A DNA stretch of 45,731 nucleotides from an uncultured Mycoplasmatales bacterium (GTDB lineage Bacteria; Bacillota_I; Bacilli_A; UBA3375): NCBI GenBank assembly GCA_937936465.1, contig CALDDH010000011.1, positions 1-45,731 on the forward strand, written 5' to 3'. Under the pieces are notes generated by a model. That model was not told the origin of the DNA. It did no database searches and worked only from the letters and a program-made list of their open reading frames with translations. The translations under genes and the position numbers were made by a program. Numbering within the stretch: the stretch's first letter is position 1; each line of letters starts with the position of its first letter. Below are positions 1 through 45,731 of this stretch, piece after piece.

Positions 1-45
1 TTCTATTTTTAGTTCTTTAGAATATTTTTTATTTTTTCTAGACAT
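1..45 (-). CDS. Partial N-terminus of IS3/IS150-type transposase OrfA-like protein
   Basis: Only the first 15 codons lie in the window, reading MSRKNKKYSKELKIE on the minus strand. The start ATG at 43-45 is preceded by a strong AGGAGG ribosome-binding site (about 49-54). The run KKYSKELKIE resembles the N-terminus of OrfA helix-turn-helix proteins of the IS3/IS150 transposase group, which bind the element's ends. The rest of the gene lies outside the window, so completeness is unknown. A different small basic protein with the same start cannot be excluded. Confidence 0.5.
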   Translation of the reverse strand, partial: MSRKNKKYSKELKIE

Positions 46-78
46 ACTTCCTCCTAATAATTAAATAATAACAAAGAA

Positions 79-106
79 ATACAGAATATAATTATATATT
101 CCGTAT
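79..106. repeat. Imperfect palindrome followed by a T-rich run
   Basis: Eleven of 14 base pairs match in a 28-base inverted repeat (ATACAGAATAT arm, ATATTCCGTAT arm), followed on the plus strand by CTTTTTTTATTTTCTT. It lies between the transposase-like start and the permease stop. It could be a weak terminator or an operator-like site in the upstream region of the transposase-like gene. Nothing decides between these. Confidence 0.3.
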
Positions 107-169
107 CTTTTTTATTTTCTTCATTTTTCTGGACCTACTCATAAATGATTTGTCTTTTTTATGTATATT

Positions 170-1564
170 TTATTTGTAAGATTGTTCTCCAATTCCTTTA
201 AATATATATACAAAACTAATTATAGAAACTGTAATTATAATATATAACATAGCCGAATCATTTACTAAAAAGAATGATATAACAACAAAAGTTTGACCAA
301 TTAGAGCAATTATTGGTGAAATTATTGTTTTAAAGTATGAACCATTTTGTTTTCTTCCTAATTTAATAACACCAATAAAAATTATCACATAAAAAATAGA
401 AGTGAAGAACACTGCCAAATCCTCTAAATTTACCCCACTTAAAAACTGACTAGTTTCAACAGTCATTTTTTGAACTGCTAAGATAATGAATATTATTGTT
501 GTCATGAAAAAAAGGTATGCAGATCCATAAATTGGTGTATTTGTTTTTTGATTAATTTGACTAACAAATTTTCCAAATGGAAATTTTTCTGTAGTTGCTA
601 CAGCATAAGGGTACCTTATACCTGCCATAACATTTGCATTTAGTGTTCCTAATACAGATATTACAACACCAATTATCATTAACGTTCCCCCCAATGTTCC
701 AAATATACCATTTGCAATATTAATCACATGCTCATCACCACTAGCAATAATTATCATTGGGTCTTCTAGCATTGCTACCCCTGTAAAATATGCAATGTAA
801 ATAATAGTTGTTATTAATGTTGCAATACTGAAAACACGCGATAAATCCTTTTTTGGATTTTTCATTTCAATCGAAAGTACCCCAACTGAAATCCAACCAT
901 CAAATGCAAAAGCCATCGATATCATCCCACCTGCAAACAATGCCCAAGTTGGACCAGTTGCAACTTGCACATTACCACTACTCAACGAATCTGCTCCACT
1001 CATTCCAAACATTGTAATATTATTACTTTGACCTGTTAAAAGACCAACGAATGCAATAACTATTAATGGTATAACTTTAATCATTGTTGAGACCGAAGAT
1101 ACTCGAGCTGCAATTGTTGTTGATAATATATTATAGAAAAAAATTATTAAGATAATAAATGCTGTAATTAACCAATAACTTAATTCCTGACTTGTTATTT
1201 GCTCAGATAAGCCAAGTAATGATATAAGATAAGTAACTAAAACACTTGCAATAACACAAATCATTATCGGTGCATAAATTGTTGACATAAATACTCCTGC
1301 AAAGTATCCAATTTTTTTACCCCAAACTTGTGATGTATAAGCAGAAATACCACCTGGTGTATCTGTTTGAGCGGCTAAATAAGATATAGCAATACCTGCA
1401 AATACCAATGTTGTTCCAAGTGTAATCCAACCAATAATAACTAATAAAGCATTACCACCCGTAGCCATAAGCATATCATCAGCTTTAAAAAATATTCCTG
1501 AACCAATCATAAATCCAATTGCAATTAGTAGTGCTTGAAAAAATGAAATTTTCTTTTTGTTCAC
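170..1564 (-). CDS. APC-family amino acid permease
   Basis: This 464-residue integral membrane protein is very hydrophobic throughout, with about 12 predicted membrane segments. The N-terminal signature IGFMIGSGIFF (about residues 16-26) matches TM1 of the amino acid-polyamine-organocation (APC) superfamily, where the unwound glycine-rich stretch binds substrate. The family imports amino acids or exchanges them; the substrate here is not readable from sequence. The start codon is GTG (1562-1564), preceded by AGAGGGG about four bases upstream. A TTGACA/TACACT promoter lies directly upstream. The gene is monocistronic and divergent from the secreted-protein array at 1804. No terminator is obvious before the partial gene at 1-45. 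Confidence 0.85.
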   Translation of the reverse strand: MNKKKISFFQALLIAIGFMIGSGIFFKADDMLMATGGNALLVIIGWITLGTTLVFAGIAISYLAAQTDTPGGISAYTSQVWGKKIGYFAGVFMSTIYAPIMICVIASVLVTYLISLLGLSEQITSQELSYWLITAFIILIIFFYNILSTTIAARVSSVSTMIKVIPLIVIAFVGLLTGQSNNITMFGMSGADSLSSGNVQVATGPTWALFAGGMISMAFAFDGWISVGVLSIEMKNPKKDLSRVFSIATLITTIIYIAYFTGVAMLEDPMIIIASGDEHVINIANGIFGTLGGTLMIIGVVISVLGTLNANVMAGIRYPYAVATTEKFPFGKFVSQINQKTNTPIYGSAYLFFMTTIIFIILAVQKMTVETSQFLSGVNLEDLAVFFTSIFYVIIFIGVIKLGRKQNGSYFKTIISPIIALIGQTFVVISFFLVNDSAMLYIIITVSIISFVYIFKGIGEQSYK

Positions 1565-1605
1565 TCTACCCCTCTCACACTTAAATAAATTTACCTTTTA
1601 TGATA

Positions 1606-1634
1606 AGTGTATACTAACATAGATGGTTTGTCAA
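1606..1634 (-). promoter_or_regulatory. Sigma-A-type promoter of the permease gene
   Basis: A perfect -35 TTGACA (1629-1634) and a -10 TACACT (1606-1611) are separated by 17 bases on the minus strand, about 42 bases upstream of the GTG start. Confidence 0.6.
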
Positions 1635-1671
1635 TTTTATTTAATTTTTTATGTTTTATTTGTTTTCTTTG

Positions 1672-1700
1672 TTGACACGCTCATTTACTAGTTGTATGCT
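1672..1700 (+). promoter_or_regulatory. Sigma-A-type promoter of first secreted paralogue
   Basis: TTGACA (1672-1677), a 17-base spacer and TATGCT (1695-1700). The roughly 100-base leader that follows is similar to the one upstream of the second paralogue, ending in both cases in an AAAAGGGGAA ribosome-binding site. Confidence 0.65.
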
Positions 1701-1803
1701 ATAAGTATATATTTTATTTTTTAAGCAAGTATATAAATAAAGAGTATTTAATTACTATAAGCTTTAAAATAATCATATACATAAAAACATAAAAGGGGAA
1801 ATA

Positions 1804-2937
1804 ATGAAATCAAATATAAAAATAAGTATTATAATATCTGTAATTTCAATCTTAACTTTAGGTTCAATTAATTCACAAACACAATTTGATGCACAAGACA
1901 GGACTAATCCTCCAGTTGGCTCACTAGAACTAGTTGAAAGCCAAACAACTTCAACTTCACTAACAGTAAATTATTCTGTAGATGATATGAATAATGTAAT
2001 GAATCAAACCTCTTTTGGTGTAGCATATAGCCCAATGATTTTAGTGTATGAAGAAGGCAACACTAATCTAATCCAATCACACCTTATTGGTGATTTAAGT
2101 ACAGAAAAAAATTCAATGATAATATATAACCTAACACCTGGAACTAATTATACAATTGCTTTATCTGTTCCTTATGATATTAATGGTGATGGTATTCCCG
2201 ATAATCAAGTACCTTATATAATAAGTCAAATCAATGCATCGACTAAATTTCCTTTACCAACTGTACAATTTAATCAAGATCAAAGTTCAAGTACAACAGA
2301 CTCAATAACTGTTAACTTTGATTTTTTTGACACAAACAACTTAACAACTAATTTATATGCAGAATTATATAACTATCGTGGTGAACAAGTTCAAACTATA
2401 AATATTGACATAGTTGATGATCAAACTAATTACCAAGTAACTTTTGATACAAATTTAAATCCTTACCAAGTTTATCAAGTAAATATAGTAGCTGATATTG
2501 ATAATAATGCTGATTCTATGCCAGATGAACTTGGAATTGTCCTTGCTAGTGAATTATTTGAAACTAATTACAATAATACAGCACCTATAGGAGAGGTTTT
2601 TGATATAACAAATGGTTCAACTGTTACTGATACATCAATTACAGTAGGATATGAAATAATAGATTATTATAATGTTATCATGGCTGATGGGAATACTGTT
2701 TATCCTCGTATTGTCTTAACTGATGAAGATCAAAATATAATGTCTGTGAATGGAGCTGAAGTACACAACGAACAAGGATTAGTAAGTACAGTTGTTTTTG
2801 ATAATTTAACTCTTGATACACAATATAATGTTTATTTATCTGCCCAATATGATATAAATCAAGATGGAATAAATGATAATATTGATCCTTCTTTTAAAAT
2901 TTCAAATACAGTAAGTTTTACAACTCTTACTGTATAA
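1804..2937 (+). CDS. Secreted protein with three fibronectin-III-like repeats and Ca-binding-type loops (paralogue 1)
   Basis: This 377-residue protein starts with an export signal (residues about 1-26, hydrophobic core IIISVISILTLGS) and has no C-terminal membrane span or sorting motif, so it is probably released or held non-covalently. The mature part has three units of about 110 residues. Each has a strand-rich pattern (TSLTVNYS, DSITVNFDF, TSITVGYEI) and ends near an aspartate loop: YDINGDGIPDN, DIDNNADSMPD and YDINQDGINDN. The loops look like the DxDxDGxxD calcium loops of EF-hand or dockerin type; the folds look like fibronectin-III or Ig-like sandwiches. Family and function are not recognised. 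It is the first of three tandem paralogues, with its own promoter and terminator. The start has AAAAGGGG upstream. Confidence 0.75.
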   Translation: MKSNIKISIIISVISILTLGSINSQTQFDAQDRTNPPVGSLELVESQTTSTSLTVNYSVDDMNNVMNQTSFGVAYSPMILVYEEGNTNLIQSHLIGDLSTEKNSMIIYNLTPGTNYTIALSVPYDINGDGIPDNQVPYIISQINASTKFPLPTVQFNQDQSSSTTDSITVNFDFFDTNNLTTNLYAELYNYRGEQVQTINIDIVDDQTNYQVTFDTNLNPYQVYQVNIVADIDNNADSMPDELGIVLASELFETNYNNTAPIGEVFDITNGSTVTDTSITVGYEIIDYYNVIMADGNTVYPRIVLTDEDQNIMSVNGAEVHNEQGLVSTVVFDNLTLDTQYNVYLSAQYDINQDGINDNIDPSFKISNTVSFTTLTV

Positions 2938-2974
2938 TACAATTATTTAATTAATATAACAATCTAACAATGAG

Positions 2975-3007
2975 ATTACAAGTACAATACTACTTGTAAT
3001 TTTTTTT
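2975..3007 (+). terminator. Rho-independent terminator after paralogue 1
   Basis: A perfect 10-bp stem (ATTACAAGTA 2975-2984 with TACTTGTAAT 2991-3000) and six-base loop are followed by seven T residues. It lies about 38 bases after the stop codon. The rest of the 435-base gap to the next gene holds only AT-rich sequence and the promoter-leader of paralogue 2. Confidence 0.85.
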
Positions 3008-3243
3008 AATTCTGATTTTATTATATTATTTATTATGTAAATAAAACTACTCAATGATTATCTAAGAATCAATAATGCTTTATAATAATAGTTAGTTTAA
3101 AGACTTATATAATTTATAAGTTTTTTTATCTATTGCTTATGATTTAAATCAAAACAAGAAAGTGTTAATATTTATTTATTATTAACCAATACAAGTAGAC
3201 TAAATTTTACAACTAAATAAAATAAATATTATTATTATTTATA

Positions 3244-3272
3244 TTGACACGATTGATATTTAGATATATGAT
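3244..3272 (+). promoter_or_regulatory. Sigma-A-type promoter of second secreted paralogue
   Basis: TTGACA (3244-3249), a 17-base spacer and TATGAT (3267-3272). The same TTGACACG start and spacing occur at 1672-1700. Confidence 0.7.
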
Positions 3273-3372
3273 ATAAATATATATGTTATTTTTTGAGAGT
3301 TATAATTACATAAAGAGAATTAATTTATATTTTAAAAATAATCATATATAATAAATTATAAAAGGGGAATGT
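3273..3372 (+). promoter_or_regulatory. Conserved untranslated leader shared with paralogue 1
   Basis: From the -10 box to the start codon this leader aligns with 1701-1803. Shared blocks include TTATTTTTT, an ATAAAGAG block, AAAATAATCATATA and AAAAGGGGAA. Non-coding conservation between duplicated genes can simply reflect recent duplication, but the third paralogue has a different leader. No known riboswitch class is recognised. Confidence 0.45.
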
Positions 3373-4500
3373 ATGAAGATAAATTTAAAAAATACAATTG
3401 TAATTGTTTTAATTTCATTATTATCAATTTCAATAACTGCAAACACTATTGACTTTGATGCACAAACAAGGTCAGGAGCACCAGTGGGATTTTTAGAGTT
3501 AGATACATCAGCAACTACTACTACTTCATTGAGTGTAGATTACAAGATAGATAACATGGTTAATGTGATGGATGGGACATATGGTGAGATTGAATATAAT
3601 CCAGCACTAATAATCTATGAAAGTGGTAATACAACTCCAATTCAAACAATGCTACTAGATGATTTAGATATAACAATTAATTCAAGAGAAATTCTTGGAC
3701 TAAATCCTAGTAATTCATATACTATCGGACTATCAGTACCTTATGACATTGATGGTAATGGTATAGCAGATAATGAAGCACCTTATATTATAACTGAAAT
3801 TTCTAATGCATTAACTGCTACTGCACTACCGATAGCTAACATTAATAAAGAATTGAGTTCAAGTTCTTTAGGTCAAATTAACATTAATTTTGATTTTGAT
3901 AATGTAAATGATGTAACAACTGCTTTATATATTTCATTATTTGATCAATCAAATACTTTAGTTGAAACTCAAACTGTAACAATTGTCGAAGGACAAACTA
4001 ATTATGATGTTGTTTTCAATACTGGTTTGAATGAACATCAAATTTATAAAGCTGATATAACATCTGATATTGATACAAATGCAGATAACATTAGTGATAT
4101 AGATGGTGTTAAATTAGATAGTGAATTATTTGAAACCGACTACATGAACACTGGACCAGTTGGTCAAGTTTTTGATGTAGATAATGGTTCATCAGTTACA
4201 GCAGATTCAATTACTGTAGCATATGAATTAATTGATGCTTATCAAACTATAATTGATCAAGGAACACTTTACCCTCGCGTTGTAATAAGTGATGAAACTG
4301 GTCAATTAATAAATGTAGAACGAGCTGAAGTTGTCTTAGACAGTGGAACACCACATACAGTTATATTTAATGGTTTAAACCCTGCTACAAACTATCAAGT
4401 TAACCTGACTGCACAATATGATGAAAATAAAGATGGTTCTGTTGATAATGATGATCCATTCATCGTTTCAAATACAGTTACATTTACTACAGCTGTATAA
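3373..4500 (+). CDS. Secreted protein with three fibronectin-III-like repeats (paralogue 2)
   Basis: This 375-residue protein aligns end to end with the product of 1804-2937. It shares the signal peptide (core TIVIVLISLLSISITA), the FDAQ motif just after it, and three repeat units. The aspartate loops read YDIDGNGIADN, DIDTNADNISD and YDENKDGSVDN. There is no cell-wall sorting signal and no cysteine-based anchor. Function is unknown; an exported calcium-dependent structural or adhesive protein is a guess from the loops. The ribosome-binding site is AAAAGGGGAA. No clear terminator separates it from the third paralogue 114 bases downstream, so read-through is possible. Confidence 0.75.
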   Translation: MKINLKNTIVIVLISLLSISITANTIDFDAQTRSGAPVGFLELDTSATTTTSLSVDYKIDNMVNVMDGTYGEIEYNPALIIYESGNTTPIQTMLLDDLDITINSREILGLNPSNSYTIGLSVPYDIDGNGIADNEAPYIITEISNALTATALPIANINKELSSSSLGQININFDFDNVNDVTTALYISLFDQSNTLVETQTVTIVEGQTNYDVVFNTGLNEHQIYKADITSDIDTNADNISDIDGVKLDSELFETDYMNTGPVGQVFDVDNGSSVTADSITVAYELIDAYQTIIDQGTLYPRVVISDETGQLINVERAEVVLDSGTPHTVIFNGLNPATNYQVNLTAQYDENKDGSVDNDDPFIVSNTVTFTTAV

Positions 4501-4614
4501 AATTGAAAACTATTAAAAAAGATTTTATATTATCATCATCTAAACCTACTTTATTTTTTATATATCTTGAAGATATTTATGTCAAGATAAAGATTTAATA
4601 TTAAAGGAGGAATA

Positions 4615-5403
4615 ATGAATAATATTCAAAAAATTATAATTTTTATAGTAGTATTAGTAATAATAACATTAAACATAAATTCGTTCCAATTGGAATTGAG
4701 TGCATTTTCTAAGGAGTCAAAACCAATTGGAACAATTGAATTAGTTAATTCAACAAGTACATCAATTACAGTAAAATACAAGGCAACATCACCTTCAATT
4801 ATTATGGATGGTTCAACAATTACATTGTATAGTAAATCAGATGGAAGCAATTCATACGATACAATTGAACAAGAACTTTTAATTGATGATATATCTAATG
4901 AATTCCACCAAAAAACTTTTTCATATTTAGATGCATATACAACTTATAAAATAGGACTTAATATACCATATGATCTAGATGGTAATGGGATTGCTGATAA
5001 TTCTGATAACTTAGAACTTTCAAGTCTGATTTGTTCTACATCAATTGTAATGCCAACGGCTGAAATTAATATGGAGACAAGTTATGGGTCACCAAGTAAA
5101 ATTTCAGTAGATTTTACAATCATAGATCCAGGCCCCTATTCAAGAAATATTCATGTAACTTTAAGCGCTAGCCAAGGAAATGTTGTTGATGATCGAATAC
5201 CAACTATAATAGATTCATCAATGGAAGATGGTATTAAAACAACAAGTTATAATGTAACATTTCCACTTGATAGTTCTTTAGGTTCTCGTGTTTATAATGT
5301 ATCTATTTTAACTGATATAGCATCAGATACATATTATGTTGATCAATATGATGTTTTATTAGATTCAGAATTATTTGATTCAAGTGGAAATAAACTAATT
5401 TAA
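4615..5403 (+). CDS. Shortened secreted paralogue with two repeats (paralogue 3)
   Basis: This 262-residue protein has an N-terminal signal (residues about 5-30), then a first repeat with the loop YDLDGNGIADN and a second, more divergent repeat ending in LDSELFDSSGNKLI. In paralogues 1 and 2 the equivalent SELFETxY stretch leads straight into the third repeat, which is absent here. The truncation therefore falls at a domain boundary. Upstream there is an AAAGGAGGAATA ribosome-binding site and an inverted repeat (ATCTTGA 4564-4570 / TCAAGAT 4582-4588), but not the leader shared by the other two. Function unknown. Confidence 0.7.
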   Translation: MNNIQKIIIFIVVLVIITLNINSFQLELSAFSKESKPIGTIELVNSTSTSITVKYKATSPSIIMDGSTITLYSKSDGSNSYDTIEQELLIDDISNEFHQKTFSYLDAYTTYKIGLNIPYDLDGNGIADNSDNLELSSLICSTSIVMPTAEINMETSYGSPSKISVDFTIIDPGPYSRNIHVTLSASQGNVVDDRIPTIIDSSMEDGIKTTSYNVTFPLDSSLGSRVYNVSILTDIASDTYYVDQYDVLLDSELFDSSGNKLI

Positions 5404-5449
5404 ATATATCAAAAGATAAAATAATTCTTAAAATTTAATTTAAAAGATT

Positions 5450-5485
5450 AAAAAACTATGCCAATTAACTTTGACATAGTTTTTT
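5450..5485. terminator. Bidirectional terminator between convergent genes
   Basis: A perfect 11-bp stem, AAAAAACTATG (5450-5460) with CATAGTTTTTT (5475-5485), gives T-runs on both strands. It sits between the third secreted paralogue and degV and overlaps the degV stop codon by two bases. Confidence 0.8.
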
Positions 5486-6377
5486 ATATGATCTTATGAC
5501 TTTTATACTTATCTACCCACCCTAAAGCGATAGTTTTTGGTCCAAGGTGTGTTGATAGAACAATTCCAAATTCAGTTACCGGATGCTCTTTTACTTGTTT
5601 ATTACTTTGATTTATAATATTTTTATACAATTTCTTAATAATTTTATCTTCATCTGTACAAGCACCTAAGAAAATCAAATCTTGATAACGATCTTGATTG
5701 ACATTATCAAACTGTTCAAATATATACTCAATTGCTTTTTTCTTACTACGATTATTTTTCACTTTATCAATTTCACCATTTTTCAAAGTTAATAATGGAA
5801 CAATTCCAAATAAATTGCCAACTGATGCAAGGGCTGCTGGTATTCTACCACCATACAGAAGATAATCTAAATTATCAACTAAAATATAAATTTCTGTATT
5901 TTCCGAATAATGCTTAATAATATTATTTATTTCATCAGGTGTTGCAACATCTTGTTCTATTGCTTGTTTTATTTCCAGAGTTATAATAGATGCAACTTGA
6001 GCCACAGTGTTAGTATTATATACTTCTATTTTCATTGCATCATTATCTTCCATAAATTGATCAGCAACTATTTTAATTCCTTGATATGTTCCTGATAATT
6101 TACTACTAATATGTAGTGAAATTATTCTTTGGTAACCTTGATCTAATAGTTCTTGATATGTATCAAGAACAGATTGTGGTGTTGGTTGTGATGTTTTTGG
6201 TAAAGTTTTATTTTTTTTAATTCTTTCAAATAATTCTTTATTTTGCCCACCATAATTTAATTCCTGATAACTTATTTGAGGGAAATTAACTGTCAATGGA
6301 ATAACTTTAAAGTTATTATCTTTTATTATTTTTTCTGGCATATAAAATGATGAATCAATAACTAATGCTGTTTTCAT
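5484..6377 (-). CDS. degV: DegV-family fatty-acid-binding protein
   Basis: This 297-residue protein matches the DegV (FakB-like) family, whose members bind a fatty acid and, as FakB, present it to the kinase FakA for acyl-phosphate formation. Visible features are the N-terminal ALVIDSSFYMP, the TSQPTP motif (about 62-67), HISSKLSGTYQ, and YGGRIPAALASVGNLFGIVPLL, a stretch typical of the C-terminal domain. Length is normal for the family. It is preceded by AAAGGAGA. It starts 11 bases after the ppaC stop, so it is probably the last gene of that unit. No FakA-like gene is seen here. The specific ligand cannot be inferred. Confidence 0.85.
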   Translation of the reverse strand: MKTALVIDSSFYMPEKIIKDNNFKVIPLTVNFPQISYQELNYGGQNKELFERIKKNKTLPKTSQPTPQSVLDTYQELLDQGYQRIISLHISSKLSGTYQGIKIVADQFMEDNDAMKIEVYNTNTVAQVASIITLEIKQAIEQDVATPDEINNIIKHYSENTEIYILVDNLDYLLYGGRIPAALASVGNLFGIVPLLTLKNGEIDKVKNNRSKKKAIEYIFEQFDNVNQDRYQDLIFLGACTDEDKIIKKLYKNIINQSNKQVKEHPVTEFGIVLSTHLGPKTIALGWVDKYKSHKII

Positions 6378-6388
6378 ATTTTCTCCTT

Positions 6389-7297
6389 TTATAAAAATGG
6401 AACTATTTGTTTTTTTCTTGATAAAACTCCAGGCAAAAAGACTAAGTTATCTTTAACTTGACAATTTAATTGTTTTTCAAAAAAATTTGTCCCTGATCCT
6501 AAGACGATTGCTTTAGAATTACTATTAATTATATCAGTAATTAAAAAGATAAATAAGTATAATTGTTGCCCCTTAATTCTATTTTGGATTTCAGCTTGTA
6601 AATTTTCTGATCTCTTTTCTAATATTTCATCAATATCAACTGTATTTATTTGAGCAATTTCATATTTATACTCACCTACCATAAATTCTTTTGTGTCTAA
6701 TGTTAATAATTCAAGTTCAGACACATGATCTAAGTTTGTGCCTGCTTTAAGCATCTTCAAACCATACTCCTTATAATCAATTGCAAACTGTTGACTTAAT
6801 TGTTTAATAACTAAAATATCTTCATCTGTAGTCGTTGGTGATTTAAGAAGCAGAGTATCACTAATTATTGCACTAATAATCATATATGCAATATTTTTAG
6901 AAATAACTAAGTTTTTTTCTTGATACATTTTGTATAAAATAGTGGCTGTGCACCCAACTGGCTCACACCTCATATAAATTGGTAATTTTGTTTTAAAGCC
7001 ACCTATCCGATGATGATCAATAATCATTTGAATATTTGCTGATTCAATATTTTGTACAGATTGAGCAAGTTCGTTATGATCAACTAAAATAACTTCTTGG
7101 TTATTTTCTACCTTGTTTATTATTTCTGGTTGATTAACTTTTAAAAAATTAATTATATATTTGGTCTCTGCATTAAGCTGTCCTAACGTACAAGATTTAA
7201 CATCATCACCTTCTTGTTTAAGTATATCAGTTAAAATTAAACTACTCATTACAGTATCAGTATCAGGGTTCTTGTGTCCAAATATAAGTTTTTGCAT
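6389..7297 (-). CDS. ppaC: Manganese-dependent inorganic pyrophosphatase (DHH family)
   Basis: This 302-residue protein fits family II pyrophosphatase, which hydrolyses diphosphate to two phosphates in the cytoplasm. Metal-binding motifs are visible in order: FGHKNPDTD (about 6-14), VDHNE (about 72-76) and the DHH signature IIDHHRIGGF (about 92-101). The C-terminal DHHA2 domain contains the substrate-binding SRKKQ near the end. The length matches the two-domain form without a CBS insertion. It lies between pcrA and degV on the same strand, separated from pcrA by about 50 bases. Confidence 0.9.
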   Translation of the reverse strand: MQKLIFGHKNPDTDTVMSSLILTDILKQEGDDVKSCTLGQLNAETKYIINFLKVNQPEIINKVENNQEVILVDHNELAQSVQNIESANIQMIIDHHRIGGFKTKLPIYMRCEPVGCTATILYKMYQEKNLVISKNIAYMIISAIISDTLLLKSPTTTDEDILVIKQLSQQFAIDYKEYGLKMLKAGTNLDHVSELELLTLDTKEFMVGEYKYEIAQINTVDIDEILEKRSENLQAEIQNRIKGQQLYLFIFLITDIINSNSKAIVLGSGTNFFEKQLNCQVKDNLVFLPGVLSRKKQIVPFL

Positions 7298-7346
7298 ATT
7301 TCTCTCCTTAAAATTATTTTACCACACTTTAATGTTAACTGCTTTT

Positions 7347-9209
7347 TTATATAATGAAATCTTGCCAATCATCTCGTTTGTTTTCCAATCCCATTTGTTC
7401 GATGAATTGTGAATAGGATAACATTACTCCATTGAAATCAAATAAGAAAGCGGTTAATTTTAAATTTTTTCTTGCACGTGTTATCCCAACGTATGCAAGT
7501 CTTCTTTCTTCTTCAACTTCACTTGACTCTTCAAGTGCACGGTTACTTGGAAAGCGCCCTTCAACCATTCCAATCATATACACAGAATCAAATTCCAGTC
7601 CTTTTACTCCATGGATAGTTGATAAAATAACCATATCTTGATTATTACTATTATCAATATTGAAAAGTGTTAATTCATTTAAATATTCTTGAAGTTCTCT
7701 TCCTTCAGCTAATGCTTTAATTATACTTTCTTTTAATTCATTAATATTATCCATACGGTCCTGAACTTTTTGCTCATCTTCAATATTTAATAAGTATTCT
7801 TGATATCCAATGTCAATTAATAATTGATCAAAGTTATTTTTAAAGTCATCAAAGATAATTGATTGATATTTATTAATAATCTGAATAAACTCTTGAGCTT
7901 TACTCGTTCCAATATCAGCTATTGCTTTAAATAAAGAGACTTGGTTATCAGCTTTATAGTGATAATATTTTTCAATTGTTTTCAAACCAATTTTACGTTT
8001 AGGAACATTAATTACTCTGTTAAGTGAAACCTCATCATGTTTATTAATAATTAGGCGAATATATGCTAGAATATCTTTAATTTCCATTCTTTCGTAAAAT
8101 CTAATTCCCCCATATATTTGATATGGAATATTTTTTCTAATTAGTGCTTCTTCAATTTTTCTACTTTGATAGTTTGACCTATATAGCACAGCAACTTCAC
8201 TTGGTTCAATCCCAAAGTTTAATTGATTATTAATTTCACTAGCAACAAAATGTGACTCTAAAGACATTGATTCAAATTGAGTAAATGAAATTTCAGCTCC
8301 TTTTTCATTATCCGTCCAAAGTGCTTTATCAAAATGGTTATCATTAAAATTAATTAGTTTATTGGCAACATCTAAAATGTTTTTTGTTGAACGATAATTT
8401 TGTTCTAATTTAATTACTTCAACATCTTTATATTTGTTAATTAAGTTAAGCAAGTTACCATACTGTGCACCTCGCCAACCATAAATTGATTGGTCTGCAT
8501 CACCAACAACAAATAAATTATTAGTAGTACTTTTCAATAAATTTAAAATTTCAAATTGGATTGCAGATGTATCTTGGAACTCATCTACAAGTATTGCTTT
8601 AAATTTTTGATGGTATTTAGCTTGAATACTTTTATTTTTCAATAATTTATGCGCATAAAGTAGTAAGTCATCAAAGTCCATGGCATTGTTTTCAATTAAA
8701 TAACTTGAGTACTTTTTAAAAATATCAATATATTCAAAATCTAATTTATATTCAACTTCTTCAGTTGATACAGCAAAAGATTTAGCTTTGGAAATTGCAT
8801 ATATACAATCAATTGCTTTATATTTCTCTTCCCACCCTTCGGCTTTAATAAATCTTTTAATCATTGCTTTTTTATCTTCTTCATCAACAATTAAAAAATT
8901 ATTTTGATAGTTCTTAAGCATTTGCACGTTGTCACGAATTATCCTAACAGCAAATGCATGAAAAGTCATCACCCAACTTAAACTTGCATATGGTCCAACA
9001 TCTAAAAGTAGTCTTTCTCTCATCTCAGCGGCAGCTTTATTTGTAAAGGTAATAGCTAAGATACTTTCAGCTTCATGTCCCTGATCATAATAATGAGCTA
9101 TTTTTTTTGTTAAAACAGTAGTCTTTCCACTTCCAGCACCAGCAATACAAATTACTACTTCGGATTTTGTTGAAACTGCAATTTGCTGCATATCATTTAA
9201 ATTATTCAT
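7347..9209 (-). CDS. pcrA: UvrD/PcrA-type superfamily 1 DNA helicase (short form)
   Basis: This 620-residue ATP-dependent 3'-5' helicase is involved in repair and in removing proteins from DNA. Motifs run in order: Q-motif region NDMQQIAV, Walker A AGAGSGKT (23-30), motif Ia ITFTNKAAAEM, Walker B DEFQDTS, motif III GDADQSIYGWRGA, motif IV LEQNYRST, motif V IHGVKGLEFD and motif VI YVGITRARKNL. PcrA of Bacillus-type bacteria is usually about 720-750 residues. This protein ends soon after motif VI and lacks the long C-terminal tail. Its ATG overlaps the tsaD stop (ATGA), so the two are translationally coupled. Assignment to PcrA rather than another UvrD-like helicase is likely but not certain. 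Confidence 0.85.
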   Translation of the reverse strand: MNNLNDMQQIAVSTKSEVVICIAGAGSGKTTVLTKKIAHYYDQGHEAESILAITFTNKAAAEMRERLLLDVGPYASLSWVMTFHAFAVRIIRDNVQMLKNYQNNFLIVDEEDKKAMIKRFIKAEGWEEKYKAIDCIYAISKAKSFAVSTEEVEYKLDFEYIDIFKKYSSYLIENNAMDFDDLLLYAHKLLKNKSIQAKYHQKFKAILVDEFQDTSAIQFEILNLLKSTTNNLFVVGDADQSIYGWRGAQYGNLLNLINKYKDVEVIKLEQNYRSTKNILDVANKLINFNDNHFDKALWTDNEKGAEISFTQFESMSLESHFVASEINNQLNFGIEPSEVAVLYRSNYQSRKIEEALIRKNIPYQIYGGIRFYERMEIKDILAYIRLIINKHDEVSLNRVINVPKRKIGLKTIEKYYHYKADNQVSLFKAIADIGTSKAQEFIQIINKYQSIIFDDFKNNFDQLLIDIGYQEYLLNIEDEQKVQDRMDNINELKESIIKALAEGRELQEYLNELTLFNIDNSNNQDMVILSTIHGVKGLEFDSVYMIGMVEGRFPSNRALEESSEVEEERRLAYVGITRARKNLKLTAFLFDFNGVMLSYSQFIEQMGLENKRDDWQDFII

Positions 9210-10210
9210 ATTTTCCTCTCAATTTCTAAATTACTATTTGCATTTAATGTTAAAGGATCTGTAAAATCACCTTCCAAGAACTGCTCATATGCTGCTGCTC
9301 CAATCATTGCCCCGTTGTCTGATGTATAAATACTTTGAGGAAGCATTAGATTAGTAAATTGCTTATTAGCTCTTTTTCTTAAATCAGTATTATTACTAAC
9401 TCCACCAACAATTGATAAATGTTCAACTTGATACTGTTTTTGTGCCATTTGTAATTTCTTAATTAAAATATAATTTACTCTATTTTGAAATGAGCAAGCA
9501 AAATTCTCAGGATTGATTATTTGTGACTTCATTTTTAAACTATTATTTAAATTATATGTTGCACTTTTCAAACCAGAAAAACTAAAATCTAAACTCTTGT
9601 CATCTTTTGGAACAGGTAGAGTATATGTATCTTGACCAGACTCAGCTAATTTATCAATCACAGGTCCACCAGGGTATCCAATCCCTAAAATTCTAGCAAC
9701 CTTATCAAAACTCTCACCTGCTGCATCATCAATTGTTTGACCAATCTTTTGATAATCATTTTTTTTTGGCATATATATAATCTCACTATGTCCACCTGAT
9801 ACTATAAGTGATAAATGTGGGTATTTAATTTGATTATCAAGATTAATTGCATGAATGTGTCCATGTAAATGATTAACAGCTATTAATGGAATATTAGTTA
9901 ATAATGATAAAGACTTAGCGAAATTAACACCTACTAATAAAGAACCAATTAAACCTGGTCCTTTTGTAATTGCGATTGCATCAATATCAGATATTTGTAA
10001 ATTAGAATTTTTAAAAACTTGGTTATAAACATAATAAATATTATCAATATGCATTCTTGATGAAAGTTCAGGAATAACTCCACCAACTTTTTCAAAATAC
10101 TCTATCTGTGAATTAGTAACCATCTCAATTACATTATTACCATTTTCAACTATTGCAATCGATGTTTCATCACAACTAGTTTCAATTGCTAAAATTTTAA
10201 TTTTTTTCAT
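9206..10210 (-). CDS. tsaD: tRNA N6-threonylcarbamoyladenosine transferase TsaD
   Basis: This 334-residue protein is the universal Kae1/YgjD enzyme that transfers threonylcarbamoyl to A37 of ANN-decoding tRNAs, working with TsaB, TsaE and TsaC. It shows the N-terminal ILAIETSCDETSIAIV, the metal-binding HLHGH (histidines 114 and 118), the nucleotide-binding SLIVSGGHSEI, DDAAGESFDK and the late GGVSNN motif. Length is normal. It stops with TGA overlapping the pcrA start and begins one base after the preceding methyltransferase stop. Its ribosome-binding site (GAGG) lies inside that gene's last codons. TsaB and TsaE are not in the window. Confidence 0.95.
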   Translation of the reverse strand: MKKIKILAIETSCDETSIAIVENGNNVIEMVTNSQIEYFEKVGGVIPELSSRMHIDNIYYVYNQVFKNSNLQISDIDAIAITKGPGLIGSLLVGVNFAKSLSLLTNIPLIAVNHLHGHIHAINLDNQIKYPHLSLIVSGGHSEIIYMPKKNDYQKIGQTIDDAAGESFDKVARILGIGYPGGPVIDKLAESGQDTYTLPVPKDDKSLDFSFSGLKSATYNLNNSLKMKSQIINPENFACSFQNRVNYILIKKLQMAQKQYQVEHLSIVGGVSNNTDLRKRANKQFTNLMLPQSIYTSDNGAMIGAAAYEQFLEGDFTDPLTLNANSNLEIERKI

Positions 10211-10211
10211 A

Positions 10212-11510
10212 TTACCTCAACTTTAATTTACAAACAACTTCCATATGATGGGTTTGAGAAAACAAATCAAAGATCTTCATCTGCTCAATTTTATATTGAC
10301 CCTCAATTGCTTTTAAATCTCTAGCAAGTGATGCTGGATTACAAGAAATATAAATAATTTCCGGAATTTTATACGCTGATATTTGTTCAATTATATTTGC
10401 TGATAATCCTTTTCTTGGTGGATCTACAATCATTAAATCAAAATCAGATTTTTTAAAGTAATAATCTTTAACGTCACTATTAATTAATTCAATATTTTCA
10501 ATTTTATTTGCAACTAAGTTTTTTTTAGCTAATTTAATTGCACGAATATCTTTTTCAACTCCAACAACATGTTTAGCTTTTTTAGCAACAAGTAAACTGA
10601 TCATTGCTGATCCACAGTATAGGTCCAATATTTTCTTATTGTTTATATTTAGATTTTCAAGTACATAACTAAATTGTTTCTCAACTTCTAAAGTATTTAC
10701 TTGGAAAAATGATTGAACTGGAATTTGATATTCAATATCTAAAATTTCTTCAATAATAAAATCTTGTTTATAAATATTTTTTTGAGCAGTGTCAGATACT
10801 GTATTAATTGATTTAATTTCTGGGAATGCTTCAACTAATTTTTCAACAAGATAAGGTGAAGACATAATCTTAGTGTTTTTAGTTATGAAAACAATCATAA
10901 TTTCATTTCTTTTAAAACTATATTTAATTTGTAATCTTTTTAAATTCTTTCTATAAGCTTCATATGATTCCATCATGTTAAGTAATTCAACTACTTTATT
11001 AGCAACATTATTAGCAACATCTGATTGTAACATACAAGTTTCTATCTCTTGAACTTGATGTGTGCTTTTCTTATAATAACCTTTTTGCACTTGCTTTAAC
11101 TTATCATCAAATAAGAAACTATAAATTACATTATTACGATATTTAAATGGATTATCACTTTTCTCAATTTCAATATGAGAAAATTCTATCCCTTGTTTGT
11201 TTAATGTATTTTTCAAAATTGATTGCTTTAAGTCAAGTTGACTATCATAATTGATATGCATAATATCACACCCACCACATCGCTCGTAAAACTGACATTC
11301 AGCTTTAACACTACTTGGACTTTCTGTATGTACATTAACTATTTCACCAAAACCATAGTTTTTCTTTAAGTTAGTTATCTTTAAATCAATAACTTGATCT
11401 TTTGTTGCATATTTAACAAAGATTGGAAAATTTCCATATTTGATAACTCCCAACCCCTCGTGCGTATAATCAACTACAAGTTGACTATTTATCTGCTCAT
11501 TTTCTTTCAT
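10212..11510 (-). CDS. rlmD: 23S rRNA uracil-C5 methyltransferase (RlmD/RlmCD type)
   Basis: This 432-residue protein belongs to the TrmA/RumA family, which makes 5-methyluridine in RNA with S-adenosylmethionine. An N-terminal TRAM-like domain is followed by an iron-sulfur cluster motif (CQFYERCGGC, about residues 71-80, plus a later Cys in ETCMLQ), SAM-binding LDLYCGSAMISLL, DPPRKGL, and the catalytic-cysteine motif YISCNPASLARDL. The Bacillus homologue modifies both U747 and U1939 of 23S rRNA; which uridines are modified here is not visible. It lies in the same-strand run between der and tsaD. Confidence 0.88.
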   Translation of the reverse strand: MKENEQINSQLVVDYTHEGLGVIKYGNFPIFVKYATKDQVIDLKITNLKKNYGFGEIVNVHTESPSSVKAECQFYERCGGCDIMHINYDSQLDLKQSILKNTLNKQGIEFSHIEIEKSDNPFKYRNNVIYSFLFDDKLKQVQKGYYKKSTHQVQEIETCMLQSDVANNVANKVVELLNMMESYEAYRKNLKRLQIKYSFKRNEIMIVFITKNTKIMSSPYLVEKLVEAFPEIKSINTVSDTAQKNIYKQDFIIEEILDIEYQIPVQSFFQVNTLEVEKQFSYVLENLNINNKKILDLYCGSAMISLLVAKKAKHVVGVEKDIRAIKLAKKNLVANKIENIELINSDVKDYYFKKSDFDLMIVDPPRKGLSANIIEQISAYKIPEIIYISCNPASLARDLKAIEGQYKIEQMKIFDLFSQTHHMEVVCKLKLR

Positions 11511-11540
11511 TTCTTCCTCTTCTAATAATTATTTTATTTT

Positions 11541-12857
11541 TTATTGATCTTTCTTTTCATTTTTGTTTTGAAATTGAAATTTCAATTTAATGCCTTCTAA
11601 ACCAAATGCCTTTTTAAATTGATTTTCCAAATATCTTTTGTATGAAAAATGAATAATTTCTTTATTATTAACAAAAAATAAAAATCTTGGTGGTTTAGTT
11701 CCAATTTGTGTTGCATAATATATTTTAATAACTTTTCCTTTATATGATGGTGGAACTTTACTTGTAATAGCATCTGCTAGGACATTATTAACTTGAGAAG
11801 TTGTAAATTCTTTTGTATATTTAGCATATAAGTCATCAATCGATGGCATAATATTTTTTAAACCTTTTTTATTTTTAACTGAGACAAATAACATCTTGCT
11901 GTCAGCAACAAAAGGCATTCTTTCCTTTAAATGTTTTTCATATAATTTTTGAGTATTTGTTTCTTTTGTTACTAAGTCCCATTTATTAACAACTATAATA
12001 ACTGGCTTTCTTTGATCAAGTGCATACCCTAATACTTTTTTATCTTGCTCAACTATTCCACGATCTGCATCAATTAACCATAAAATAACATCACTATTTT
12101 CAATTGACCTAATTGCTCTTAGTACTGAATATTTTTCAACTTTTTCATACACTTTTCCACGACGACGAATTCCTGCTGTATCAATAATTTTATATTTTTG
12201 ACCATTCTCAATGAAATCAACATCAATCGCATCTCTTGTTGTCCCTTCAATTGTTGATACAATACTTCGATCTGCATTTAACATTAAATTAAATAATGAT
12301 GATTTACCAACATTTGGCATTCCAATTAAACTAAACTTAATTGCATCTTCTTCTATTTCTTCTTCATCTGTAATCAATGGGTATACTTCATCTAAAATGT
12401 CATACATCCCGTTACCATGGAGTGATGAAACTCCAATTATCGTCTCATATCCTAATGAATAAAAATTATATAAATTATCTCTAATTTGAGGATTATCAAC
12501 TTTATTTGCCACAATAATAACTTGTTGATTTGATTGTCTTAAGATTTCTGATACTAACTCATCCTCTGGTGTTATTTCATGACGTGCATCAACAACAAAT
12601 AAGATTAAATCACTTTCTTCCATCGCAATTTCTGCTTGCATTTTGATATCATGACTGAAATCATCTTCATTTAATGTGATACCTCCCGTATCAACAATAT
12701 TGAAAAATTTATTTTGGTATTCTACTTTATCATATAAACGATCACGAGTTACTCCTGGTGTATCTTGGACAATTGCCTTGTCACTTTTAATTAAACGATT
12801 AAATATTGTTGATTTTCCAACATTTGGTTTTCCTATAATAGAAACAATAAAACTCAT
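11541..12857 (-). CDS. der: Ribosome biogenesis GTPase Der (EngA)
   Basis: This 438-residue protein carries two tandem GTPase domains and a C-terminal KH-like domain, the diagnostic Der layout. The first domain shows IIGKPNVGKST, DTPGVTRD, DTGGI and NKVD. The second shows LIGMPNVGKSS, EGTTRDAID, DTAGIRRRGKV and NKWD. Der acts in 50S subunit maturation. The start ATG overlaps the cmk stop codon TGA, so cmk and der are coupled. The C-terminus is lysine-rich (NKNEKKDQ). Length is normal. Confidence 0.96.
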   Translation of the reverse strand: MSFIVSIIGKPNVGKSTIFNRLIKSDKAIVQDTPGVTRDRLYDKVEYQNKFFNIVDTGGITLNEDDFSHDIKMQAEIAMEESDLILFVVDARHEITPEDELVSEILRQSNQQVIIVANKVDNPQIRDNLYNFYSLGYETIIGVSSLHGNGMYDILDEVYPLITDEEEIEEDAIKFSLIGMPNVGKSSLFNLMLNADRSIVSTIEGTTRDAIDVDFIENGQKYKIIDTAGIRRRGKVYEKVEKYSVLRAIRSIENSDVILWLIDADRGIVEQDKKVLGYALDQRKPVIIVVNKWDLVTKETNTQKLYEKHLKERMPFVADSKMLFVSVKNKKGLKNIMPSIDDLYAKYTKEFTTSQVNNVLADAITSKVPPSYKGKVIKIYYATQIGTKPPRFLFFVNNKEIIHFSYKRYLENQFKKAFGLEGIKLKFQFQNKNEKKDQ

Positions 12858-13498
12858 ATTTTCTTTACCTTTCTTAAAACTGTTTGGACTAAGTCTTGGA
12901 CAGTCATTAAACCATTATCAATTACAATTGCACCTTCTGGAATAACTAGTGGAGAATGCTCACGATTACAATCTAAATAATCTCTTCTTTGAATGCTTTT
13001 CTTAATTTCTTCCTTACTGTCTAAAATACCATATTCTTGATTTTGTTCAAAACGCCTCTGTGCTCTGATTTCAACACTTGCATCAAAATAAAATTTATAA
13101 TCTGCACTTGGAAAAACAACACTTCCCGTATCACGTCCATCTAAAATTATAGATTGCACCTGACCTATTTCCCTTTGCATTTTAACAAGAAAATTTCTGA
13201 CTTGAAAATAACTTGCTACTTGTGAAATATTAAGATTAATTTCTTCGGCTCTAATTTCTTTGGAAACATTTATATCATTTAAATAAACATCTTGATTAAC
13301 AAAATTAATTTTAATGTTACTAAGTGCTTTAGAAACTGATTCTTGGTCATTAATTTCAATTTTATTTTCTAATAAATAATAAGTAACAACTCGATACATC
13401 GCACCTGTATCAAGATAACTTATATTTAAATCTTTAGCAATTATTTTAGCTACTGTACTTTTTCCACTGCCTGATGGGCCATCTATTGTAATTACCAT
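12854..13498 (-). CDS. cmk: Cytidylate kinase
   Basis: This 214-residue protein phosphorylates CMP/dCMP to the diphosphates. It shows the P-loop IDGPSGSGKSTVAK (about 4-17), DTGAMYRVV, the substrate-binding LDGRDTGSVVFP and a lid region with RRFEQNQE and the following QRRDYLDCNREHSPL. Length is slightly below 220-225 but complete. It overlaps der by four bases (TGA/ATG) and follows the gene at 13506 by seven bases. In many Bacillota cmk is near rpsA and der; here no ribosomal S1 gene lies between them. Confidence 0.95.
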   Translation of the reverse strand: MVITIDGPSGSGKSTVAKIIAKDLNISYLDTGAMYRVVTYYLLENKIEINDQESVSKALSNIKINFVNQDVYLNDINVSKEIRAEEINLNISQVASYFQVRNFLVKMQREIGQVQSIILDGRDTGSVVFPSADYKFYFDASVEIRAQRRFEQNQEYGILDSKEEIKKSIQRRDYLDCNREHSPLVIPEGAIVIDNGLMTVQDLVQTVLRKVKKI

Positions 13499-13505
13499 CT
13501 TCCTC

Positions 13506-14195
13506 CTACAAGAAAATTCTTGTAAATAATACTATTATGATAATTGTATTAACAAGCAAGAAAATCATTAAGAAATAATCCATTGCTGAATATTTTCTAG
13601 ATTTTTTTTCTTCTTCCTCAATTAAATTTTCTAAATTTTGCGTAGAAAATTGTGGGTCAACATCTTTAATTTCTAAAATCTCATCTAATTGCTCATTACT
13701 TACTTTAGGTTCTGATTTTTTAATTTTAATTTGTTCACCTATTATTTGATCATCTTTTAATTCTTCTTGATTAATAACTTCTGGTTCATTTTGAACGTCT
13801 TCACTTGCAATATTATCCTTTGATTCTACTTCAATTTTAATTTCACCAGCTAATCCTTCTACATCAAAGTCTAAATTTTGATCAGATAAAGTTTTACTAA
13901 TCTCAACTTCTACTGCTTTATGAATATAATCATTATATTGTTGTAAAATTTCTGTCTCATGCTCAACTTTAACTTCAACTTCAGTTTCTTTTAACTTTTT
14001 TAACCCTTGTTCAAGCTCTGATACATTTCTAACATCCATTGTATCAATTTTTTCAATATAACCATCTAAAATATTTGCTAAATGAGCTGTAGATTCAATT
14101 TGAGTTGTACGCTCAATTTCTAAATTTTCAATTTCTTTATATATGTTTTTTTTTAATCCTTCTTTAATTGCCACAATTCTTTCTTGTTCACCCAT
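13506..14195 (-). CDS. Tail-anchored acidic coiled-coil protein of unknown function
   Basis: This 229-residue protein heads the cmk-der run. Residues 1-200 are strongly charged and mostly helical, with Glu/Lys-rich heptad-like stretches (LEQGLKKLKETEVEVKVE) and an acidic linker. The last 25 residues (about 205-229, MDYFLMIFLLVNTIIIIVLF) form a single membrane segment, with no signal peptide at the N-terminus. This gives a cytoplasmic domain anchored by its tail. No family is recognised. The ribosome-binding site is AGGAG nine bases upstream of the ATG, below an extended -10 promoter. The position suggests co-expression with nucleotide and ribosome-assembly genes, but no function follows from that. 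Confidence 0.65.
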   Translation of the reverse strand: MGEQERIVAIKEGLKKNIYKEIENLEIERTTQIESTAHLANILDGYIEKIDTMDVRNVSELEQGLKKLKETEVEVKVEHETEILQQYNDYIHKAVEVEISKTLSDQNLDFDVEGLAGEIKIEVESKDNIASEDVQNEPEVINQEELKDDQIIGEQIKIKKSEPKVSNEQLDEILEIKDVDPQFSTQNLENLIEEEEKKSRKYSAMDYFLMIFLLVNTIIIIVLFTRIFL

Positions 14196-14223
14196 AAGTT
14201 ACACTCCTAACATATCTTACTTA

Positions 14224-14232
14224 ATTATAACA
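14224..14232 (-). promoter_or_regulatory. Extended -10 promoter of the cmk-der run
   Basis: TGTTATAAT on the minus strand, 29 bases upstream of the ATG of the tail-anchored protein gene. No good -35 is seen, which fits an extended -10 promoter. The divergent comFA start lies 43 bases away. Confidence 0.5.
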
Positions 14233-14274
14233 TATCTTTAAGTGAAAGAACTTTAATTTACAAATAATATAAGT

Positions 14275-15501
14275 ATGGAGAATATATATAACCAATTAAC
14301 TTTAAGAAAACATAATTATATTGAAGCAAAATTCACCCCTATAAAAATGATAAACTTTGGCAAATGCTTAAGATGTGGTAATCGTGATTTAACTATAAAT
14401 AATGGTGTAAAGTCTTGCTTAAACTGCCAAGAATTAGGTTTGATTGATCAATTTACATACTTTTATACATTACCTTTTCAAAATTATCCAAAAGATTATC
14501 AAAAAAGTGATAATAATCTATTACTAACAAAAATGCAAATAAAGGCTTCATCGTTTATTGTTAATCAATTAAAAACAAATAAGAATTGTTTGATTTGGGC
14601 TGTATGCGGAGCTGGTAAAACTGAAATCACTTTTCAAGCAATTGAATGTATTTTACAAAAAAAATTATTCATTGGTTTTGCTATTCCACGAATTGATGTT
14701 TTATATGATGTATATGATCGATTAAAACAATATTTTAAACTTGTAGAAATTAGCTTACTGCACGGACAAAAAAAGATTAATAAAAACGCACAAATTTATG
14801 TACTTACAACAAATCAATTATTAAATTTCAAGGATGCATTTGATCTTCTTATCATAGATGAAGTAGATGCCTTTCCATATGAATATAATCAAAAGTTTGA
14901 ATATGCTACAAAGACTTCAACTAGAAAAAATGGATCTATTGTTTATCTAACATCAACACCTTCAAAAGTTATGCTTGAAAAACAATTACCTACTTTTGTG
15001 ATATCTAAGAGGTGGCACAATTATTTATTACCTGTTCCAAAATTAGAATTTCTAAATTATAAACTACTTAAAAATTATATTTTGAGTCCATATATTTTAT
15101 ATTTACTTTTAAAACTTGATAAACAATTAATTATTTTTATTTCTAATATATCTTTAGGTTATCAAATTTCTAAAGTTCTTAATTTTTATAACTTTAAAAA
15201 TACATTTGTTCATTCAAAAGCTAAGCATAAAAGAAAGTATATTAATGCCTTTAAAGATCAGAAAATTAATATTTTAATATCTACAACCATTTTAGAGCGA
15301 GGAGTGACTTTTAAAAACATTGATGTTTGGATTTTGGACAGTTCATCAAGCCTCTACAACATAGCATCTCTTGTGCAAATTGCAGGACGTGTTAATCGTA
15401 ATATTAATTTTCAAAATGGTCAAGTTATCTTTTTTTATACAACTATTAATAAAACTATTACCGAGGCAATTAAGCAAATTAAATACTTGAATAATCTATA
15501 A
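14275..15501 (+). CDS. comFA: Competence helicase ComFA-like ATPase
   Basis: This 408-residue superfamily 2 ATPase matches ComFA, which helps pull transforming single-stranded DNA into competent Gram-positive cells. A four-cysteine zinc finger is at C31, C34, C48 and C51. The Walker A AVCGAGKT is at 109-116, the ComFA-type DEAH variant DEVDAFP at 195-201, motif III LTSTPS, and the C-terminal helicase motif TTILERGVTF, then AGRVNRN. No ComFC-like phosphoribosyltransferase gene follows, although that is the usual neighbour. No Shine-Dalgarno sequence is visible before the ATG (upstream TAATATAAGT). The next in-frame ATG (codon 25) also lacks one and would cut into the zinc-finger region, so the first ATG is kept. 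Confidence 0.88.
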   Translation: MENIYNQLTLRKHNYIEAKFTPIKMINFGKCLRCGNRDLTINNGVKSCLNCQELGLIDQFTYFYTLPFQNYPKDYQKSDNNLLLTKMQIKASSFIVNQLKTNKNCLIWAVCGAGKTEITFQAIECILQKKLFIGFAIPRIDVLYDVYDRLKQYFKLVEISLLHGQKKINKNAQIYVLTTNQLLNFKDAFDLLIIDEVDAFPYEYNQKFEYATKTSTRKNGSIVYLTSTPSKVMLEKQLPTFVISKRWHNYLLPVPKLEFLNYKLLKNYILSPYILYLLLKLDKQLIIFISNISLGYQISKVLNFYNFKNTFVHSKAKHKRKYINAFKDQKINILISTTILERGVTFKNIDVWILDSSSSLYNIASLVQIAGRVNRNINFQNGQVIFFYTTINKTITEAIKQIKYLNNL

Positions 15502-15602
15502 ATATAATTTTAATAAATAAAATTAAATGTCACTCCTTTCTTTATAATATTATCAAATAAATTTCATCTGCTTTTTTTTGATCCATATAATTAAAATAAA
15601 TA

Positions 15603-15611
15603 TGGTATAAT
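15603..15611 (+). promoter_or_regulatory. Extended -10 promoter of the lipoprotein gene
   Basis: TGGTATAAT, 33 bases before the ATG, with a strong GGAGGG ribosome-binding site between. The preceding part of this gap (15502-15602) holds no recognisable terminator for comFA. Confidence 0.55.
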
Positions 15612-15644
15612 ATAATTTAATTAAAGCTATACACTGGAGGGAAT

Positions 15645-16037
15645 ATGAATACAAAAATAATTTTATCTTTAGTAAGTATCATTTTTTTGCTAACAGCTTG
15701 CTCAGGCATACAACCAAGTGCTGAGCAATTAGCAAATGAAGTTACTTTTTCTGTTACATTTGATGAATTAGATCTAAAAGAAAGTACTGCATCTTTTATA
15801 GTTTATGGAATACCTAATGACGAAGAATTTAAACAAATCGAAACTGTGATTGTTGATAGTTTGAATGAACAAGATATTAACCAAGAAATTAATGTAAAAG
15901 TCTACTCAAGTGAACAGGAGATGAATGTTGATCCAATCTTTGGTGAAGCAACATATAATGATCAACAAATAACTGAAAATAATTTAGTTAACATAACTAC
16001 TGAGAATTATTTAAGTTTAAGCAATCAAGTAGAATAA
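15645..16037 (+). CDS. Small lipoprotein of unknown function
   Basis: This 130-residue protein begins with a lipoprotein signal peptide ending in the lipobox LLTAC (cysteine 19), so it should be lipid-anchored on the outer face of the membrane. The rest is acidic with alternating strands and a helix (EEFKQIETVIVDSLNEQD), and somewhat resembles small Bacillus lipoproteins of unknown function; no family is claimed. It has its own promoter, ribosome-binding site (GGAGGG) and terminator, so it is probably expressed alone. It occupies the place after comFA where comFC would be expected, but is unrelated to it. Confidence 0.75.
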   Translation: MNTKIILSLVSIIFLLTACSGIQPSAEQLANEVTFSVTFDELDLKESTASFIVYGIPNDEEFKQIETVIVDSLNEQDINQEINVKVYSSEQEMNVDPIFGEATYNDQQITENNLVNITTENYLSLSNQVE

Positions 16038-16060
16038 TTCAAATTAATTTAAAAACTTAA

Positions 16061-16090
16061 AAAAATCAACTATGATGGTTGATTTTTTTT
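16061..16090 (+). terminator. Rho-independent terminator after the lipoprotein gene
   Basis: Stem AAAAATCAAC (16061-16070) pairs with GTTGATTTTT (16078-16087), seven-base loop, followed by more T. It begins 23 bases after the stop. Confidence 0.85.
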
Positions 16091-16164
16091 TATTGATATC
16101 TATTTAAGTTAAATAATCTAATGCAAATTGTATTTTAAACTAATGCTTGGATTTCAAATTGACT

Positions 16165-16508
16165 TTAATTTGGAATATTCTTTAAATGTGGATAAATGAC
16201 ATTACCTTGACTATCAATTACTCCAACATACCAAATACTTGAAGTGTCCCATCCTAATATATTTACATACCAATTTTGATTATTAGTTAAATTTAAATAA
16301 TTTGCATGAACATTAAAGTCCAAACAATAAAGATTATTAAGTAATTTGTTTCTCGTAGTTGCCACTGGTAAACACTTGCTCCACTATCAACTACTAAAAT
16401 AGTATTTTTGTAAAATCTACTTGATATAACTGTTGTCATTGGCAAAATAAAACTAACTATATTTCCAATCCATAATATTAAAAAAGACTTATCTCTTTTT
16501 TTCTTCAT
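16165..16508 (-). pseudogene. Frameshifted small gene with a GLUG-protein-like C-terminus
   Basis: A start at 16508 with a CAGGGGAT ribosome-binding site opens a frame with an N-terminal hydrophobic segment (FLILWIGNIVSFILPM). That frame drifts out after about 50 residues. A second frame (16365 to 16165) then continues with NWYVNILGWDTSSIWYVGVI and GNVIYPHLKN. This matches the end of the large surface protein at 22460-25588 (NWYNDYLKWDETNAWIFGQT, GNFVYPSLLN). The simplest reading is one gene interrupted by a frameshift around 16300-16390, or a fusion of remnants. Two independent small genes are less likely. Confidence 0.55.
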
Positions 16509-16539
16509 AACTATCCCCTGTGTTATTTATAGTATTAAT

Positions 16540-17142
16540 TTAAATATTAATTGATTTGATATATTCCTTAATTATTTTTTCTAGTCTTTGACTGTCTTTC
16601 TTTAAATCTAAGTTCTTAACAACATCATATGATGCAAATGGTTCTTTAATATTAAATCCAGAAAATTTATAAATAGATTCAATTGGAAATGAAATAGAGT
16701 TAATTGACTTACCTTTAAACTGGTATTGATTAAGATCATTAAAAGCGTTTTGTGGTGCATTAAAACTCATCGACATCATAAAGTCAGTCCCTTGCATTAA
16801 ACCACCGGTACCATACTGCATGCTTTTATCATGCCTTGACCTTCCATCATTTATTAATAATTTTTTTGTTGATAATCCTTGATTGAAAACCTCGTCTAAA
16901 TATTTTTTATAAAGCCATGGTGCTCCAAACCAATAAACTGGCATTTGAGTAAAAATAAAATCTGCTTGCTGATGTTTATCAACCTCCGATTGTATATCAT
17001 AATTTTCTATTTCTGATTTAATTACCTTCCAGCCAGATTCTAGAAAAATATTCTCAACTAATTTTAAATAATACTTAGTCAATTCACCTTCAGAAACACC
17101 TTTGTATCTTTGTGATGCATTAACCAATAATAATGTTTTCAT
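16540..17142 (-). CDS. mdaB: MdaB-like NAD(P)H oxidoreductase (flavodoxin fold)
   Basis: This 200-residue protein resembles MdaB-type quinone reductases, which use a flavin and NAD(P)H to reduce quinones by two electrons. Supporting features are the N-terminal LLLVNASQ strand-loop for the flavin phosphate, QMPVYWFGAPWLYKKYLDEV (about 66-85), and YGTGGLMQGTDFMMSMSFNAPQ split around the flavin and substrate site. Length fits the family. GGGAG lies upstream of the ATG. It is a single gene between dnaJ and the pseudogene at 16165, all on the minus strand; a terminator-like hairpin separates it from dnaJ. Confidence 0.8.
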   Translation of the reverse strand: MKTLLLVNASQRYKGVSEGELTKYYLKLVENIFLESGWKVIKSEIENYDIQSEVDKHQQADFIFTQMPVYWFGAPWLYKKYLDEVFNQGLSTKKLLINDGRSRHDKSMQYGTGGLMQGTDFMMSMSFNAPQNAFNDLNQYQFKGKSINSISFPIESIYKFSGFNIKEPFASYDVVKNLDLKKDSQRLEKIIKEYIKSINI

Positions 17143-17249
17143 GTATTGCTCCCTTTTAATTACTTAAAAGACGATTGTTCTTGTTTTTAATAGTCTAAAT
17201 ATAATTATACTATAATACTTAAATAATATAATCTCAATTACTTGAATAT

Positions 17250-17279
17250 AAAAAAGAATTTAACTTAATAAATTCTTTT
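17250..17279 (-). terminator. Terminator-like hairpin at the end of dnaJ
   Basis: AAAAGAATTTA (17252-17262) pairs perfectly with TAAATTCTTTT (17269-17279) around a six-base loop. Read on the minus strand the stem ends in a T-run. It overlaps the dnaJ stop codon. Confidence 0.6.
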
Positions 17280-18396
17280 ACTTATGAAATATATTTTTTA
17301 TATTATCAAAAAATCCTGTTTGTTCAGCATGTGTTGTTTCATTTTCTGATAATTCTTTTAAAATTTTCTTTTCTTTTGCAGATACTTTAGTTGGTACTTG
17401 AATTTTCACTTTTGCATATTGATCACCCTTTTTACCACTACTTGCATGAATTCCTTTATGCTTAATTCGAAGAACTGATTCAGATTGAGTTCCTGCTGGT
17501 ATTTTTAAATCTACTCCACCATGAATTGTTGGAATTTCAATTACTCCACCAAGTGCTGCTTGAGTAAAACTAACAGGAATATTAACTTTAATGTTTAATC
17601 CTTCTTGTTTAAAAAAGTCATCGTTTTGAACACGGACATTAATAAATAAATCTCCTGCTCTTGCTCCATTATATCCATCTTCACCTTTACCAGTGACGCG
17701 CATATATGCATCGTTTTCAACACCTGCTGGAAAATTAATACTAATTGTTTCTTCATATTTATCGCGGCCTTGACCATGACAATTTGAACATGGATTTTTA
17801 ATTGTTTTACCTTGTCCATGACAAGATGGACAAACAGCTTCCGTCATCATCATTCCTAAAACTGTTCTTTGTTTCTTTTGAACTTTACCTTGTCCACGAC
17901 ATGTTGAACATGTTTTTATATCACTTTTATTTTTTGCACCAGAACCATGACAAACTTTGCAATCTTTTTCAACTTTTGTCTTAATATCTTTCTTAACTCC
18001 AAATGCAGCTTCTTTAAAAGTTAATAAAATTGATTGTTCAATATCTCTTCCTTGCCTTGGTCGATTGGGATCATTTTGTCTTGATTGAGAACCACCACCA
18101 AAAATATCTCCAAAGATATCTGAGAAATCAAAGTCACCAAAACCACCACCACCACCTGATGGACCTTGTTGTTGATTGAATGCACTATGACCAAATTGAT
18201 CATATTGTTGACGTTTCTGTACATCAGACAATACTCCATATGCTTCTTGTGCTTCTTTAAACTTTTGATCAGCATTTTGCTCTTTAGAAACATCAGGGTG
18301 ATATTTTTTAGCTAAGCCTTTAAAAGCTTTTTTTATTTCTTTTTCATCAGCACTACGACTTACTCCTAGTACATCATAATAATCTCTTTTATCCAT
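17278..18396 (-). CDS. dnaJ: Chaperone DnaJ (type I Hsp40)
   Basis: This 372-residue full-length DnaJ has a J domain with HPD at residues 33-35, a Gly/Phe-rich linker (about 75-110), and a zinc-binding region with four CxxCxGxG units ([32 protein letters not shown]). Two beta-barrel substrate domains and a C-terminal dimerisation tail follow. It stimulates DnaK ATP hydrolysis and delivers unfolded clients. It is the last gene of the heat-shock operon. Its ribosome-binding site AGGAG lies within the final codons of the preceding membrane J-protein gene, one base separating stop and start, so translation is probably coupled. Confidence 0.97.
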
Positions 18397-18397
18397 T

Positions 18398-18826
18398 TTA
18401 TTTACTCCTAAAAATTAAGTTTATAAAAAAACTAATTATTTTGAAAATTAACCAAATTATTATTCCAATTAAAATAAATATAAATAGGAAAATAATTCCA
18501 ATAATAAATAATATTTTTTTATACCATGCCATATCATTAAATTTAAACGTTCTAATTTTATTACTAAAAGAGCCCGTACCTCGATATCCTGATTGATATG
18601 CTTCTTCTTGTGCATATCTTTCATGAGATGACCGATCATACTTAATTCGTTCTTTTTCATCACCAATTACTTCATATGCTTTTTGAATTTCTTTAAATTT
18701 TTCTTCACGGTCTTCACCTTTATAAATATCAGGGTGATACTTTTTTACAAGTGATCTGTGAGCCTTTTTAATACTTAAGGCGTCAGCATCATGGCTGACA
18801 CCTAATATTTCATAATATGATTGCAT
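18398..18826 (-). CDS. Membrane-anchored J-domain protein
   Basis: This 142-residue protein consists of a J domain (about 2-68, HPD at 31-33, [11 protein letters not shown] start), a short linker (RGTGSFSNK) and a long hydrophobic C-terminus (about 103-138) that forms one or two membrane spans ending in a basic RSK. It has no zinc finger or client domain, so it is a type III J protein. The family recruits Hsp70 to a particular place, here predicted to be the cytoplasmic face of the membrane. It sits between dnaK (eight bases upstream) and dnaJ (one base downstream). An extra J gene inside this operon is unusual. Partner specificity is inferred only from position. Confidence 0.85.
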
Positions 18827-18834
18827 TATTTACC

Positions 18835-21240
<2,406 letters not shown>

Positions 21241-21241
<1 letters not shown>

Positions 21242-21831
21242 CAGTAACCTCCTAAGACTTCTATATACCTTTCAACTGCACTTCTAATTCTAAGCTCAGT
21301 TGCATAAGTTAATAGTTTGTCTATATCTTTATCTTTGCCAATTAAGTAATTATTTACTATTTCACGAACTTCATTTGAATCATATTTAGAACGATGTCGA
21401 ATTATATCACAAACGGTTCGTTCTTTATCATAAATTTGAATTTTTCGACCATTTTGATCAATGACATTTAATCCAATGTCGTAAAACTTTGAACTTGTGT
21501 AGTAATAACAAAAAATATCGTATGGTAATTTTGGTGGTTTATGATCACGGTCTAACGTGATTTCAATTTTAAGTTCTTCTCCATCAATTAACTTATAATA
21601 ATAAGCAGCTGATTTTAAAGAGACAATTCCATTTTCCACTATTACATTGATATCTCTAATTTCTAATTTATTAATGTCTCCAATTGAATATACACCTTGG
21701 TAAACTTTAACAATTACACCTTCTTGAACTAGTTTAATAATCTTGTATCCACTGATACCTTGATCATTTAATTCTTTAGTTCGAAATACAGTGCCTTGAG
21801 TAATTAATAATTCATAGTAATTAATATCCAT
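21241..21831 (-). CDS. AbiEi-like winged-helix protein in first position of the heat-shock operon
   Basis: From the ATG at 21829-21831 the protein is 196 residues. The earlier in-frame ATG at 21864 would add 11 residues, but GAAGGGAAG before 21831 favours the later start. The N-terminus resembles the winged helix of AbiEi antitoxin-type proteins (FRTKELNDQGISGYKIIKLV, then GVIVKVYQGVYSIGD). Further on are SLKSAAYYYKLIDG, a beta-rich middle and DKERTVCDIIRHR, all typical of this group. AbiEi normally represses its own operon and pairs with an AbiEii nucleotidyltransferase. No such partner is present here. Instead the stop overlaps the grpE start, at the place HrcA usually occupies. Acting as a heat-shock repressor is inference. 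Confidence 0.75.
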
Positions 21832-21896
21832 ACTCTTCCCTTCTGGGCAAAAAAATCCACACACACAGTTAAGTGCAGTAAATTTCTACAATTATT

Positions 21897-21925
21897 ATTA
21901 TAATAAAAAAATTGCAATTTGTCAA
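21897..21925 (-). promoter_or_regulatory. Consensus sigma-A promoter of the grpE-dnaK-dnaJ operon
   Basis: A perfect TTGACA (21920-21925) and perfect TATAAT (21897-21902) are 17 bases apart on the minus strand. The predicted transcript start is about 60 bases before the regulator's ATG. No CIRCE element (TTAGCACTC with its inverted partner) is seen nearby. Confidence 0.75.
21909..21920. promoter_or_regulatory. Candidate operator palindrome between -35 and -10
   Basis: AAATTGCAATTT is a perfect 12-base palindrome within the spacer of the operon promoter, touching the last base of the -35 box. A protein bound here would block RNA polymerase. The binding protein is unknown; the first gene's winged-helix product is the natural candidate. 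Confidence 0.4.
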
Positions 21926-22385
21926 TTCTTTTACTTATCAATATTGTAATTTAACTTTTTAGCCTAAAGTTAAATGTAACATCATTGAATTAATTTTTCA
22001 ATTTGTATAGTATAATAAAATTTATATTTTCACTAATTATAAGCATTGTAGTTAATATACAAAAAAAATAAATCATAATGTTAAAATTAAGTTACAACTA
22101 GTAAATTTATTTAATAGTAGAAATCAGGAATGACTTAATTTAAAATATTATTTAACATTAATTAAATGTATAAATTACTATAATTAAAACTACTATAATT
22201 CTAGATATAATTTAATTGGGGTAGACGTAAATAATATTAGACCAACGAATAAACAGGATATTTAAGATTTATATAATATGTATTTAAAATTTAATTATTT
22301 ATTTTTATTTATTTTTGTTGAAATTTCATTTAACATTAACATATTTTACTTATTGATTATTATTACTCATTAATATTTATTATAA
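21926..22385. other. AT-rich intergenic stretch, no gene seen
   Basis: About 460 bases upstream of the heat-shock operon and downstream of the surface-protein terminator. Both strands are dense in stops. A short open stretch ending near 22265 on the plus strand has no ribosome-binding site or recognisable similarity. No tRNA, riboswitch or repeat was recognised. Confidence 0.4.
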
Positions 22386-22418
22386 ACAAAAAATGAATTT
22401 ACCAATTGGTAAATTCAT
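22386..22418 (-). terminator. Terminator of the large surface-protein gene
   Basis: A perfect 26-base palindrome (ATGAATTTACC-AATT-GGTAAATTCAT, 22393-22418) is followed on the minus strand by a T-run. It lies 41 bases beyond the stop codon. Confidence 0.85.
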
Positions 22419-22459
22419 ATTTAATAATTATTTATCTTTATTATATTTATTTTTTCCTA

Positions 22460-25400
22460 TCAGGTACCTATTTGTGTTATTACTTCTTCCTCTTGTCCTG
22501 TAATTAATAATCCAGTTTCATCATTTAAAAGACTAGGGTATACAAAATTACCATTATCATTAGTTTGACCAAATATCCATGCATTTGTCTCATCCCATTT
22601 TAAGTAATCATTATACCAATTATCTACATCTGTTAAATTATCATATGTAGCTATATTAGTGGCAGCATCAGGATTTTGAGCATTATCATATCCATTATTA
22701 CTAATTAATTGATTTTCATATCCATAACATTTTTGAGGTATTGAACTACTTGAGACCACAGGACCAATATGAATATCATTAGGACCTACCAAACCTGTTC
22801 CAATTACATCACCTGCTGCATAAGAATACTCAATGGTCACATCAAGAGTTTTACCTATTAATCCTCCCAATAAATCATCAGCAGATACATTACTTGTTGA
22901 ATATGATGAACCAACAAATGTTCTTGAATTTGCTCCACCTACTAAACCTCCCACACTCTCTGTTCCTGTAACATTACCTGTTGCATAAGTATACTCTACT
23001 TGATGTTGATTGACAAGAAGACCCGCTAATCCTCCTACATATTTTTTTCCAAATACATTACCTATTGCATAACTATTATTAATATCTTCACTATTACCAA
23101 CTAACCCTCCAACTTGGTTTTTTCCTATTACATTACCTGTTGCATAACTATTACTAACATCATTACCTCTACCTACTAACCCTCCTGTATTATCAGATCC
23201 AGTTACACCTCCAGTTGCATAACTATTATTAATAACTCCATATGAACCTCCACCAACCAAGCCTCCTGTATCACTTCCAGTGGATGTTACAAGAGCTTGA
23301 CTATAACTTTGATTAATTGGCCCGTTATTATAACCTACTAATCCTCCTACAGAACCTGATCCATTTACTTTTCCCCCGGAACTACTACTGTTTATAGTCC
23401 CCTCATTGTGACCAGCTAGAAGTCCTACAGAATTTTTTCCAACTACATCAGCATTATTTATGTTAATATTTTCAACTGTTGCATCACTCTCAATTTTTGT
23501 AAATAAACCTATACTATTCAAAGAAGAATTATTTATATAGAGATTATTAATTGAATGACCACCGCCATTAAAATACCCACTAAAAACAGGACCACTTTCC
23601 CCTAGACCAATTGGGTCAAATCCATCTGATCCATATATGGATGTATCAGAATTTTCTGCACAGTCTATATCATCTGCAACGTAATACTCATCAGTATAAT
23701 CCCAAGCGTTTACATGAGTCGCCCCCTGATAGTTTTCTCCTTTACCTATACTTTCTAAATCACGACAACTTTCTATTACCCTTGTATCTTCTTTCAGTAT
23801 AACAATATTTACAACTTGCTCTATTTGATTTCCTTCACTATCACTTAGAGTCAATGTAACTGGTTGAATAACAGGTGTAGATACATCTATATCTGAAGAT
23901 TGTATATCAAACTCTATACTTGTTGTTATATCACGGTCTTCCATGTCATATCCAAATGCTTGATAATTACTTGGATCAGTAAAATCAACTCCTGTTTCAT
24001 CTTCATATAAAATAAAATCTTTGGCATACATATATGGATTTCCATTTTGATCTAATGGATAATCTTCTTCTGCTACAACAACTATGTTAACTATGTAGCT
24101 TGTTTGATTAGAATCTGCATCTTCACCGATTAAAGTAATTGGATATATACCTGGATTATAAACATCTATATCTGATTGCTGTAATTCTTGACTTCCATCT
24201 ATATTGTATAATTTAATGCTATCGCTTATGTCTTTATCTGAAACATCATATCCAAATAAATTATAATTTGCTTTATTTGTAAAATCAATGCTATCTTCAT
24301 TTCCTTCTTTTATAATTAAATCTTCTCCATATATATATGGGGCATCATCTTCTATTGGTAATATTGCTTCTTCATCTACTACTATAAGGGTCTGAGTATC
24401 TTCTCCAATAATTTGATTATAAGTTGCAGATAATGTCACACTATATTCTCCAACATTTAAGTCATTATCTTCTGATCTTTTCAACTCTAAAGCTTGAACT
24501 GAACTTATTTCTATTTCTGTTTGCAAATCAATAACCAAACCATTCCCATCAATATAAAAACCAAATTCATTAAAATCATTTTCATTTAATTGGTCATTTT
24601 CATTTATATAAGCTTGTTCACCATATAAATTAACTTGATTTTTTTCAGGTTCTTCTGCATCAGTGTCTAGTACATAGTAGTATAAATATAATTCTTGACG
24701 TTCATAAGTTAATGTAACATCGTATCTTCCTTGTTCACTATAATTTACATCATCTGAATTAACTATTATTTGGTCAGATACATCTTTACCATCATCTATT
24801 ACAGTTGCTTGGAATGTTTCAAAATTAATATCTTCATCATTAACCCTTCCATAACCATTTGTTGCATTAAATTCTATGCCTTGATTTGTTGAGCTTGTAC
24901 TATTATCATCATTACTCTCTCCTGGGATTGTTACAGATGGAATTTGTGTATTACTATCACCCACTAAGTCTTGTCCACTCGTATCATAGTAGTTTAATTC
25001 AATTTCATCCTCTATTTCTGTTTCATCTACTTCTTGATTAATTACTTCCATATTATCTGATATATTACTACTTGTTTCAATAACTTCAGCACCACTTGCT
25101 TCCCACACTAGTATTTGAGCTGCTACTAAGTCTTCTGGATTATTAGTCTTACTATATATAGTTTCTGTTGCTAATAATATTTGTTTTATTTTTTCTTGAG
25201 AATCTAATGAAAGTTTACTATATTTTGTATTATCAGGATTAGTTAAATCATCAACATTAATTACTCTAGTTGCTGTTGTTAATGGATCAACACAGTATAC
25301 TAGATTCTGATCAACATTATATGTCATATAGTATCCTTGACCATACATAATTTGATCATCAATTTCAATGATATAACTTGTATCTTCAATAAAATTAGCA

Positions 25401-25588
25401 TTAAAATCAGACCCCAATGCTTGTTTTTCTTTATTGTCTAAGTTGTCAACACCTTCACGTGCCTCTTGGATATTATCTACTTTATATGCCAAGGCATTGA
25501 AATTATTTACATAATAAAACTTTGCACTGATTGCAGATGTTATTAATAGTGAAAACACTATTAGGTTAATTAATGTTTTTTTTTTCAT
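22460..25588 (-). CDS. Large surface protein: putative thioester domain, Ig-like domains and GLUG repeats
   Basis: This 1042-residue exported protein begins with a signal or anchor segment (about 5-22). Residues 70-170 resemble a Cys-Gln thioester domain: YCVDP with Cys99 and AAQILVWE with Gln158. In streptococcal-type adhesins such a pair forms an internal thioester that bonds covalently to host or surface ligands. An acidic linker leads to about four Ig-like units (roughly 240-310, 315-405, 417-505, 517-600). A Cys-bearing module then starts at CRDLESIGKGENY (608-620). Eight GLUG-type repeats (VGGLVG pattern, about 720-930) follow, probably a beta-helix. The tail at 990-1021 (NWY...FVYPSL) recurs in other loci here. 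There is no LPxTG plus membrane tail; the protein stops after LITGQEEEVITQIGT. AAAGGAG precedes the ATG. Adhesin function is inference. Confidence 0.75.
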   Translation of the reverse strand: MKKKTLINLIVFSLLITSAISAKFYYVNNFNALAYKVDNIQEAREGVDNLDNKEKQALGSDFNANFIEDTSYIIEIDDQIMYGQGYYMTYNVDQNLVYCVDPLTTATRVINVDDLTNPDNTKYSKLSLDSQEKIKQILLATETIYSKTNNPEDLVAAQILVWEASGAEVIETSSNISDNMEVINQEVDETEIEDEIELNYYDTSGQDLVGDSNTQIPSVTIPGESNDDNSTSSTNQGIEFNATNGYGRVNDEDINFETFQATVIDDGKDVSDQIIVNSDDVNYSEQGRYDVTLTYERQELYLYYYVLDTDAEEPEKNQVNLYGEQAYINENDQLNENDFNEFGFYIDGNGLVIDLQTEIEISSVQALELKRSEDNDLNVGEYSVTLSATYNQIIGEDTQTLIVVDEEAILPIEDDAPYIYGEDLIIKEGNEDSIDFTNKANYNLFGYDVSDKDISDSIKLYNIDGSQELQQSDIDVYNPGIYPITLIGEDADSNQTSYIVNIVVVAEEDYPLDQNGNPYMYAKDFILYEDETGVDFTDPSNYQAFGYDMEDRDITTSIEFDIQSSDIDVSTPVIQPVTLTLSDSEGNQIEQVVNIVILKEDTRVIESCRDLESIGKGENYQGATHVNAWDYTDEYYVADDIDCAENSDTSIYGSDGFDPIGLGESGPVFSGYFNGGGHSINNLYINNSSLNSIGLFTKIESDATVENININNADVVGKNSVGLLAGHNEGTINSSSSGGKVNGSGSVGGLVGYNNGPINQSYSQALVTSTGSDTGGLVGGGSYGVINNSYATGGVTGSDNTGGLVGRGNDVSNSYATGNVIGKNQVGGLVGNSEDINNSYAIGNVFGKKYVGGLAGLLVNQHQVEYTYATGNVTGTESVGGLVGGANSRTFVGSSYSTSNVSADDLLGGLIGKTLDVTIEYSYAAGDVIGTGLVGPNDIHIGPVVSSSSIPQKCYGYENQLISNNGYDNAQNPDAATNIATYDNLTDVDNWYNDYLKWDETNAWIFGQTNDNGNFVYPSLLNDETGLLITGQEEEVITQIGT

Positions 25589-25615
25589 TACAGCTCCTTT
25601 TATAAAATACTTTTA

Positions 25616-25624
25616 TTATATCAC
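25616..25624 (-). promoter_or_regulatory. Extended -10 promoter of the surface-protein gene
   Basis: TGATATAAT on the minus strand, 27 bases upstream of the ATG, with AAAGGAG between. No convincing -35 is seen. Confidence 0.5.
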
Positions 25625-25755
25625 ATTTATAATTTTTTTTCTCCATAATACATAATATATAAATTGTAATTTGTAGTCAAGCAACTGTAACCTTCTATTT
25701 TGTTAATAAATTAACAAAAAAAGATTTATATTATATACTTTAAGTAACCAACAAG

Positions 25756-26698
25756 ATGTGGATATATAATATGAATCAATTACATAATAACAGAAATTAT
25801 TATGTTTCTTACAAAAAGTATTCGCATCTAACTTTATCTGAACGTAAAATTATTCAAACTTATTATTATAAAGATTATTCTTATTCTCAAATAGCACTAA
25901 AAATTAAGCGCTTTAAATCCACTATTTGTTATGAAATTAAACGTCATTCTAAGTTAAACCACCTTCTATCCACAATTTAAGAGTTAAAACACCTATTTAT
26001 AAATACAATGCCAATAATACACACAAAAATACAAAGCATAATCAATCTTTTAGAAAAATAAATCATTTTAACCTTGAAATTATTAAGCTTTTTAATTCTC
26101 TTGCTGATAATCATTTATCACTCAATCAAATAAGATTTATAATAATTAAAAAGTTTAATTTAAATAATCTTCCTTGTTTAAAAAAACATCGTAAAATTGT
26201 TAAAAATTCTTGCTTATTTAAAAAAGTATTCACCAAATACCTTTTAATATGTTTGATTAATCCCATAAAGGTCACTATGAAATTGATACAATTTATGGTG
26301 GGTATAAAAATGGTGGTGTTTTAACTTTTAATTATCGCTATGATATGAGACTTCATACTGTTATTATAAAAGATAATAAAGCTAAAACCATTAATTAACA
26401 CTTACATAAAATCCTTAAATCTATTGGAATTGAAAATATTAATTCAATTACATCTGATAATGGATCAGAATTTTCATAAAATCAAGTTATTGAATCATAA
26501 TTTAATTTGACTTGTTATTACGCAGATCCTTATTGTTGTGGACAGAGGGGTCAAAATGAAAGGTTAAATCCTGATATTAGAATGTTTTATAGGAAAGGAA
26601 CACTCTTTAAATACATTAATCAAAATGATTTTTCAAACAATATACAAAAGATTAATGAAATTCCTAGAGTCAAATTTAACGGTTTAAATTCATTTTAA
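25756..26698 (+). mobile_element. Decayed IS30-family transposase
   Basis: The N-terminal 74 residues (from 25756) carry the IS30 helix-turn-helix: HLTLSERKIIQTYY, then YSQIALKIKRFKSTICYEIK. The frame then stops at 25980. Similarity continues in other frames: HYEIDTIYGGYKNGGV near 26275 (first catalytic Asp), TSDNGSEF near 26455 (second Asp) and DPYCCGQRGQNERLNPDIRM near 26525 with the Glu region, ending at 26698. Several stops and frameshifts interrupt it, so it cannot make active transposase. Terminal inverted repeats were not identified by eye, so the limits are those of the coding remnant. It sits just upstream of the surface-protein gene's promoter. Confidence 0.8.
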
Positions 26699-26851
26699 TT
26701 TTCTAAAGTAAAGTAATTAATATATATAAAAAAAATTAAAAGTAATATTAACACATAAAATTGTTTATAATATATTTACTTAATGCTTACATATTTAATA
26801 TTTCTACTTTAGTTACAATCTACAATATAAACTAATAAGATATTTTTCTTG

Positions 26852-26878
26852 TTTTTTAATGTATTGTACATTAAAAAA
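26852..26878 (-). terminator. Terminator of the femAB-folD-ychF unit
   Basis: A perfect 12-bp stem TTTTTTAATGTA / TACATTAAAAAA with a three-base loop directly abuts the ychF stop codon and ends in a T-run on the minus strand. Confidence 0.8.
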
Positions 26879-27979
26879 TTAAACATTAAATAGGAAATGA
26901 ACTATATCTCCATCTTCCATCAAGTAGCACTTACCTTCTGAACTTAATTTACCTTTATCACGTGCAATCTTTTCTGATTTCAACTCAATAAAATCTTTGT
27001 ATTTAATTACTTCTGCTCGAATAAATCCTTTACTAAAATCAGTGTGAATAATTCCAGCGCATTGCGGTGCATTAAAACCTTCTGGAAATGCCCAGGCTCT
27101 AACTTCTTGTTTTCCAACTGTAAAATAAGTTGATAAATTAAGTAATTTGTATGTCATTTTAATCAATCTATTAAGTCCTGGTTCATTAATTCCTAAGTCT
27201 TTTAAAAATTCATGTTTTTCAGATTCTTCTAATTCAACTAGATCCTCTTCAATCTTTGCACATATATATGTAACTTTATTTTTTTCATCTAATGCAAATT
27301 TTTCTAACTTTTGATAATATTTATTATCATCAATTGCAATCAAATCTTCTTCTGATACATTGGCAACATATAAAATTGGTTTCAACGTCAATAAATTTAA
27401 ATGTTTAATAATTAACATTTCTTCTTCATTTAATCCAAGAACTCTAGCTGGCTTTTCATTTTCTAAAGCATCAATAATATTAACTAAAATTGTGTGTTCA
27501 ATTTTAAATTCCTTATCACCTGTACGAACTTTTTTATCAATTCTAGCAAGTCTTTTAGTTGCTTGCTCTAAATCAGAAAAAATTAATTCTAAATTAATTG
27601 TTTCAACGTCACGAATTGGATCAACATTACCATCAACATGTATAATTTGATCATCTTCAAAACAACGAACAACATGGCAAATGGCATCAGTTTCACGAAT
27701 ATTAGATAAAAACTGATTACCTAAACCTTCACCTTTAGACGCACCTTTAACTAATCCTGCAATATCTGTAAATTCAATTGTTGTTGGGATTGTTTTGTTC
27801 GGTTCAGCTAAATCAGTTAAAACATTTAAACGTTCATCAGGTACTTCTACAATTCCAACATTTGGTTCAATTGTCGCAAAGGGATAATTAGCTGCCTCAA
27901 TTTCACTTTTAGTTATTGCATTAAACAATGTTGATTTCCCAACATTTGGTAACCCTACTATTCCTGCTGTTAAATTCAT
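26879..27979 (-). CDS. ychF: Obg-family ATPase YchF/OLA1
   Basis: This 366-residue conserved P-loop protein contains GIVGLPNVGKSTLFNAIT, the FATIEPNVGIV stretch, DIAGLVKGASKGEGLGNQFL split over the switch region, a coiled-coil insertion (about 130-200) and a C-terminal TGS domain (FTVGKQEVRAWAF). The guanine-recognition NKxD is replaced by NVSE, which fits the family's preference for ATP. YchF binds ribosomes and is linked to stress responses; its precise role is unsettled. Its start overlaps the folD stop (ATGA). It is the last gene of the unit. Confidence 0.96.
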   Translation of the reverse strand: MNLTAGIVGLPNVGKSTLFNAITKSEIEAANYPFATIEPNVGIVEVPDERLNVLTDLAEPNKTIPTTIEFTDIAGLVKGASKGEGLGNQFLSNIRETDAICHVVRCFEDDQIIHVDGNVDPIRDVETINLELIFSDLEQATKRLARIDKKVRTGDKEFKIEHTILVNIIDALENEKPARVLGLNEEEMLIIKHLNLLTLKPILYVANVSEEDLIAIDDNKYYQKLEKFALDEKNKVTYICAKIEEDLVELEESEKHEFLKDLGINEPGLNRLIKMTYKLLNLSTYFTVGKQEVRAWAFPEGFNAPQCAGIIHTDFSKGFIRAEVIKYKDFIELKSEKIARDKGKLSSEGKCYLMEDGDIVHFLFNV

Positions 27980-28818
27980 CTAATCTCCTTTTTTATTTCT
28001 TTAGTTTTAACTAAATTTTCTAATACTTTGAAAACTGTCAGTGGCCCTACTCCTCCAGGAACTGGTGAGATTGCGTACACTTTTTCTTTGACTTCTTCAA
28101 AGTCAACATCTCCACATAACTTACCACCTTGATCTTGGTTAATCCCAACATCAATTACAATTAAATCTTGTTTATTCACAAAATATTTACTATCAAAATA
28201 TTTAGGCTTACCTATTGCACTAATGAAAACATCTGCTAGTTGAATATGCGCTTTAATATTTTTAGTTTTACTATTTACTACTGTTACTGTTGCCCCTAGA
28301 TTAATTAACATGACAGCGAGAGGTTTTCCAACAATATTACTACGGCCAGCAATCAAAACATTTAAACCTTGATAGTTTACTTTTAAAGAATCTAACATTT
28401 CAACAATGGCAAGTGGTGTACACGGTTTAATTCCATCAAAACCATTTGTTAAATTACCAATATTATAATTAGAAAAGCCATCAACATCTTTAAGTGGATC
28501 AATTTGATTAACAACAGATTGAGTGCTAATTGTTTTTGGTAATGGCAATTGCACTAAAATACCATTAACAGAGTTGTCTTGGTTTAATTGCTCAATGATT
28601 TTTAAAAGATCAACTTCAGATATATCATCAAACCTTTTAATAACGCAATCAATTCCAACTTGTTTTGATAATTTTTGTTTATTATTAACATATTTTTCTG
28701 AGGCATAATTATTTCCAATTAAAATAATAACAAGTTTTAATTTTTTATTTATATTTTGAATTTTTCTAGTTAACAATTCTACTTTATTATTTCTTATTTC
28801 TAATCCATTTATAATCAT
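27976..28818 (-). CDS. folD: Bifunctional methylenetetrahydrofolate dehydrogenase/cyclohydrolase
   Basis: This 280-residue protein interconverts 5,10-methylene- and 10-formyl-tetrahydrofolate. Motifs are YVNNKQKLSKQVGI with the catalytic lysine, GILVQLPLPKTI, DPLKDVDGFSNYNIG, the NADP-binding GRSNIVGKPLAVML, and the C-terminal SPVPGGVGPLTV. Length is normal. It ends in TGA overlapping the ychF start, showing that TGA is a stop here. It follows femAB by about 11 bases. Confidence 0.96.
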   Translation of the reverse strand: MIINGLEIRNNKVELLTRKIQNINKKLKLVIILIGNNYASEKYVNNKQKLSKQVGIDCVIKRFDDISEVDLLKIIEQLNQDNSVNGILVQLPLPKTISTQSVVNQIDPLKDVDGFSNYNIGNLTNGFDGIKPCTPLAIVEMLDSLKVNYQGLNVLIAGRSNIVGKPLAVMLINLGATVTVVNSKTKNIKAHIQLADVFISAIGKPKYFDSKYFVNKQDLIVIDVGINQDQGGKLCGDVDFEEVKEKVYAISPVPGGVGPLTVFKVLENLVKTKEIKKEIR

Positions 28819-28829
28819 TTTATTTAACC

Positions 28830-29951
28830 TTATCGCTTAATTTTTTTTAAACTTGATAAAACCATTGCTTCAAATTTATTACTATACATAATAAATTCAC
28901 CATTAAATGCCAATGTATGTGGCCCAAATCTTGATTTGAATTTATATAGTGGATCTTTTTCTTTATCGATCCCCCCATTTACTCCTCCAAAATTGTATAT
29001 AAGCCTTTTATTATCATAAGCTTTTTCAATTGCATGGTGATGGAGTAAGTAATTATGCATAGTTTCACGAAATAAATTACTTGTTGCACCTGATTGGTAA
29101 TATGATTGCCTGTTTGTATCTAAACAGATCGCTAAGCCTAAATCAATTGTTTTCTTATTTATACTTTCAATGTTTTTAATTATATCAGTTCTATCAGGTT
29201 GATTGTTTTTAATATAAAGTAAATAATCTTCTAAATTTAAAGATGAGACATATATCTTAGCATCCCCTTCAAATGTGTTTACTAAAGATTTATAAAAATC
29301 AGGCTCTTGAATTTTAAATTGATCTCTTTTACCTGTATCTTGAAATAAGTAATAGTAACTAATTAAATCATCAGCTGAAATTTCCTTAATACTAACCCCA
29401 ACTTTTTTTGCTTTTCTAACTTTTCTCATTGTATCTTTTTTAAATGTCTTCTGAACTTCGTTAAATGTTTTATAGTTTACAATCACAGCTTGCTCATAAT
29501 AACTAATACGACCAGTCATATCATCTGGGCGATTGTGTTCCCATCCAGCCTGAATTAATTGACATTTTAATTTTGTAATTGCTGGTAATTGTAAATCAAA
29601 ATTATCATCAAAATTTGTTGGTGATAAAGAAAACAAACTTATTTTTTCTTTTTTCATAAATCCTTTAACAGCTCTTGTAAAATTAATAGTTTCAAACTCA
29701 ATTTGTGGATAGTAAAAAGAACGCCTTATAACAAGTTCATATTTACCAACTAAAGGAATATTTTTCAAAACACTTACCTCACGCTTGTTTCCTCGAAAAA
29801 CTCCATGTAATTGATTGTCCTTAAATATTCCATAATAATTATCAAAATCTATTTCTATTTGTGCATAATTAGGGTGTTGATATTGACTAAAATAATCAAT
29901 CTCCATCATAAAAATTGCATATTTTTCTGCTGTAATATTTTTAATGATCAT
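28830..29951 (-). CDS. FemAB-type peptidoglycan aminoacyltransferase
   Basis: This 373-residue protein matches the FemA/MurM group, which transfers amino acids from aminoacyl-tRNA to the peptidoglycan precursor to build the interpeptide bridge. Supporting features are two GNAT-like halves, a central basic stretch (KTFKKDTMRKVRKAKKVGV, about 165-183), the SYYYLFQDTGKRD segment and the late IYNFGGVNGGIDKEKDPLYK with FKSRFG, typical near the C-terminus. The amino acid added is not predictable. Its ATG overlaps the TGA of a 53-residue membrane-protein gene. With the lysozyme-like gene upstream, this suggests a wall-remodelling unit. Confidence 0.85.
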   Translation of the reverse strand: MIIKNITAEKYAIFMMEIDYFSQYQHPNYAQIEIDFDNYYGIFKDNQLHGVFRGNKREVSVLKNIPLVGKYELVIRRSFYYPQIEFETINFTRAVKGFMKKEKISLFSLSPTNFDDNFDLQLPAITKLKCQLIQAGWEHNRPDDMTGRISYYEQAVIVNYKTFNEVQKTFKKDTMRKVRKAKKVGVSIKEISADDLISYYYLFQDTGKRDQFKIQEPDFYKSLVNTFEGDAKIYVSSLNLEDYLLYIKNNQPDRTDIIKNIESINKKTIDLGLAICLDTNRQSYYQSGATSNLFRETMHNYLLHHHAIEKAYDNKRLIYNFGGVNGGIDKEKDPLYKFKSRFGPHTLAFNGEFIMYSNKFEAMVLSSLKKIKR

Positions 29952-30109
29952 TCTGAGTCTCCTTCAGAATTTGACACCTCAGCTACTTGCTCTCTCATTG
30001 CTTGCTCAACTTTATGTGAATGATATACATATATTCCAACTAAAATAAAAAATCCGATTGCAATTGTAATTAATGCATATATAAATGATGCTATTAGATC
30101 TTGCTTCAT
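29948..30109 (-). CDS. 53-residue single-span membrane protein upstream of femAB
   Basis: The ATG at 30107-30109 follows TAAGGAGAAAT, a strong ribosome-binding site that includes the stop codon of the lysozyme-like gene. The product starts MKQDLIASFIYALITIAIGF, continues through a membrane span to about residue 29, and ends with a charged tail (KVEQAMREQVAEVSNSEGDS). The TGA stop overlaps the femAB ATG. Tight coupling on both sides and a proper span argue for a real gene. No family is recognised. It may act as a membrane partner of the FemAB enzyme, which is inference. Confidence 0.7.
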   Translation of the reverse strand: MKQDLIASFIYALITIAIGFFILVGIYVYHSHKVEQAMREQVAEVSNSEGDSE

Positions 30110-30117
30110 ATTTCTCC

Positions 30118-30813
30118 TTAAATTTGATAATCATATTGTGAATCAAAATATACATCAGCTGAATCTTCTATTCGGTTATACCAACCCGCTCCAAAACCAT
30201 CACCTGACTCATCTGTTGATAAATTATCATAATAATTATCAAGTGTTTGATAATAACTATTCATACTTATTATATATTCTTCCTTAGTTACTTGATTATT
30301 CTCCATTGTTTGAATAAACCCTTCATCTGAAAATAGTGCTGGTGAATTATAACTCATTAAAACTAATGCGTCAAATTGATTAGGAGTTAGTTTCAAACGA
30401 ATATCAAAAGCAAAATCATTAACAATACCTTCATAATATGTCAGTTTTTCTTTTTGTACTTCATATAAGTCATCAACCAAAATACAGGAATCATTAATTG
30501 TATAATTAGTATTTAATAAATGATTCATATCATCAAGACCTTCTTGCTTATTTTGATATGCAATACCTGGACCAAATGTAATTTTACCATCACCAACACT
30601 ATAAGGATTCATGCACTGCTGGTTATCATCATTAGTCTCAATTAAGTACACAGGAAACTCATAATCATTTAATAATTCAAGTCCCTCATCAGTAATTTTG
30701 TTTGAATAGTTAAAAAAATGATTACTCATACTAATAATTACTATTGTGATAAACATTAGCATTATCCACTTGGATTTTTTTATAATCTTCAAACTTCTTT
30801 GTCTTATTTTCAT
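30118..30813 (-). CDS. Membrane-anchored lysozyme-like (GH24-type) protein
   Basis: This 231-residue protein has an N-terminal anchor (about 17-32, WIMLMFITIVIISM) after a basic tail, so the rest faces outside. The domain resembles T4-lysozyme-like muramidases: ITDEGLELLNDYE with the catalytic-type Glu, VGDGKITFGPGIAY in the place of the usual TIGYGHT loop, LTPNQFDALVLMSYN, and GWYNRIEDS near the end. It would cut the glycan strand of peptidoglycan. There is no Shine-Dalgarno site; an extended -10 lies six bases before the ATG, so the mRNA is probably leaderless. It starts the unit with the 53-residue protein, femAB, folD and ychF. Confidence 0.72.
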   Translation of the reverse strand: MKIRQRSLKIIKKSKWIMLMFITIVIISMSNHFFNYSNKITDEGLELLNDYEFPVYLIETNDDNQQCMNPYSVGDGKITFGPGIAYQNKQEGLDDMNHLLNTNYTINDSCILVDDLYEVQKEKLTYYEGIVNDFAFDIRLKLTPNQFDALVLMSYNSPALFSDEGFIQTMENNQVTKEEYIISMNSYYQTLDNYYDNLSTDESGDGFGAGWYNRIEDSADVYFDSQYDYQI

Positions 30814-30819
30814 AGTATT

Positions 30820-30828
30820 ATTATAACA
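30820..30828 (-). promoter_or_regulatory. Extended -10 giving a probably leaderless transcript
   Basis: TGTTATAAT on the minus strand ends six bases before the ATG of the lysozyme-like gene. RNA start sites usually fall about seven bases after the -10, which would be on or next to the A of ATG. No ribosome-binding site is present. Confidence 0.5.
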
Positions 30829-30843
30829 TAATTTAGAATATTC

Positions 30844-30873
30844 ATAAAAAAAAGATAAGGTTTCCCTTAACTT
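30844..30873 (-). terminator. Terminator of the HU gene
   Basis: Minus-strand stem AAGTTAAGG / CCTTATCTT (one mismatch) with a GAAA loop, followed by a T-run of about eight. It lies about 20 bases after the HU stop. Confidence 0.7.
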
Positions 30874-30894
30874 TTTAAAAAATAGTTATTAATC

Positions 30895-31167
30895 TTAGTT
30901 TAAGTATTCTTTAAATCCTTTTCCTACTTTAAACTTAGCACTAGTACTTGCTTTAATTTGAATTTTTTCTTTAGTAGCTGGATTGATTCCGGTTCTTGCT
31001 GCGTTTAATTTTTGTTCAAAACTTCCAAATCCAACAAGTGTTACTTTTTCACCATTCTTAACTGCTAACTTAATGTTGTTAACAACTGCTTCTAAAGTTT
31101 CACCTGTTTCTTTTTTACTAATTCCTGTTTCTTGTGCTACAACTTCAATTAATTCTTGCTTTGTCAT
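30895..31167 (-). CDS. hup: HU-family DNA-binding protein
   Basis: Ninety residues from the chosen start. An earlier in-frame ATG at 31177-31179 is possible, but GGGAGG lies between the two and positions the ribosome on MTKQELIEVV, the usual HU N-terminus. It has the family's dimer core (GEKVTLVGFGSFE) and the DNA-binding arm (ARTGINPATKEKIQIKAS). HU bends DNA and compacts the nucleoid. A single-gene unit with a near-consensus promoter and a terminator fits high expression. Confidence 0.95.
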   Translation of the reverse strand: MTKQELIEVVAQETGISKKETGETLEAVVNNIKLAVKNGEKVTLVGFGSFEQKLNAARTGINPATKEKIQIKASTSAKFKVGKGFKEYLN

Positions 31168-31189
31168 TGTTCCTCCCATTTATGCCGAA

Positions 31190-31218
31190 ATTATAGCATA
31201 CAAATAATACGTGTGCAA
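31190..31218 (-). promoter_or_regulatory. Strong promoter of the HU gene
   Basis: TTGCAC (31213-31218), a 17-base spacer and TATAAT (31190-31195) with an extended TG (TGCTATAAT). Confidence 0.75.
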
Positions 31219-31348
31219 GTTTTTTTATATTTTTTTATAAATAACTTAATATTTAATAAATGGCTTAAGGAAATAAAACTTTACTCTTTTTGACCTGAAA
31301 ATAATGTTATATCATTTTAAATGTTATTATTTATTTTAAAACTTTATT

Positions 31349-31678
31349 TTATTTTATTTTTATTAATTCTTTTGAAAAAGTAACTTTTGAATTTTTTATT
31401 ATTTTACCTGACACTATATTATTTTCCTTAATCACTTGAATAAACTTTTTTTATGTTTTTCCCTCTACAAAATGTACTTTTAGTTCTGCATCTTTATTTT
31501 TATTATTTACTTTCTCTAATAGTAAAGATTTATATTTTTCATTACTTAAATAATTTTTAATATACATCATTACATTACCTAATTTAGTTTTACCCGATGA
31601 GTTAGCACCCATAAGTATATTTATCTTTCTATATTTAAAATTAGGGTAATTTTTTAAAATTCCATGTTTTGTAATATA
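31349..31678 (-). pseudogene. Remnant of an AAA-type ATPase
   Basis: An open stretch without a start codon reads KHGILKNYPNFKYRKINILM, then GANSSGKTKLGNVMMYIKNY. GANSSGKT is a Walker A loop of the kind found in OLD/AAA-type ATPases of defence and phage loci. A TAA at 31451-31453 interrupts it; a further open stretch in the same frame runs to 31349. An in-frame stop directly precedes it at 31679. Only the N-terminal part of such a protein is represented. The original function is unknown. Confidence 0.55.
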
Positions 31679-32087
31679 TTATAAGATTATTTTAATAGCA
31701 ATACATTAATATTAATAATTTGATAAATATTATAATATAAAATATTATTATTAAACCTTTTAAATATTGTCTGGTCTGGAAATAGAAAAAGATTACAGCA
31801 ACGATTCTCACCTAATCGAAATGGGGTACTTAATATAAAATCACTTACTACATTTCCACAAGAGGTAACTCTTAAATAATCTAAATAAATACCTCACTTT
31901 ACATTATATCTATCTAATACTTTGGCTACTTTTACTATATAAAATCATTGCTTTAATAGTAAATGATTTTTGATTAGTTCCATCCAATTTATCTTTTTAA
32001 TAACGGAACTTAAAACATCAAGGGAATTAACCAAATTTTTATACTTTAAAAGTCTTTTAAATGTTATATTAAAACAAAGGAGATGTT
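31679..32087. other. Degraded intergenic stretch with an unidentified coding fragment
   Basis: On the plus strand 31736-31879 stays open for 47 codons and has coding-like composition (NIVWSGNRKRLQQRF, then SPNRNGVLNIKSLTTFPQ), but it has no start codon or ribosome-binding site and I do not recognise it. It may be a remnant from the same lost cluster as the ATPase fragment. The last bases before 32088 contain a TGTTATATT box (32062-32070) and AAAGGAG that serve the CYTH gene. Confidence 0.35.
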
Positions 32088-32654
32088 ATGAAAGAGCAAG
32101 AATATGAAGTTAAATCTTTATTAAATGAAGTAGAATTTAATTCAGTTATTAATAAATATAGATCAAAGAAAGTTAAACAAATTAATTTTTATTTAGAAAG
32201 CCAAGAGGACATATTCAAGAAAAATAAATCTGTTTTAAGAATTAGGAAAACAAATAGAAATTATAGATTAACATTGAAACAAAAAACTAATGATGGTGCT
32301 GTTGAATACCATAGAAAGTTAAGTCAAGTTGATTACAATAAAATAATTAAAAATAAAAGAATTAATTTAGTTGATTATAATTTTAACTTTAATAATAAGA
32401 TTAATAAGATTAATACTATTACTAATTTAAAAATTATTAAAATTAAAACTATCAGGTATAAAACATCTTACAATAATTGTTTGGTTTTCCTAGATCATAC
32501 TTTCTTTATAAATAAAGTAGACTTTGAATTAGAAGTAGAAGCAAATTCATTAAAAACAGCAGATATAACTTTAATTAAGTTTTGCCAAGAAAATAAGATT
32601 AATATTAAAAAAAGCAATCCGAAGATTGCTAGGTTTTTTCAATATATAAATTAA
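32088..32654 (+). CDS. CYTH-domain protein (triphosphate tunnel enzyme)
   Basis: This 188-residue protein starts with the CYTH hallmark ExExK (E5, E7, K9 in EYEVK). It continues with VLRIRKTNRNYRLTLKQK, whose basic residues line the triphosphate tunnel, and has VDFELEVEA near residues 144-152, the acidic metal-binding strand pair. Family members hydrolyse inorganic triphosphate or act on thiamine triphosphate; the substrate here is unknown. It resembles the YjbK-type short forms of Bacillota. AAAGGAG precedes the ATG. The last codons contain an AGCAATC-CGAA-GATTGCT hairpin that serves as a terminator, so coding and terminator overlap. A broken partial copy lies at 34092-34301. Confidence 0.8.
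   Translation: MKEQEYEVKSLLNEVEFNSVINKYRSKKVKQINFYLESQEDIFKKNKSVLRIRKTNRNYRLTLKQKTNDGAVEYHRKLSQVDYNKIIKNKRINLVDYNFNFNNKINKINTITNLKIIKIKTIRYKTSYNNCLVFLDHTFFINKVDFELEVEANSLKTADITLIKFCQENKINIKKSNPKIARFFQYIN
32606..32630 (-). terminator. UUCG-loop terminator inside the CYTH gene's 3' end
   Basis: On the minus strand AGCAATC-TTCG-GATTGCT is closed by the stable C(UUCG)G loop and followed by a run of T. It terminates the converging GLUG pseudogene while lying within the last CYTH codons. Confidence 0.65.
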
Positions 32655-32665
32655 CTTTCAATAAA

Positions 32666-34047
32666 TTATACTATTGTTATGTCTGGTTGATTTTCTAAAA
32701 GTTCAGAAGTTGTATCTCCATTTTGATCTAATTTATATATTTTTGGATATAATCCAGATTCAACTTGAGATGTATCCCAATTTCCATCCAATTTCAATAC
32801 TTGAGTAAAAAAATCTTCATTTAGCATCTCTATTTCACTAATACTTTGTCCTTCATCAGAGAATTTTGTATATAAATATTTTGCATCATCCTTGCCATAT
32901 ACATTTCTGAAGTATTCAACAGAACCTGTCATTACACTTGCTATTGTATGAACTTCATCTCCTTTAATTAAATCTCCTGCATACAAACAATTTTCAACAT
33001 AACTCATCTCTCCCTTAGTATAAGAATTTGTTGATCCAATTATCCCTGATACAATTGACCCTTGACCCAATAGAGGTGTATTGATATCAACAAAACTAAT
33101 ACAATTTGAAATCCCTAAAGTTGCAAACCCGGCTATTCCACCTACTCCTTGACCATTTGCATCTAATTCAATTGACCCAAAAGTATAGCTTTTATTTATA
33201 TAACCTTGTGATAATAATCCTGCGACATTAAGTTGTCCACCTACTATCCCTCAAGCGTTCTGTGCCATACCAATTTGTTGAACATCTGTAAAACAATTAT
33301 TAATTGTAGTGTTTTCATTAACTGTACCTGCTATTCCTCCTTGACCATTTAAATTTTCAGAATTAAGTATTCCATTAACACTAACATTATATACATTAGA
33401 TGCCGAAAGAAAACCTGCTAACCCCCAAAGTAAGAAAGAAATTTTGAACTTTTTATCTCTATTTCATTTAATTGTAAATCATGAATAGAATTTTCATATA
33501 CTTCAATTTGATTTAATTGATTATTATAAAAAAGACCAGTCATACTAAATAATCCTGAAAGCATTATATTTGAATTAATATATAGTTCATTAATACTATA
33601 TCCATCTCCTGAAAAATCACCTCTAAATCCATCTATTGTTTCTGGGTTATTTCCATGTATTTGTACACCTATAGGATCAAATCCATCAACACCATAGGTT
33701 GTCTGATCACTACTGTCATGATTTATATCTGCCGGATTACTTGCAGAACAATCAATATCATTAATTAATTTATAATTATCAGTATATAACCAAGTTTCAT
33801 CATGTGTTGCCCCTGAATAATTTTCTCCTTTTCCAATACTTTCTAAATCTTTACAAGTTGATACTTCGTGCATAGTTTTTTCTTTAGAAGAAACCTCTTT
33901 GTGTAATACACTTGGATTACTATCAAAAGTTATTGTTTCTAATTGATAATTTGATATTTCTTCAGCATCAAAATTTATCACTTGACTATTCAATATAATT
34001 AATGTTGCTATTATTATTGGTTTTATAACTGTTTTCTTTATTTTCAT
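32666..34047 (-). pseudogene. GLUG-repeat surface protein, broken by a frameshift and a TGA
   Basis: The start at 34047 has AAAGGAGG and encodes a signal peptide (IIIATLIILNSQVINFDA). The module CKDLESIGKGENYSGATH follows, closely matching the large surface protein (CRDLESIGKGENYQGATH), then YGVDGFDPIG and SINELYINS. The frame is lost at a run of five G (33422-33426 on the complementary C-run). One extra G would restore YFGGLAGFLSAS. In the restored frame a TGA (33251-33253) stands where Gly or Trp would continue GIVGGQ. The frame is then open to 32666, ending with LDGNWDTSQVESGLYPKIYK. The intact form would be about 460 residues, without thioester or Ig-like domains. Confidence 0.75.
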
Positions 34048-34091
34048 AATTCCTCCTTTTTTAATTAAACTTACAGCTCACAAAATTCACA

Positions 34092-34301
34092 ATGCAAACT
34101 GAAATAAGTATATATTATTATTTTAAAAATGCAATGTTTTTGATTATTTTCAAGCAACTCTGCTTTTTTGAAACTAAAGTCTATTTTGAAATAGAAGTAG
34201 AACAAAAGTATTTAAAAACAGAAAATATAACTTTAATTCAGCTTTCCCAAGAAAATAATATTACTATTAAAATAGCAATCCGAAGATTGCTATATTTTTA
34301 A
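34092..34301 (+). pseudogene. Truncated and shifted copy of the CYTH gene 3' end
   Basis: From about 34130 the sequence aligns with the 3' part of the CYTH gene (32490-32642): VYFEIEVE matches VDFELEVE, and LKTENITLIQLSQENN matches LKTADITLIKFCQENK. A one-base change then shifts the frame so the ends differ, yet the hairpin AGCAATC-CGAA-GATTGCT (34274-34291) is retained exactly. There is no N-terminal ExExK and no ribosome-binding site. The retained hairpin suggests continued use as a terminator for flanking transcripts. Confidence 0.65.
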
Positions 34302-34316
34302 ATATAAATTAATTTT

Positions 34317-34799
34317 TTAAGATATTGGCAATTCAGAAATTACAAAAGTATCTATTTGATTAAAATTAACAATTGAATTACCAATTGTTTCTTCTTCTGG
34401 TCTAAAATGGATACTTAATGAGAATTCTTGATCATAATTATCAATTATAGAAAGGCTTATATCTGCTACAACAATTTCTCCAGCTTTTACTTGACTAATA
34501 TCATTCCCTATGTTAGAAATTGAGGTGCGAGTTCCACCATCATTTTTAATGGTAACTGATCCTGCACCAATTGCATCTAACTGCTCAACTGATAATAATT
34601 CACTTTGTAATCTGTATGAAACATGTAAAACATCATTTTCTTTCTCATATGTCGTTAATTGAGGATAATATTCAATTGTATAACCATTATCTGTATATAT
34701 CTCTGTGCTTGATACAGAAGCACTTAAACTTAATGGGAAAATAAAAAGTGATGTTAAGATGATTAGTACTAGTAATATTTTACTAATTATTATTTTCAT
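34317..34799 (-). CDS. Secreted protein of unknown function
   Basis: This 160-residue protein has a clear signal peptide (core ILLVLIILTSLFIFPLSL, cleavage near SASVSS at about 26-30). The mature part is rich in beta strands and polar residues (IEYYPQLTTYEKENDVLHVS, AGEIVVADISLSI), in the style of small exported Ig-like or lipocalin-like domains. No cysteine, anchor or known motif is seen. AAAAGGAGAG precedes the ATG. It stands alone between the CYTH fragment and whiA, in the accessory patch. No function can be assigned. Confidence 0.65.
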   Translation of the reverse strand: MKIIISKILLVLIILTSLFIFPLSLSASVSSTEIYTDNGYTIEYYPQLTTYEKENDVLHVSYRLQSELLSVEQLDAIGAGSVTIKNDGGTRTSISNIGNDISQVKAGEIVVADISLSIIDNYDQEFSLSIHFRPEEETIGNSIVNFNQIDTFVISELPIS

Positions 34800-34884
34800 A
34801 TTGCTCTCCTTTTTTTAAAATTTATATTCATAAAATTTATGAACTAAACATAGCATAAAGGATTCTGATAAATATTTCAAGGCA

Positions 34885-35841
34885 TTATTTTTTTTTACTG
34901 CCAATAAGTTCTGCTTTTTTAATAATTAAATTTAAATGATGAGAAAGGTTTGATTTTGATAAGTTTTGATCAAATCGATCTTTTAATTCATTTAATGTAT
35001 CTTCAGGAAACTTTAATCTTATCTTTGCAACTTCTTGAGTTTTTATTTGAAAATTATTTAATTCGCCTACTTCATATAAATAGTGGATTGCTTGAATTTG
35101 TTTTTCAGTTGCTTTTTGTCTTTTAACTTCATTTGCTATTTCGGCATTATTAATTCTGTTATTTGCACTATGAAAATCACGTGTAATTCGAAAGTCTTCA
35201 AATTCAAACAACATATTTGTTGCCCCAATTAATTTTAAGAAATCAGCTATTTCTTCGCTTTTATTTAAATATAATGGAAAATTATTTTTTCTTTTACTCA
35301 TTTTCATATTAATTTCATAATCATTTAGTAATGATTGAATTTCTTTTAAATAAATTTCATTTTGACTTATAATTTCTAAATGATATTGTTTTTTTTTTCT
35401 AGGATCATTAACCGTACCAGATGCAATAAAGAAATACCTAACATATGTTGCTACCTCTTGATCTTGGTCAGCTTTAAATATAATTGGATTTAAATTGAAA
35501 ATCATTTGTGTATTAATATTATCAATTAATTTTAAATCATATAGTAATTTTTTGACATCTCCTTCTAATTTGACAATATATGCATTAGCTTTTCGTTTAA
35601 ATGTTTGTTGACTTTGAACTCTGACCTGTAAATTAATTTGTGGATATAATTCTTTAATTACTTTAAAGAAATTTTTAGCTAATTTTGCTGATGATGATTT
35701 AACTTCAATACTAATATTATTTCCTTCATAAATAAAAACTCCAAGTGCTTTTAAAATAGCTGTAATAATAACATTTCCTAATTTTTGATTATTAGTTTTG
35801 ATTGATACTACTTCTTCTTTTAATTCTTGAGAAAAGGTCAT
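34885..35841 (-). CDS. whiA: DNA-binding protein WhiA
   Basis: This 318-residue protein matches WhiA of Gram-positive bacteria: an N-terminal MTFSQELKEEVVSI, a LAGLIDADG-like homing-endonuclease fold without the catalytic residues, and a C-terminal helix-turn-helix (LNELKDRFDQNLSKSNLSHH, then LNLIIKKAELI). In Streptomyces it activates sporulation genes; in Bacillus it affects cell division and chromosome segregation. It starts three bases after the rapZ stop. The intervening yvcK gene usual in rapZ-yvcK-whiA clusters is absent. Confidence 0.93.
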   Translation of the reverse strand: MTFSQELKEEVVSIKTNNQKLGNVIITAILKALGVFIYEGNNISIEVKSSSAKLAKNFFKVIKELYPQINLQVRVQSQQTFKRKANAYIVKLEGDVKKLLYDLKLIDNINTQMIFNLNPIIFKADQDQEVATYVRYFFIASGTVNDPRKKKQYHLEIISQNEIYLKEIQSLLNDYEINMKMSKRKNNFPLYLNKSEEIADFLKLIGATNMLFEFEDFRITRDFHSANNRINNAEIANEVKRQKATEKQIQAIHYLYEVGELNNFQIKTQEVAKIRLKFPEDTLNELKDRFDQNLSKSNLSHHLNLIIKKAELIGSKKK

Positions 35842-35844
35842 TTT

Positions 35845-36705
35845 TTACCACGTACCTCGATTATTTTCAATGTGTTTTACTTGAATGTTATCAAATGGCA
35901 ATTCCTTCTTTAATCTTTGTACAAAAGAAACTGAACGATGTTTTCCACCTGTACACCCAATTGAAATATTAACAAGCATTCTTCCTTCTTGAATATAACC
36001 TTCAATGCTTGATTTAATTAATTGTTTTATTTTATCAAAGAATTCATTTGCTTTATCAAAACTAAAGACATAATCATAAACAATTTGATCAAGTCCACTT
36101 TTCATTCTTAACTCTTCTTGATAAAAGGGATTAACTAAAAACCTCACATCAAAAATCATATCACTATCTCTTGGAATGCCGTATTTAAAACCAAAAGAAC
36201 TTAAATTAATTGTTAATCTAGTTTGATTTTTTTCTAAGAAATTAATTAACCAACTATTTAAATCTGTAGTTGATAATTCACTTGTATCAACAATAAAGTC
36301 AGCATAAAATTCAATTTGCTCAGCAATATTTCTTTCAATTGAAATGGCTTGCTCTAATGATAAAGTTTGGTTCTCTTTGATTAATGGATGAATCTTTCTG
36401 AATTCTTGATATCTATTAATTAATACTTGATCAGATGTATTAAGTAATATTCTTTTAATTTCTATATCTGCTTGATCATATTCATTAATGAAATCTAGCG
36501 TTTTCAATGTATCATCTTTATCACGGACATTTAAAATTACAGCTATTTTCTTATTTTCATCTGATTTAATTAAGAAACTTAAAATATTTTCCAAAGAATT
36601 TTCACTTAAATTCTCTAAGATTACATAACCTTCATCCGATAACGTCTTCATAACTGTTGTCTTTCCACTTCCACTCATTCCAATTACTATATATATTTTT
36701 TTCAT
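35845..36705 (-). CDS. rapZ: RapZ/YvcJ-family nucleotide-binding protein
   Basis: From MKKIYIVIGMSGSGKT the protein is 286 residues. An upstream in-frame ATG at 36738 is rejected because the predicted -10 (36741-36746) puts the RNA start inside those first codons. AAGTGGG precedes 36705. It has the P-loop GMSGSGKTT, SFGFKYGIPRDSDMIFDVRF and the C-terminal ISIGCTGGKHRSV, all diagnostic of RapZ. In E. coli RapZ directs decay of the GlmZ RNA; in Bacillota the homologue YvcJ is linked to competence and binds UDP-GlcNAc-related signals less clearly. It forms a unit with whiA. Confidence 0.93.
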   Translation of the reverse strand: MKKIYIVIGMSGSGKTTVMKTLSDEGYVILENLSENSLENILSFLIKSDENKKIAVILNVRDKDDTLKTLDFINEYDQADIEIKRILLNTSDQVLINRYQEFRKIHPLIKENQTLSLEQAISIERNIAEQIEFYADFIVDTSELSTTDLNSWLINFLEKNQTRLTINLSSFGFKYGIPRDSDMIFDVRFLVNPFYQEELRMKSGLDQIVYDYVFSFDKANEFFDKIKQLIKSSIEGYIQEGRMLVNISIGCTGGKHRSVSFVQRLKKELPFDNIQVKHIENNRGTW

Positions 36706-36740
36706 TCTACCCACTTTCTGACACTTTTTACTATACATAT

Positions 36741-36748
36741 ATTATAAT
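36741..36748. promoter_or_regulatory. Overlapping divergent -10 boxes of rapZ and the LCP gene
   Basis: ATTATAAT contains TATAAT on the plus strand (36743-36748) and TATAAT on the minus strand (36741-36746), within the palindromic ATATTATAATATAT. Only about 92 bases separate the two start codons and no other good -10 is seen. Confidence 0.45.
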
Positions 36749-36797
36749 ATATATTAGTTATAAATGAAAACATATTAAAAAGAAATTAAGGAAATTA

Positions 36798-38024
36798 ATG
36801 AAATCAATAAAATTACAATTGAAATTTACAAAAATAATTAAAATAATTTTAATCTTAATAATTATTTACTGTATTAGTATTATAACATTAACAGCTGCTA
36901 AGTCATTTGGATTTAATTATGTTACACAAACAGATAACATCGAAGAGATAGAACCATTTTCAATTTTATTAGCTGGTGGGGACACTGGTGGAGGCCGAAC
37001 AATTGAAAGTGATGGCCTGCGTACTGATGCCTTGATGCTAGCAACATTTAGTCCAAATAATAGTCGTGGTAATATTGAGATGAATGTTACAAGTATCCCA
37101 CGTGATATGGTTGTTTATATTCCAGTTATTGGTGCAGAAGCTAAAATAAATTCAGCTTTTAATTATGGATATGATCAAAATGGTTCAACAGAAGAAGGAA
37201 TGCAAAGCCTAGTTGATACAGTTGAATATTTATTTGACATTCCAATTGATTACTATTTATTAGCTGACTTTGATTCCTTAATTTCAATTATTGATTCAGT
37301 TGATGGAATAGATGTATTTGTTCAGTATTCATTTTGTGAACAAGATGAGTTTGGAAATGCTGATGCTTACTGTTTTGAAGAAGGTCAAACACACATGGGT
37401 GGATCTGAGGCATTAGCCTATGCACGTCAAAGACATTATTCATCAGATTATGAAAGGGGTCAAAGACAGCAAGTTATTGTTATTCAAACAATTTTGAAAG
37501 TCTTGTCAAATCCTGAAGAATATGCTGATAATTTTGGATTAACTTTATATAATAGTACATTGAACAATATTGATTTAAATTTAATTACTCAATTAATTAA
37601 TTATTCATCACAATTATATAATGATATTATGCAAAACCTTTCATCTGGCATCCCAGTTTACTTAGATATAAAAACATCTGATTATAGTAATCAAACTGGT
37701 TTTTCTGTTTTAAATTCGGTGTCAGATTATCAAATTAACTCAAGTATTTATACAGCAGATGATTTATATGAAACATATAGTCCGTTTGAGGAAGATTATA
37801 TTATTAATCGTTATTTTTTAACTAAAAACATTTTAAATATTCCTTCAACACCTACTTCAAATTCAAAAGAAATGGAAGTCCAAGATCCAATTATTATTGA
37901 ACTTCAAGTAATTGATACTGCAGTAATTGAACAAACTCAAAATAGTTTATATGGTTCACATTCATTAATTGATCAAGATGCACAAACTTACATAAGTGAT
38001 TTATTTAATCAAACATTACAATAA
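36798..38024 (+). CDS. LytR-CpsA-Psr (LCP) family cell-wall polymer ligase
   Basis: This 408-residue protein has a membrane anchor (about 14-34) and then the LCP domain: FSILLAGGDTGG, DGLRTDALMLATFSP (the Arg-Thr-Asp binding the pyrophosphate head), SIPRDMVVYIP, INSAFNYG and the late YARQRHYSSDYERGQRQQ with the conserved arginines. LCP enzymes move teichoic acids or capsule glycans from a lipid carrier to peptidoglycan on the outer face of the membrane. It heads a plus-strand unit with a membrane protein and a glycosyltransferase, consistent with glycopolymer assembly. The ribosome-binding site is AAGGAAA. Confidence 0.93.
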   Translation: MKSIKLQLKFTKIIKIILILIIIYCISIITLTAAKSFGFNYVTQTDNIEEIEPFSILLAGGDTGGGRTIESDGLRTDALMLATFSPNNSRGNIEMNVTSIPRDMVVYIPVIGAEAKINSAFNYGYDQNGSTEEGMQSLVDTVEYLFDIPIDYYLLADFDSLISIIDSVDGIDVFVQYSFCEQDEFGNADAYCFEEGQTHMGGSEALAYARQRHYSSDYERGQRQQVIVIQTILKVLSNPEEYADNFGLTLYNSTLNNIDLNLITQLINYSSQLYNDIMQNLSSGIPVYLDIKTSDYSNQTGFSVLNSVSDYQINSSIYTADDLYETYSPFEEDYIINRYFLTKNILNIPSTPTSNSKEMEVQDPIIIELQVIDTAVIEQTQNSLYGSHSLIDQDAQTYISDLFNQTLQ

Positions 38025-38034
38025 GAGGAGAATT

Positions 38035-38856
38035 ATGAAAAAATCAACAATAAGCATCACAGCATTAATATTATCTACAGTTTATTTTATAGTTAATACT
38101 ATACTATCTATACCTATAGCTATATATTTACCATCACATATTTTAAAGCTACTACTAGCACCTAGTTTTATTGATAAATTACAATATTTCAGCATTGCAT
38201 TCACATCACAATTAATACAGTACATTATAATAATTTTAATTATAAGTCTTGCTTTTAAATTTATTTTTAAAAAGAGTAGATTAAATTTTAAAAACTTACT
38301 TACAAATCAAAATTTTTGGCTTTTAACATCTTCTTTATTTGTTATGAAGTTTTGTTTGTTTTTACTCCAATTCAATTTAGTTCTATTATCATTTATGCAT
38401 CCTGTTGTATTACAAATTCTTATGTATTTATTTGCTTTACTAATTTTAAGTATATATATAATGATTTTTTACAGTTTAGTGTCGAACAAAAATACATCAT
38501 TATTTTTCAATACATTTAAACAGATAAATAAATTATACTTTATAATTATATTTGTTTTACCAATTATTTATATGTTATTATCATTAATTGTTCAATTAGA
38601 ATTTATTATTTTATTTGTTTTTGCATTTACTGTGTTCTGGATTGGAATCAAAATAACGTACATATTAATTCAAATTGAAAAAGAAAATGATTTAAAATTT
38701 GAACAAATGAAGTTAGAAGCAGATAAAATTAATATCTTGAAAATTAAATATGCAAATAAAAAACGTTTTGTTTCACACCTGCAAAGAGAAAATGTTAGAC
38801 ATGCAAACGACCAGTATAAAAGAACTAAAATGAATCGTTATTTAAGAGGGAAATAA
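38035..38856 (+). CDS. Polytopic membrane protein of unknown function
   Basis: Starting at the ATG that follows AGAGGAGAATT (38035-38037), rather than the overlapping in-frame ATG at 37996, gives 273 residues. There are about six hydrophobic spans (from ALILSTVYFIVNTILSIPIA to FVFAFTVFWIGIKITYIL) and a strongly basic cytoplasmic tail (KYANKKRFVSHLQRENVRH, ending RYLRGK). It resembles no transporter family I can name. Between an LCP protein and a glycosyltransferase it could help in moving or anchoring a glycopolymer, which is inference from position. The gap to the LCP stop is ten bases. Confidence 0.75.
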   Translation: MKKSTISITALILSTVYFIVNTILSIPIAIYLPSHILKLLLAPSFIDKLQYFSIAFTSQLIQYIIIILIISLAFKFIFKKSRLNFKNLLTNQNFWLLTSSLFVMKFCLFLLQFNLVLLSFMHPVVLQILMYLFALLILSIYIMIFYSLVSNKNTSLFFNTFKQINKLYFIIIFVLPIIYMLLSLIVQLEFIILFVFAFTVFWIGIKITYILIQIEKENDLKFEQMKLEADKINILKIKYANKKRFVSHLQRENVRHANDQYKRTKMNRYLRGK

Positions 38857-38869
38857 CAAGGAGATTATT

Positions 38870-39754
38870 ATGAAATTAACATTTTTAGTAACATGCTTTA
38901 ACCAACAAGAGATGATTTCCAAAACAATTGATTCATTAATTAATCAAACTCAAAGAAATGATTATCAAATATTAATTTCAGATGATATGTCAACTGATAA
39001 TTCATTTAATTACTTAGTTGAAAACTATCAAAATAAATATTCAAATATTAAAGTAATATCAACTACTAAAAAGCTGATGGTCGGTAACAATCGAAATAAC
39101 TTAATTGAAAATTGTGATAGTGATTATGCAATGTTCATAGATGGTGATGATGTTCAAAGTGATAAGTTGGTTGAAAAAATATTTGAATCGATAAAAACAA
39201 AAAAATCAGTTTATCATCTTAAAGGTTTTAAAGAACTGTGGGATTATGATCATATTGAAGTTAAGTATGCTAAAGATTATGAAAATGTTTTTCTTTATGT
39301 TTTTCAAACTAAAATTTTAAAGGAAATGAAGTTTAATACTACCCTACAAATTGGCGAAGACTTTTTATTTTCTATTCAATATTATGAATTATTAAATAAT
39401 CAACCTGGAATAATTGATTATTATTATTTACTCAATCGACAGTCTGTTAATATCTCATTAACTAAAAATGGAAAATTAATTGATCGTTTAAATTTAGAAA
39501 AAAAATTATTAGAATATTTAATTCCTTTTGAACATACAAATCCAATTGTCAATGGGAAAATAAATCAAAAAAAAATTGATATTATTAACTTCTCAATACT
39601 AACTAAAGAGCCGATTGTAAAAATATATATATCAACTAAAAACATTCGAATTAAACATAAAATTAGCTACTTTTTATATTTAACTACCAAATATACTTAT
39701 ACTACATATCTTTACCACAAGTTATTAGTTAAAAAAATTGGTTTTAAAATATAA
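38870..39754 (+). CDS. Family 2 glycosyltransferase
   Basis: This 294-residue protein has a GT-A fold N-terminus: TFLVTCFNQQEMISKTIDSL, ISDDMSTDNS (nucleotide-binding Asp) and the DxD-like FIDGDDVQSD (about 91-100). The later QIGEDFLFSIQYY carries the ED motif of the catalytic base region. Members transfer a sugar from a nucleotide sugar, often to wall or capsule polymers. The C-terminus has a basic, hydrophobic stretch but no certain span. It ends the LCP unit, 13 bases after the membrane-protein gene, with AAGGAG upstream. The sugar and acceptor are unknown. Confidence 0.88.
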   Translation: MKLTFLVTCFNQQEMISKTIDSLINQTQRNDYQILISDDMSTDNSFNYLVENYQNKYSNIKVISTTKKLMVGNNRNNLIENCDSDYAMFIDGDDVQSDKLVEKIFESIKTKKSVYHLKGFKELWDYDHIEVKYAKDYENVFLYVFQTKILKEMKFNTTLQIGEDFLFSIQYYELLNNQPGIIDYYYLLNRQSVNISLTKNGKLIDRLNLEKKLLEYLIPFEHTNPIVNGKINQKKIDIINFSILTKEPIVKIYISTKNIRIKHKISYFLYLTTKYTYTTYLYHKLLVKKIGFKI

Positions 39755-39763
39755 TTATTTAAG

Positions 39764-39786
39764 AAAAAAAAAAAAAAAAAAAAAAA
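39764..39786. repeat. Run of 23 A residues
   Basis: The longest homopolymer seen in the window. On the minus strand it gives a U23 tail to the adjacent terminator hairpin. Its exact length is open to sequencing or replication slippage. Confidence 0.8.
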
Positions 39787-39818
39787 CAATTCAAATTATT
39801 TTTTTGAATTGTCTTTCT
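39787..39818. terminator. Bidirectional terminator between convergent units
   Basis: CAATTCAAA (39787-39795) pairs with TTTGAATTG (39803-39811). T-rich sequence follows on the plus strand and 23 T residues on the minus strand. It overlaps the 3' end of the 42-residue gene. Confidence 0.8.
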
Positions 39819-39924
39819 TTTTTAAATATTCAATTGAATTAATAATAAGTAAACTACTAACTGCAACGCTAACTGTTGCTGCTGTAATGTTAAGAACACC
39901 CAGTGTAATTTCTTTTTTCTTCAT
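39796..39924 (-). CDS. 42-residue membrane protein downstream of nadK
   Basis: The ATG at 39922-39924 follows AAAGGAAATAG in the 12-base gap after nadK. The product starts MKKKEITLGVLNITAATVSV, spans the membrane at about residues 6-30, and ends with KKKDNSKK. A basic N-terminus, one span and a basic tail look like a real small protein, not chance. The stop and last codons lie inside the terminator hairpin. No family is recognised. Confidence 0.55.
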   Translation of the reverse strand: MKKKEITLGVLNITAATVSVAVSSLLIINSIEYLKKKDNSKK

Positions 39925-39936
39925 CTATTTCCTTTC

Positions 39937-40701
39937 TTATAAAAATGCTTTTCTTAAGCGATTCCAAAAGTCATCTTTTTGATCTACTAAAATCTTAACT
40001 TTATGTAAGCTTACTTTTACATTAAATTTACTAATCGATTGTGCATCTAGGATTGATCGATCATAAGTCAAAACACTATTTAAACTTGATTTTTTTCTGG
40101 ACTCAATTGTTATAACTGTATTTTTATCTACAACAATTGGATTATCAAATGATTGATATTTTATATTAGACAGTGGTGCAAGTTTTGTTAACTGCATAAC
40201 GGCTAAGTTCTTATCAATCAATGCTCCACCTAGTGATTTATTAAACCCTGTTGACCCAGCCGGAGAGCTAATACATATACCCGAACCTTTATACTCTTCT
40301 AATAATTGACCATTTAAATAAATATTTAAACTTTGTGTATAAAGGGGATCAATCATTGTTATTTCATTTACAGAGTATACTATATGTTCTTGATTATTGA
40401 GCTGATAACTAATTTCAAGTAATGAAAACTCTTCAATATGATTATTTGGAATATCAAAATTTAATTTATTTATTTCGTTAATATTCCAAGAAGAAAAGAA
40501 ACCTAAGTTACCTGTATTAATTGGAATATAAACAGGCCTGTAACCATAATGATTAAAAGCATCTAAAAATGTCCCATCTCCTCCAAAAACAAAGACATAA
40601 TTAGGATCTATTTCATGTATTTGTATTTCAATTAATTTACCAAGTTGTTTTTCAAAAGTTTTTTTTTCTGATTTATCTTTACAATAAATAGCTGTTTTCA
40701 T
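39937..40701 (-). CDS. nadK: NAD kinase
   Basis: This 254-residue protein makes NADP from NAD and ATP or polyphosphate. The diagnostic GGDGT is at 40-44, followed by the INTGNLGFFSSW loop, VNEITM and SSPAGSTGFNKSLGGALI, where most family members have TPTGSTAY. The SPAG and GF changes are modest variations of the substrate loop. Length is normal for the short bacterial form. It follows the exported protein at 40711 by nine bases. Confidence 0.93.
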   Translation of the reverse strand: MKTAIYCKDKSEKKTFEKQLGKLIEIQIHEIDPNYVFVFGGDGTFLDAFNHYGYRPVYIPINTGNLGFFSSWNINEINKLNFDIPNNHIEEFSLLEISYQLNNQEHIVYSVNEITMIDPLYTQSLNIYLNGQLLEEYKGSGICISSPAGSTGFNKSLGGALIDKNLAVMQLTKLAPLSNIKYQSFDNPIVVDKNTVITIESRKKSSLNSVLTYDRSILDAQSISKFNVKVSLHKVKILVDQKDDFWNRLRKAFL

Positions 40702-40710
40702 TGTTCCCTC

Positions 40711-41484
40711 CTAATATTTTCGATTAATATATAGTGAATCCTCATCAATAGTTGAAATATTTACAACTGAAGAATGTGAAAGAACAGTTTCTTTTGACTC
40801 ATCCTTAATAGTTAAAATAGTTAGCATTGCATGATAACTAATTGATCCTGCTAACTTTTCAATGTTTGATCCATAATATTTTTTAGCAGCATCATCAGGA
40901 TCTAAATTAGTTCCATAAAGCTTTTGTGTTTCTTCAATGATTAAGTATGTTAACATTTCTGCATTAGAATCATCAGCTAATAAGATTGCTTTTTCTATGT
41001 CAACTTGACTATCTGAATCAAGGAAACTAACATTGATTGCATATTGGTCATCCTGCTTAAAGATCCTTACATCTCCACTAACTTCTATTCCTTGTTGCAT
41101 AACACCACTATATATATATTCACCTTCAACATCACCAGGTTGTAAAGTTACTAAACTTTGTTCTTCATATTGAAAATCATCAACTTTCTTTCCATATTTC
41201 ATATCTTTATTAAATTGTATTGTAATTAAATCCCAACCTTTGTTTAATAAATTATCTCCTTGGTTAATTTCTTCACTATTAATTAAGGAATTAATAACAA
41301 ATGTTCTAAAACTAACATTTGAATTTAATTTCTCATCAACATAATCCTCAACTGGATACTGAATCTGATATTCCGATGTTGGTTTATAACTTTCAATTAA
41401 CTCATCATCTATTTTATACCTTGTATCTTTATTAATAAACAATACAATGATTACTATTATTATTATATTTCTGATTTTTTTCAT
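40711..41484 (-). CDS. Membrane-anchored exported protein of unknown function
   Basis: This 257-residue protein has an N-terminal membrane segment (about 5-18, RNIIIIVIIVLFINK). The rest should lie outside and is acidic. Readable stretches are WDLITIQFNKDMKYGKKVDD, a strand-rich core, and YGTNLDPDDAAKKYYGSNIE. No cysteine lipobox or known motif is visible. It is first in a two- or three-gene unit with nadK and the 42-residue protein. AGGTGAG precedes the ATG and an extended -10 lies 31 bases upstream. No function can be given. Confidence 0.7.
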   Translation of the reverse strand: MKKIRNIIIIVIIVLFINKDTRYKIDDELIESYKPTSEYQIQYPVEDYVDEKLNSNVSFRTFVINSLINSEEINQGDNLLNKGWDLITIQFNKDMKYGKKVDDFQYEEQSLVTLQPGDVEGEYIYSGVMQQGIEVSGDVRIFKQDDQYAINVSFLDSDSQVDIEKAILLADDSNAEMLTYLIIEETQKLYGTNLDPDDAAKKYYGSNIEKLAGSISYHAMLTILTIKDESKETVLSHSSVVNISTIDEDSLYINRKY

Positions 41485-41514
41485 ATCTCACCTTTTAATT
41501 TATTTTCAATTATT

Positions 41515-41523
41515 ATTATAACA
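41515..41523 (-). promoter_or_regulatory. Extended -10 promoter of the nadK unit
   Basis: TGTTATAAT on the minus strand, with AGGTGAG between it and the ATG at 41484. Confidence 0.5.
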
Positions 41524-41676
41524 TATTAATTAATAGATGATTTTATTAGTTTAATTTTACTTAAATTTACTAGGGCAATTATTAGTCAAAAAAAGATTAT
41601 ATGTTAATTTTAAAGGATTTAACCTTTATATGTATATGTATTAATTCAATTTTTTGATAATGTTTTCATTTGGCTG

Positions 41677-41685
41677 TGATATAAT
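41677..41685 (+). promoter_or_regulatory. Extended -10 promoter of the serine dehydratase gene
   Basis: TGATATAAT, 28 bases before the ATG, followed by AAGGAG. A TTGATA box sits 20 bases upstream of the TATAAT, too far for a standard -35. Confidence 0.5.
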
Positions 41686-41713
41686 ATATTTATATATAAG
41701 ATAAGGAGATAAT

Positions 41714-42907
41714 ATGAAAAGTATTAAAGATGTTTATAAAATTGGATCAGGTCCATCATCATCACATACAATGGGACCACAAAAAGCAGCTATTTTATTT
41801 AAAGAAAAATATCCAGATTTAAAATCTGTAAAAGTTTTTTTATATGGTTCTTTAGCCTTTACAGGAAAAGGACACTTAACAGATTGGATTATCGAACAAG
41901 AATTTAAAGGAATTGATAATGAAGTTATATTTGAAGCAACAAAAAAAGATATAAAGCACCCTAATACTTTAAAATTTATTGGAACAATGAATGATCAAAC
42001 AACAATAGAGTGGACTATTTATTCAATTGGTGGTGGAGATATTGAAATTGAAGGTGTTGCACTTGATGATTATAATAGTGATGTTTATAAAGAAAATTCA
42101 TTTAATGAAATTGTTGACTTTTGTCAAAAAAATAATTTAACTTTAATTGATTATATTTATCAAAATGAACCTGATCTAGATGATTTCTTAAAAGATATTT
42201 GGAAACAGATGAAAAAATCAATTGCAAATGGTATATCAACAAAGGGTACTTTACCCGGGAAATTAAATATTCCAAGAAAAGCTAAAAAGTTATATGAACA
42301 AGGTGAGGGTGATGAAATATTATCTGCTTATGCATATGCAGTTAATGAAGAAAATTCAGCTGGTGGAATTATTGTTACAGCCCCAACATGTGGTGCATGT
42401 GGTGTTTTACCTGCAACCTTGAAGTATTATCAAGAAAAAATGAATTTAGATGATAAGATAATAATTGATGCTTTAGCCATTGCCGGATTATTTGGAGCAG
42501 TTGTTAAGAAAAATGCAACTGTATCTGGTGCTGAAGCTGGATGTCAAGCAGAAGTTGGAGTAGCTACATCGATGGCTGCTGCTGCTGGAAGTTTTATACA
42601 CGGTGGAACTTTACACGAAATTGAAGTTGCAGCTGAAATTGGTTTAGAACACCAACTTGGATTAACTTGTGACCCAGTATTAGGTTACGTACAAGTCCCT
42701 TGTATTCAAAGAAATGCTGTTGGAACAACTAAAGCAAGGACTGCGTTTAAACTTGCTAATAACATTGCTGAAACAGAAAAAATCAGGTTTGATACAATTG
42801 TCCAAGTTATGTATGAGACAGGAAAAGATATGTCAGAAAATTACCGAGAAACTTCACTTGGTGGTTTAGCAAAAGTATACTTAGAAAAAAATAAAAATAT
42901 TAATTAA
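41714..42907 (+). CDS. sdaA: L-serine ammonia-lyase, iron-sulfur type, single chain
   Basis: This 397-residue protein converts L-serine to pyruvate and ammonia. The beta part comes first (IGSGPSSSHTMGPQKAA, about 11-27, and YGSLAFTGKGHLTD), then the alpha part with the cluster cysteines: TAPTCGACGVLPA, GCQAEVGVATSMAAA and CDPVLGYVQVPCIQRNA. Many Bacillota encode the two parts as separate SdaAB and SdaAA chains; here they are fused, as in E. coli SdaA, but shorter (397 against about 454). No ACT domain is seen. AAGGAG precedes the ATG. It is monocistronic with a hairpin after it. Confidence 0.92.
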   Translation: MKSIKDVYKIGSGPSSSHTMGPQKAAILFKEKYPDLKSVKVFLYGSLAFTGKGHLTDWIIEQEFKGIDNEVIFEATKKDIKHPNTLKFIGTMNDQTTIEWTIYSIGGGDIEIEGVALDDYNSDVYKENSFNEIVDFCQKNNLTLIDYIYQNEPDLDDFLKDIWKQMKKSIANGISTKGTLPGKLNIPRKAKKLYEQGEGDEILSAYAYAVNEENSAGGIIVTAPTCGACGVLPATLKYYQEKMNLDDKIIIDALAIAGLFGAVVKKNATVSGAEAGCQAEVGVATSMAAAAGSFIHGGTLHEIEVAAEIGLEHQLGLTCDPVLGYVQVPCIQRNAVGTTKARTAFKLANNIAETEKIRFDTIVQVMYETGKDMSENYRETSLGGLAKVYLEKNKNIN

Positions 42908-42934
42908 TTTAAATTCTTAATATTAAAAGAATAA

Positions 42935-42969
42935 AAAGATGATTCTGATTAATAGTCAGAATCATCTTT
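42935..42969. terminator. Strong hairpin between sdaA and the convergent dehydrogenase
   Basis: A perfect 14-bp stem (AAAGATGATTCTGA / TCAGAATCATCTTT) with a seven-base loop. The T-rich tail is better on the minus strand, so it mainly terminates the short-chain dehydrogenase transcript and probably also sdaA. Confidence 0.8.
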
Positions 42970-43010
42970 ATAATATAGTAATTTATTTATTTGAAATTAA
43001 AATTGATAAT

Positions 43011-43850
43011 TTATTTTTTTTTTCCTTTATTACTATATTGATTTATTTTTTTAACCCAAGATGATCTTACTAGGCTAACTAACTTATGTCTTGTTAATAT
43101 TCTTGGCATAAATACTGATGTTATATAATTCTTTCTACCTGGTACAACATAAATCTTATTACTAACAAATGATTCAATTGCAATTTGAACAACTTCGTCT
43201 GGTGTCATATATCCCTCTGATAAGTTTGTAATATCAGAATTATCTATTTTCTTATCAGAGGCTACATTAGAAAAATTAGTTGCTGTAGCTCCTGGACAAA
43301 GCGTCATAATCTTAGTTGTATCATTTGCATATTCTGAATGAATAGCATCTGTAAAATGCAGTACATATGCTTTAGATGCTGTATAAACTGCTGATCCTCC
43401 AACAGGAACTAAAGCTCCTGTTGAACCTAAATTAATTAGTCCACCATTTTTACTTTTAATAATATCAGGTAAAAATTGATATGTCATTTCTGTTAAACTA
43501 TTAATATTTAAATCATTCATTGATTTATACTTAGCATAATCAACATCTAAAAAGTCATCCCAAATACCAAATCCTGCATTATTAATTAAATAATCTATAG
43601 TTATACTTGACTCACTTAATTGATTATAGATTTCTTGACTAGAACCAATTATACTTAAATCTTTTTCAATAACTGTAATTGTAACTTCAGTAGTTTTTAA
43701 TAAATCAGATTTAATCTCTTCTAATACTTTTTTATTTCTAGCAACTAATATAAGATTAGCTTTTTTCTTTGCTAAAAAGTAAGCAAAACTTTTTCCTATT
43801 CCACTTGATGCACCTGTAATTAAAACATTTTTATTATTAAATATATTCAC
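43011..43850 (-). CDS. Short-chain dehydrogenase/reductase
   Basis: This 279-residue classical SDR has the nucleotide-binding VLITGASSGIGKSFA (about 9-23), the NNAGFGIWDD motif, INLGSTGALVP with the catalytic Ser, and the YTASK active-site Tyr and Lys. LCPGATATNF follows. It resembles the DltE/YqjQ-like group of uncertain substrates; a basic C-terminus (KKINQYSNKGKKK) is extra. The start codon is GTG (43848-43850) with AAGGAG upstream. It is a single gene. Cofactor preference and substrate cannot be read safely. Confidence 0.88.
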   Translation of the reverse strand: MNIFNNKNVLITGASSGIGKSFAYFLAKKKANLILVARNKKVLEEIKSDLLKTTEVTITVIEKDLSIIGSSQEIYNQLSESSITIDYLINNAGFGIWDDFLDVDYAKYKSMNDLNINSLTEMTYQFLPDIIKSKNGGLINLGSTGALVPVGGSAVYTASKAYVLHFTDAIHSEYANDTTKIMTLCPGATATNFSNVASDKKIDNSDITNLSEGYMTPDEVVQIAIESFVSNKIYVVPGRKNYITSVFMPRILTRHKLVSLVRSSWVKKINQYSNKGKKK

Positions 43851-43860
43851 TATTCTCCTT

Positions 43861-44236
43861 AAGTGTATAAACTATTAATTATACAATATTATATATTTTA
43901 ACACAAATACAATTAGATTAATAGGTATACACATTTAAAAGTTATTCATTAGGAGTATGCACTCTAAAAAAAAAAAAATATATATATATATATACTATAT
44001 ATCTCAACTGAAATATTTGTATAAAATATAAGTCGCAGTTGAAACTCTATGTTGTTATCAATTAACCGATCAATGCATTTGGTTTATTAACATAGAAAGT
44101 AAATTCATTACTATTTTAGCTTATTAAATTAATAGGTCTGGACTATTCAACATAGAAGAACTCCTGATTGCATCTCTGTAACCCAACTCTAGGTCTGTAT
44201 AATGTATATATTTTAAATTGCCTAAATACTAGATTC
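43861..44236. other. Gene-free stretch with simple repeats
   Basis: It contains A13 followed by (TA)8 (43966-43994), an inverted repeat CAACTG...CAGTTG (about 44006-44041), and three irregularly spaced AACATAGA-like words (about 44050-44160). No frame is open beyond short lengths and no RNA gene was recognised. This part of the window looks like degraded accessory DNA. Confidence 0.4.
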
Positions 44237-44405
44237 TTACAAATTGATAGTTACATTTTGATAATAGTATCTTTCATCATCAAAATTATATTCAACTTGC
44301 CATTTGATTAAATATAATATTATTAACATTAATTTCACATGCAATCAAACTTAATGGCATAACGATTATCAATAGTGTTAGCATCATTAAGATATTTTTA
44401 TTCAT
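44237..44405 (-). pseudogene. Frameshifted small lipoprotein gene
   Basis: The ATG at 44403-44405, preceded by GAAAGG, opens a lipoprotein-like signal peptide MNKNILMMLTLLIIVMPLS followed by LIAC (cysteine 23). The frame stops at 44292. In the next frame the sequence continues WQVEYNFDDERYYYQNVTIN to a stop at 44237. One base change would join them into about 56 residues. Decay is likely, and it may itself be only the N-terminal part of a longer gene. Confidence 0.45.
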
Positions 44406-44423
44406 TACCTTTCAAATCTCATG

Positions 44424-44539
44424 CTAACAAAACATAGTTTGCGTATAATACTTCTTATTTAACTTCTTAAGCCTTAACTGTTCATTAAGTAACTGAATCT
44501 ATTGATCAAGCAACTTAAATAATAAGCCAATTTCTTTTA
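44424..44539 (-). pseudogene. Degraded 3' end of a type I restriction S-subunit gene (copy A)
   Basis: Minus-strand reading gives EIGLLFKLLDQ, an in-frame TAG, then IQLLNEQLRLKKLNKKYYTQ and TMFC. This matches the fragment at 45590-45731 (IGLLFKSLDEEIELLNEQLR) at about nine in ten bases over 115. The EQQKIG...LD..IELL pattern is the C-terminal coiled region of HsdS. The two copies are direct repeats flanking the Abi-like gene. Confidence 0.65.
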
Positions 44540-44666
44540 ATGATAAATAATTATTTATTTTATCTTAACTAACAATAGCTACATTTCCTACTTCTATTAT
44601 CTATTTTTTAAAAAAAATTCTGGTTTTTAAAAATTTTAATTTTTTTTTATTATTATAACAGAGAAA

Positions 44667-44700
44667 AAGTAAAGCCACTTATGACTTTACTTCTTTTTAT
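44667..44700. terminator. Terminator downstream of the Abi-like gene
   Basis: AAGTAAAG (44667-44674) pairs with CTTTACTT (44685-44692). On the minus strand the stem runs into a T-run (TTTTTCTC), about 65 bases beyond the Abi-like stop; on the plus strand CTTTTTAT follows. Confidence 0.65.
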
Positions 44701-44756
44701 CTCTCTTAGTATGTTTAAATGATAACATAACTTGTGGCACAAGTCAAGTATGTTCA

Positions 44757-45524
44757 TTAATCATTAATCTGAGTATGTTTATTGTATAAATCATATGATT
44801 TTTTATATAATAAATAATTTATATTTTCTTTTTTCTCCAAATTAAATTTATCTATTTTTTTTATAACATTTGTTGTTTCATGATACTCTTTATTTGTTAA
44901 TCTATTTAAGTGCATTTGTATTGTATCACCATGTGATATAGAATTTCTTAAAGTTCTAATTGTATGATAATATTCAAAAAATAAATTAATTTCTTTTTCT
45001 TTAAATTTAAAAATATTTATAAAGTTTTTCAATTGAACAATTGAAAATTTATTTATTGTTAAATAAAAAGATTTATCATTCATACTAAATTCTTTTAAGA
45101 TTGATTTTAAATATTCACTATATTTATTTCCTTTATTACGCTTAATTATATAAGAAATTTTATTTATTATATATTCGTTACCTTGCTCTATTGCTACTAT
45201 TTGTTCATTCTTTAATTCATCTGATAAAAGGTTTATCGTTAAACTTTTTAATAGTTTTTCAAATTGATAAATTATTTCTCTTATGATTATAGTTTGTTCA
45301 ATATCTTCATCATATAACTTTTTATACTCAATTACATTTTTTTCATGATTATATATATGCTTTCCCAAAAAATCTGTTCCTTTATGAAAAAAATGTTTAT
45401 ATGGTGTTATTAAATTAACATATCCAATTGAAAATAATATATTTTGTTCAGATTCATTAACTATACACTTTTTATTTTCATATAAATATCTAATTATTTC
45501 TTCCCTATTTTTAATTATTTTCAA
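44757..45524 (-). CDS. Abi-like protein with an RNxxxH (HEPN-type) motif
   Basis: The preferred start is TTG at 45522-45524, five bases after AAAAGGGG, giving 255 residues. The ATG at 45542 has no ribosome-binding site and lies almost on the predicted RNA start. The protein is mainly helical and lysine-rich. TPYKHFFHKG near the N-terminus and TIRTLRNSISHGDTI near residue 210 recall the AbiD/AbiF (Abi_2) family, in which RNxxxH is a HEPN-type ribonuclease motif used in abortive infection. Similarity is by motif and overall layout only. It has its own -10 (45550-45555) and terminator and is flanked by direct repeats of an hsdS 3' end. Confidence 0.6.
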   Translation of the reverse strand: MKIIKNREEIIRYLYENKKCIVNESEQNILFSIGYVNLITPYKHFFHKGTDFLGKHIYNHEKNVIEYKKLYDEDIEQTIIIREIIYQFEKLLKSLTINLLSDELKNEQIVAIEQGNEYIINKISYIIKRNKGNKYSEYLKSILKEFSMNDKSFYLTINKFSIVQLKNFINIFKFKEKEINLFFEYYHTIRTLRNSISHGDTIQMHLNRLTNKEYHETTNVIKKIDKFNLEKKENINYLLYKKSYDLYNKHTQIND

Positions 45525-45549
45525 TAAGACCCCTTTTTTCATTTATTTT

Positions 45550-45555
45550 ATTATA
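45550..45555 (-). promoter_or_regulatory. -10 box of the Abi-like gene
   Basis: TATAAT on the minus strand, just after the hsdS stop codon. The predicted RNA start near 45543 leaves a leader of about 19 bases carrying AAAAGGGG before the TTG start. Confidence 0.45.
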
Positions 45556-45589
45556 TTTTTTTATATTTAATTAATGTATAAAAGTAATT

Positions 45590-45731
45590 TTAACAAAACA
45601 TAGTTTGCATATAATACTTCTTATTTAACTGCTTAAGCCTTAACTGTTCATTAAGTAGCTCAATCTCTTCATCAAGTGACTTAAACAATAAACCAATCTT
45701 TTGTTGTTCTTCAAGTATTGGAAATTTTATT
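45590..45731 (-). CDS. hsdS: Type I restriction enzyme S subunit, C-terminal end (partial)
   Basis: The last 47 codons of a gene that enters from the right edge. They read IKFPILEEQQKIGLLFKSLD, then EEIELLNEQLRLKQLNKKYY and MQTMFC. The PxLEEQQKIG...LD..I.LL pattern marks the C-terminal conserved coiled coil of HsdS, the DNA-recognition subunit that joins HsdM and HsdR. The frame is intact as far as visible. A degraded copy of the same end is at 44424-44539. Confidence 0.8.
   Translation of the reverse strand, partial: IKFPILEEQQKIGLLFKSLDEEIELLNEQLRLKQLNKKYYMQTMFC

Follow-up and report, generated by a model that had tools for sequence, protein, structure and literature searches.

PrrC and RloC are anticodon nucleases linked to type I restriction-modification (R-M) systems. 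The Cas13 nucleases are thought to derive from the AbiD/AbiF group of HEPN proteins, and AbiD1 is controlled at translation. AbiF of Clostridioides difficile, from prophage phi027, is toxic via its R and H residues and is held by an RNA antitoxin; in its dimer model, the RNase site lies where the two subunits meet, and abiF/abi_2 genes adjoin defense genes (PMC12373285). As for the type I R-M genes, duplicated hsd clusters have been reported for Mycoplasma hominis, a member of the Mollicutes (PMC2751442), and Staphylococcus aureus carries multiple hsdMS copies, whose conserved hsdS regions, among them the 3' end (CR3), undergo recombination that can invert half of the chromosome (PMC6778178).

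Here, we analyzed a window that corresponds to a whole contig (C11, 45,731 nt) of a 25-contig, 987-kb assembly from a Bacilli bacterium with a small genome, in which an ORF for an HEPN protein lies between two hsdS 3' ends near the end of the contig. Since the window is the entire contig, the hsdS gene found there is truncated by the contig end and not by the window.

An AbiD/AbiF-like HEPN gene behind hsdS

Starting at its ATG, the ORF (44757-45542, minus strand) runs through 261 codons without interruption. An alternative TTG start at 45524 is probably the better one, because AAAAAAGGGG stands 5 nt upstream of it, and the overall length is 254 to 261 codons. Residues 199 to 204 read RNSISH, a HEPN motif of the form R-(N/H/D)-x3-H, located toward the C terminus of the domain and in register with Abi_2 proteins (RNSISHG codons at 44928-44948, minus strand; R199, N200, and H204). 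When the window protein was aligned with 18 Abi_2 relatives, Y41, E95, R199, N200, and H204 were invariant in 19/19 sequences.

Homology along the Abi_2 domain was detected using hhalign against 32 Abi_2 proteins (probability 97.1%, E 7.5e-11, residues 7 to 211), compared to probabilities of at most 1.6% for 30 shuffles, and a custom Abi_2 HMM recovered the window protein at 2.3e-9, with the next ORF of the window at 0.02. A relative found among 100 related genomes shared about 34 to 35% identity over 104 to 106 aa (BLASTP E 3e-9) and is itself Abi_2 by Pfam (E 3.8e-34), as is a second match, a protein of 273 aa (E 2.8e-11). The Pfam search of the window protein, however, returned HEPN_RiboL-PSP alone (E 0.24), with no match to Abi_2 (PF07751) at E values up to 10. 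The NCBIfam and PADLOC models did not detect it either, including the PADLOC AbiD model PDLC02344, which matches 17/19 members but not the window protein. As the protein lies below the PF07751 cutoff, we refer to it as a divergent relative rather than a member of the Pfam family. No close relative was found in the viral, plasmid, phage, or genome collections (tblastn for plasmids and phages, scans of viral and genome contigs).

A structural model was then obtained with AF2 on the 19-sequence alignment (pLDDT 74.6, pTM 0.66), replacing a single-sequence model that was useless (pLDDT 36.5). The top PDB match in Foldseek was 8vz6_A, "PbAbiF dimer bound to ncRNA", with a probability of 0.99 (others ≤0.13), an E value of 0.062, and TM scores of 0.45/0.40; the Abi_2 family profile finds this chain at 1.6e-58. 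The match to an AbiF-type HEPN fold is moderate and is partly dependent on the input, since the folding alignment included Abi_2 proteins. Based on the hhalign result, the invariant residues, and the AF2/Foldseek match to PbAbiF, we conclude that the ORF encodes a divergent AbiD/AbiF (Abi_2) HEPN protein that stays under the cutoffs of the curated models. What the initial annotation had called an Abi-like HEPN gene with an RNxxxH motif is therefore backed by homology, motif, and fold, and can be specified as AbiD/AbiF-like.

The gene is on the same strand as the intact hsdS and 47 nt behind it. Neither a structured leader nor an abiF RNA motif was found in the AT-rich gap between the hsdS stop codon and the ATG (45543-45589, minus strand), and a search for the motif (RF03085) gave no hit in 43850-45731, the same search also being silent at 20 bona fide Abi_2 loci. 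A 55-nt leader match to contig C5 fell within an unrelated gene and was discarded as chance similarity in AT-rich DNA. The gene had initially been credited with a promoter and a terminator of its own. Downstream, a terminator hairpin was found on the minus strand (44695-44664), with one site compared to 0.1 expected in shuffles and a z score of -2.98 for the region. The promoter claim is not supported, because promoter-like sites were at chance level (20 found, 21.7 expected). The GC content of the ORF was 17.7%, compared to 22 to 32% in the 14 other genes of the window and 26.8% in hsdS, which suggests foreign acquisition, although small AT-rich genomes can also drift.

hsdS 3' ends at the locus and elsewhere in the genome

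The ORF is bracketed by a direct repeat (44401-44536 and 45567-45702) with 83% identity over 136 nt and a start-to-start spacing of 1166 nt. In the hsdS part of the repeat, identity was 89.5% over 114 nt (150 bits, E 6e-39; ≤31.9 bits in 20 shuffled windows), in agreement with the original description of two hsdS 3' ends of about 115 bases, about 90% alike, on either side of the HEPN gene. The right copy is an intact hsdS 3' end (45590-45731, minus strand; stop TAA, seen as TTA at 45590-45592) truncated where the contig stops, and it reads open to ...LDEEIELLNEQLRLKQLNKKYYMQTMFC, a C terminus typical of HsdS, before the stop codon. The left copy (44424-44538, minus strand; stop TAG at 44424-44426) is a relic, as judged from an internal in-frame TAG and a 1-nt indel. 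Both copies align with the final part of the 396-aa HsdS encoded on contig C16 (92% and 88%). The hsdS 3' end pattern was absent from the viral contigs searched. Past the relic lies a degenerate intergenic stretch (43851-44423, minus strand) with no ORF of 60 aa or more. It opens with a truncated lipoprotein-like frame (44330-44415, minus strand), which has a Shine-Dalgarno sequence and a lipoprotein-like start (MNKNILMMLTLLIIVMPLSLIACEINVNN...) and soon meets stop codons. This frame is a remnant of a gene formerly behind the decayed hsdS copy.

The initial annotation had proposed looking for hsdM, hsdR, and other S genes beyond this contig, and such genes were found on other contigs. Contig C6 carries hsdR (923 aa) and hsdM (504 aa) together, with no hsdS beside them in the 0.9 kb inspected before the contig end. 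On C16, dnaA (named by eye) is followed by a complete hsdS, that for the 396-aa HsdS (Methylase_S E 1e-41), and the last 141 bases of this contig are those with which C13 begins; a DUF1304 gene follows there. C21 terminates in 324 nt that share 94% identity with the leader of the hsdS on C16, so a further hsdS probably follows there. Finally, the last 141 bases of C11 (45591-45731) are identical to the last 141 of C12, with divergence at base 142. Behind this shared hsdS end, C12 carries a gene for a 433-aa AbiH protein (Pfam E 1.8e-16; L020:8546-9847), directly adjoining both the hsdS 3' end and dnaN, and then dnaN, a small S4-domain-like ORF, recF, gyrB, and gyrA (all but AbiH named by eye). 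This abiH gene, directly upstream of dnaN, sits beside the replication origin. With hsdRM lacking S on C6, copies or ends on C16, C11, and C12, and a leader on C21, hsdS is a dispersed gene here, and the genome has a type I R-M system whose S genes lie apart from hsdRM.

Several other features were noted on these and further contigs. Probable type I toxin-antitoxin modules lie beside the hsd pieces of C16 (L021:6500-6700), C21 (L157:7235-7450), and C6 (L023:9999-10220), and a decayed copy is found on C18. In the C16 and C6 modules, a sigma-70 promoter (12/12) leads into a short RNA that folds into a stable hairpin (z about -3 to -4) and faces a hydrophobic ORF of 20 to 22 aa on the opposite strand; the ORF reads MIMLGLIIILILLLLIIVAIKS on C16 and C21, and MIFIILVMILLLLLIVAIKH, behind AGGAGG, on C6. 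The comparison case is symE/symR beside hsdS in E. coli. This pair has been described previously (PMC1891008). On C22 (L024:1599-7693), a second methylase (624 aa) is paired with an S subunit (343 aa); a conjugative coupling protein (T4SS-DNA_transf E 1.4e-46) is encoded next to them, and the locus is probably on an integrative conjugative element. C25 (L174, 14760 nt) is circular, with a 141-nt self-overlap, and represents an invertebrate mitochondrial genome using code 5 (COX1, COX2, COX3, CYTB, ND1, ND4, and ND5 by eye, ND4 also by Pfam). It is contamination of the bin and hints at an animal-associated bacterium.

Possible rearrangement at the repeats and lack of conservation of the hsdS-Abi pairing

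The repeats around the HEPN gene may be places of rearrangement in the genome. In the initial annotation, the locus was taken for a defense cassette inserted by duplication next to hsdS and removable by recombination. The presence of a defense gene adjoining hsdS stands, and Abi-type genes follow 2/3 of the live hsdS 3' ends in the genome. Insertion by duplication was not established, because the repeats belong to a dispersed hsdS family and the left one survives as a mere relic; nor was removal by recombination. As a removable cassette, the HEPN gene plus one hsdS end would form a 1.17-kb unit that entered at an hsdS 3' end and could exit via the repeats. The spacing of the repeats fits such a unit, all four hsdS 3' ends visible in the genome are followed by different DNA immediately past the stop codon, and identity between the left relic and the right copy is about 96% over the final 55 nt of the relic, compared to about 82% in the preceding stretch (counted by eye), which could reflect recent exchange. 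However, the left site is decayed by a stop codon and an indel, which leaves no pair of intact sites, the ORFs in the last 5 kb of the contig include no integrase, transposase, or other recombinase, and 115 nt with mismatches make a poor substrate for homologous recombination. We consider a removable cassette unlikely. It is also unlikely, if slightly less so, that dispersed hsdS copies recombine with each other, so that the same S gene precedes either the HEPN gene or abiH-dnaN, varying between cells. The shared terminal 141-mer of C11 and C12, which split at the stop codon, points in this direction, as does the order dnaA, hsdS, C13 on C16, while dnaN on C12 lies behind a different hsdS end; dnaA and dnaN are usually neighbors. 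The recombination of hsdS conserved regions in S. aureus, 3' end included, provides a precedent. On the other hand, a shared stretch of exactly 141 bases recurs at about nine other contig-end pairs, so this is presumably the overlap length of the assembler and such ends mark repeats; a plain collapsed repeat suffices. The shared ends are compatible with a mixed population or with two hsdS copies collapsed by the assembler, and the k=141 overlap was dropped as proof of rearrangement. An extension of this idea, which we regard as unlikely, is that hsdS 3' ends are exchange points for defense genes, at which the same S gene is joined alternatively to the AbiF-like RNase or to AbiH near dnaN and the origin, and a change in specificity would also swap the Abi gene and rearrange the origin region.

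The position of the gene directly behind hsdS, on the same strand and at a distance of 47 nt, could also suggest a functional module in which the Abi protein monitors hsd and fires when restriction is blocked, like PrrC for EcoprrI. Conservation of the pairing speaks against this. Among 56 genomes of the phylum with Abi_2 genes, 32 of which carry hsdS as well, no Abi_2 gene was found less than 12 kb from an hsdS match; the nearest pair was about 12.6 kb apart (genome G293; listings compared by eye), and a conserved hsdS-Abi_2 module was rejected. The protein furthermore lacks the ATPase domain of PrrC, and its gene differs from hsdS in GC content (17.7 versus 26.8%), making a functional module highly improbable. 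One further genome represents the family (G001, contig C194, L112:3-2471); there, a 690-aa GmrSD-like gene comes behind an hsdS end with which the contig starts. Given this GmrSD-type gene and the lack of any close Abi_2-hsdS pair, the link looks like general defense-gene clustering. The pairing of the Abi_2 gene with hsdS is local, and the layout is that of an ordinary defense-gene neighborhood. The same arrangement fixed in distant relatives without hsd genes, which had been named at the outset as counterevidence, was not seen, the phylum sample being free of Abi_2 genes near hsdS. Finally, the ORF could be nonfunctional and in decay within AT-rich intergenic DNA, considering the relics adjoining it (44424-44538 and 43851-44423), its very low GC content, and its lack of close relatives. 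Against this, the reading frame is intact over 254 to 261 codons, retains all five invariant Abi_2 residues, and has a good Shine-Dalgarno sequence and a terminator, and we find decay very unlikely.

Proposed function and relation to known systems

The best explanation, which we consider likely, is that the ORF encodes an acquired AbiF-like abortive-infection RNase in an hsd-associated defense neighborhood. The protein is small and mostly helical; its N-terminal part holds the Abi_2 block, and the HEPN RNase motif lies toward the C terminus. By homology, it most likely acts in the manner of AbiF, as a dimer in which paired RNxxxH motifs form the RNase site; this site would be held inactive in healthy cells, and phage infection would lead to RNA cutting and a growth stop, so that RNase activity, toxicity, and trigger are all predicted. 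Its control may run through an RNA antitoxin, at the level of translation as for AbiD1, or by another route. A horizontal origin is likewise predicted: at 17.7% GC, the gene was probably gained from elsewhere and settled directly behind a dispersed "orphan" hsdS copy. The flanking repeats are hsdS 3' ends, from a current copy on one side and a decayed copy on the other, and delimit no mobile cassette; any recombination history read from them is putative.

The window protein extends the AbiD/AbiF HEPN group by a distant branch that is missed by current family models, and the locus illustrates how, in a reduced genome, Abi genes come to stand behind dispersed copies of hsdS. If it were true that hsdS ends swap neighbors, a reshuffling of restriction specificity would also reshuffle abortive infection.

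Compared to AbiF/AbiD (Abi_2, PF07751; C. difficile phi027 AbiF and PbAbiF, 8vz6), the window protein has the N-terminal Y..N/I..Y/FK block, the conserved E, the C-terminal RNxxxH, and the predicted fold in common. It is, however, shorter (254 to 261 versus about 300 aa), lacks the C-terminal MGFP motif of most relatives, escapes Pfam and PADLOC detection, and has no RNA antitoxin motif found upstream. The AbiH protein (PF14253) on C12 belongs to an unrelated family, although both Abi genes are immediately behind an identical hsdS 3' end. With PrrC/RloC, the common feature is an HEPN-type RNase beside hsd genes, but the window protein has no ATPase part and belongs to another HEPN family, and its linkage is not conserved in relatives. 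The duplicated hsd clusters of M. hominis and the hsdMS copies of S. aureus resemble the present genome in having several hsdS genes, some of them apart from hsdR, with conserved ends that may recombine, whereas here the copies are located in the dnaA/dnaN region and beside Abi genes.
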